From Phycisphaerae bacterium (GTDB taxonomy: Bacteria; Planctomycetota; Phycisphaerae; Phycisphaerales; SM1A02), in NCBI GenBank assembly GCA_002709295.1, contig PAQL01000010.1:39938-79237 (forward strand): 39,300 nt of DNA. Reading direction: 5' to 3'. This document shows, piece by piece, positions 1 to 39,300 of the stretch (positions are counted from its first letter, which is position 1; every line of letters starts with the position of its first letter). The notes under the pieces are model-generated. The model was given only the letters and a program-made list of their open reading frames with translations. It was not told the DNA's origin and searched no databases. Made by a program: the position numbers and the translations under genes.

Positions 1-456
1 GAGACTCCCGAAGCCGCCGAGACTCCCGAGGCCGCGGCCCCGAGCGGGGACGCCGTGGAACCGATCTCCGCTCGAGGGGTGTACGGAGTCGCCGTGCTGT
101 TCCAGGCCAACGACGTGCCGAAACCCCTCGTGAGCGCGTGGATCGCCTCCGTGGTCGAACTGGTCGGCGGAGGGTTCATCCTCCTCGGTCTGCTGACCAG
201 GATCTGGGCGCTGGGTCTCGCGTTCACCACGGGCCTCGCCTTCTCACTGACCACGTGGCCGCTCATGCCCGAGGTCGGTCCCTTCGGACTGGATCTCGTC
301 CAGTTCAACCTGGCCGCCGCACAGATCGGCGCGGGCACGCTCGCCATCGGTGTCCTGCTCAGTGGTCCGGGTGCCATCGCCATCGACCACGGCATCTTCG
401 GCTCGCGCCGTGCACGCAGGAATCATGAATCCCGTGACAAGGACGAGGAAGCCTGA
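1..456 (+). CDS. DoxX family membrane protein, C-terminal part (cut by window edge)
   Basis: The reading frame is open to the first base, so the gene starts outside the window. The visible part opens with a Glu/Pro/Ala-rich stretch (about 20 residues, ETPEA repeated), then 'FQANDVPKPLVSAWIAS', a hydrophobic segment 'VVELVGGGFILLGLLTR' and two more hydrophobic segments. The VELxGGxxLLxGLLTR pattern is the typical second helix of DoxX/YphA proteins, small four-helix inner-membrane proteins of poorly defined, often redox-linked, function. The first helix must lie upstream, and the Glu/Pro linker sits in the loop after it. An internal GTG at 55 could be a start, but it would leave the protein without helix 1, so I read it as internal. 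The C-terminus is charged (RRARRNHESRDKDEEA) and cytoplasmic-looking. Confidence 0.8.
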   Translation, partial: ETPEAAETPEAAAPSGDAVEPISARGVYGVAVLFQANDVPKPLVSAWIASVVELVGGGFILLGLLTRIWALGLAFTTGLAFSLTTWPLMPEVGPFGLDLVQFNLAAAQIGAGTLAIGVLLSGPGAIAIDHGIFGSRRARRNHESRDKDEEA

Positions 457-585
457 ACAGGCCGTCATCGATGGCGGTTCCCGGCGACATCCTCCCGGGT
501 CCCCCGATCTGATCTTCAGCGCTCGACCGGCATTTCATCATGAGGACGCGAAGCATCGCGCTGCTCCGCTAGACTCGCCCGCCTG

Positions 586-1557
586 ATGCCGAACGTCGAC
601 GTCGAAATCCCCGTCGAGAGCCCCGGGCCCTCGAAGCGCAGGACTCATGTCGAGACGCCCATGTCGTGGGCCTTCTCGATCATGATCCATCTGGGAGTTC
701 TTCTCGTCGCCTCGGTGATCACCTGGAGCATCGTCCGCACCCCGGAGGACCGACCGATCGTGGTGCTCTCGAATCCGGAAGCCGTCCCCAGCCTCGAGGC
801 GGTGTCGACCCTCAGTGCGGACACCCCCGAGCCCTCTCCCGCGGGCGGCTCGACCAGCGCCTCGGCCCGCGAGCCCGTCGAGGCCGCGGACCTCGCGTCC
901 CTGCTCGTCTCCGCCGACGACCTCCTGTCGATGTCGACGACCCTCGATGTCCAGGCGGGTTCCGGCGAACTTCCCGGGATCTCCTTCGGAGGCGTGGCCG
1001 CCCCCGCCGCGACCCGGATCGTCTTCGTGGTCGATGCCAGCGGATCCATGATCGGAGCGTTTCCCGCAGTGGTGAAGCAGGTCGAGCGGACCCTTCGCCA
1101 GCTCGAATCCCGCCAGTCCTTCAGCGTTCTCCTCTTCCGCGAGGGGGAGATGCTCGAGGTCCCCGGCCGGGGTGGCCGCCTTCGACCTGCGAGTCCGCAG
1201 GCGATCGACGAAGCCATCGTCTGGATGGAGAGCCGGACGCCTCGAGGAAGGAGCGATCCGAGCGCCGCCCTTCGCAGGGCCTTCAATCTCGACCCCGAGG
1301 TGGTGTACCTGGTGAGCACCGACATCACCGGTTCGGGAGCCTACGAGATCGATCGTGAGGAGCTCTTCGCCCTGCTCGACGAGATCAATCCGCGGGATTC
1401 GAACGGCCGAAGACGCGCCGTGATCCGCTGCATTCAACTCCTGGAGGAGGACTCGCTCGAGACCCTTCAGGAGATCAGCCGTCGTCATGGAGCGGAAGAC
1501 GACGGTTCCGACAACGGGTTCGCATTCATCGATCGCAAGTCGCTGGGACTGGATTGA
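586..1557 (+). CDS. membrane-anchored von Willebrand factor A (vWA) domain protein
   Basis: The protein has 323 residues. A short polar N-terminus is followed by one transmembrane segment (about residues 28-50) and a Ser/Pro/Ala-rich linker to about 135. The vWA domain runs from about 143 to 320. It has a MIDAS metal site with D150, S152 and S154 in 'FVVDASGSM', and a later strand 'VYLVSTDITG'. vWA domains bind partner proteins through a divalent cation. The orientation predicted by the single helix would put this one in the periplasm. It is the first gene of a cluster with ExbB/TolQ and two ExbD genes, so it probably works with that proton-driven complex; that link is inference. No Shine-Dalgarno is visible. 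A -10-like TAGACT (570-575) lies ten bases before the ATG, so the leader may be only a few bases long. Confidence 0.85.
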   Translation: MPNVDVEIPVESPGPSKRRTHVETPMSWAFSIMIHLGVLLVASVITWSIVRTPEDRPIVVLSNPEAVPSLEAVSTLSADTPEPSPAGGSTSASAREPVEAADLASLLVSADDLLSMSTTLDVQAGSGELPGISFGGVAAPAATRIVFVVDASGSMIGAFPAVVKQVERTLRQLESRQSFSVLLFREGEMLEVPGRGGRLRPASPQAIDEAIVWMESRTPRGRSDPSAALRRAFNLDPEVVYLVSTDITGSGAYEIDREELFALLDEINPRDSNGRRRAVIRCIQLLEEDSLETLQEISRRHGAEDDGSDNGFAFIDRKSLGLD

Positions 1558-1606
1558 ATCGAACCCGGATCCGGATTCGTCCGGAAGCCCACTGGAGAGA
1601 CGACCC

Positions 1607-2512
1607 ATGAACACCGGACCAGAGAAACTCCGATCCCGCACCCGACTGCTGCCGATCGCCCTGATCGCCGCGGGCACGATCGCGGGATCCGCCTTTGGAC
1701 AGGAGCAGGAGTCCACCAGCTTCGCCGAGGCCTTCTTCATCTCCCACTCGACCGATGCCAGCGGCACCCGGAGCATCGAGTGGCTCGGAAGCCTCGTCAT
1801 CTGGACCCTCATGATCACCAGCGTGGCGAGCGTGGGTCTGATCGGCCAGCTTGCATTCGCGTTCAAGCTCGAACGACTCGTCCCCCCGTCGATCGTGGCC
1901 CGGACCAACGACTATCTCGGAACCGGCCGTTTCCGGGAGGCCCTGACGATGCTCTCGGAACCCGGTTCCGAAAGCGACTTCTCCACGATGATCAAGGCGG
2001 CGCTGGAGCGGGCCTCCGGCGGACACACCGCGATGGAGGCTGGTCTCGAGGTCGCGGCGACCGAGGTGATGGCCCGTCGAGTCCGGCGGGTGGAGATCCT
2101 CAACGTGATCGGTCAGGTCAGTCCCATGCTGGGGCTCTTCGGGACGGTCTACGGCATGATCCTCGCGTTCCAGTCGATCGTCTCCACCGGAGGCAACGCC
2201 GATCCGGTGCTGCTGGCCGGCGGCATCGGCACCGCCCTGGTGACCACCTTCTGGGGACTCGTGGTCGCGATTCCGGCCCTGTCCGGATACGCGGTGCTCC
2301 GAGGCCGTCTGGATGCGGCGCTCGCGGAGGCCCTCTCGGAGGCGGAGAACCTGGTCGAACGGTTCCGGCCCAGGACCGGTTCCGACAAGTCCGGGAACAG
2401 GCGCCGTTCCTCCGGCACCGCCTCCGGAAAGGGATCCTCGAGCCGGTCCGAACCGGATTCCTCCTCGCCGGATTCCTCCTCGCCGGATTCCTCCTCGGAT
2501 GAACAGGCGTGA
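1607..2512 (+). CDS. exbB: MotA/TolQ/ExbB family proton channel protein
   Basis: The protein has 301 residues from the ATG at 1607, which has a GGAGA Shine-Dalgarno (1594-1600) six bases upstream; an earlier in-frame ATG at 1487 would overlap the vWA gene. It has an N-terminal signal-like segment (residues 11-30, ending SAFGQ), a first membrane helix at about 58-85, then the diagnostic TolQ/ExbB core (about 165-235): 'GQVSPMLGLFGTVYGMILAF' followed by 'GGIGTALVTTFWGLVVAIPAL'. ExbB-type proteins form the inner-membrane pentamer through which protons drive ExbD movement. The C-terminal tail (about 255-301) is unusual: Ser/Asp/Pro-rich and low complexity, ending in three copies of PDSSS encoded by a perfect 15-bp tandem repeat. 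The stop overlaps the next gene's start by four bases (GTGA), implying translational coupling. Confidence 0.93.
   Translation: MNTGPEKLRSRTRLLPIALIAAGTIAGSAFGQEQESTSFAEAFFISHSTDASGTRSIEWLGSLVIWTLMITSVASVGLIGQLAFAFKLERLVPPSIVARTNDYLGTGRFREALTMLSEPGSESDFSTMIKAALERASGGHTAMEAGLEVAATEVMARRVRRVEILNVIGQVSPMLGLFGTVYGMILAFQSIVSTGGNADPVLLAGGIGTALVTTFWGLVVAIPALSGYAVLRGRLDAALAEALSEAENLVERFRPRTGSDKSGNRRRSSGTASGKGSSSRSEPDSSSPDSSSPDSSSDEQA
2453..2497 (+). repeat. three perfect tandem copies of a 15-bp unit inside the exbB tail
   Basis: The unit CCGGATTCCTCCTCG occurs at 2453-2467, 2468-2482 and 2483-2497 without a mismatch. Because the unit is 15 bp it keeps frame and encodes PDSSS three times near the C-terminus of the ExbB-like protein. 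The region looks prone to slippage and probably varies in copy number between strains. Confidence 0.9.
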
Positions 2513-2997
2513 GCATCGCCTCCCGACTCGGTGTGGGACGCCCGGTGCGAACCGGAGCGAACCTCACCCCGATGATCGACATGACCTTTCTCCTGGTGGT
2601 CTTCTTCATCCTCGTGTCGAGGATCACCAGTGTGGAACAGGTGCCGCTCGATCTTCCCTCCCCCTCGAATCCCGCGGCCAATCCCGCGCCGGAGGCGCCT
2701 CGTCTGGTCGCCAACGTGCCGGCGGACGAGGAGGGCGAGGCGATCGCCGTGCTGCTCGATCAGCGGAGCTACCGGCTGGACGAATCCGGACTCGATGACT
2801 TCACCCGCACCGTGGCGGGACGCCTCGAGGCGATCCCCGAACTCCAGGTGAACCTCCGCGCCGACCGCCGGATCCCCTACGAGATCGTCGAACCGGTGAT
2901 GGATGCCCTCGCCAGAGCGGGTGCCCTCGCCGGCAGACCCGAGGGCGTCCGAGTCAATCTCGTGATCCAGACCGAGGAACGGGGGGAGGACACGTGA
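2509..2997 (+). CDS. exbD: ExbD/TolR family protein (first of two)
   Basis: The protein has 162 residues. The GTG start at 2509 overlaps the exbB stop in a GTGA. It has the standard ExbD layout: a short cytoplasmic N-terminus, one membrane helix with the family signature 'LTPMIDMTFLLVVFFILV' (the Asp is the proton-carrying residue in ExbD/TolR), and a periplasmic domain to the C-terminus. The periplasmic part has a Pro/Asn/Ala-rich linker (about residues 48-68) before a compact ExbD fold with the 'LRADRRIPYEIVEPVMDALARAG' type of helix that ends most ExbD proteins (quoted in part: LRADRRIPYE...). It is followed by a second ExbD gene, again with a four-base overlap. Paired ExbD paralogues are common in planctomycete clusters of this type and may form heterodimers in the ExbB ring. 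Confidence 0.93.
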   Translation: MSIASRLGVGRPVRTGANLTPMIDMTFLLVVFFILVSRITSVEQVPLDLPSPSNPAANPAPEAPRLVANVPADEEGEAIAVLLDQRSYRLDESGLDDFTRTVAGRLEAIPELQVNLRADRRIPYEIVEPVMDALARAGALAGRPEGVRVNLVIQTEERGEDT

Positions 2998-3440
2998 TCG
3001 GCCGTCGACGAATGCCCGATCCGGCCCGGACCGAGCTGAACCTCACGTCGATGATCGACGTGGTGTTCCAGCTGCTCATCTACTTCATCGTCGGAACGAC
3101 CTTCGCCATGGGCGAGCAGTCGTATCGCATGGATCTGCCCGAGCGGGAGGGCGGCGCCGAGGTCGATCCCCTCGAACTCGACGACGAACCGATCATCGTC
3201 CAGGTGCTGGGCGGCGGACGGATCCGGATCCCCGGCCCCTGGAATGCACCGGTTCACGTCGACGGTCTCGAGTCGTTTCTCGAATCCCAGCGATCGGATC
3301 GCGGCGGAATCATCGAACTCGACGCACCCATCCGCATCAAGCCGCGAAGCCGGGTGAGCTGGCAGGATGCGGTGCAGGCGTTCAATGCCGCGGTGGCCGC
3401 CGGCTACCAGACCGTCGGCTTCGACGAATCGATCGACTGA
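2994..3440 (+). CDS. exbD: ExbD/TolR family protein (second of two)
   Basis: The protein has 148 residues. The GTG at 2994 overlaps the previous stop (GTGA). The signature helix is 'LTSMIDVVFQLLIYFIVG', with the conserved membrane Asp. The periplasmic part (about residues 45-148) differs strongly from the first ExbD: it contains an acidic segment (EVDPLELDDEP), a 'GGGRIRIPGPW' strand region, and the usual C-terminal helix with 'KPRSRVSWQDAVQAFNAAV', matching the ExbD pattern in which a strand with a basic residue precedes a helix. The two ExbD proteins are thus divergent paralogues rather than a recent duplication. The stop lies eight bases before the start of the large downstream gene, so the transcript almost certainly continues. 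Confidence 0.92.
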   Translation: MIGRRRMPDPARTELNLTSMIDVVFQLLIYFIVGTTFAMGEQSYRMDLPEREGGAEVDPLELDDEPIIVQVLGGGRIRIPGPWNAPVHVDGLESFLESQRSDRGGIIELDAPIRIKPRSRVSWQDAVQAFNAAVAAGYQTVGFDESID

Positions 3441-3448
3441 GGACCCGC

Positions 3449-5869
3449 ATGACACGTTCCTTCCGAAGCCGGGGCACCCCAACGCCAGCATGGAGACCAT
3501 GGATGCAGCGGATCAGCCCGGCACGTCCGACCATGACCGGAGTCCGGCGATGGCTGCTCCGGACCCTGCTGGCCGCCTCCTGCATGCTGGCGACGTGGGC
3601 GAGCCCCACCTCCGCGACCGCGGCGACGTCGGAGACGATCGACCGGGAACGCCGGGCCGAGGAGGACCGGGCGATCGAATCGGCCCGCGACCGGATCGAA
3701 CGTGCCGAAGCCCGACTCGCCGCCGCCTCCGCGGCGCTTCGACTGGACGTGCCACCCAGACTTCGAACCCGGTTGTGGTGGACCCGGGTCGGCGACTCCG
3801 AGGCGGCGATCGGCAGCGAGGCGGCGACCCGGGCCGACCAGCTGGCCTCCTCCACCTTCGCGGAGCTTCTCGCCTCCCGGGAACCTGCCGCCGATCGCCT
3901 GCGGGCCTCGGCCACGACCATCGGAGCGACGGCGCGACTCCTGAAGGCACGAGCGGAACCGACGGCCGGTTTCAATCCGGTCGGTCGACTCGCGGCCTGC
4001 GTGCGTGAAGTCGGCGATGCCGCGGAACGAACCGGCGACATCGACGGCCCCACCCTGCTGATCCTCGCCGCCGCGACGCTGGCGGAGGACCCCTCGGACT
4101 CCGATCGAGCCGGAGAGCTCCATCGACGGGCGAGCATGGTTCCCGAAGGCATCGATGCGATCGAATACGAGTTCATCGGTGCCCTCATCGACGATCCCGA
4201 TCGCAGCGGCGTCACCCCGAGAGGCAGGATCCGAGCCACCGACCGTCTGCTCTCCAGGCCTCGTCCCGCCGCGGACCGTCTCCTTCTGGGTGCGATCCAG
4301 CTCGACGCGAGGCTCGATGCAGGCGAGTCGGCGGAGGCCGCGATCGATGCGACCCGGCGAGCCACGGTGCCGGTCCGAGGGATGGCCGCCACCGATCGGG
4401 TCCGTCTGCTTCGAGGCATCGCGAGCATCGCCGCGACCGCCACCGAAGACACCCCCGTCGAAACACTCCCCCCCCTTGCCGCCCTGGGTCGGATGGCCCC
4501 TCGAGTGTCGACCCCCGACGCGTCGGCCTGGCGTGACTCCGAGGTCCAGGCCCTGATCTCGCGGGCCAGGGACTCCACCAATCCGGAGATCCGGGCCGAA
4601 GTGCTGCTGGACGTCGCCACCCTCGCACTGCGGGCCGGCGAGGCCGAGACCGCCCGGCGCATGCTTCTGGACATGATCGACACCCTGCCCTCCCACCCGC
4701 GGGCGGTGACGGTCGGCGAGCTCGCGGTGCGACTCGCCGAGGCGACCGGCGATGACGCGATCGTCCGAGAGACCTCGAGCCGGACCCTGGACGCGCTTCC
4801 GGAACATCCCGGCCGGGACGCATGGCTGATGAACCGCGCCGAGCGGGCTCGGCTGCGAGGCGATCTGGAGGAGGCGAGATCGTCCTGGGGATCGATTCCC
4901 GAGAGTGCGGAGGCGTTCCCCGAGGCGGATCTCCGGCTGTTGGAACTGGATCTTCCCGACATGCTCGACACCGAGGACCTTCCCCGGTTGAGAGAGGCCA
5001 TCGAACGCCTGGACGGGATCGAGCCCCGTCTGGAACAGGGCACCGACCCCGGACTGCTCATCGAGAGCAGGATCATGCGGATCCGGTGCCTCGAGCGACT
5101 GGGTCGTTCCTCCGAAGCCGGTGACATCGCCTCCGAATACATCGATCTGCAGAACGTGCCGGCCGCCCTGAGAATCCCTCTGGTCGAGGCCTGCGCTCCG
5201 GCCCTGGAGATGGACGGACGTCACGACGAGGCGGCGTCCATGCTGGCCGGGCTCGAACGTCTGCAACCGGGCGCTTCCAACACCATCGCGGCCACCATGC
5301 TGAGGAACGTGTTCGAATCGACCCTCGAGGCGGTCGATCGCAACGATCTCGCCGCGGCGGAGACCATCGCCTCGGATGCCCTGGTGACGACCCCGGTCGA
5401 TGTGGACACCCTGATCTCCTCCAACCAGCGCGACCCCACCGACCTGATCGGAATCGCCTGGCTTCTGGCGGTCGATGGTCGTGAACAGGATGCGCTGCGG
5501 GTCACCGACTCGGTCATCGCCCAGCAACCCTCGGCCATGGAGCCGCTGTACCTCCGAGCCACCATTCTGGGGGGGCGTCTTCGAAATCCGGGTCGGATCA
5601 GAAGCGTGCCGACCATCGAGGATGCAGGCCGGGCGATCAAGGATCTGCGAAGGATCATCGCCGGCACGGGCCGCGGATCGCGATGGTGGTGGCGGGCCGA
5701 ACTCGAGCAACTCGAGATCCTCGTGACCCTCGGTCGGGATCTGGACGGCATCGAGAACCGACTCGATCGACTCCGCAAGGAATTCCCCAATCTCGGCGGC
5801 AAGGCCTTCCAGCGACGAGTCAACGCGCTCGCCCCGGCGATCGCCGAAGCCCGTCGTCGAACCCGATGA
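3449..5869 (+). CDS. large exported helical, TPR-like protein of the vWA/Exb cluster
   Basis: The protein has 806 residues. The ATG at 3449 has GAGGA five bases upstream. The signal peptide then has an unusually long n-region: the hydrophobic core (WLLRTLLAASCMLATWA) lies at about residues 34-50, followed by an Ala-rich cleavage region near 58. An ATG at 3533 would give a normal signal peptide but has no ribosome site. The mature part is almost entirely helical, with an early Arg/Glu-rich coiled-coil-like segment (about 60-95) and many Ala-rich helix pairs resembling degenerate tetratricopeptide repeats. Examples are 'AEVLLDVATLALRAGEAETARRML' (in part) and 'LDALPEHPGRDAWLMNRAERA'. I recognise no catalytic motif. 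It probably acts as a periplasmic scaffold for the ExbB/ExbD complex. The position in the cluster is seen; the function is inferred. Confidence 0.75.
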   Translation: MTRSFRSRGTPTPAWRPWMQRISPARPTMTGVRRWLLRTLLAASCMLATWASPTSATAATSETIDRERRAEEDRAIESARDRIERAEARLAAASAALRLDVPPRLRTRLWWTRVGDSEAAIGSEAATRADQLASSTFAELLASREPAADRLRASATTIGATARLLKARAEPTAGFNPVGRLAACVREVGDAAERTGDIDGPTLLILAAATLAEDPSDSDRAGELHRRASMVPEGIDAIEYEFIGALIDDPDRSGVTPRGRIRATDRLLSRPRPAADRLLLGAIQLDARLDAGESAEAAIDATRRATVPVRGMAATDRVRLLRGIASIAATATEDTPVETLPPLAALGRMAPRVSTPDASAWRDSEVQALISRARDSTNPEIRAEVLLDVATLALRAGEAETARRMLLDMIDTLPSHPRAVTVGELAVRLAEATGDDAIVRETSSRTLDALPEHPGRDAWLMNRAERARLRGDLEEARSSWGSIPESAEAFPEADLRLLELDLPDMLDTEDLPRLREAIERLDGIEPRLEQGTDPGLLIESRIMRIRCLERLGRSSEAGDIASEYIDLQNVPAALRIPLVEACAPALEMDGRHDEAASMLAGLERLQPGASNTIAATMLRNVFESTLEAVDRNDLAAAETIASDALVTTPVDVDTLISSNQRDPTDLIGIAWLLAVDGREQDALRVTDSVIAQQPSAMEPLYLRATILGGRLRNPGRIRSVPTIEDAGRAIKDLRRIIAGTGRGSRWWWRAELEQLEILVTLGRDLDGIENRLDRLRKEFPNLGGKAFQRRVNALAPAIAEARRRTR

Positions 5870-5894
5870 TGACACCGGTGACCAGGGCCCGAGG

Positions 5895-6605
5895 TCAGGG
5901 AAGCTGCCGCAGCTCGTCCCTGAGAATCGCCGCCAACTCGTAGTTCTCGGCGGCAAGGGCGGCGTGCAGTCTCCGCTCGAGCTCATGTCGCTGACTCGCG
6001 GGAAGCCGAGGCTGGAGGATGTCCCGCATGCCTTCGAGCATCGGGATCTCCGGGGGCTCCACCGCTTCCGGAGCGAGACCGGCCCGGATCTCCTCCACCG
6101 CGGCGTCCAGAAGCCGACGAGCCTCCCCGACCCGACCCTCCCGCAGCACCCCCAGGGCCGCCGCCCGGGAGCGGGTGGCGACGACCTGGGCTCGAAACTG
6201 CTCGAGCAGCCCACGGTCCTCGGGATCGACGCCACGATCCCGACAGAGATCGAAGATCCGCAGATTTCGCGTCGCATCCCTCACCACGAGTTCGTAGGCC
6301 TCGAGGGACAACAGGGCCACGTATCGCTGGTGGATGAGCACCGCCTCGGCCCGGAGGGCCGCCGCTCGCTCGGCATCGATCCTGAACCCCTCGTCCGCGA
6401 TGATCTCGGCTTCGAGGGCCTCCAACTCGTCCCGTCCCCCGTCGGGTCGGCCGTCCCGGTTCATCTGAAGGAGCCCCATTTCGACCCGGACCTGGATGAG
6501 GGGCCGACCATCGACGGCCTCGATGAAGCGGACGTTCACCCGCTCCGGATCGAACCTCCAGGCCTCCAGAATGGCGGTGATGTCGTCTTCCAAGGGGGGC
6601 TCCAT
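5895..6605 (-). CDS. UVR (UvrB/UvrC) motif protein of unknown function
   Basis: The protein has 236 residues. The last ~28 residues (about 205-236) fit the UVR motif: 'ELERRLHAALAAENYELAAILRDEL' in pattern, with the typical L..AL..E.YE.AA.LRD..  spacing (quoted in fragments: RRLHAALA, ENYELAAILRD). In UvrB and UvrC this helical hairpin is a protein-protein contact; the same motif ends McsA and several planctomycete proteins that have nothing else in common with Uvr proteins. The rest is mostly helical: an N-terminal region 'DDITAILEAWRFDPERVNVRFIEAVDGRPLIQVRVEMG' (described only in part) resembling a small alpha/beta domain, then helices rich in Glu, Arg and Ala. No enzyme signature is seen. 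It is transcribed towards the vWA/Exb cluster, with only 25 bases between the two stops. Confidence 0.75.
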   Translation of the reverse strand: MEPPLEDDITAILEAWRFDPERVNVRFIEAVDGRPLIQVRVEMGLLQMNRDGRPDGGRDELEALEAEIIADEGFRIDAERAAALRAEAVLIHQRYVALLSLEAYELVVRDATRNLRIFDLCRDRGVDPEDRGLLEQFRAQVVATRSRAAALGVLREGRVGEARRLLDAAVEEIRAGLAPEAVEPPEIPMLEGMRDILQPRLPASQRHELERRLHAALAAENYELAAILRDELRQLP

Positions 6606-6858
6606 CCCGGGACTGATCGGGTTTGCGGACCCTCGATGGTAGCGGTGATGACCGACGATCCGGATCTGACGGCTGGATGAGGGAGGCTCTGAACCAACGT
6701 TTCACGAAAGTTCTTGACCGGCTGCAGGATGGTGCGTCACCCGCCGAAATCCTCACTGGAGACCATTAAACGGGCTTTTCGGACCTTCGGAACGCCCACA
6801 AGGAGGAGGTGACCATTCCGACCGGCCGACTTCCGAACGCATTGGGCCATCTTCGGTC
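6606..6858. other. 253-bp intergenic region upstream of the sigma-factor promoter
   Basis: No convincing gene lies here. On the minus strand a TACCAT (6641-6636) could be the -10 of the UVR-motif gene. Several purine-rich Shine-Dalgarno-like strings (for example AAGGAGGAG near 6800) are not followed by a credible coding frame. The region is clearly richer in A and T than its surroundings, as expected of regulatory DNA. Confidence 0.5.
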
Positions 6859-6947
6859 TTGAGTCGAAGGAATCGACTCCTACAATGAAGGTGTCCTGGG
6901 AGGGACATGATCTGGGTTCGAAGGTCTGGGAGGGCCTCTGAACCAAC
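6681..6947 (+). repeat. direct repeat pair around CTCTGAACCAAC
   Basis: The 12-mer CTCTGAACCAAC occurs at 6687-6698 and again at 6936-6947, 249 bases apart. Each is preceded by GGGAGG with small differences (GGGAGG at 6681; GGGAGGGC at about 6929-6935), so about 18 bases are shared. One copy lies well before, and one about 50 bases after, the predicted sigma-factor promoter. Confidence 0.7.
6859..6886 (+). promoter_or_regulatory. predicted sigma-70 type promoter of the sigma-factor gene
   Basis: TTGAGT (6859-6864), a 16-base spacer and TACAAT (6881-6886) fit the -35/-10 pattern well. Transcription from about 6893 would give a leader of roughly 148 bases before the ATG at 7041, long for this window. 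Confidence 0.55.
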
Positions 6948-7006
6948 CACAGATCACACGTTTCGAGGGTGCTCCCCCTCGAGATAGGTCAGGAGGTAGG
7001 CCGGAC

Positions 7007-7024
7007 ATGGAGTGTGTCCGGTGA
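7007..7024 (+). other. possible five-codon upstream reading frame in the sigma-factor leader
   Basis: ATG GAG TGT GTC CGG TGA (peptide MECVR) follows a strong AGGAGG (6991-6996) at ten bases. It ends 16 bases before the sigma-factor ATG and is in a different frame. The best ribosome site in the leader thus points at this mini-frame and not at the sigma factor. A chance match is possible. Confidence 0.3.
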
Positions 7025-7040
7025 AGAGGTTAAAGGGACC

Positions 7041-7964
7041 ATGGCCAAGAACGCTGTACAGTCCGAACTGCAGTTGTATCTGCGCGAAATCAACGAGATC
7101 GCCCTTCTCGCACCCGCCGAGGAGAGGACTCTCGGATGGCGCATCATCAACGATGGTTGCATGGAATCGAAGGACCGGATGATCCGGGCCAATCTTCGAC
7201 TCGTCATTGCGATCGCGAAGAACTACTCCAACCGAGGGCTGCCTCTGCTCGACCTGATCGAGGAAGGCAACATCGGGCTCATCCGGGCCGTGGAGGGCTT
7301 CGACCCCGCCCAGGGAGCGCGATTCAGCACCTATGCCTCCTGGTGGATCAAGCAGTCCATCAAGCGCATGCTGGTGAACGCCGCCCAGCCGATCCACATC
7401 CCCGCCTACATGGTCGATCTCATCGGCAAGTGGCGACAGACCTCCGCACGCCTCAACGAGGATCTCGGCCGCATGCCGAGCAACGAGGAGATGTGCAAGG
7501 CGCTCGACATCCCCGAACGCAAGGTCCATGCGATCAAGCGGGCCATGAAGGCCGTGGCTTCGAGCAACCAGGCACCGGTCGGCCGGGACGGTGAAGCAGC
7601 CGACTTCGCCGAACTCTGCGCCGATTCCCGACAGACCACGCCCGAAGTCCCGATCGAGCGGCAGGAGGACTTCGACATGATCCTCAAGCTCCTCGACTCC
7701 ATCGACGAGCGGGATGCCCGTGTGATCCGCCTTCGCTTCGGACTCGAGGGCCAGCCTCCGCTCACTCTCAAGGAGATCGGCCACGAGGTCGGTCTCACCC
7801 GGGAGCGGGTCCGGCAGATCGAGATGGAGGCGCTTCGTCGACTCCAGACGCAGATGCTCGAGGACCGACCGGGCCGCTACGCCCGGACCGAGTCCGACGG
7901 CCCCCGGCAGCACTCCAGGCCGGTGCGGATCAACCGCGGCCAACGAAGCTCCTCCATGGGTTGA
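7041..7964 (+). CDS. RNA polymerase sigma-70 family factor (RpoD/RpoS-like, short form)
   Basis: The protein has 307 residues from the ATG at 7041, where sigma homology begins. An earlier in-frame GTG would add unrelated residues. Region 1.2 is '[19 protein letters not shown]'. Region 2 has '[18 protein letters not shown]', '[18 protein letters not shown]' and the -10-recognising '[13 protein letters not shown]'. Region 3 follows, and region 4 ends in the helix-turn-helix '[21 protein letters not shown]'. It lacks region 1.1 and the long non-conserved insert of classical RpoD, so it is a short primary-type or group 2 factor. A basic, Arg-rich tail of about 35 residues ([17 protein letters not shown]...) follows region 4. 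The gene has its own promoter, a long leader and a perfect terminator, so it is a single-gene unit. Ribosome binding before the ATG is weak (GAAGAGG eleven bases away). Confidence 0.95.
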
Positions 7965-7990
7965 TCGCGGATTCCGCGGACACGAACGAT

Positions 7991-8030
7991 CAGGGCCCGC
8001 CTCACCGAGGCGGGCCCTGTCCTTTTCTTC
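7991..8030 (+). terminator. Rho-independent terminator after the sigma-factor gene
   Basis: CAGGGCCCGCCTC (7991-8003) and GAGGCGGGCCCTG (8007-8019) form a perfect 13-bp stem with loop ACC, followed by TCCTTTTCTT. The T-rich tail is on the plus strand, so it serves the sigma-factor gene; it also separates it from convergent gcvT. Confidence 0.92.
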
Positions 8031-8082
8031 AGGCTGCAGTTCCTCAGCCAGCACGAGGCGCTCCCGACGGGGAGCATCGGCC

Positions 8083-9210
8083 TCATCGCTTGTAGAACGG
8101 AAGCTTCACCACCGTCGCCGGGGTGCCTGCTCCGAGATCGATCTCCACCGTGGTGCCTGGTTCAGCGACGGAAGGAGGCACGTAGGCCATCGCGATCGGG
8201 TGGCCGAGCGTGGGACTCGGGCATCCGCTGGTCACCACCCCGACCGGCTCTCCATCGACCTTCACGGCCATTCCCTGCCGCGGGCTGCGACGCCCCTCGA
8301 GGGTGAGACCCACCAGACGTCGGGTGGGCCCCTCGGAGACGATCCTCTGGATCGCGTCCTGGCCGATGAAGCGACCCTCCTGGTCGTCCGATTCGCCCTT
8401 GTCGACCTTCACCGCGAAGGAGAGTCCCGCGGAGATCGGATCGGTCTCCTCGTCGAGTTCGTGCCCGTACAGCGGCATGCCCGCCTCCATCCGAAGGCTG
8501 TCGCGGGCCCCGAGTCCGACCGGACGCACCAGCGACGCCTCGCCGCCGACGTCCTTGAGAAGCATGCCGAGGGCCTGCCTGGCGAATTTGGACGAGAGGA
8601 TCACCTCGACGCCGTCCTCACCGGTGTACCCGGTCCGACTGACGATGATCTTCATCACGAGGACGTTCTTCACGGTGAATCGATAGCGCTTCAGGGTGGG
8701 GACCTCGCTGGAGACCCCTCCGATCAATTCCATGACCCTGGGGCCCTGGATCGCCACCATGCAGGTGCCGAGAGTCTGGTCGTCAAGCTTGAACTCGAGG
8801 TTCTCCTCCGCCTTCACCCGCTCGAAGTGCTGGACGATCTTCATCCGATTCGCGCCGTTGCAGACCACGAGGTAGTCGTCGGCACCGAAGCAGTAGACGA
8901 GGACGTCGTCGAGGCAGCCTCCCTGTTCGTTGCAGATCAGGGAATATCGACACTGCCCCGCCTCCATGCCTCGGACGAGCCTGGTGCAGACCCGATCGAG
9001 GAACCGTCTGGCGTGCCGGCCCGACACCCGCAGACGCCCCATGTGCGACACATCGAAGAGGCCCCCGCTGGACCGGGTCCAGAGGTGTTCCTCGGAGATG
9101 GATCCGTAGTGAAGCGGCAGCTCCCACCCCGCATAGGGGACCATCTTGGCCCCGTGCTCGAGGTGGAAGGAATTCAAGGGTGACTGCTGGAGGGCGGCGG
9201 TGTCGGTCAT
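8083..9210 (-). CDS. gcvT: aminomethyltransferase, T-protein of the glycine cleavage system
   Basis: The protein has 375 residues, the usual length for GcvT. It transfers the methylene group from aminomethyl-lipoyl H-protein to tetrahydrofolate and releases ammonia. Visible family features include the N-terminal 'SPLNSFHLEHGAKMVPYAGWELP' type start, 'GGLFDVSHMGRLRVSG', 'QCRYSLICNEQGGCLDD' with the folate-site region, 'ISRTGYTGEDGVEV'-like 'VSRTGYTGEDGVEVIL', and 'GLGARDSLRMEAGMPLYGHEL'. The C-terminal barrel domain includes 'GVVTSGCPSPTLGHPIAMAYV'. I place the start at the ATG at 9210; the longer frame upstream has no homology. gcvH and gcvP are not adjacent in this window. There is no Shine-Dalgarno, but a -10-like TACCGT ends six bases before the ATG, pointing to a leaderless message. 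Confidence 0.95.
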   Translation of the reverse strand: MTDTAALQQSPLNSFHLEHGAKMVPYAGWELPLHYGSISEEHLWTRSSGGLFDVSHMGRLRVSGRHARRFLDRVCTRLVRGMEAGQCRYSLICNEQGGCLDDVLVYCFGADDYLVVCNGANRMKIVQHFERVKAEENLEFKLDDQTLGTCMVAIQGPRVMELIGGVSSEVPTLKRYRFTVKNVLVMKIIVSRTGYTGEDGVEVILSSKFARQALGMLLKDVGGEASLVRPVGLGARDSLRMEAGMPLYGHELDEETDPISAGLSFAVKVDKGESDDQEGRFIGQDAIQRIVSEGPTRRLVGLTLEGRRSPRQGMAVKVDGEPVGVVTSGCPSPTLGHPIAMAYVPPSVAEPGTTVEIDLGAGTPATVVKLPFYKR

Positions 9211-9216
9211 TCCGGC

Positions 9217-9222
9217 ACGGTA
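9217..9222 (-). promoter_or_regulatory. -10-like hexamer six bases before the gcvT start
   Basis: On the minus strand the order is GC-TACCGT-GCCGGA-ATG. The six-base gap would place the transcription start at or next to the A of the ATG. No good -35 is seen, so the assignment rests on the recurrence of the same arrangement at three other genes here. Confidence 0.4.
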
Positions 9223-9396
9223 GCCGTCACGGTGCCGGCCCGCCACCGCCTGAACGAAGTCTGCGGGTCGTGCGGTTCCTGCGGGCTGGGGGACCCTCGG
9301 ATGTCCTCCATCCACTTGCCCCGGCCCCCTTCGAATTCGAACCTCCAGAGCCGGCTCCGCGGGAGTCGGATCCAGGAGTGAGAAGGAGGCCCCACC

Positions 9397-9504
9397 ATGT
9401 CCAAGCAGAAGCAGACCACCAGCGAGGGCGAGGAACGTTCCGTGCTGTTCCGCCTTGCCATGATCGGCACCGCCATCGGGCTGCTGATCGCCGTGGCCAT
9501 CTGA
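9397..9504 (+). CDS. 35-residue single-helix membrane protein
   Basis: ATG at 9397 is preceded by an excellent Shine-Dalgarno AAGGAGG (9383-9389) at seven bases. The product has a polar, charged N-terminus (MSKQKQTTSEGEERS) and one hydrophobic helix (LFRLAMIGTAIGLLIAVAI) reaching the C-terminus, so it is probably a small inner-membrane protein. The gene is followed by an 8-bp hairpin (GACGGTCC/GGACCGTC) and then a strong terminator, giving it complete single-gene boundaries between gcvT and bamA. It matches no family that I recognise. The ribosome site, the clear topology and the boundaries support a real gene despite its size. Confidence 0.7.
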   Translation: MSKQKQTTSEGEERSVLFRLAMIGTAIGLLIAVAI

Positions 9505-9548
9505 CGGTCCGTCCGGACCGTCTCCCGACTCCAGAGCCCACCGGGTTC

Positions 9549-9587
9549 GAGGCCGTGACGCCAGCAGGCGTCGCGGCCTCGTCTTCC
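9549..9587 (+). terminator. terminator after the small membrane protein
   Basis: GAGGCCGTGACGCC (9549-9562) pairs with GGCGTCGCGGCCTC (9567-9580), 14 bp with a single G-U pair and loop AGCA, followed by GTCTTCC. The T tract is poor but the stem is very stable. It isolates the 35-residue gene from bamA. Confidence 0.75.
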
Positions 9588-9604
9588 AGATGGCTCTTCC
9601 GGGG

Positions 9605-9610
9605 TATCCT
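9605..9610 (+). promoter_or_regulatory. possible -10 hexamer just before bamA
   Basis: TATCCT lies ten bases before the ATG at 9621 (seven before an in-frame TTG at 9618) and just after a terminator, where a promoter is needed. No clear -35 is visible. Confidence 0.3.
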
Positions 9611-9620
9611 GCACCCCTTG

Positions 9621-12116
9621 ATGCGACTCAGCGCCCCGAGTTCAGGACGAGACGCGGCTCTGGAAGCCGATCCCGGGGGATTCCCCCCGCGGATGCCCGT
9701 CGAGGCTTGCTGCGCCTCCCCCCTCCTCCGGCTGCTCGGCTGCCTGATCCTGGCCATCGCGATCGGGACCATGCCCCGGGTCGCTTCCGGCCAGGCGGGT
9801 TCGACCCAGGAACAGATCGAGGACGAGACCTATGCGGATCGTCCCATCTCCGAGGTGGAGATCCGCGGCCTCGAGCGAGTCGATGAACGTCTGATCCGGA
9901 ACAATCTCCGGACCGCGAGCGGACAACCCTTCGAGTCGTCGACGATTCGGGAGGATGTGGCGACCCTGTACAGACTCGGTCAGTTCGATGCGGTGACCGC
10001 CGAAGCGGTTCTCGAACCGGACGGCAGCGTGAAGGTCATCTTCCGGGTCAGTGAACAGGCGATCATCCGCGAGGTCGAGACCGTCGGCAACACCGTGATC
10101 TCCGACCAGGAGCTGCGAAGCGAGATCCCCCTCTATGCGGGCGGTCCCCGTGACGACTTCCTCGTCGAACAGGGTCTGATCCGCGTCAAGGATCTCTACC
10201 GCGCGCGAGGTCACTACCTCGCCGAAGTCCGCGTCGACGAGTCACGTCTCGAGGATGCGGGAATCCTGATCTTCGTGATCGTGGAGGGACCGAGGGTCCG
10301 GATCAAGGAGATCGAGTTCGTCGGCAACCGCGAGTTCAGCGCTGATGAAATCGGATCGAAGATCAAGACCAAGCCCTCCATCCCCTTCTTTCGCAAGGGG
10401 GAACTCGATCCCGATCTCCTTATCGACGATGTCGCCGCGATCGACGGCTTCTACAAGGATCGCGGCTGGGTGGACGTGCGTGTCGATCATCGCGTGATGC
10501 TGAGTCCGGACTCCAAGGACGCCAAGGTCGTCTTCGTCATCGACGAGGGGCGGCGTTACCGGCTTCGGGAGATCAGGATCGCGTCGCTGGGCGGCCCCGA
10601 TTCGCCCCTCGAGGTCTTCTCGAGCGAACAGCTTCTGTCGCTGTCCGAGATCCGTCCCGGCGATCCCTACACCAAGCCGAAGGTCGATCGGACGATCGAG
10701 GCGGTGCGGGACGCCTATCGCAGCATGGGGTTCGTCGATGCCCAGGTGAACGCCCGCGGGGTCCGGGTCGGAGAACAGCCGGAACTCGATCTCTTCGTGG
10801 CGGTGCAGGAGGGAACCAGTTCGATCACCGGCCTGGTGACCATCCAGGGCAACTTCCTGACCAAGGACAAGGTCGTTCGCCGACTGGTCCGGGTCAGGCC
10901 GGGCCGACCTCTGGACGGCCCCGAGGTGGATCTGGCGAAGGACCGGATCGAGGCCACCCGCCTGTTCAACGACGTTCGGGTCGCGATCCAGCAGCCCACG
11001 CTCGAGAACCCCGAGGTCCGCGACATCATCGTCGAGGTGAAGGAAAGGAACACCGGCTCGTTCAACTTCGGAGCAGGGCTCCAGTCGGACAGCGGAATCT
11101 TCGGCGAGTTCTCGTTCAGACAGCAGAACTTCGACATCGCCGATCCGCCCATGAGCGTCGAGGAACTCCTTGCCGGCCGCGCCTTCCGCGGAGCCGGACA
11201 GTACTTCGACATCACCCTCGCCCCGGGCAACGAGGTCAGTCAGTACAGCGTCTCGCTGACCGAACCTCATCTCTTCGAGTCCAACGTCTCCGCACAGTTC
11301 TCCGGCTACTACCGAACCCGGATCTACCAGCAGTTCGACGAGGACCGCTTCGGAAGCTTCCTGACCCTGGGGCAGTCCCTGGGCGATGTCTGGGTCGGGA
11401 ATGCGAACCTCGGGGTCCAGCGGGTCAAGCTGACCGACTTCGATGGTTCGACCCCCATCCAGGTGTATGACGATCGCGGACCCGATCTCTTCGGCACGGT
11501 CGGAGGATCACTGAGGCGTTCGACCATCGACAACCCCTTCCGACCCTCCAGAGGATCGGTGGTCTCCCTGGGGCTGAGCAAGGCGATCCCGATGATCGGA
11601 GACGTCGACTTCTGGAGGCTCGACACCGAGCTCACCAGCTTCATCAAGATCTACGAGGACTTCCTCGGTCGCAAGCAGGTGCTGAAGCTCAGGACCGAGG
11701 TGGGCTGGATCTTCGCCGGCAAGGCCCCGACCTTCGAGAAGTACTACCTCGGCGGCCGCAGCTTCCGCGGCTTCTACTTCCGGACCGTGAGCCCGAAGAG
11801 CACCACTTCCTGGGTGCCGGGGGCCCCTCCCATCGACCCGCAACCGGTGGGTGGCGACTGGCTCTTCTTCACCGGAGCCCAGTACGAGGTCCCCCTCATC
11901 GGGGAGATGATCGGCGGCGTCGCCTTCGTGGACAGCGGAACCGTCACCAACACCCCCGGATTCAGCCAGTACCGGGTCTCGGTCGGGGTGGGGCTCCGCA
12001 TCTACCTCGAGGCTCTCGGCCCGGCCCCGCTCGCATTCGACTTCGGATTCCCCGTGGTCAGGCAGGATGGCGACGAGATCCAGGTCTTCAGTTTCAGTGC
12101 CGAACTCCCCTTCTGA
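9621..12116 (+). CDS. bamA: outer membrane protein assembly factor BamA
   Basis: The protein has 831 residues and would be the central Omp85 subunit that folds and inserts beta-barrel proteins into the outer membrane. A signal peptide (hydrophobic core about residues 31-48, ending ASGQA) is followed by five POTRA repeats, with starts visible at 'ISEVEIRGLERVDERLI', 'IIREVETVGNTVISDQEL', 'RIKEIEFVGNREFSADEI', 'YRLREIRIAS' and 'ITGLVTIQGNFLTKDKVV'. The barrel runs from about residue 475 to the C-terminal Phe (SFSAELPF), and contains the loop-6 motif 'GGRSFRGF'. The start could be 9621 or 9693 (24 residues shorter, with a cleaner signal peptide); neither has a good Shine-Dalgarno. Two OmpH/Skp-like chaperone genes and lipid A genes follow in the same direction. 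Confidence 0.95.
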   Translation: MRLSAPSSGRDAALEADPGGFPPRMPVEACCASPLLRLLGCLILAIAIGTMPRVASGQAGSTQEQIEDETYADRPISEVEIRGLERVDERLIRNNLRTASGQPFESSTIREDVATLYRLGQFDAVTAEAVLEPDGSVKVIFRVSEQAIIREVETVGNTVISDQELRSEIPLYAGGPRDDFLVEQGLIRVKDLYRARGHYLAEVRVDESRLEDAGILIFVIVEGPRVRIKEIEFVGNREFSADEIGSKIKTKPSIPFFRKGELDPDLLIDDVAAIDGFYKDRGWVDVRVDHRVMLSPDSKDAKVVFVIDEGRRYRLREIRIASLGGPDSPLEVFSSEQLLSLSEIRPGDPYTKPKVDRTIEAVRDAYRSMGFVDAQVNARGVRVGEQPELDLFVAVQEGTSSITGLVTIQGNFLTKDKVVRRLVRVRPGRPLDGPEVDLAKDRIEATRLFNDVRVAIQQPTLENPEVRDIIVEVKERNTGSFNFGAGLQSDSGIFGEFSFRQQNFDIADPPMSVEELLAGRAFRGAGQYFDITLAPGNEVSQYSVSLTEPHLFESNVSAQFSGYYRTRIYQQFDEDRFGSFLTLGQSLGDVWVGNANLGVQRVKLTDFDGSTPIQVYDDRGPDLFGTVGGSLRRSTIDNPFRPSRGSVVSLGLSKAIPMIGDVDFWRLDTELTSFIKIYEDFLGRKQVLKLRTEVGWIFAGKAPTFEKYYLGGRSFRGFYFRTVSPKSTTSWVPGAPPIDPQPVGGDWLFFTGAQYEVPLIGEMIGGVAFVDSGTVTNTPGFSQYRVSVGVGLRIYLEALGPAPLAFDFGFPVVRQDGDEIQVFSFSAELPF

Positions 12117-12145
12117 GTCGGCAAGCCTCGAACCCGCCACTTCCG

Positions 12146-12151
12146 TACAAT
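12146..12151 (+). promoter_or_regulatory. possible -10 hexamer before the first ompH-like gene
   Basis: TACAAT sits 33 bases before the ATG at 12185, in the 68-base gap after bamA. It is a good -10 match, but no -35 is seen at 16-18 bases. It may be an internal promoter of the outer-membrane block. Confidence 0.4.
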
Positions 12152-12184
12152 CTCGCAGCATCCTCACCCCTCGGAGACCGCCGA

Positions 12185-12841
12185 ATGTCGGACGTCGTCA
12201 ATCGTCATCCCGGAACCATGTACAGGATCTCGGCCTTCGCCGGAATCGTGGCCGTGGCCGTCGTGCTCTTCCAGACCCTGACCGTCGACGCCTCGCGTCC
12301 CGTTCGAGTGATCGCGGATCCGACTCCGGTCGCCCTCGTGAACGTCGCCCGGATCTTCGACCAGATCGGCGAGCGATCGGAGTGGGACATCAGGATCGAG
12401 GCCCTCAAGTCATCGATCCGTGAGACCGCGACCAGCCGACAGGCCACGATGCAGAGACGTCTGGCCGAAAGCGAGCAGGCCACCAGTCCCGAGGAGAGGC
12501 AGAAGATCCGCGACGAGGTGGCTCTCATGCAGATCCGCTTCGAGGAATGGGCGAGGGTCAAGAACGCCGAGGTGGATCGCGAGGAATCGCTCAAGTGGCG
12601 GAGCATCTACCGCAATCTCCAGCGAGAAGCGGCACGAGTCGCCGAGAACGAGGGTTACGCGATGGTCATGGTCGATGACACCGTCGGCGACATCACGACC
12701 ACACCGGGGACCCAGGTCCCGCTTCAGCAGCAGGTGCTCGAACAGATCACGAACCGACGACTTCTGTACGCCACGAAGACGGTCGACATCTCCGACCAGG
12801 TGATCGTCAGGATGAACAACGCCGCAAACGCGGCGCCCTGA
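12185..12841 (+). CDS. OmpH/Skp family periplasmic chaperone-like protein (first copy)
   Basis: The protein has 218 residues; the ATG has GGAGA (12173-12177) seven bases upstream. It has an N-terminal hydrophobic segment (about residues 16-33) acting as signal or membrane anchor, the OmpH/Skp opening strand 'PVALVNVARIFDQ', and a long charged helical hairpin (about 60-155, rich in Arg, Glu, Gln) with 'SPEERQKIRDEVALMQIRFE' type helices. A C-terminal strand-helix part follows: 'GYAMVMVDDTVGDI' and 'NRRLLYATKTVDISDQVI'. Skp holds unfolded outer-membrane proteins on the way to BamA, and its gene commonly follows bamA, as here. The N-terminal segment lacks an obvious cleavage site, so the protein may stay membrane-bound. 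It is a divergent homologue of the next gene. Confidence 0.85.
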   Translation: MSDVVNRHPGTMYRISAFAGIVAVAVVLFQTLTVDASRPVRVIADPTPVALVNVARIFDQIGERSEWDIRIEALKSSIRETATSRQATMQRRLAESEQATSPEERQKIRDEVALMQIRFEEWARVKNAEVDREESLKWRSIYRNLQREAARVAENEGYAMVMVDDTVGDITTTPGTQVPLQQQVLEQITNRRLLYATKTVDISDQVIVRMNNAANAAP

Positions 12842-12890
12842 TCGAACCCCCCTCAAGAACGTTGCCCGGCCGCACGCCATGGAGCTCCGA

Positions 12891-13490
12891 ATGATCCGCA
12901 CCCTTCGTCCCGTCCTCATCTGCCTGGCCGCCGTCGCGGTCCTTGCCGGGGCCACTCGATTCGTGGTCTCCGGACTTCCGAACCGTCCTCCGATCGTCGC
13001 GACCATCGACATCGAACGTCTCTTCGACAACCTCGATCTCCTCAAGGAGCAGGAGAAGAACGTCGAGAAGGTCGGGGCCAGCTTCGACGAGCAGCTCGAG
13101 ACCCTGCGAGGCCGGGTCGAGGAGCTCCAGGCCGACCTCGAGAACTTCGAGCCCGGGGGCGAGAAGTGGCTCCAGGTCAATCAGGACGTCGAACAGACGG
13201 TCAGCGAGTTCAGGGCGATCGAACAGTTCAGCAAGCTGAAGTTCGAGGCCGAGCGATCCAAGGCGATGCGGGCCGTCTACGAGGCGATCAAGGCCGAGAT
13301 GGCGGAGTTCTGCAGCTCGCAGGATCCCCCGATCGACTACGTCCTCGTCGACGACACCATCCCCGAACTCGAACCCTCGACCGCGGATCTGATGCAGAAG
13401 CAGATCTCCGCCCGCCGGATGATCTACGCCAACCAGTCCTTCGACATCACCGACATCATCCTCGCCCGCATGAACGGGAAGGCCGGGTGA
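12891..13490 (+). CDS. OmpH/Skp family periplasmic chaperone-like protein (second copy)
   Basis: The protein has 199 residues from the ATG at 12891, which has GGAG (12881-12884) six bases upstream. An in-frame ATG four codons earlier (12879) has no ribosome site. The N-terminal hydrophobic segment spans about residues 6-26. The OmpH opening is 'IVATIDIERLFDNLDLLKE'. A helical region (about 55-135) has heptad-like Glu/Leu/Gln content (EELQADLENFE), and the C-terminal core is 'IDYVLVDDTIPEL' and 'ARRMIYANQSFDITDII'. The matching segments 'RRLLYATKTVDISDQVI' in the previous protein and 'RRMIYANQSFDITDII' here show the two are paralogues. The stop overlaps the lpxD start by four bases (GTGA), tying envelope chaperone and lipid A synthesis into one operon. 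Confidence 0.87.
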   Translation: MIRTLRPVLICLAAVAVLAGATRFVVSGLPNRPPIVATIDIERLFDNLDLLKEQEKNVEKVGASFDEQLETLRGRVEELQADLENFEPGGEKWLQVNQDVEQTVSEFRAIEQFSKLKFEAERSKAMRAVYEAIKAEMAEFCSSQDPPIDYVLVDDTIPELEPSTADLMQKQISARRMIYANQSFDITDIILARMNGKAG

Positions 13491-14557
13491 ACATCGCCGG
13501 CCTGCTGGAGGGCCTGTCCACCGCGACGGCCCGCGATCTCGCCACCCTCGTCTCGGGAGAACTCGAGGGGAGTGGTGACGTGCAGATCAGCGGTGTCGAG
13601 GCGCTTGGCGACTCCTCCACCGGAGACCTCACCTTCATCGGTGACGCCCGCCATGCGAAGCAGTGGTCGGAGGCCGCCGCCTCAGTCGCCCTGGTGAATC
13701 GGGATCTCGATCTGGGCGACTGGGACGAATCGACGCGTGCGGTGGTCCGGGTGGACGATGCCGACCAGGCCATGATCGCGGTGCTCGAGGCCATCGAGAC
13801 CGCGACCATGGAACTCGCCGACCGTCCGGAGAGCGGCATCCATCCCTCGGCGGTGATCGACGGCACCGCCGAAATCGCGGAGGGCGTCGCCATCGGCCCC
13901 GGAGTGGTCGTGGGTCCGCGGGTCGGGATCGGACCGGGAGTGGTGCTGGATGCAGGAGTCCGGCTGTATGCGGATTCCACCATCGGAGGTGATTCGCATC
14001 TCCACGCCAACGTCGCCATCCGCGAACGATGCATCCTCGGAGAGAGGGTGATCCTGCATGCCGGCGTGGTGGTGGGAAGCGACGGATTCGGCTACCGACC
14101 GGCTCCCGATGGAAGCGGACTTCGCAAGATCCCCCACCTCGGGCACGTCGAGATCGGGAACGACGTCGAGATCGGTGCCAACACCTGCATCGATCGAGGC
14201 AAGTTCGGTGCCACCACGGTCGGAGACGGCTGCAAGATCGACAACCTCTGCCAGATAGGGCACAACTGCCGTCTCGGACGCTGCGTCGTCATCAGCGGCC
14301 TGACCGGCATCGCGGGCAGCACCACCATCGGCGACGGCACCCTGATCGGAGGAGGCTGCGGGGTCGCGGATCACCTCAAGATCGGTGCCGGCTGTCAGAT
14401 CGGGGCCAGATCGGGCCTCATGAACGACATTCCGGATGGAGAGACCTGGGCCGGATTCCCCGCCAAGGAGATCCGCCAGGCCCTCAAGGAACAGGCCGTG
14501 ATCCGTAGACTGCCTGAATGGTCACGCAAGCTCCGCGACCTCTGCGATCCATCCTGA
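13487..14557 (+). CDS. lpxD: UDP-3-O-acylglucosamine N-acyltransferase LpxD
   Basis: The protein has 356 residues from the GTG at 13487, which overlaps the ompH-like stop. LpxD adds the N-linked acyl chain in the third step of lipid A synthesis, in the cytoplasm, using acyl-ACP. An N-terminal uridine-binding domain (about residues 1-110, with 'ALGDSSTGDLTFIGD') leads into a left-handed beta-helix of hexapeptide repeats. Examples are 'IAEGVAIGPGVVVGPRVGIG' and 'IGNDVEIGANTCIDRG'. The catalytic region is recognisable as 'GSDGFGYRPAPDG' and 'KIDNLCQIGHNCRLG', where the His of 'IGHN' corresponds to the catalytic base. The C-terminal helices contain 'GFPAKEIRQALKEQA'. It is slightly longer than the E. 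coli enzyme (341). lpxC follows 13 bases later. Confidence 0.95.
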   Translation: MNIAGLLEGLSTATARDLATLVSGELEGSGDVQISGVEALGDSSTGDLTFIGDARHAKQWSEAAASVALVNRDLDLGDWDESTRAVVRVDDADQAMIAVLEAIETATMELADRPESGIHPSAVIDGTAEIAEGVAIGPGVVVGPRVGIGPGVVLDAGVRLYADSTIGGDSHLHANVAIRERCILGERVILHAGVVVGSDGFGYRPAPDGSGLRKIPHLGHVEIGNDVEIGANTCIDRGKFGATTVGDGCKIDNLCQIGHNCRLGRCVVISGLTGIAGSTTIGDGTLIGGGCGVADHLKIGAGCQIGARSGLMNDIPDGETWAGFPAKEIRQALKEQAVIRRLPEWSRKLRDLCDPS

Positions 14558-14570
14558 GACCTTCCTCACC

Positions 14571-15938
14571 ATGAGTTCCGAGACCCCCCTCACCACCACC
14601 GAGCCCCGCCCCGCGGTCTCCACCCGGCAGCACACGCTGGGGGGAACGGCACGGTTCGAGGGACTTGGCCTGCTCCTCGGAGAGCCGGTGACGGTCGAGG
14701 TCGAACCGGCCGAGGCCGACCACGGGATCGTCTTCGAACGATGCGACCTGGAGCCCCCCGTTCGAATCCCCGCCATCGTCGATCACGTCGTCCCCCGGGG
14801 ACGACGGACCACGTTGAAGAGCGGCGAGGTCACCATCGAGACCGTCGAGCACTTCATGTCCGCCCTCGCCGGCCTTGGGATCGACAACGCCCTCGTCCGG
14901 ATCAACGCCCACGAGCTTCCGGGCTTCGACGGTTCCGCCCTGCCCTTCGTGGAGGGGCTCACCGAAGTGGGGATCGTCGAGCAGGATGCGGACCGCAAGA
15001 TCTTCGACCTCCGCGAGGCGATCGTGATCGATGAGGGCGATGCGATGATCGCCGCGATCCCCCATGACGCTCCAGGCATGCGGGTGGTCTTCGATCTCGA
15101 CTACCGCGACTACAACGACCGACTCCCACGCCAGGTGTTCACCTGGGACACCGCCGAGGGCGACTACCCGCAAGAGGTCGGCCCCTGCCGCACCTTCACT
15201 CTCGAGCACGAGGCGCGGGCGATGTGGGAACGCGGAATCGGCCGCCACCTCACCCCCAAGGACGTGGTGGTGATCGGCGAAGACGGGCCGATCGAGAACG
15301 AATACCGCTTCGACGACGAACCCGTGCGACACAAGGTGCTCGACGTCCTCGGCGATCTCTACCTGATCGGCTGCCCGGTTCGATGCCGGGTGGTCGCCCA
15401 CCGATCCGGCCACGGACTGAATCGCCGGCTCGGCCTCGCCATCCGCGAACAGATGGCCGCGGTGGATCGCCGCACCACCCTGCTGCACGGTCGGGTGATG
15501 GACGTCCGATCGATCCAGCGGACCCTCCCCCATCGGTATCCGATGCTTCTGGTGGATCGCGTGGTCGAGATGGATGGCGATCGACGAGCCATCGGCGTGA
15601 AGAACGTCACGATGAACGAGCAGTTCTTCCAGGGGCACTATCCGGGCACCCCCATCATGCCGGGCGTGCTGATCATCGAGGCGATGGCCCAGCTCGGAGG
15701 CCTTCTCCTGAGCCAGCGACTGGAACACACCGGCAAGATCGCGGTGCTTCTCAGCCTCGACAAGGTGAAGCTCAGAAAGCCCGTCGTCCCCGGCGACCAG
15801 CTGGTCCTCGAAGCGGAGAACGTTCGTGCCAGCCCCCGGCTCGGTCACATCCGCTGCAAGGCCGTGGTCGACGACAAGATCGCGGCCGAGGCCGAGATCA
15901 AGTTCATGCTGGTGGATGCGGAATCAACCAACGGCTGA
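14571..15938 (+). CDS. lpxC/fabZ: bifunctional LpxC deacetylase / FabZ dehydratase fusion
   Basis: The protein has 455 residues and two complete enzymes. Residues about 17-305 are LpxC, the zinc UDP-3-O-acyl-GlcNAc deacetylase, the committed step of lipid A synthesis. The zinc ligands H94 (in 'TVEHFMSALAG'), H254 and D258 (in 'HKVLDVLGDLYLIG') are present, as is the catalytic H281 (in 'RSGHGLN') and E93. Residues about 310-450 are FabZ, the 3-hydroxyacyl-ACP dehydratase. They have the catalytic pair H356 and E370 in 'GHYPGTPIMPGVLIIEAM', exactly 14 residues apart as in E. coli FabZ. The two enzymes share the 3-hydroxyacyl-ACP pool, which explains the fusion. Such fusions are known in Bacteroidetes and some other groups. 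No clear Shine-Dalgarno precedes the ATG; translation is likely coupled to lpxD. Confidence 0.96.
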   Translation: MSSETPLTTTEPRPAVSTRQHTLGGTARFEGLGLLLGEPVTVEVEPAEADHGIVFERCDLEPPVRIPAIVDHVVPRGRRTTLKSGEVTIETVEHFMSALAGLGIDNALVRINAHELPGFDGSALPFVEGLTEVGIVEQDADRKIFDLREAIVIDEGDAMIAAIPHDAPGMRVVFDLDYRDYNDRLPRQVFTWDTAEGDYPQEVGPCRTFTLEHEARAMWERGIGRHLTPKDVVVIGEDGPIENEYRFDDEPVRHKVLDVLGDLYLIGCPVRCRVVAHRSGHGLNRRLGLAIREQMAAVDRRTTLLHGRVMDVRSIQRTLPHRYPMLLVDRVVEMDGDRRAIGVKNVTMNEQFFQGHYPGTPIMPGVLIIEAMAQLGGLLLSQRLEHTGKIAVLLSLDKVKLRKPVVPGDQLVLEAENVRASPRLGHIRCKAVVDDKIAAEAEIKFMLVDAESTNG

Positions 15939-16059
15939 GACCGCCGATAATCCGAGCCGGGACTCCCCCTCCACCCAGGGATCCACTGGATCGAACGGCC
16001 GATCGGGCCGATGACTCCGGGTCATCCCCCTCGAACCCCCCCCTTCCGGAACGACCTGC
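15939..16059. other. 121-bp gap between lpxC/fabZ and the next gene
   Basis: The gap is C-rich, with the short palindrome CGGCCGATCGGGCCG-like sequence near 15995-16010, but no convincing terminator or promoter. The next gene has no Shine-Dalgarno. Confidence 0.4.
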
Positions 16060-16668
16060 ATGCGCGTCCTCGTCGATGATCAACCCTGCTCGACCACCGC
16101 GACCACGATCGGCGAGGCGGTCGCCGCCGCGGCGGATGCCGCCGAGAAGGCCGGACGACTCGTGATCGAGGTCCTCGTGGACGGCACCTCCCTCAGCGAG
16201 GAGGATCTTCAGGAGACCACCCGACTCGCCGGTTCCGCGGAAGAGGTGCGGCTGATGACGACCACCATGAACGACCTCCTGCGGGACACCTTCGTCCACG
16301 CGGCGGAAGCCCTCTCCGACGCCGCCGAGGTCCAGAAGGAGGCCGCCGGCTTCATCCAGTCGGGCCGGCAGTCCGAGGGCATGCAGAGTCTCCTTGCGTC
16401 ACTCGAGACCTGGGGCGGCATCCGGGATGCGGTGGTCAAGGGACTCGCCCTGGCCGGCATCTCCCCCGAGGAGGTCGTGATCGAAGGCATCGGGCTCCCC
16501 GATGCGATCGGCAGGCTGCAGGTGCGACTCGGGGGCCTCAAGGAGGCCATGGCCGCCAACGACGTCTCCGCGACCTGTGACTGCCTGCTGTACGACCTGC
16601 CGGAATCCACGTCGGAATGGAGGACCATCCTCTCCGGCCTGGCGACGAGATTCTCCTCCGAAGCCTGA
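16060..16668 (+). CDS. uncharacterised cytoplasmic protein
   Basis: I do not recognise this 202-residue protein. It has no signal peptide or membrane helix. The N-terminus (MRVLVDDQPCSTTATTIGEA) looks like a short beta-beta-alpha start; residues 25-70 include 'LVIEVLVDGTSLSEEDLQ'. The rest is mostly acidic helices, including 'HAAEALSDAAEVQKEAAGFI' and 'SLLASLETWGGIRDAV', then 'GRLQVRLGGLKEAMAANDV' and a pair of Cys in 'CDCLLYDLPE'. Composition, codon use and same-strand position support a real gene. It is followed at 38 bases by another unrecognised gene, and both follow the lipid A genes. A role in cell-envelope or flagella-like assembly would be a guess, so none is assigned. Confidence 0.7.
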   Translation: MRVLVDDQPCSTTATTIGEAVAAAADAAEKAGRLVIEVLVDGTSLSEEDLQETTRLAGSAEEVRLMTTTMNDLLRDTFVHAAEALSDAAEVQKEAAGFIQSGRQSEGMQSLLASLETWGGIRDAVVKGLALAGISPEEVVIEGIGLPDAIGRLQVRLGGLKEAMAANDVSATCDCLLYDLPESTSEWRTILSGLATRFSSEA

Positions 16669-16705
16669 CCCCAAAGACGTCTCTCCCGCTGCGAACGGAC
16701 ACGGA

Positions 16706-17350
16706 ATGACCACGAAGAAGAAGTCCTCGATCCCGGAAGCCCATCTCACCTCGGCGGAGCGTGCCATGAAGGAGGCTCGATGGTTCGATGCCGAGCGGGA
16801 CGCCCTGTCCGCACTCGACTCGGCCATCCAGTCGGGCCTTCACACCCTTGCCGCCGACGCGATCCTTCCGCTCCAGGAGGCTCGTCGGCAGCGGGTCCTC
16901 ATGGCGATCGATGCGAGCGACGGAAGTCCGAACATCCTCGACGAGGTCGATTCGGAGCTTGAATCCGTCGAACCGGGAGTCCATCTTCTGGTGCCCCACG
17001 CGGTCGCCGCGGATGCCCGACGCATGCGGATCGTCGGCCTTCAGACCGGGGTGCCGATCCTCACCGTCTGTCGGGAACCCCGGACCGCTGCCGGGCAGGT
17101 CCCCATCGTCGCGATCGGCGAGGTCACGATCAGGGCGTACGTCGATCCTCCCGAGGATCCCGATCATCACTCGATGGAATGGACCCTGGCTGCCATGGAA
17201 TCACTGGGGGACACCGCGATCGAGCGGGCCGCCGATGCCGGGAAGGGGTCGGACCGGATCGTCGCCCTTCGAAACGCCCTTGATTCGATCCCCGAGCACG
17301 AGAAGCTGCATCAGGCTCTCGCCGAAGCGCTTCGATCCGCCGCCGGCTGA
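16706..17350 (+). CDS. uncharacterised protein with helical repeats
   Basis: I do not recognise this 214-residue protein. The ATG at 16706 is chosen because the longer frame runs back into the previous gene. The N-terminal part (about residues 10-60) resembles one TPR-like helical pair: 'AERAMKEARWFDAERDALSAL', with 'WFDAERDAL' typical of such repeats. The centre (about 85-160) alternates short strands and turns ('PGVHLLVPHAVAADARRMRI', 'GVPILTVCREP', 'PIVAIGEVTIRAYVDPPED'). The C-terminus is again helical (ALDSIPEHEKLHQALAEALR). The product has no export signal. It may form a unit with the preceding gene, from which it is separated by 37 bases. It ends 17 bases before the stop of the convergent M24 peptidase gene. 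Confidence 0.72.
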   Translation: MTTKKKSSIPEAHLTSAERAMKEARWFDAERDALSALDSAIQSGLHTLAADAILPLQEARRQRVLMAIDASDGSPNILDEVDSELESVEPGVHLLVPHAVAADARRMRIVGLQTGVPILTVCREPRTAAGQVPIVAIGEVTIRAYVDPPEDPDHHSMEWTLAAMESLGDTAIERAADAGKGSDRIVALRNALDSIPEHEKLHQALAEALRSAAG

Positions 17351-17367
17351 ACCGACGGCTCCCACGA

Positions 17368-18543
17368 TCATCGCCAGTCCAGGCCCTCGGGCAGGGTGTT
17401 GAGGTTGAGGCATCCCCCCGCCTCCACGATCACCAGATCCTCGATCCGGATCCCACCGATCCGCGGGTCGTAGACCCCGGGCTCGATCGTCAACGCCTCA
17501 CCGACCACGAGTTCCGGACTCGATCCCGACGGCGAGCGGTCGAGGAGCGTCCCCTCGTGGACCTCGAGCCCGATTCCATGCCCGGTTCCGTGGACCATCC
17601 GCCCACCGGGGGGATCGTCGGGCCCGGCCAGGCCGACCTCGAACCCGGCGGCTCGAATCTCCGCCACCGTCGCCTCGTGAACGGACTGGGCCGTCACCCC
17701 GGCCCTGGTCGCCGCGATGCCGGCCCGCTTGGCCGCGACCACCGCCGCATGCATCGCCGCGACCTCGGGCGGGATCTCCCCGTGAACGACCGACCGGGTG
17801 CAGTCTCCGTTGTAGAGCGAGGCCGGGTTCCTCGGAAAGATGTCGATGATGACCGGCTGACCGGTTCGAAGCGGTCCCGACCCGAGCTCATGACAGTCGG
17901 CACCCTCGGGTCCGCCTGCGACGATCGCGGGTCGAGGTGCGAAGCCGAGCTCGATCAGATGCATGTCGATCAACGCCCTCACGCGTTCACTGGTGAGAGG
18001 CTCGCCCTCCCGCATCAGGGTGCCGTCCACGGCGGCGTCCGCGCGGGCGACCGTCTCGCAGGCGAATCGCATGGCGGACTCCGTCGCCGCCTGGGCCGCG
18101 GCGAGAGCCGCGATCTCCTCCTCGTCCTTGGCCCGACGATCGACGACCCCGAGATCCCGGTCGCAGACGACTGCGATGCCGCGTTCCTGGAGACAGTCGG
18201 CGAACAGCATGGGCAGATCGCGGTGAACGACGGCGGTGTCGAAACCCTCCCGTACAAGACATTCCGCGGCCGCCTGAGCGGTGGCGATCGCGCGATCCGG
18301 GGACAGACCTCCATCCGGGGCGAAGTCCGCGGGGCAGGCGATCGAATCCGCCCTCGCATCCCTCTTCGCTCGATCCATCTCGATGTCCCGGAGGATGAGC
18401 CGGGAGCCGGACCGACCGTCCCGGACCCAGCCGATCCAGGCTGCGGGATCTCCGACGGAGAACCGGATCCGGTGGTAGAGGGACATGTCCCATGCGGGGA
18501 TGCCGGCGATGACCATGGCGGTCCGATCGTTCACAGGAGTCAT
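17368..18543 (-). CDS. M24 family metallopeptidase (Xaa-Pro aminopeptidase-like)
   Basis: The protein has 391 residues from the ATG at 18543. It has a two-domain creatinase/prolidase layout: an N-terminal domain (about 1-150, 'YHRIRFSVGDPAAWIGW', 'LILRDIEMDRAKR') and a C-terminal pita-bread metallopeptidase domain. The five metal ligands are identifiable: Asp in 'PVIIDIFPRN', Asp in 'LYNGDCTRSVVHG', His in 'GTGHGIGLEVHEG', Glu in 'LTIEPGVY' and Glu in 'GIRIEDLVIV'. M24B enzymes remove an N-terminal residue before proline or cleave Xaa-Pro dipeptides, using two Mn or similar ions. It lacks a signal peptide, so it should be cytoplasmic. The gene diverges from the small lipoprotein gene and is not in an obvious operon. 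Exact substrate cannot be told from sequence. Confidence 0.92.
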   Translation of the reverse strand: MTPVNDRTAMVIAGIPAWDMSLYHRIRFSVGDPAAWIGWVRDGRSGSRLILRDIEMDRAKRDARADSIACPADFAPDGGLSPDRAIATAQAAAECLVREGFDTAVVHRDLPMLFADCLQERGIAVVCDRDLGVVDRRAKDEEEIAALAAAQAATESAMRFACETVARADAAVDGTLMREGEPLTSERVRALIDMHLIELGFAPRPAIVAGGPEGADCHELGSGPLRTGQPVIIDIFPRNPASLYNGDCTRSVVHGEIPPEVAAMHAAVVAAKRAGIAATRAGVTAQSVHEATVAEIRAAGFEVGLAGPDDPPGGRMVHGTGHGIGLEVHEGTLLDRSPSGSSPELVVGEALTIEPGVYDPRIGGIRIEDLVIVEAGGCLNLNTLPEGLDWR

Positions 18544-18662
18544 GATTCGTTTCCGAAATCCACTGAAGGAGGGAGCCTGCGGGTTGTCGCCGGCGCGTCG
18601 GTTGACGATGCTACTCACTCCCACCCGGGAAGGTCCGGATGCCCGTTCCGAAGGAGCCTTCG

Positions 18663-19028
18663 ATGAAGACCGTCTCACACCTCTGGATGTTGTCGATCCT
18701 CTCCGCCACCCTGACGATGGTCGGGTGCACCGGGCAACCCTCCAACAGCATGCTGGTCGGCAGCTGGGAGGGAAGAGCCGCAGCCGGCGAACAGCCGTTC
18801 AGCTTCGGATCGGTCACCTTCGCCCCTACGGATCGATCCTCAGGCACCTACACCGCCGAGGCGAAGTACGGCGACACCACGCGGGTGCAGACCGGACATT
18901 TCGTCGTGACCGGGGACGGACTCGTGCTCGACGGCGAACGGACCTACGACCTCCGCTTCGAGGATTCCTCGGTCGTCTTCACCGATCCGACCTCCGGAAA
19001 CTCGATGACCCTCGATCGCTTCAACTGA
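18663..19028 (+). CDS. small predicted lipoprotein
   Basis: The protein has 121 residues. The ATG at 18663 is preceded by AAGGAG (18651-18656) at six bases, which decides against the earlier in-frame ATG at 18639. A signal peptide (MKTVSHLWMLSILSATLTMVGC) ends in a lipobox-like MVGC, so the mature lipoprotein would begin at the Cys at position 22. The mature part looks like a small all-beta domain. It has 'MLVGSWEGRAAAGEQPFSFG' and 'GSVTFAPTDRSSGTYTAEAKY', then 'GHFVVTGDGLVLDGERTYDL', ending 'DSSVVFTDPTSGNSMTLDRFN' (fragments quoted). The repeated W-x-G / G-T-Y / L-x-L pattern resembles lipocalin-like 'LVGTW' domains, but identification is not firm. It is a single-gene unit with a terminator. 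Confidence 0.75.
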   Translation: MKTVSHLWMLSILSATLTMVGCTGQPSNSMLVGSWEGRAAAGEQPFSFGSVTFAPTDRSSGTYTAEAKYGDTTRVQTGHFVVTGDGLVLDGERTYDLRFEDSSVVFTDPTSGNSMTLDRFN

Positions 19029-19052
19029 CATCCCGAAGGGATCCACGAAGAA

Positions 19053-19086
19053 CGACGGCCCGCACGAGAGTGCGGGCCGTCGCTTC
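19053..19086. terminator. terminator between the small lipoprotein gene and the convergent PEP-CTERM gene
   Basis: CGACGGCCCGCAC (19053-19065) pairs perfectly with GTGCGGGCCGTCG (19070-19082) around a GAGA loop. On the plus strand CTTC follows; on the minus strand TTCTTC follows, so it may serve both convergent genes. Confidence 0.85.
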
Positions 19087-19148
19087 ATGGATCCGGATTC
19101 GAGTCGACGAACACAGACCGAATCGGATCGCCCCGGAGGGCGTTCGGA

Positions 19149-19832
19149 TCAGCCTCGACGACGCCGACCGGCGAGGCCGGCGATCGAGAGCATGGCGATC
19201 ACGCCGGGAGCGGGAACGAGGTTGCCCTCGACCCATTCCACGGTCTCCTCGAATTCCTCGTCATCCATGCCGAGGTTGAAGACGATCCAGAACGAATCGC
19301 TCGAACCCATGCCATCCATGGTGGCGGTGAACTCGAGGAGGTAGGAGCCGTTGGCGGCGGAAGGATCGATCGAGAAGATCGGGTGGTAGTCGTAGTCATC
19401 GGTGACCAGGAAGTCGAGGATGCCACCACTGCCGCTGCCGACCGACTGCGGACCGAAGTCGACGTTCATGGACGTGGCCGCGGCGTCGAAGCCGTTGCCA
19501 TTCCAGACCCCGAGGCCCGCAACGAGGTTGAGACCGATGGTCGAACCCTCGGTGAGACCGAGATCGGCGGCGACACCGCCGACACCGGGCTCGTCGATCG
19601 CGAAGGGGAATTCCTCGTCCTCGCCGAAGTGGGCTTCGAAGACGCGAAGGGAGTCGAGCTCGAGCGACTCGGTGTCGTGGTCCCAGCCACCGGTCTGGAG
19701 GGTGCCACCGTTGTTCCAGATGCCGATGTCGAAGTGCTCTTCCTCGTGATCGTCACCATCGGCGAACGCAGGGCTGACAGCAAGTCCCATGGACATGCCG
19801 ACGGCCAGGAAAGTTGAAAAACGCAGACTCAT
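19149..19832 (-). CDS. secreted protein with acidic/His N-terminus and PEP-CTERM-like tail
   Basis: The protein has 227 residues. The ATG at 19832 has GAGGAG seven bases upstream. Its signal peptide (residues 1-22, ending SPAFA) is followed by an acidic, His-containing segment 'DGDDHEEEHFDIG'. The body is a beta-type domain. The C-terminus 'VPAPGVIAMLSIAGLAGRRRRG' (positions 206-227) fits the PEP-CTERM/sorting pattern: short Pro motif, one membrane helix and an Arg-rich end. The body aligns by eye with the next gene's product: shared 'DIG' start, a 'G.W/DP..' centre, a His-containing strand near 'YDYHPIFSID', and matching 'TATMDGMGSSDSFWIVFN' versus 'YSTMGLADSEPLTVAFN'. So these are paralogues with different C-termini. 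Function is not known. It is the last gene of a four-gene minus-strand cluster. Confidence 0.8.
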   Translation of the reverse strand: MSLRFSTFLAVGMSMGLAVSPAFADGDDHEEEHFDIGIWNNGGTLQTGGWDHDTESLELDSLRVFEAHFGEDEEFPFAIDEPGVGGVAADLGLTEGSTIGLNLVAGLGVWNGNGFDAAATSMNVDFGPQSVGSGSGGILDFLVTDDYDYHPIFSIDPSAANGSYLLEFTATMDGMGSSDSFWIVFNLGMDDEEFEETVEWVEGNLVPAPGVIAMLSIAGLAGRRRRG

Positions 19833-19915
19833 CTTTGAACTCCTCAGTGAAACGGAAAAAAGGGAACGAAAATGGAAGAGTCTCCCCGGGAGGGGGGAGA
19901 CGGGGAAGACGAAGA

Positions 19916-20710
19916 TCAGGGGCAGGCGCCCCATGAAGCAAGCAGGGCGCCGATGTCGGAGCCGGTCACCAGACCGTCACCGTCGAGGTCCGCTGCTGAA
20001 TCGCTGGTGTTGAACGCGGCGAGAAGCAGGCCGAAGTCGCCGCCATCGACGATGCCGTTGTCGTCAAGATCGCCGGGACACTCCTGCCCGGGCAGAAGCG
20101 AGGCCAGTGCGTCATCGGTCTCGCTCTGGGTGGCCTCGTAGTTGAAGGCGACGGTGAGCGGTTCGCTGTCGGCGAGACCCATGGTCGAGTAGAGCTGAAG
20201 GTCGAGACGGTAGATGCCGGGACGACGGGCCACGCCTTTCGGGGAGAGCAGTTCGAAGTCGAAGTGACGATGCCAGCCCCCGTCGGGCTGAACCGCCAGA
20301 TCGAACCCGTCGGTCGGCTCGTCCTCGACCACCACTTCGAGGGTGATGAAGGAGATGCTCAAGGACTCCGGAACATCGAGAGGGGACTCCCAGTCCCCGA
20401 GCACCGGATCCCAGCGGCGGAGTCCCTCGAGGACCCGGAACCCGACCCGGCCCGGAGGCAGGGTGCCGGCGATCGCATCGAATCCGGGGTTCGGCGTGTA
20501 CCCCGCGAATCCGGTGTCACCGAAGACGCCGTAGTGGACGCCGCACATCTCGTCGCATCCGATCGGGCCATAGGCCACCAGGCTGTCATCCTCCACCAGG
20601 ACGCCGATGTCGCCTGCATGCTGGGCGACGGCCGGGCGGACCGTGAAGAGAAGGCACAGGGTCGTGGCCAGGAGGCACCAGGTGCGAGATTGTCTGAGCG
20701 GAGAAGTCAT
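19916..20710 (-). CDS. secreted protein with C-terminal dockerin-like repeats
   Basis: The protein has 264 residues from the ATG at 20710 (AAGGA nearby). A signal peptide ends RPAVA near residue 25, and the mature protein starts 'QHAGDIGVLVEDDSLVAYG'. The central part includes 'GFRVLEGLRRWDPVLGDWE' and a His-rich strand 'DGGWHRHFDFELLSPKG' followed by 'PGIYRLDLQLYS'. This resembles the strand pattern of surface proteins of the choice-of-anchor M / P_ac_wall type; that match is tentative. The last ~55 residues hold two dockerin-like calcium loops, 'GDLDDNGIVDGGDFGLLL' and 'ADLDGDGLVTGSDIGALL', ending ASWGACP. It pairs with the downstream paralogue (83-base gap) that carries a PEP-CTERM-like tail instead. 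Both are probably exposed at the cell surface. Confidence 0.82.
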   Translation of the reverse strand: MTSPLRQSRTWCLLATTLCLLFTVRPAVAQHAGDIGVLVEDDSLVAYGPIGCDEMCGVHYGVFGDTGFAGYTPNPGFDAIAGTLPPGRVGFRVLEGLRRWDPVLGDWESPLDVPESLSISFITLEVVVEDEPTDGFDLAVQPDGGWHRHFDFELLSPKGVARRPGIYRLDLQLYSTMGLADSEPLTVAFNYEATQSETDDALASLLPGQECPGDLDDNGIVDGGDFGLLLAAFNTSDSAADLDGDGLVTGSDIGALLASWGACP

Positions 20711-20756
20711 CGAATGATTCCTTGAAGTTTTCCCAACCATCGGATCCCGGGCCATG

Positions 20757-21530
20757 TCAACCACCCCCGTCGGGCGGGAGCGCGTCGGGATCGAACACGT
20801 TTCTTTCTCTCGACTCGTACAGATCCTCGAAATGTCGTGTGGCGGTCGATCCATCCACGAAGCTGTAGTTGGATCTGGCCAGACCATCGATCGACTCGCT
20901 TCCCTCCGCGGCCCAGATGCAGATGTTGGCGCTCGCCAGACGCCACGGCTCGTCGCCGACCCCCCAGGATTCGACGTGGGGATGGTCACTCACCGCGTAC
21001 GAGCCGGTGCGGGCCATGTGCAGGAAACACACCGTCCGGTCCGGTCGTCCCACCTTGGGGAGGCGATCGGCCGCATGTCCCGGTCCGTAGATCGCGGCCA
21101 TCGGGGAGTAGTTCCGGGAGAGGTAGTTGTTCATCCCGTAGCTGGTGCGACGCAGCGGGCCTCCGCCGTCGGGCTCCACCCCGCGATCCTGTCCTCCGAG
21201 TTCGTTGGGCCAGTGCGGGCTGTCGTCCAGAGGCGACTTCATGATGATGTCGTCGGTGTACCTCGACAGGACCTCCACGAAGCTCACCGCCTCGTTGCCG
21301 TAGCCACCGTGCGGCAGTCCGACATCCACGAAGTGATCGGCATTCGTCACCTGATAGGAGAGATGTGCGATGCCGAGCTGGCGGATGTTGGAGAGATCCC
21401 TGGTGTTCAGGGAGGCCAGCCTCGCCGTACGAAGCGTCGGAATCGCGATGCCCATGAGGACGACGATCACACCGATGACGGCGAGAAGCTCGACGACCGT
21501 GAAGCCGGCAGGGCGGGTTCGAGACCGCAT
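20757..21530 (-). CDS. type II secretion/type IV pilin-like pseudopilin
   Basis: The protein has 257 residues. The ATG has AGGAG six bases upstream. After a short basic leader (MRSRTRPAG) comes the prepilin cleavage/methylation motif 'GFTVVELLAVIGVIVVLMGIAIP', with the usual Glu at position 5 of the mature protein; only part is quoted here. The globular part resembles the planctomycete DUF1559/'H-X9-DG' family: 'LSNIRQLGIAHLSYQ' after the first helix, 'RRTSYGMNNYL' in the middle and 'SNYSFVDGSTATRHFEDLY' near the end. Such proteins are very numerous in planctomycetes, and their job is mostly unknown. Here the pseudopilin sits between the His/Cys-rich protein and two secreted paralogues, in the same direction and with only 46 bases to the next gene. 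Confidence 0.9.
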   Translation of the reverse strand: MRSRTRPAGFTVVELLAVIGVIVVLMGIAIPTLRTARLASLNTRDLSNIRQLGIAHLSYQVTNADHFVDVGLPHGGYGNEAVSFVEVLSRYTDDIIMKSPLDDSPHWPNELGGQDRGVEPDGGGPLRRTSYGMNNYLSRNYSPMAAIYGPGHAADRLPKVGRPDRTVCFLHMARTGSYAVSDHPHVESWGVGDEPWRLASANICIWAAEGSESIDGLARSNYSFVDGSTATRHFEDLYESRERNVFDPDALPPDGGG

Positions 21531-21798
21531 TGAAGTCTCCTGTGGTGATGCACAGCAGGATGTCGGGAAGGCAAGTCGTCACCGGCACGACGATGATCGT
21601 CGGATTGATGATCCGTGCCGGTGCGACACGTGGTCCTCTCGAGTCCGTCTTCGTCACACGAGGCCGGGTTGCCAGCGGCTCCGCGAGCGGTGCCGGTACG
21701 ACCTTGATCGGCCGGAACGACCCGTCAGCTCGTCGGGGCGTCGCGGGATCAGGTTGATCCACGCGACAGAGGTGTGTGCGTTTCAGGTGTCGAGATGG
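21531..21798 (-). other. 268-bp spacer upstream of the pseudopilin gene
   Basis: I see no credible gene here, although one minus-strand frame stays open across it. It holds a 10-bp inverted repeat (21580-21623) in the 5' region of the pseudopilin gene. No clear promoter is visible, so either the transcript comes from the promoter at 22301-22329 or an unrecognised promoter lies here. Confidence 0.45.
21580..21623 (-). repeat. inverted repeat in the leader of the pseudopilin gene
   Basis: CACCGGCACG (21580-21589) and CGTGCCGGTG (21614-21623) are perfect inverted repeats separated by 24 bases. The loop itself holds ACGATGATCGT, a small nested hairpin. There is no T tract, so it is not a standard terminator. 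It lies 50-93 bases before the pseudopilin ATG and could be an RNA structure or an operator. Confidence 0.6.
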
Positions 21799-22263
21799 TC
21801 AGGCCCGCGTCGGCGGGCCTCGGGGGAACGCGGAACCGACGAGCTCGGCGCTCCGGGAGGACTCGTCGATGAAGTCCCCGATCTCGAGAAGACGAACATC
21901 GCCGAGATCGGTGTTCTCGACGAGATCGATCGGCTTGGCGGCCCCGAGAGCGAGGCAGGTGTCGCAGTCCCCGCCATGACCGCTGCAGGGAGAGGGAGCC
22001 TTCCGGTCCTCTGGAACCTCGGGGACCTCCTCGTTCTCAGCCAGCACGGTGTGCAGATGGCCGGTGCAGGAGTGTCCATGGCATCCTGCGTGAGCGACGT
22101 GACCCTGGCACGACGCCTCGTCTTGACCACCACCATGGGCAAGCCAGAGGTGGGCCGGTCCAGCCAGAACCATCGCCATGATGGCGATCACACCGACCAA
22201 CCCCGGGCATCGCGCGAAGCGATTCCGGCGTGCCGGCGGCTGGAGGAAGGAGTGAACGGGCAT
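21799..22263 (-). CDS. His/Cys-rich exported protein, possible metal binder
   Basis: The protein has 154 residues from the ATG at 22263 (AAGGG seven bases upstream). It has an Arg-rich N-terminus and one hydrophobic segment (about residues 19-36, GLVGVIAIMAMVLAGPA) serving as signal or anchor. A dense cluster of potential metal ligands follows: C52, H55, H58, C61, H62, H64, C66, H69 and H71, then a second group C93, H96, C100 and C103 in 'PCSGHGGDCDTC'. The C-terminus is acidic. The arrangement recalls DUF2946-type proteins, which often lie near metal-transport genes, but the match is only by pattern. A promoter with a 17-base spacer precedes it. It is the first gene of the minus-strand cluster with the pseudopilin and two secreted paralogues, suggesting a metal-related role for the group (inference). 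Confidence 0.72.
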   Translation of the reverse strand: MPVHSFLQPPARRNRFARCPGLVGVIAIMAMVLAGPAHLWLAHGGGQDEASCQGHVAHAGCHGHSCTGHLHTVLAENEEVPEVPEDRKAPSPCSGHGGDCDTCLALGAAKPIDLVENTDLGDVRLLEIGDFIDESSRSAELVGSAFPRGPPTRA

Positions 22264-22300
22264 CGTGGGACCCTTCGCAGGCGCGTGAGGAGCTGATTCA

Positions 22301-22329
22301 ATATTGGGTGATCGGAGGGGCAAAGTCAA
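22301..22329 (-). promoter_or_regulatory. predicted promoter of the His/Cys-rich protein gene
   Basis: On the minus strand TTGACT (22329-22324), 17 bases, then CAATAT (22306-22301). The -10 lies inside the 8-bp palindrome CAATATTG (22299-22306), a possible operator site. The leader would be about 30 bases and includes the Shine-Dalgarno. Confidence 0.6.
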
Positions 22330-22442
22330 GACCTGGAGGCCCATCAGGCCCCTTTCAGGCCCGTTTCGGGCCCCCGGAGGCTGCCACAAGACCATTCGGA
22401 CCTCGCGGAATCTCTCTTGAACGTGCCTCAACCGGGGTGAAC

Positions 22443-24131
<1,689 letters not shown>

Positions 24132-24159
24132 GATGCGGGCTCCTTGACTCGGCCCCGGT

Positions 24160-24165
24160 AGCGTA
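24160..24165 (-). promoter_or_regulatory. possible -10 hexamer of ettA
   Basis: Minus-strand TACGCT lies 28 bases before the ATG, giving a leader of about 22 bases that still contains the AAGGAG. No matching -35 is evident. Confidence 0.35.
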
Positions 24166-24272
24166 GCGGTCTTCCGCAGTCGACTCGCCAATCGACGGCC
24201 GGCCACCAGATCCCCGAGGCACCCGGTCGTCGGCGACCGGGGCGGAGACGAATCCCTCGACGCCCTCTGGAT

Positions 24273-25019
24273 ATGGACATGTCCTCCCACTCGAATCAGT
24301 CCGACATCCTCCCATCGCTCCCCACCCGGGCCCCCGCGGTCCACATGACCTGGGCGGACATCGCATTCGCCCACTGGCGGGTGCCGGTGGAGGCGATGCG
24401 CCGGCTCGTTCCCGCGGAGCTCGAGGTGGACACCCATGATGGAGACGCCTGGGTCGGATTGATTCCCTTCAAGATGCAGGACTGCAGCTTTCGAGGAGTT
24501 CCTCCCCTTCCCGGCCTGCGGAACTTTCTCGAGTGCAACGTCCGGACCTACGTCCGTCACCGCGGCATCCCCGGCGTCTGGTTCTTCTCCCTCGACGCCG
24601 AATCAAGGATCGGTGTGATCGGAGGGCGCGTGATGTGGGGCCTGAACTACCGGCTCGCCCGCTTCCAACGATCCATGGAGGGAGAGACCATCCGGTACGG
24701 TCTCGACCGGAACAAGGGAGACGGTTCGGGGCGGCTGGACTGGACTCCCGGCAAGGCTCTGCCGGCCCACCGGGAAGGCTCCCTCGAGCATTTCCTCGTC
24801 GAGCGCTACCACCTGTACTCCCTTCGACGAGGACGGTTGATCCGCGGACGGGTCGATCATCCACCCTGGGATCTTCAGCAGGCGACGGTGGAGGCCCTCG
24901 ATCCCGGCCTGGTGCGGGCCGCCGGCATCGAGGTCCGGGGCGAGCCCGTGGTGCACTGCTCGAGGGGAGTGCGAGTGCGGGGATTCTCACCGGTCCCGGC
25001 CGATCGAACCGGGGATTGA
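24273..25019 (+). CDS. DUF2071 (YqjF-like) family protein
   Basis: The protein has 248 residues. It matches the DUF2071/COG3361 pattern throughout: 'MTWADIAFAHWRVPVEAMRRLVP' near the N-terminus (only partly quoted), 'AWVGLIPFKM' and 'NFLECNVRTYVRHRGIPGVWF', where the 'ECNVRTYV' and 'GVWFFSLDA' segments are the hallmarks. 'RVMWGLNYRLARF' follows, then the C-terminal 'FLVERYHLYSLRRGRLIRGRVDHPPW'-type region. The family has no proven function; structures resemble acetoacetate decarboxylase-like barrels. No signal peptide, so it is cytoplasmic. The start may be 24273 or 24279 (two close ATGs); neither has a strong Shine-Dalgarno. It appears to be a single gene, divergent from ettA. Confidence 0.87.
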   Translation: MDMSSHSNQSDILPSLPTRAPAVHMTWADIAFAHWRVPVEAMRRLVPAELEVDTHDGDAWVGLIPFKMQDCSFRGVPPLPGLRNFLECNVRTYVRHRGIPGVWFFSLDAESRIGVIGGRVMWGLNYRLARFQRSMEGETIRYGLDRNKGDGSGRLDWTPGKALPAHREGSLEHFLVERYHLYSLRRGRLIRGRVDHPPWDLQQATVEALDPGLVRAAGIEVRGEPVVHCSRGVRVRGFSPVPADRTGD

Positions 25020-25237
25020 ACTCCTGCCATGGCCGGCAAACACGCCCGGTACCGACCACCGGGTTTCGCTTCCGGCCTCAATTCGTCATTTCCATGATTT
25101 AACCTCCACCTCGGGAGGATTCCTTGCCGAAAGTCTGGAGATGTCCCGGACTTCCTCGGTTTCGAGGACCGGGAATGCACCCGGAAATCAGATCCCTCGA
25201 TCGAGACTCGCAGGAATCATCAGGAAAGGAACCCTTC
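25020..25237. other. 218-bp intergenic region before the three-helix membrane protein gene
   Basis: It is comparatively AT-rich around 25080-25100 (TTCGTCATTTCCATGATTTAAC), a likely promoter area, but no hexamer pair with good spacing can be assigned. I see no gene or hairpin of note. Confidence 0.4.
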
Positions 25238-25540
25238 ATGGAAGCTCTGTCAACAATCATTTTTGTGGTGGGTGTCATTCTGGCCGCGGTCGGCTCCATC
25301 TGGATCCTGGTCAATGCGTTCAAGGAAAGCATCCTCTGGGGGATCCTCTCCATCATCATTCCATTCGTCCTCCTGATCTTCGCCCTGATGAACCTCGACA
25401 AGTGCAAGAAGCCGCTTGGAATCTGGCTGGCCGGGGTCGTGCTCTACGTGATCGGCGGATTCGTGATCGCCGCCGATGTGGTCGAGCAGGTGGATCAAGA
25501 TCAGGGCACGACACCGCCCGCGATGACCGAGGACGAGTGA
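25238..25540 (+). CDS. small membrane protein with three predicted helices
   Basis: The protein has 100 residues. The ATG at 25238 has AAAGGA (25225-25230) seven bases upstream; an earlier in-frame ATG at 25124 would add a non-hydrophobic, poorly coding stretch. Three hydrophobic helices fill residues about 4-28, 33-52 and 59-80 ('IIFVVGVILAAVGSIWILV', 'ILSIIIPFVLLIFALM', 'GIWLAGVVLYVIGGFVIAA'), with a Lys-rich loop (LDKCKKPLG) between the second and third. The tail is acidic and polar (EQVDQDQGTTPPAMTEDE). I recognise no family. It stands alone, bounded by a strong terminator. Confidence 0.75.
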   Translation: MEALSTIIFVVGVILAAVGSIWILVNAFKESILWGILSIIIPFVLLIFALMNLDKCKKPLGIWLAGVVLYVIGGFVIAADVVEQVDQDQGTTPPAMTEDE

Positions 25541-25602
25541 CCGACGGGTTGGAGAACGGCCGAGTCGATCGAACGACCCGCCCCTGAATCACCGAACCGC
25601 TC

Positions 25603-25640
25603 CACCTCCCCGACACCATGTGTCGGGGAGGTGTCTCATT
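25603..25640 (+). terminator. terminator after the three-helix membrane protein gene
   Basis: CACCTCCCCGACAC (25603-25616) and GTGTCGGGGAGGTG (25620-25633) form a perfect 14-bp stem with a CAT loop, followed by TCTCATT. Confidence 0.88.
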
Positions 25641-25685
25641 CCGGGGGTGCGAACTCCGGTTCCCGGCCGGGAGGCCTTCGCCGGC

Positions 25686-25691
25686 TAGAAT
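25686..25691 (+). promoter_or_regulatory. -10-like hexamer six bases before the DCC gene start
   Basis: GC-TAGAAT-GAAATC-GTG. The gap of six bases puts the expected transcription start on the start codon, and no Shine-Dalgarno is present. No clear -35 was found. Confidence 0.45.
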
Positions 25692-25697
25692 GAAATC

Positions 25698-26111
25698 GTG
25701 AGCGACCGATCGTCCGACATCCGGAATCACGAGAACATCCTGTTCTACGACGGTGAATGCGGTCTCTGCCATCGTTGCGTCTCGTGGTTTCAGAAGCACG
25801 ATCGTCGCAAGGTGATCTGGTTCGCCCCTCTTCAGGGAGAGACCTACTCGAACCTCGACTGCGAACGACCCGACGACGTCTCCACCATGGTGTTCATGGA
25901 CGCCCGGGGCGTCTGGACCAGGAGCAATGCGGTCCTTTCCGCACTGCGATCCGTCGGTGGCGGCTGGAGGGCGTTCGCAGTGATCGGAGGACTGATCCCC
26001 CGCTTCATCCGCGACGCGGCGTATCGCTTCGTCGCCGTTCGACGGCTCGGATGGTTCGGACCTGCCGACGCCTGTTCGCTTCCGGGCGATACGTCACGGT
26101 TTCTTCCCTGA
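25698..26111 (+). CDS. DCC (DUF393) family thiol-disulfide oxidoreductase-like protein
   Basis: The protein has 137 residues with a GTG start. It carries the defining motif 'FYDGECGLCHRCVSWF' near the N-terminus, with C21 and C24 as the redox-type CxxC pair following the DG that names the family (D-x-x-C-x-x-C). Later conserved parts are 'IWFAPLQGE', 'TMVFMDARGVWTRSNAVLSAL' and 'VIGGLIPRFIRDAAYRFVA'. DCC proteins are thioredoxin-fold-like and presumed redox active; substrates are unknown. The protein is soluble or loosely membrane-associated through its Ile/Phe-rich C-terminal helix. The stop abuts the stop of the convergent DUF2237 gene without space for a terminator. A -10-like TAGAAT six bases before the GTG suggests a leaderless message. 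Confidence 0.88.
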   Translation: MSDRSSDIRNHENILFYDGECGLCHRCVSWFQKHDRRKVIWFAPLQGETYSNLDCERPDDVSTMVFMDARGVWTRSNAVLSALRSVGGGWRAFAVIGGLIPRFIRDAAYRFVAVRRLGWFGPADACSLPGDTSRFLP

Positions 26112-26510
26112 TCACGAGTCGACGGCAAGCGCCTTCAGACGTTCAAGTCCGCAGATGCTCACGCTTCGCTCGTGCGTGGCCTCCAACACCACCTTCGGTG
26201 CCATCCCTGCATCGTCCGCCTCGCGCCAGCGAGCGGCACAAAGACACCAGCGGTCCCCTTCCTTGAGTCCCGGGAACCCCCACTCCGGTCGCGGGGTCGA
26301 GAGGTCGTTGCCGACCGCCCGACTGAACTCGAGGAACGAATCGGTCAGGACGCAGCAGACCGTGTGAACGCCATGGTCGTCATCACCGGTCCGGCAACAA
26401 CCGTCGCGATAGAACCCGGTCATCGGATCGGTCGAACAGGCGACGAGCGGACCGCCCAGAACGTTGCGGTCTGCGGCATCGGCACGATCATCGGTGACCG
26501 ATCGAATCAT
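26112..26510 (-). CDS. DUF2237 family protein
   Basis: The protein has 132 residues, the usual length of the family. The conserved blocks are all present: 'NVLGGPLVACSTDPMTGFYRDGCC', 'GVHTVCCVLTDSFLEFSRAVGNDLSTP', 'GFPGLKEGDRWCLCAARW' and 'VVLEATHERS' (quoted only in fragments: GGPLVACSTDP, DPMTGFYRDGCC, RWCLCAARW). It has eight or more Cys, several invariant in the family, which suggests metal binding or redox chemistry, but no function has been shown. Its ATG overlaps the MarC stop by four bases, so it is the second gene of a two-gene minus-strand operon. The protein has no signal peptide. Confidence 0.9.
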   Translation of the reverse strand: MIRSVTDDRADAADRNVLGGPLVACSTDPMTGFYRDGCCRTGDDDHGVHTVCCVLTDSFLEFSRAVGNDLSTPRPEWGFPGLKEGDRWCLCAARWREADDAGMAPKVVLEATHERSVSICGLERLKALAVDS

Positions 26511-27262
26511 GAGCCCGCCCTCGGAGCGGCGGAGTTCGAATCAGACTGCTCCCCGTCCTCGATCTTCTCCTCTGCCTTGTCGACCTCGTCGACGAAGCCC
26601 GGGATGACCTGCCTTGCGCCGTCGGCCACCGACTGCTGGAATCCCGTCAGCATCATGTCCGCTGCGATGGCCACCAGGATCATGCCCATGAAGCGAAGGA
26701 TGATCTGCTGGGCGTGGGGGGTGATGAACCTTCGGAGCAGACCGCTCGCCGCGAAACAGATTCCCATCACCAGAGTGAGGGCGAGTGCTCCGAGGCTCGC
26801 ACCGAGCTTTCCGGTCATGGAGGGGTATGCCGCGGCCACGGTGACCACGGTGGTGATCGATCCAGGACCGCCGAGGATCGGCATCGAGAGCGGAACGATC
26901 ATGGTGCTGTCGACCGTCGCCTCCTTGGCCTTGACATCCTCTAGCTGCTTCGATCCGGCCTCGGTGTGATGAGCGGAATTCTCCGTCCCCCCCAGCATCT
27001 TGAAGCCGATGCCGAGCACGATCAGGCCACCTGCCAGCTGGAAGGCGGGAAGCGATATGCCGAAGGCATCGAGGATCGCGGTTCCACCCCAGATGGAGGC
27101 GACCAGGATCACCGACACGGTGATGGTGACCTTGATGGCAGCCTTGACCTTGTAGGAGGCCGGCATGTCACCGGTCATCGAGATGAAGATCCCCGTGTTT
27201 CCGATCGGATTCATCATCGCGAAAAGGCCCAGGAACGCCTTGAGGAAAGCAACGGTCAGCAT
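26507..27262 (-). CDS. MarC family integral membrane protein
   Basis: The protein has 251 residues from the ATG at 27262; CAGGAG lies about eleven bases upstream. Six hydrophobic helices in two sets fit the MarC/NAAT family: 'FLKAFLGLFAMMNPIGN' with the family's conserved 'NPIGN' motif, 'LPAFQLAGGLIVLGIGFKML', then 'IVPLSMPILGGPGSITTVV' with the matching 'P-x-x-GPG' repeat, and 'ILRFMGMILVAIAADMMLTG'. A hydrophilic loop lies between the halves, and the tail is acidic. MarC proteins are of uncertain function; the old antibiotic-resistance link is not supported, and some members transport amino acids. It is the first gene of an operon with DUF2237 and diverges from the MerR/B12 regulator gene, 390 bases away. 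Confidence 0.9.
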   Translation of the reverse strand: MLTVAFLKAFLGLFAMMNPIGNTGIFISMTGDMPASYKVKAAIKVTITVSVILVASIWGGTAILDAFGISLPAFQLAGGLIVLGIGFKMLGGTENSAHHTEAGSKQLEDVKAKEATVDSTMIVPLSMPILGGPGSITTVVTVAAAYPSMTGKLGASLGALALTLVMGICFAASGLLRRFITPHAQQIILRFMGMILVAIAADMMLTGFQQSVADGARQVIPGFVDEVDKAEEKIEDGEQSDSNSAAPRAGS

Positions 27263-27652
27263 GTCGTGTCGAGCTCCTGTGTGGCGTCCGGCCCGGACCT
27301 GAGGGCTGGCTCGATCCGCCTGGGTGTGGTTGTGCCCGGTGCAGGGAGTGTAGTGAAACCGCTTCCACATCCCGAGGATCGAACCCACCATGTCGCGGGG
27401 CATGATCCACCCCGCTGTCGGACCGGAACCGATTCAGGATGTGCCGTCTTCTCATCGGCCGACCGGGGGAGGAACCCGCAGGGCCGGTATGAAGCACGGC
27501 GGCGACGGCCGCAAAGGACGTCACCGCCGCGCCATGGGGTGGCTCAGTGCCGATTTCGCGAACCCGGGAGGGTTGGATTCGTCCAAACCGTTCGCGAATG
27601 CTACCATGACCCCTGATGGGGGCATCTGCAGAAGTCGTTCTGCCGAGGAAAC
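27263..27652. other. 390-bp divergent intergenic region, MarC versus MerR/B12 regulator
   Basis: The region should hold two promoters. On the minus strand TACACT (27352-27347) could be a -10 for MarC. On the plus strand TACCAT (27602-27607) could be a -10 for the regulator, just after a set of palindromes (27555-27598). I see no gene in it. Confidence 0.4.
27555..27598 (+). promoter_or_regulatory. candidate operator: nested palindromes upstream of the MerR/B12 regulator
   Basis: Two identical TTCGCGAA palindromes (27555-27562, 27591-27598) are 36 bases apart and flank an imperfect inverted repeat GGTTGGA-TTCG-TCCAAACC (27571-27589). A possible -10 (TACCAT 27602-27607) follows directly. The symmetry and location fit binding of a dimeric or tetrameric repressor such as the adjacent regulator itself. 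Confidence 0.5.
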
Positions 27653-28579
27653 GTGAGCCCGATGCAGACCGCTCGTGAACGCAAGCTTCTGTCCCCCCGC
27701 GATCTCGCCCAGGCCATCGGCTCGAGCGAATCCTCCGTCAAGCGGTGGACGGATCAGGGTCTGCTCCAGGTCACCCGGACCGCCGGGGGCCATCGGAGGA
27801 TCGCCACCAGCGATGCCATCCGGTACATCCGGGAGAACGCCTGCCCGGTGATCAAGCCCGAGATCCTCGGCCTCCCAGCGAGCCTTGCCACCACGGACCA
27901 GGACGACCTGGCGACCGCTTCCGACGCCGATCCCGACGGGATCTTCCTCGACCTGCTTCAGGCCGGACATGACGTGGGAGCCCGCAATCACGTGCTGGCC
28001 AGGTTCCTCGGCGGGGAAAGCGTGGCCTCGCTCGCCGACGGCCCCATCCGGAATGCGATGGAGGTCATCGGGGCCAGCTGGGAGCACGGCCCCGAGGGGA
28101 TCTATGTCGAACACCGGGCCACGGAGATCTGTGCCGGCCTGCTCCGCGATCTGCGGTCCTATGTCTCCCCGGTCCGCCCCATCGGGAGGGCGATCGGTGG
28201 AGCCATCAGCGGAGATCCCTACCGACTGCCCCCGCTGGCGGTCGCCGCGACCCTCGCCGACTGCGGGCTTCAGACCGTGAATCTGGGTGCGAACACCCCG
28301 ATCGAGGTGCTGGATGTCGCGAGCATCGGAGCGGCTCCGGCGGAAAGGCCGCGGATCGTCTGGGTCTGCATGAGCCTGGTGACCGATCCCGAGGGTCTTG
28401 CCGATTCGATCTCGGCCTTCGCGAAACGATGCATCGAGCACGACATGCTGCTGGCCATCGGTGGCCGAGACACGAACCTGCTGGACCTGCCGGTCGGAGA
28501 TCACATCCTCGTCAGTGACACGCTCACGATGCTCGCCGAATCCACTCGATCCCGGCTCTCGACGCCCGGGACGTTCTGA
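27653..28579 (+). CDS. CarH-like MerR-type regulator with a B12-binding fold
   Basis: The protein has 308 residues. GTG at 27653 has GAGG four bases upstream; an in-frame ATG at 27662 is possible. Residues about 13-58 form a MerR-type helix-turn-helix with wing ('SESSVKRWTDQGLLQV', 'GGHRRI'). Residues about 95-170 match the four-helix cap of cobalamin-binding photoreceptors, including the CarH light-sensor motif W-x9-EH (W143, E153, H154). Residues about 185-300 have the Rossmann-like B12-binding fold ('LPPLAVAATLADCGLQTVNLG'). CarH and its relatives repress genes, often for carotenoid synthesis, and let go in light. Here the usual lower-axial-ligand His of the ExH-type motif is replaced by Tyr (Y190 in 'SGDPYRLP'), so cobalamin binding may be altered or lost. 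No carotenoid or B12 gene is adjacent. Confidence 0.85.
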   Translation: MSPMQTARERKLLSPRDLAQAIGSSESSVKRWTDQGLLQVTRTAGGHRRIATSDAIRYIRENACPVIKPEILGLPASLATTDQDDLATASDADPDGIFLDLLQAGHDVGARNHVLARFLGGESVASLADGPIRNAMEVIGASWEHGPEGIYVEHRATEICAGLLRDLRSYVSPVRPIGRAIGGAISGDPYRLPPLAVAATLADCGLQTVNLGANTPIEVLDVASIGAAPAERPRIVWVCMSLVTDPEGLADSISAFAKRCIEHDMLLAIGGRDTNLLDLPVGDHILVSDTLTMLAESTRSRLSTPGTF

Positions 28580-28617
28580 GGGCGGGGCGACCGCGAGCCC
28601 CTCGCATCACACGAACC

Positions 28618-30885
28618 TCAGGGACAGGGTCCCCAGGCTCCGAGGAGCAGGCCGAGATCGGCCCCGTTCACCACGCCATCACCATTGATGTCTCCGGCGC
28701 ACCCTTTCGGGCATGATCCCCAGTCGCCGAGCACGAGACCGAGGTCGCCACCGTCGACGACGCCGCTGCCGTCGATGTCGCCGGGACAGGGCTCGTCCTC
28801 GGGCGCGAACTCCACGATGAAGGCCCGCCGCACGTTGTCGTCGAAGGTGTCGTCCAGTTCGCGGCGTGGCCCGTCGAGATAGCTGAAGAAGCATCCCTTG
28901 TCGCCGGTGCCGTTGGGTTCTCCCGGTCGCCAGGGATTCCAGTCCAGAGGCGCGCCGCCGGTCCAGCGCCAGCTGCCGTCGATCAGCTCGAGTCCGATCC
29001 AAGGCCCCCCGTTGTAATTGGTCATGGTCCAGAGGGAGTGGAAGGCGACGAGGTTCTCGAACAGGAAGTCCGCCTCCGCCTCGGTCTCCAGCCCGGCCAG
29101 CGATCCACCCATCCCCTCGGCGAGAGCCTTCGCCTCGGACCAGCTCACCGGCAGTTCCGTGATGACGGCTCGATACCGGGCTCCGGTGCCGCCGACCGAC
29201 GTGCTCCAGGTCACCTCGTCGAGGGCCGGGGGATCGTCGAACTCGATGAGGACGTGACCGAAGCCCTCGGCGCCGTCGTTCCAGAGTCCATTGCGATAGA
29301 TGGTGGCGAAGTCCTCCCCGCGACCGGCATCGTTGGGTTCCCCGGCGTTCCAGTTGGAGAAGTAGAACTCCTCGCCGGTGATCCAGAACCAGTCCTCGGC
29401 GGGATCGGTGGCATCCTCCGCCTGCAGAAGCCCGAAGGTCGTGGGACCACCCACGTCGCAGGGCGTGGCCCGCAGAACCACGAAGTCGTTCTCTCCCGGA
29501 GAGGTCAGGGTGGCGGGATACCCGCCGAACCGTCCCGCGGTCTCGACCGCATCCGCCCAGGTGCCGCCGTTGAGGAGACTTCGGACGACGTAGTGATGGC
29601 CATTGGCACCGACTCCTCGGTTGAAGCCGGGGGTGATGTCGGTCGATGGACGGTCCACATCGCCCCAGGCGATGTCGATCTCGCCGACCCCGGTGTCGAA
29701 CTTGCCCCCCACCCGGATCAGGTAGGTCTCCCCGGCGACGCCGAAGAAACCGCACCTCGAGGTCCCACCCGGACAGTCGATCACGTCGTCGCTGCAGGTC
29801 AGCAGGGTGCCGCCACAGTCCGTGTAGATCGCGATCCGGGTGTCGAATCCGGCATGGCCGCAGGTCGAGACGAGGATGCCGTTGTCGACCGCGGTGGTGT
29901 GGCGGAACCAGACGTCGCCGATGAAGGCCCCCGCGGTCTCCGAGTCCAGACAACCGGTGGCCAGCGGCGGCCCGTCGGTGTCGGCGTTGAGGGGGGTGAA
30001 GGCGAATCGCCCGAGTCCGAGATCCCGGGCCTGGTCGCACCGGTCGTTCGGAGGCGCGATGACGCAGGATTCGATCGCGAGGTTGGCGCAGTTCACGTCC
30101 CAGATGACCTCGCAGCAGATGGGATCAACGGCACAGACCTGTTCGCAGCAGGGAATGTCGTCGCATCCCGGGGAGTCGTGCGCAAGGTTGCAGTCGCCGC
30201 CCGAACCGCATGCCTCCGGCGGCGGTGGCTCGTAGTTGCCCACCAGGGCCGCTCCCCCGAGCCCCACCGAGGTTCGCAGCTGGACCGAGATCCCTTCGGG
30301 AAGACTGTCCGCGGGGACGTCGCTCACGATCGTGCCGAGCAGCATCTGGTCGAGACGCCAGCCGCCACCGCCCACCGAGATCCGGCCGTTGAAGCCGACT
30401 CCGGTGGTCACGTCGATGACCCCGCTCGCGGAGAACAGGAGACTGTCGATCGTGTAGTCGCCGACCAGTCGCCAGGGCGCCCCCCAGCCGACCTGATCAC
30501 CGACGATCGAGGCACCCGCCGGACCCTGGAGCGTGGCGGTCAACTGGCGAAGGTCGACGCCGACGTCGACGCAGCCGAAGAGCGGATTGCAGAAGAACTC
30601 GTAGTTGAGGGCGCAATCGCCCGGTCGAAGCGAGAGCGAGTCCAGGATCATCCCGTTGAATGGCTCGAAGTCGGGCGTGAATCGGACGGCCCCCTCCCCA
30701 TCCAGGGGGACGACCCGGGAATCCGACGCCGTCTCGGCACCGTCCGGGCCGGTCACCGTGATCTCCAGGGTGATGACCGCGGTGGATCCGGGATCGACCA
30801 CCAGCGAGGCGGGAATGTCCGCCATGACGGGCATGGCGACCAGAAAGATCGACATCCCCGTTCCAAGGCTGGTTCTGGTGGACAT
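28618..30885 (-). CDS. large secreted protein with two C-type lectin domains and dockerin-like repeats
   Basis: The protein has 755 residues. The ATG at 30885 has GGGAG eight bases upstream and is preferred to one six codons earlier. Order of parts: signal peptide (1-22), a beta-rich region (about 25-218), a Cys-rich module (226-274, ten Cys), a pre-peptidase-C-like beta domain (about 278-408), C-type lectin-like domain 1 (about 429-549, 'NWNAGEPND', 'NGLWNDGA') and domain 2 (about 571-693, 'WRWTGGAPLDWNPWRPGEPNG'). Two dockerin-like loops close the protein (700-755, 'GDIDGSGVVDGGDLGLVL' and 'GDINGDGVVNGADLGLLL'), ending GAWGPCP. The protein is probably exported and exposed, binding sugars or other ligands. 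Whether the repeats bind a cohesin-like partner or act as a sorting tag is unknown. Diverges from two L-type-lectin-like genes. Confidence 0.88.
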   Translation of the reverse strand: MSTRTSLGTGMSIFLVAMPVMADIPASLVVDPGSTAVITLEITVTGPDGAETASDSRVVPLDGEGAVRFTPDFEPFNGMILDSLSLRPGDCALNYEFFCNPLFGCVDVGVDLRQLTATLQGPAGASIVGDQVGWGAPWRLVGDYTIDSLLFSASGVIDVTTGVGFNGRISVGGGGWRLDQMLLGTIVSDVPADSLPEGISVQLRTSVGLGGAALVGNYEPPPPEACGSGGDCNLAHDSPGCDDIPCCEQVCAVDPICCEVIWDVNCANLAIESCVIAPPNDRCDQARDLGLGRFAFTPLNADTDGPPLATGCLDSETAGAFIGDVWFRHTTAVDNGILVSTCGHAGFDTRIAIYTDCGGTLLTCSDDVIDCPGGTSRCGFFGVAGETYLIRVGGKFDTGVGEIDIAWGDVDRPSTDITPGFNRGVGANGHHYVVRSLLNGGTWADAVETAGRFGGYPATLTSPGENDFVVLRATPCDVGGPTTFGLLQAEDATDPAEDWFWITGEEFYFSNWNAGEPNDAGRGEDFATIYRNGLWNDGAEGFGHVLIEFDDPPALDEVTWSTSVGGTGARYRAVITELPVSWSEAKALAEGMGGSLAGLETEAEADFLFENLVAFHSLWTMTNYNGGPWIGLELIDGSWRWTGGAPLDWNPWRPGEPNGTGDKGCFFSYLDGPRRELDDTFDDNVRRAFIVEFAPEDEPCPGDIDGSGVVDGGDLGLVLGDWGSCPKGCAGDINGDGVVNGADLGLLLGAWGPCP

Positions 30886-31142
30886 CCGGAGGTCTCCCGT
30901 CATGAGTGGGCCAGAGGCCCCGAGGAAGTCCCCCTTGGGCCGTGAATCCGGGGAGACCCCATTCTGACCCCTTGGGACCCGATTTCGCGGGTGGAATTTC
31001 GAACTCGGAGAAGATTGCCGGAATTGGCTTGCAACCACATCTCGATGGGGACACCATGTGCTGCACGGGTTCCCGCCCGTCTTCCGTTCCCGTTCCCGCT
31101 ATCCCCAACCGGGATGTTCCCAACCCTAGGAGAGGCCAGGAC
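30886..31142. other. 257-bp divergent intergenic region between lectin-type genes
   Basis: Contains several CCCCTTGGG/CCCTTGGG-like short strings near 30936-30980 and repeated CGTTCCCG (31090-31099 area), but no firm promoter can be named for either gene. No hairpin terminator or gene is seen. Confidence 0.4.
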
Positions 31143-32009
31143 ATGTTTCGCTTCATCTCCGTCGCCGCGGCCGTGGCCGCGACGGCCAGCACTGCGTTCG
31201 CAGGCGACGGCACCTACAGCACGAATTTCTCCAGTGCCGACGGCAACTACTGGGGTGCCGCGACGCACACGACCTTCAATGGTCACGGCGATCTCCAGCT
31301 GACCACCGATTACCCCGGTGACTACTTCGGCACCTGGTCGACCGGCGCCCTCTCCAACACCAGCGACATCACGGGCTTCAACGCCTCGTTCAAGTTCTCT
31401 ATGAACACGAACGGCAACGGCGCCAACGAAGCGGACGGCTTCTCGTTTCTCTTCGGGAACCTCTCCGACGACATGAATGGTGCCGGCGACTACGGACACA
31501 GCTACCTCCAGAACTGGAACGGTGGTGAATGGGGCATGAACCAGTTCAGCCGCCTTGGAAGTGGCATGAGCGTCGACCTGGCCACCTACGGTGACGACTA
31601 CACCCACGCCCGCTGGGCCTCGCAGGAGGTCGCCTACAACAACATCGACGACAACCTTGCCGGCCACGTCACCTACTACGGGTACGACTACGCCCTGAAC
31701 GACGCCCATCAGGCCACGATGTACATCGACTGGGAGACCACGGGAGATCTCGTCGTCTACCTCGAGACCCCCGACAATGCCTACGGTGCCGGGACCGCCA
31801 AGACCGAGATCCTGCGAACCAGCGGGTTCCAGGGCATCGACACCGCCGGGTTCGAATTCGGCTTCGCCGGACGAGTCGGTGGAGCCACCTGGGACATTCT
31901 CATCGACGACCTCGACATCAACTACCAGTACAGCACCCCGGTGGTCCCCGGAGTCGGTGGCATCGCCGCCCTCGCCGGCCTCGCCGCCGTCCGTCGACGA
32001 CGACGCTGA
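31143..32009 (+). CDS. secreted L-type lectin-like protein with PEP-CTERM-like tail
   Basis: The protein has 288 residues. The ATG at 31143 has GAGAGG seven bases upstream. A signal peptide (residues 1-20, ending STAFA) precedes a beta-sandwich domain (about 22-255). It resembles legume/L-type lectin-like domains seen in planctomycete PEP-CTERM proteins: 'GTWSTGALSNTSDITGFNAS', 'ADGFSFLFGNLSDDMNG', 'NGGEWGMNQFSRLGSGMSVD', and near the end 'GFEFGFAGRVGGATWDILID'. The tail 'VVPGVGGIAALAGLAAVRRRRR' (267-288) is a sorting-type signal: short Pro/Gly motif, hydrophobic helix, five Arg. The product should therefore be anchored or processed at the envelope. The following gene encodes a paralogue with a dockerin-like tail. 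Confidence 0.87.
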   Translation: MFRFISVAAAVAATASTAFAGDGTYSTNFSSADGNYWGAATHTTFNGHGDLQLTTDYPGDYFGTWSTGALSNTSDITGFNASFKFSMNTNGNGANEADGFSFLFGNLSDDMNGAGDYGHSYLQNWNGGEWGMNQFSRLGSGMSVDLATYGDDYTHARWASQEVAYNNIDDNLAGHVTYYGYDYALNDAHQATMYIDWETTGDLVVYLETPDNAYGAGTAKTEILRTSGFQGIDTAGFEFGFAGRVGGATWDILIDDLDINYQYSTPVVPGVGGIAALAGLAAVRRRRR

Positions 32010-32043
32010 GCAACAACCGCCGGGATGCTCCCAGCGGCACATC

Positions 32044-32116
32044 GAGGATCCTCGTCTCCTCAACGAGGATCCTCATCGGGAAACGCCGGCGCCGCCTCCC
32101 CCTCCGGGGAGGCGGC
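32044..32116 (+). terminator. tandem hairpins after the PEP-CTERM lectin-like gene
   Basis: Hairpin 1: GAGGATCCTCGT (32044-32055) and ACGAGGATCCTC (32063-32074), 12 bp, loop CTCCTCA. Hairpin 2: GCCGCCTCCCC (32091-32101) and GGGGAGGCGGC (32106-32116), 11 bp, loop CTCC. Neither is followed by a T tract; they may end transcription partially or protect the upstream message. Confidence 0.65.
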
Positions 32117-32170
32117 TCCACACCCGGCCCCGATCAGTCGAACTCCGTCCGCAACCACGAGTCGAAGACC

Positions 32171-33127
32171 ATGCACACGACCATCCGAACCGGTGTCGCC
32201 CTTCTTCCCCTTCTCGCCGCCGGCGCCATGACCTTCGCGGGAGACGAGACCTGCGAGGTCTCCATCGACGAGACCTTCGCCCGGGGCGCCTCCGGCGATC
32301 TCTACGAACGTGCCGTGCTCGTGCAGCTCTCGGGCAATCCCCGACTCAAGCTGGTCTCGGACTTCCAGCCCGGCACCTGGGGCACCTGGCGATCCGACAC
32401 CGTCGAGGAGACCGTGACCGCATTCACCGCATCGTTCCGGTTCAGCCTCAAGAACCAGGGTGGAGGTCCCGGCGACGGCTTCTCCTTCCTCTGGGGAGAC
32501 ATGTCCGACGACTTCGGCACCCGCATGGCCGGTGGCGAATGGGGCCTCGAGGCCTTCGTCGCCGACGGCGGCGGGCTCAGCGTCGGGTTCGTCACCTACC
32601 CGGGCGGCGGAGGCAACGGTGTGAACGGCAGATGGGGCGGCACGGACTTCGCCTTCTCCCCCTTCACCTACGACCTCGTCCGCTGGGACGACGACCAGGT
32701 GGCGGGTGATCCGAACAACATGGCGACCGCCACCGTGAGCTGGACCCGCCAGGCGGGCACCACCGTCACCATCGCCCTTCCCACGTTCCCCCCGCAGACG
32801 ATCTGGAGCGATGCCGGCCAGGCTCAGACCGCGAGCGTCGATCCCACCGGGTGGTCGTTCGGCCTCGCGGCTCGCAACGGCGGCATCGACCAGGACGTCC
32901 TGATCGGCGATCTCTCGATCGAGGTCGTCGTGGAATGCCCTCCCGACACCGATCCGGCCGATCTCAACGGCGACGGCTCCATCAACGGCGCCGACCTGGG
33001 TCTCCTGCTCAGCGCCTGGGGCACCTGCACGGAGAACCCCTGTCTCGGAGACCTCACCGGTGACGGCGTGGTCGACGGGGCCGACCTCGGTCTGGTGCTC
33101 AGCGGCTGGGGATCAGGCACGCCCTGA
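32171..33127 (+). CDS. secreted L-type lectin-like protein with dockerin-like repeats
   Basis: The protein has 318 residues. The signal peptide (residues 1-23, ending MTFAG) is followed by a beta-sandwich domain (about 25-250) clearly related to the preceding protein: 'GTWGTWRSDTVEETVTAFTAS', 'GDGFSFLWGDMSDDFG', 'AGGEWGLEAFVADGGGLSV', 'GWSFGLAARNGGIDQDVLIGD'. Instead of a PEP-CTERM-like tail it ends in two dockerin-like calcium loops (about 258-318): 'ADLNGDGSINGADLGLLLSAW' and 'GDLTGDGVVDGADLGLVLSGW'. So two paralogues next to each other use different C-terminal tags. No Shine-Dalgarno is evident before the ATG at 32171. Codon use is like its neighbours. Confidence 0.87.
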   Translation: MHTTIRTGVALLPLLAAGAMTFAGDETCEVSIDETFARGASGDLYERAVLVQLSGNPRLKLVSDFQPGTWGTWRSDTVEETVTAFTASFRFSLKNQGGGPGDGFSFLWGDMSDDFGTRMAGGEWGLEAFVADGGGLSVGFVTYPGGGGNGVNGRWGGTDFAFSPFTYDLVRWDDDQVAGDPNNMATATVSWTRQAGTTVTIALPTFPPQTIWSDAGQAQTASVDPTGWSFGLAARNGGIDQDVLIGDLSIEVVVECPPDTDPADLNGDGSINGADLGLLLSAWGTCTENPCLGDLTGDGVVDGADLGLVLSGWGSGTP

Positions 33128-33179
33128 CCGGCCGTTCCCCCCCGCCGGCCGCGACGAGGACACACCGACGCCGTTGCCC

Positions 33180-33185
33180 TAGCAT
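33180..33185 (+). promoter_or_regulatory. -10-like hexamer six bases before the mntR start
   Basis: CC-TAGCAT-GACCGC-GTG: same spacing as at gcvT, the DCC gene and the phosphatase lipoprotein gene, with no Shine-Dalgarno. No good -35 is present. Confidence 0.45.
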
Positions 33186-33191
33186 GACCGC

Positions 33192-33608
33192 GTGAGCCCC
33201 ACCTCGTCATCCCCGCACCAGCGCACCCGCGACGATCACGCCTCGGAGATCGCCGAGGACTACTGCGAGGCGATCGCGGAACTCGAGGACGGCGAGAACG
33301 GCTGCCGGGTGACCGAGCTCGCCTCCCGTTTCGGGGTCTCGCACGTCACGGTGGTCAGGACCGTCAAGCGACTCGAGCGTGACGGCCTCGCCGAGACCCG
33401 ACCCCGCAAGCCGATCCGTCTGACCGAGGCCGGACGCCGCCTCGCCGCGTCCTGCCGCCGGAGACACGAGATCGTCTACCGGTTCCTCCTCGCCATCGGA
33501 GTCGACCCCAGGATCGCCGCGGTCGATGCCGAGGGGATCGAACACCACGTCAGCCCGTCCACGCTGGCCCGCTTCCGAAAGATCGCCGAAGAGCGGACCT
33601 CCGGATGA
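33192..33608 (+). CDS. mntR: manganese-responsive DtxR-family regulator MntR
   Basis: The protein has 138 residues with a GTG start. It matches the Gram-negative MntR type end to end: 'RDDHASEIAEDYCEAIAEL', with the Asp/Glu metal-site residues in the first helix, and a winged helix-turn-helix 'VTELASRFGVSHVTVVRTVKRLERDGL'. 'RPRKPIRLTEAGRRLA' is the wing, 'RRRHEIVYRFLLAIGV' is the H-x3-Y/E helix, and 'DAEGIEHHVSPSTLARF' is the metal-binding EGIEHH motif. MntR with bound Mn(II) represses manganese uptake genes. Its stop is 77 bases before the start of the metal ABC importer genes, which carry a promoter with an MntR-box-like repeat, so the regulator-target relationship is very likely. Confidence 0.93.
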   Translation: MSPTSSSPHQRTRDDHASEIAEDYCEAIAELEDGENGCRVTELASRFGVSHVTVVRTVKRLERDGLAETRPRKPIRLTEAGRRLAASCRRRHEIVYRFLLAIGVDPRIAAVDAEGIEHHVSPSTLARFRKIAEERTSG

Positions 33609-33637
33609 ACCCCTGCTCCGGAGGCCTCGAGAGTCTC

Positions 33638-33666
33638 TTGACCTCTCTTGTAGCCTGGGCTACGAT
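33638..33666 (+). promoter_or_regulatory. importer promoter with overlapping MntR-box-like operator
   Basis: TTGACC (33638-33643), exactly 17 bases, TACGAT (33661-33666). Inside it GTAGC-CTGG-GCTAC (33650-33663) is a perfect inverted repeat that covers the spacer and half of the -10. Its TAGC-N4-GCTA core is the same as in the known enterobacterial MntR box (ACATAGC-N4-GCTATGT). Binding here would block RNA polymerase. Confidence 0.85.
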
Positions 33667-33685
33667 CGTGGGACTGGAGAATCCA

Positions 33686-34663
33686 ATGCACCCTAGTCTT
33701 CGCTCGCTTCTCGCCATCGCATCACTTTTCTGCGGCGGCCTCACCCCGCTCTCCGCGGAGTCCCCGGCCCTCGATCGACCCACGATCGTCTGCACCGTGG
33801 GGATGGTCGCGGACGTCACCCGATCCGTCGCGGGTGATCGCGCGGACGTCTCCAGCCTCATCGGACCGGGTGTCGATCCGCACCTGTACAAGCCGACTCG
33901 ATCCGACATCGGACGGCTGATGAAGGCCGATGTCGTCGTGGCGGTCGGACTGCATCTCGAAGGTCGCATGGACGAGACCCTCGATCGTGCCGCGAAGTCG
34001 GGGCGTACCGTGGTCCGGGTCGGCGAACTCCTGCCGAAGGACCTTCTCCTGCGCGAATCCGAGGAGAACGCCATGGATCCTCATCTCTGGATGAACCCGC
34101 GAGTCTGGGCCATGACCGCGGGGCCGATCTCGAAGGCCCTGTCGAAAGTCGATCCCGAGGGCGCCGAGATCTATGCCTCCAACGCCGCCGCCCTGGTGAA
34201 GAACCTCGAAGAACTGGACGCATGGTCCGCGCAGAGGCTCGCCACGGTGCCCGAGAAGGCCCGGGTCCTGGTGACCGCCCACGACGCCTTCGAGTACTTC
34301 GGACGTCGATACGGATTCGAGGTCGTCGGCATCCAGGGCATCTCCACCGAGAGCGAAGCAGGCGTCCGGGACATCGGCCGGATCGTCGATCTCCTCGTGA
34401 GCCGCGGAATCCCCGCGGTCTTCGTCGAGTCGACCGTCCCACCGCGACACGTCGAGGCGCTGGTCGCCGGAGCCCGGGCTCGAGGACACACCGTCAAGGT
34501 GGGCGGCGAACTCTTCAGCGATGCGATGGGCGATGCCGGCACCTACGAAGGCACCTACCCGGGCATGATCGATCACAACATCACCACCATCGTCCGCGGC
34601 CTCGGCGGTGAAGCCCCGATTCGTGGTCGTCTCGGCAAGCTGGCTGAAGAATCCTCGGGATGA
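33686..34663 (+). CDS. metal ABC transporter substrate-binding protein (cluster A-I, TroA/MntA type)
   Basis: The protein has 325 residues from the ATG at 33686 (GGAGA five bases upstream), which gives a clean signal peptide (residues 1-24, ending TPLSA). A longer start at 33605 would overlap mntR and precede the promoter. The fold and metal ligands fit TroA/ZnuA proteins: H66 in 'DPHLYKP', H133 in 'DPHLWMNP', H199 in '[15 protein letters not shown]' and D279 in 'FSDAMG'. The His3Asp set matches TroA (H68, H133, H199, D279), which takes zinc and manganese, and differs from the His2-Glu-Asp set of PsaA-type manganese proteins. The MntR context nevertheless favours manganese. The stop overlaps the ATPase start by four bases (ATGA). 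Confidence 0.93.
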
Positions 34664-35487
34664 GCCCCGCCCCCCCCGATCGGACCAGCCTGCGTGATCG
34701 GCCCGAGCACTCCAGCTCGAGCCCGCTCTCCATCCACGCCATGACCGTGGCCTACGACCGCAAGCCGGTGCTCTGGGACGTCGACTACGACGCCCCCACG
34801 GGCAGGCTGGTCGCCATCGTCGGTCCCAACGGCGCCGGCAAGAGCACGCTCATCAAGGGATGCCTCGGCCTCGTCCCTCTCGCCAGCGGAGTCGTCGAAT
34901 ACCGGGGGCGACCGCTCGAGGAGGTCCGACAGCGGATCGGCTACGTGCCGCAGCGAGAATCCGTCGACTGGGAGTTTCCGGTGTCGGCGCTCGACGTCAC
35001 CCTGATGGGCCGCTACGGAAGGATCGGCTGGTGCCGGCCCATCGGCCGACGACACCGGGCCGCGGCCCGGGAATGCCTCGAACGCGTCGGCCTCGCGGGA
35101 CTCGAGAACCGGCAGATCGACCAGCTCTCCGGCGGACAGCAGCAGCGGGTCTTCCTCGCCAGGGCGCTCGCCCAGGAGGCGGACCTCTACTTCATGGATG
35201 AACCGTTCGCCGGGGTCGACGCCGCCACCGAACGTGCGATCGTCGAGGTCCTGCGTGACATGCGCGATGCCGGACGGACCGTGATCGTGGTGCATCACGA
35301 CCTCCAGACCGTTCCCGAATACTTCGACGAGGTCCTGCTGCTCAACATGCGGGTCGTGGCCGCCGGCCCGGTCGAGGATGCCTTCACCCGGGAGAATCTC
35401 CAGAAGACCTACGGGGGACGCCTCACGCTGCTCGCCGAAGCCGCGGAGGCGATCGCCAGAGGCCGCCGCGGACGGGATCGCGGATGA
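34660..35487 (+). CDS. metal ABC transporter ATP-binding protein
   Basis: The protein has 275 residues; its ATG overlaps the previous stop (ATGA). It has all ATPase motifs: Walker A 'GPNGAGKST' (55-63), Q-loop region '[17 protein letters not shown]' (about 93-109, the 'DWxFPV' being typical for Mn/Zn/Fe importers), signature 'LSGGQQQR' (156-163), Walker B 'DLYFMDEPF' (175-183) and H-loop 'VIVVHHDL'. A polar, Ser/Pro-rich extension of about 22 residues precedes the ATPase domain, and an Arg/Ala-rich helix ends it. The protein energises the two permeases that follow in the same operon. Its stop again overlaps the next start by four bases. Confidence 0.95.
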
Positions 35488-36836
35488 CCGCCGTCCTCGT
35501 CGGATCAGACGCTGCGGACTGGTCGGAGCTCCTTGAACTGGCGACCTTCCAGGGCGGTTTCAACGCCACCATCGTGACCATCGGCACCATGATGCTGGGC
35601 ATATCCGCGGGAGTGGTGGGTGTCTTCGCCCTGCTCCGACGACGCGCCCTCGTGGCCGATGCCCTCAGCCACGCCACCCTTCCCGGCATCGCGATCGCCT
35701 TCATGGCCTCCATCCTTCTGGGCGGCGACGGACGTTCCCTGCCGTTGCTTCTCGCCGGAGCCGCGGTCAGCGGGGTGGCGGGCGTCCTGGCGATCCAGGC
35801 TCTCGGGCGGTGGACCCGACTGCGGGAGGACGCCTCGATCGCCATCGTCCTCAGCGTCTCCTTCGGCATCGGGGTGGTGCTGCTGAGCTGGATACAGAGC
35901 AACGAACCCTCGAGCTCCGCCGGACTCGACCACTTCATCTACGGACGCACCGCCTCGATGCTTCCCGGTGACGCCTGGACGATGTCCCTGCTCGCGGTCG
36001 TCACGGTCACCCTGACCACGACCCTGCGACGTGAGTTCGGCCTGGTCTGCTTCGACCGGGACTTCGCGATCTCGACCGGCTGGCCGGTGGGCCTGATCGA
36101 TCTGCTGATGCTGGGACTGGTGGTCCTGGTGACCGTGGCGGGACTCCAGGCGGTCGGCATCGTGCTGGTGGTCGCGATGATCGTGATCCCACCCGTGGCG
36201 GCACGGTTCTGGACCGATCGACTCCGGGTCCTGCTGGTGCTCTCCGGAACCCTCGGCGGCCTCGGTGGATGGTTCGGGGCGGTGATCTCCGCAGGACTTC
36301 CCAACCAGCCCGCCGGTGCGGTCATCGTGCTCACGACCGGTGCGGTCTTCGCGATCAGCATGCTCCTCGCCCCGCGTCGAGGCGTGATCGCCATCGCCCT
36401 GCGTCGATTCGCCCTGCGGATCCGGATGGAGGGCGACCATGTCCTCGAGGCCGCGTGGGATCACGCCGCGGATCGAGGCATCGACCACCCCCGCCTCGAG
36501 GTTGACATGCTCCGAAGGATCGCCCGGGAGCGAGGCTGGACCCCCCTGTTCAACCGGCTCGTGAGAATGGCCCTTCATCGATCACGCATGATCATGAAGA
36601 CCTCCGCAGGATCGATCGAGCTCACCCCATCGGGTCGACGACGCGGTGCGACCGTCGCCAGGAATCATCTGCTCTGGGAGCGGTACCTCACCACCCATGC
36701 GGACGTCGCGCCGAACCACGTCGACTGGTCCGTGGACCAGGTCGAGCACGTCCTGTCCGCGGAACTGGTGGCAAGTCTGGAGGAGGCCCTGGTCGCCGAA
36801 GGTGTGGACGTCCCCCCGCGGGAGTCGTCGCCTTGA
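35484..36836 (+). CDS. metal ABC permease fused to a DtxR/MntR-like C-terminal domain (first)
   Basis: The protein has 450 residues, about 150 more than an ordinary ABC-3 permease. Residues about 25-300 form the permease with eight or so helices and family motifs '[18 protein letters not shown]' and '[20 protein letters not shown]'. Residues about 335-395 look like a winged helix ('[20 protein letters not shown]', '[14 protein letters not shown]'). Residues 393-437 align with the DtxR/MntR metal-binding and dimerisation helices: H395 and E399 ('[10 protein letters not shown]', equal to DtxR H79/E83), then D418, E421 and H422 in 'VDQVEHVLS' (equal to DtxR C102/E105/H106; MntR has Glu at the first). 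The usual H98 position is D414. The domain should face the cytoplasm. A metal-sensing feedback role, or cleavage as in chlamydial YtgCR, is inferred. Confidence 0.9.
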
Positions 36837-38137
36837 ACTCCCTCGATCCCGCTCTCGATCTCTTTCCCCTCGCGGCGTCCATCCTCGCGGCGATCACCTG
36901 CGGGGTGCTGGGGAACTTCCTGCTTCTCCGCCGTGAAAGCCTGATGGGCGACGCCATCTCCCATGGCGTGCTGCCCGGACTGGTGATCGGATTCCTGATC
37001 ACCGGGGACCGGAGCCCGTTCACCATGCTGATCGGCGCCACCGTCGCGGGCATCGCGACCGTGCTTCTGGTCATGCTGGTGCGACGGCTGGGACGCGTCG
37101 AGGCGGGAGCCGCGATGGGCGTCGTGTTCAGCGTCCTCTTCGCACTCGGAGTGCTGCTCATCGAGCGAGCGGCTCGTCAGACCGACATCGACGCGGACTG
37201 CGTGCTGCACGGCCAGCTCGAGACGCTCGCCTGGTACGACGCCCCCGCCCTGTGGCGCGACGTGCCCGCCTGGACGACGATCGAGAGCATCCCCCGACAG
37301 GTGTGGGGTCTGGTGATCGCCTGTCTTCTGGCCTGCGGATTCGTGATCGCCTTCTTCAAGGAACTCCGACTGGCCGCCTTCGATCCGGGACTCGCCTCCT
37401 CGCTCGGTCTTCGCCCCCGGGCGATCGATCTGGTCACCATGGTGCTGGTGGCGATCGCCACTGTGGCGAGTTTCGAGGCCGTGGGTTCGATCCTCGTGAT
37501 CGCGATGCTGATCTGCCCGGCCGCCACCGCCCGCCTGCTCACCGACCGGCTTTCCCGGCAGGTCCTCCTCAGCGTGGTGGTGGCGATCGCGACCGCGGTG
37601 CTGGGCTACCGCGCCGCGACGGTCGTGCCGTCCTGGTTCGATGACGAATCGGTCAACGCCGCGGGATCGATGGCGATGACCGCCGGAATCATCCTCGTGG
37701 CCGCGATCCTGCTCGCCCCCGTCCACGGCGTGGTCTCCAGAAGCATCCGGTCCCGGCGTCTGGCCCGTCGCATCGCGGTCGACGATCTCCTCGCCACCCT
37801 GCTTCGCACCGAAGAGGCTCGTTCACCGGATGCGGTGCCGGCTTCGGCCGTGAATCTCCTCCGCCCGCCGAAACCCGCCGCGATCGAGCGGGCCCGCCGG
37901 TCGGGCCTCGTCGAGGGCCGTTCCGGCTCCGACCTGAGACTCACCGAGGATGGCCGCCGGGTCGCGCGGGACGTGCTGCGGCGACACCGTCTCTGGGAGA
38001 CCTACCTCGTCGAGGAGGCCGGCCTCTCTCCCGATCACGTCCACGACCCCGCCGAGGTCCTGGAGCACCTCGGCCCCATCCCGTCGATCAGGTCCAGCCG
38101 GGACCCGCACGGCCGCCCCATCCCCGACCCCGACTGA
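36833..38137 (+). CDS. metal ABC permease fused to a DtxR/MntR-like C-terminal domain (second)
   Basis: The protein has 434 residues. The start is TTG at 36833, overlapping the previous stop (TTGA). Residues about 10-300 are an ABC-3 permease ('LLLRRESLMGDAISHGVLPGL' in pattern, 'AVGSILVIAMLICPAATARLL'). A cytoplasmic extension follows: a shortened winged helix (about 345-383, 'AAIERARRSGLVEGRSGSDL', 'LRLTEDGRRVA') and the DtxR-type metal region. Here every ligand position is kept: H385 and E389 ('RRHRLWETYL'), H404, E408, E411 and H412 in 'VHDPAEVLEHLG'. The last dimerisation helix is cut short and replaced by a polar tail. It differs clearly from the first permease, so the pair is an old heterodimer-type arrangement. 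Both permeases carrying a sensor-like domain is unusual. Confidence 0.9.
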   Translation: MNSLDPALDLFPLAASILAAITCGVLGNFLLLRRESLMGDAISHGVLPGLVIGFLITGDRSPFTMLIGATVAGIATVLLVMLVRRLGRVEAGAAMGVVFSVLFALGVLLIERAARQTDIDADCVLHGQLETLAWYDAPALWRDVPAWTTIESIPRQVWGLVIACLLACGFVIAFFKELRLAAFDPGLASSLGLRPRAIDLVTMVLVAIATVASFEAVGSILVIAMLICPAATARLLTDRLSRQVLLSVVVAIATAVLGYRAATVVPSWFDDESVNAAGSMAMTAGIILVAAILLAPVHGVVSRSIRSRRLARRIAVDDLLATLLRTEEARSPDAVPASAVNLLRPPKPAAIERARRSGLVEGRSGSDLRLTEDGRRVARDVLRRHRLWETYLVEEAGLSPDHVHDPAEVLEHLGPIPSIRSSRDPHGRPIPDPD

Positions 38138-38166
38138 CCCACCACGATCACCCGCGAACCTCGGGA

Positions 38167-38197
38167 CCGTGCCGGCGATCACCGGTGCGGCCTCTTT
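38167..38197 (+). terminator. terminator of the metal importer operon
   Basis: CCGTGCCGG (38167-38175) and CCGGTGCGG (38182-38190) form a 9-bp stem with two G-U pairs and a six-base loop, followed by CCTCTTTCACTTCT. It lies between the importer operon and the convergent phosphatase gene. Confidence 0.65.
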
Positions 38198-38208
38198 CAC
38201 TTCTCGAG

Positions 38209-39228
38209 TCAATCGCGATGTCTTGCATGACACGCGATGCAGGAGCTCCGAACCGCCGCCATGGAGCGGTCCAGGGCCACCCGATCGACACGCGGCGCCA
38301 GCAGCAGCGACTCCAGCGCCGACACCTTGCGGGCGTCATGGGCCAACCGGGCCTTGAAGTCGGGGTCGGCCTCGCCCTTCGCCCGGGCTCCCTCGGACGC
38401 GATCCGAAGCAGGTCGGCGAGCCGTCCCGCCTCCGCTGCGGGCACGAGATCCGGGTGGTCTTCGGGGGTGCGCCACCCGGCATCCGAGATCAGCTGGAGA
38501 TGCTCGAGGACGAGATCCATCCGGATCATCGCATCGACGAAGTCGTCCGGACGATCGACCGCGGGAAAGTCCGAAGCGATCGAATCGAGGTCCGCCTGCT
38601 CGAACCGCGTGGAACTGGAGGCCCGCTGAAAGAGCCCCCGGTAGCGAGGCGAGGTGCCCGACACGTGCATCCGTTCGATCACCTCGTCCGGACTCGCCCA
38701 GCCCGCACCGACCACGACCGCCGCGGCCGCACATGCACTCCGGTGCATGCCATGGTGGCAGTGGATGTAGACCACTCCATCCTCGAGACCGTCGAGCACC
38801 GCCCGGGTCAGCTGCAGACGGCGATGCTCGTCGAAGCCGTCGTAGCCGACGGGCAGGTGGATGTAGCGCATTCCACGAACCCGTGCGGCGTCGACCGCCG
38901 GTGTCGCTCCGTCGACGCTCACGATGGTGCGGACTCCCATGCCCGCCAGACTGTCCATTCCGGTCTCCGCATGTGGAGCGCTTCCGGAGACGACGTTCTC
39001 ATGAAAGGCGACGAGATTGCTCAGTCCGGGTGCGGCCGCGGGTGCCATGACGTCGGGCGTCGGGACCGACGGGGAGTGCCGTACGGACGCCGCCGGCACC
39101 GCCTCGACCAGTCGACCCCGGTCCGGACCGCAGCCCGCTCCCTCGAGAAGCAGCGATGCCGCCAGAGGTACCAACCACCAGAGAGGATGTCGGAACCCGC
39201 GTGGCGGGGCGAGGTCTTCCAAGGACAT
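38209..39228 (-). CDS. lipoprotein with tyrosine-phosphatase-like and cytochrome c'-like parts
   Basis: The protein has 339 residues. The N-terminal hydrophobic segment (16-32) ends 'LEGAGC', a plausible lipobox with C33. Residues about 70-195 fit a dual-specificity (cysteine-based) protein phosphatase: a 'MGVRTIVSVDGATP' strand, a possible general acid D130 in 'VGYDGFDEH', and the P-loop 'YIHCHHGMHRSACAAAA' with the CX5R signature (C157, R163). Residues about 220-339 are helical and end in a haem-binding CxxCH (C330, C333, H334) nearly at the C-terminus, with a basic 'HARHRD' after it, as in class II cytochrome c'. Both parts would be periplasmic. The combination is unusual. There is no Shine-Dalgarno; a -10-like TAGAGT lies six bases before the ATG. 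Confidence 0.85.
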   Translation of the reverse strand: MSLEDLAPPRGFRHPLWWLVPLAASLLLEGAGCGPDRGRLVEAVPAASVRHSPSVPTPDVMAPAAAPGLSNLVAFHENVVSGSAPHAETGMDSLAGMGVRTIVSVDGATPAVDAARVRGMRYIHLPVGYDGFDEHRRLQLTRAVLDGLEDGVVYIHCHHGMHRSACAAAAVVVGAGWASPDEVIERMHVSGTSPRYRGLFQRASSSTRFEQADLDSIASDFPAVDRPDDFVDAMIRMDLVLEHLQLISDAGWRTPEDHPDLVPAAEAGRLADLLRIASEGARAKGEADPDFKARLAHDARKVSALESLLLAPRVDRVALDRSMAAVRSSCIACHARHRD

Positions 39229-39234
39229 GGCGGA

Positions 39235-39240
39235 ACTCTA
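39235..39240 (-). promoter_or_regulatory. -10-like hexamer six bases before the phosphatase-lipoprotein start
   Basis: Minus strand GG-TAGAGT-TCCGCC-ATG. Same geometry as at gcvT, the DCC gene and mntR. The 60 bases up to the window end show no other feature. Confidence 0.45.
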
Positions 39241-39300
39241 CCCATCCGGCACCCCCGAGGCCATGACCGACGCGGTCGAGGGATGCCACCGGACTCAGGT

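Follow-up and report, generated by a model that had tools for sequence, protein, structure and literature searches.

A planctomycete protein family joining a CX5R phosphatase-fold domain to a predicted class II cytochrome c domain

In the class II cytochromes b562 and c556 the haem is Met/His ligated, and the Met lies on helix A. An open cytochrome c' lacks a distal protein ligand, and a distal Met that does not ligate the haem occurs in at least one true cytochrome c'. Among CX5R proteins, TpbA is a periplasmic phosphatase whose catalysis involves Cys132 and probably Asp105 (PMC4409338). The PTP-fold DUF442 domain of Blh is a proven sulfurtransferase, and its partner in that protein is the ETHE1 sulfur dioxygenase (PMC5823870). 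No description of a CX5R-cytochrome fusion was found in the literature, with thin coverage of subscription journals, and none of the families searched describes a CX5R plus class II cytochrome c architecture. The protein reported here apparently represents an undescribed combination of known domains.

The gene was found in a stretch of 39,300 nucleotides (the window, G000:C10:39938-79237) within a 3.68 Mb draft genome of a Phycisphaerae bacterium. Its coding sequence (38209..39228, minus strand, as are all features of the protein given below) starts with ATG, contains no internal stops and encodes 339 amino acids followed by a stop codon, and full-length homologues were found. The complete P-loop (C157-R163) and the CxxCH motif (C330-H334) noticed in the first-pass annotation are present at exactly these residues. 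The N-terminus is hydrophobic, and a signal sequence extends up to C33 (39130..39228), terminating in GAGC33. The lipobox claimed for this site, L-L-L-E-G-A-G-C33, is weak, since Gly occupies position -3 and Glu position -4, and fails the strict bacterial lipobox pattern; the claim fares better in some relatives, among them L070 from the same genus, where the site is canonical (L-V-G-C). Since lipobox-like sites also occur in 71 of 144 relatives by a crude pattern count, the window copy is probably, though not certainly, exported as a lipoprotein. PTP-SAK (PF22784) was the only Pfam family passed by the protein, narrowly (27.3 bits against a cut-off of 27, over residues 79-210), and no NCBIfam model was matched.

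The fusion is a phylum-wide family of Planctomycetota and not a one-off. Of 101 genomes of relatives searched at the protein level, 49 gave matches, and every complete fused homologue recovered carries both motifs within one open frame. Scanning GTDB with the P-loop as seed yielded at least 457 relatives. Among the best 80 of the 457, which the motif check covers, CxxCH is present in 78 and the other two loci are cut by contig ends; nearly all of these 80 have planctomycete titles, with a few bins labelled 'uncultured bacterium' or named for other organisms. Of the 343 Planctomycetota genomes sampled in a profile search, about 105, from about 31 families as counted from the table, contain the full-length fusion, and these matches separate sharply from weaker PTP-only ones. 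All distant full-length members that were fetched retain both motifs. Conservation was counted over 144 non-redundant full-length relatives, complete chromosomes included. The positions invariant in this set include P85, H124, P126, C157, G160, R163, L199, M234, C330, C333 and H334, and D106, Y129 and H156 are each kept in 143 members. One member (L035:636-2177, minus strand) has an N-terminal extension of about 170 amino acids before the fusion, without a Pfam match.

These counts bear on the reading that two genes were merged by a frameshift or an assembly error, or that the CxxCH arose by chance. The draft status of the window genome speaks for such an artefact and nothing further does, whereas the same architecture in 144 relatives refutes it, so that its probability is negligible. 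A chance motif, a frameshift or a misassembly is excluded by the occurrence of both motifs in one frame across many independent assemblies. The pairing of CX5R and haem motifs in one exported protein, as first noticed, is thus real. Of the two grounds named in advance for dismissing it, the frameshift or assembly error is not borne out, and the predicted C-terminal fold is a four-helix bundle, as in cytochrome c'.

The structure of residues 55-339 was predicted by AlphaFold2 from 68 sequences (mean pLDDT 95.2, pTM 0.86) as an alpha/beta domain with four helices C-terminal to it. The alpha/beta part is a CX5R, or dual-specificity phosphatase-like, domain of approximately residues 67-210 (38599..39030), supported by the PTP-SAK match and by comparison of the model with TpbA and DUSP23. 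Its P-loop, HCHHGMHRS (residues 156-164, 38737..38763), contains the invariant C157, G160 and R163. The modelled domain matches TpbA 4r0s (E 1.4e-5; Z 16.5, rmsd 2.9, 155 residues aligned) and DUSP23 2img (Z 16.8, rmsd 2.6, 143 aligned), and DUF442 is also among its fold matches. With the catalytic Cys and Arg in 144 of 144 members and a DSP fold in the model, the domain belongs to the DSP/PTP CX5R superfamily. Other residues are kept less strictly. D130 (38839..38841) aligns with Asp105, the proposed general acid of TpbA (PMC4409338), and this position is Asp in 71 relatives (49%), Asn in 41 and Ser in 17. The residue following the P-loop Arg, position 164, is Ser in 100, Gly in 37 and Ala in 7, i.e. 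Ser/Thr in 69%. Since the acid is present in half of the family and Ser/Thr after the Arg in 69%, plain phosphatase chemistry of this domain is uncertain. The initial term 'phosphatase' therefore holds for the fold but not as a settled activity.

Two alternatives draw on this pattern. In one, the domain would be a sulfur enzyme in which C157 serves as a rhodanese-like persulfide or thiol carrier, comparable to Blh DUF442, with the haem accepting electrons from the oxidation of thiols or sulfane sulfur. A PTP-fold sulfurtransferase is precedented in DUF442 (PMC5823870), many members have weak matches to the BLH_phosphatase, TIGR01244 and Blh models, and the incomplete conservation of the general acid and of Ser/Thr164 fits, as do a thiol peroxidase fusion in one genus and a rhodanese gene adjoining the fusion in a few relatives. 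However, the latter are close relatives only, the first-domain profile is more similar to TpbA (7e-12) than to DUF442 (3gxg, 5e-8), and the window protein stays below the cut-off of the DUF442 model (16.6 bits against 26.1); we consider this alternative doubtful. In the other, a pseudo- or slow phosphatase, the CX5R pocket would bind a phosphorylated ligand as in PRL phosphatases, and the haem domain would report on it or dock. PRL structures do occur among the fold and profile matches, and 21 of the 144 members have neither D130 nor Ser/Thr164, but the Cys and Arg are strictly invariant and the window copy retains both D130 and S164, which makes this reading quite improbable.

The remainder of the protein, residues 223-339 (38212..38562), is predicted to form a four-helix class II cytochrome c domain, with helices at residues 230-249, 263-278, 289-310 and 316-337. 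Its C-terminal sequence is SSCIACHARHRD. The haem-attachment motif C330-I-A-C333-H334 (38227..38241), invariant in 144 of 144 relatives, is placed on the last helix of the modelled bundle. At +4 from the haem His is R338 (38215..38217), a cytochrome c'-like feature found in all 142 relatives having a letter at this position. A profile of the last 120 residues reaches cytochromes c' in PDB (5b3i/8rkp, E 3.2e-6) as well as b562 and c556, and the PDB sequences best matched over a single stretch are cytochromes c'. Designed PPR proteins match the same profile equally well (2e-6) via many sub-threshold repeats, and for this reason only single-stretch cytochrome matches that align the CxxCH were counted. 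The window protein itself remains sub-threshold for Pfam cytochrome c' (13.6 bits against a cut-off of 26.5, over residues 289-338), while family members reach 1e-7 with Cytochrom_C_2 (PF01322) and one, L035, exceeds the cut-off with 30.1 bits.

The comparison of folds, which the first-pass annotation had proposed as a check, bore out the bundle but not its identity. When the C-terminal domain was modelled alone from its single sequence (pLDDT 83), Foldseek gave no matches at E <= 0.001. Cytochromes c' superpose on this model with Z 11.2-11.4 (rmsd 2.5-2.8, 108-110 residues aligned), and PsbQ and other four-helix bundles equal or exceed these scores. The fold alone being non-discriminating, the assignment rests on the placement of CxxCH, the Arg at +4, the sequence profile and the Pfam matches of relatives. 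On these grounds, a class II, cytochrome c'-type domain as originally suggested is supported, and haem would be attached covalently to it.

The distal side of this haem is where the original suggestion has to be narrowed. M234 (38527..38529), the fifth residue of helix A, occurs in every one of the 144 relatives, and the split-off cytochromes described below have a Met at the aligned position. With helix A antiparallel to the haem helix, and H334 located three residues before the latter ends, M234 is expected at a height similar to H334. In alignments it is offset by one helical turn from the Met ligands of c556 (hhalign) and b562, in opposite directions, and for this reason M234 is put forward as the sixth ligand only by inference. 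We consider it fairly probable that the haem is Met/His ligated through M234 and H334 and is of the c556/b562-like, electron-transfer type. A literature search on c556 ligation returned nothing usable. An open, gas-binding cytochrome c' in the strict sense is disfavored by the invariant Met in fused and split forms alike.

The same residue weakens the idea of a gas- or haem-sensing switch, in which binding of NO or CO by an open cytochrome c' would activate or inactivate a periplasmic protein-tyrosine phosphatase. That idea draws on the class II fold, the cytochrome c'-like CxxCHxxxR and the cytochromes c' among the best PDB matches, and on TpbA, the nearest solved relative of the CX5R domain, being a periplasmic phosphatase (PMC4409338). 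Against it stand M234, which is at odds with an empty distal site, and the poorly kept general acid, and we regard such a switch as unlikely. Of the two roles first offered for the haem domain, a sensing switch on a phosphatase or a redox partner of one, the latter fits better.

The search for cytochrome c maturation genes proposed at the outset was half successful. The genome encodes a CcsA-type haem lyase (PF01578, 112.8 bits), and ResB was not found in it, for which divergence or draft quality may account. The CcsA-type gene appears twice with equal scores (C2:356-1075 and C26:81323-82042), one copy being at a contig start, and the duplicates are likely an unmerged assembly overlap. The same assembly also contains a small class II cytochrome with an RTIM motif (L155, G000:C31:118787-118936), which could represent either a protein of the c556 type or a contaminating contig.

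Unfused and further-fused forms indicate that the two domains belong together. Directly downstream of the two nearest PTP-only relatives (L221 and L222), at distances of 48 and 0 bases, lies a gene for a class II cytochrome c that carries a signal sequence. The same pair of genes at a contig end (L227) is probably a third split case. No class II cytochrome was found near the other PTP-only loci examined, whose P-loops nearly all end in DRT. In the tree of PTP domains, fused and split forms lie on one side of a branch with SH-aLRT support of 92, and the fused forms group together (95) with the split forms outside them. This branching order suggests that an operon of PTP and cytochrome genes existed first and was later fused. 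In one genus, four proteins have an additional N-terminal glutathione peroxidase-like domain, giving a triple fusion of glutathione peroxidase, CX5R and class II cytochrome c (L034:5533-7017 and L012:889-2400, for instance); Pfam GSHPx matches two such proteins at 2e-39 and 7e-38. The conserved fusion, the adjacent cytochrome gene in the nearest unfused relatives and the peroxidase fusion together establish the association. At a further locus, the fused gene (L216:2467-3486) is directly followed by a stand-alone class II cytochrome (3697-4194), apparently a partial duplicate.

The gene neighborhood was less informative. No conserved neighbor that would name a partner was found across the loci fetched. 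As had been stated at first, the convergent metal importer downstream does not explain the fusion: of the close relatives checked, only the one from the same genus has it alongside the gene. This importer (window positions 33192-38137, plus strand) consists of a ZnuA-type binding protein, an ATPase and two permeases behind a DtxR-type regulator. The ABC-3 membrane domain of both permeases is fused to an iron-dependent-repressor dimerisation domain (PF02742; E 3.5e-10 and 1.7e-15) at the C-terminus.

Taken as a whole, the observations are best explained by coupling between the haem and the cysteine chemistry of a CX5R enzyme, a proposal to which we give an even chance. The protein would be an exported, usually membrane-anchored two-domain enzyme in which a TpbA-like CX5R domain is hard-wired to a class II c-type haem, held covalently on the CxxCH with H334 and most likely M234 as axial ligands. 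The haem domain would then carry electrons and not bind gas. Electrons may pass between C157 and the haem, or the redox state of the haem may set the activity of the cysteine; the substrate could be a phosphate ester or anhydride, or a thiol or persulfide. The most economical reading of a cysteine enzyme with a tethered electron-transfer haem, which in one lineage also has a thiol peroxidase fused to it, is that the cysteine is redox-coupled, and a phosphatase switched by the haem redox state is equally open. We tentatively go one step further and suggest, as a possibility with the balance against it, that the P-loop cysteine exchanges electrons with the tethered haem. The family would then be a phosphatase-derived redox catalyst acting on thiols, persulfides or peroxides, whose history from operon to fusion is visible in Planctomycetota.

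Complete plasmid records of two named strains, Aquisphaera giovannonii OJF2 and Planctomyces sp. SH-PL62, carry the fusion; the A. giovannonii protein is WP_148599161.1. The annotation of the two plasmid-borne relatives reads 'dual specificity protein phosphatase' in one case and 'hypothetical protein' in the other, and with such annotations the haem half has been overlooked. The family is common in a phylum whose envelope biology is poorly understood. If an electron-transfer haem is indeed wired to the CX5R cysteine, this would constitute a new coupling of respiration or redox state to phosphatase-fold envelope chemistry.

When compared with known systems, the fusion resembles each of them in one half. 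TpbA of Pseudomonas aeruginosa (4r0s, 2m3v), likewise an exported DSP-fold CX5R protein, is its nearest solved relative by both sequence and fold, but TpbA stops after the DSP domain, without a haem domain. Its P-loop is HCKHGNNRT as compared to HCHHGxHR[SGA] in the fusion family, half of which does not retain the proposed TpbA general acid. The Pfam model PTP-SAK (PF22784) likewise spans the phosphatase-like domain only and not the haem half. The DUF442 proteins of the Blh/CstB type share a PTP fold with a reactive Cys and weak profile similarity to the family, whereas their partner domain is ETHE1 instead of a cytochrome, and the window protein falls below their cut-off. Finally, the class II cytochromes c (cytochromes c' such as 5b3i, 3vrc and Alcaligenes c'; c556, 1s05; and b562) have the four-helix bundle, the CxxCH on the last helix and the Arg at +4 in common with the haem half; in contrast to them, the fusion family is joined to an enzyme domain and has an invariant M234.
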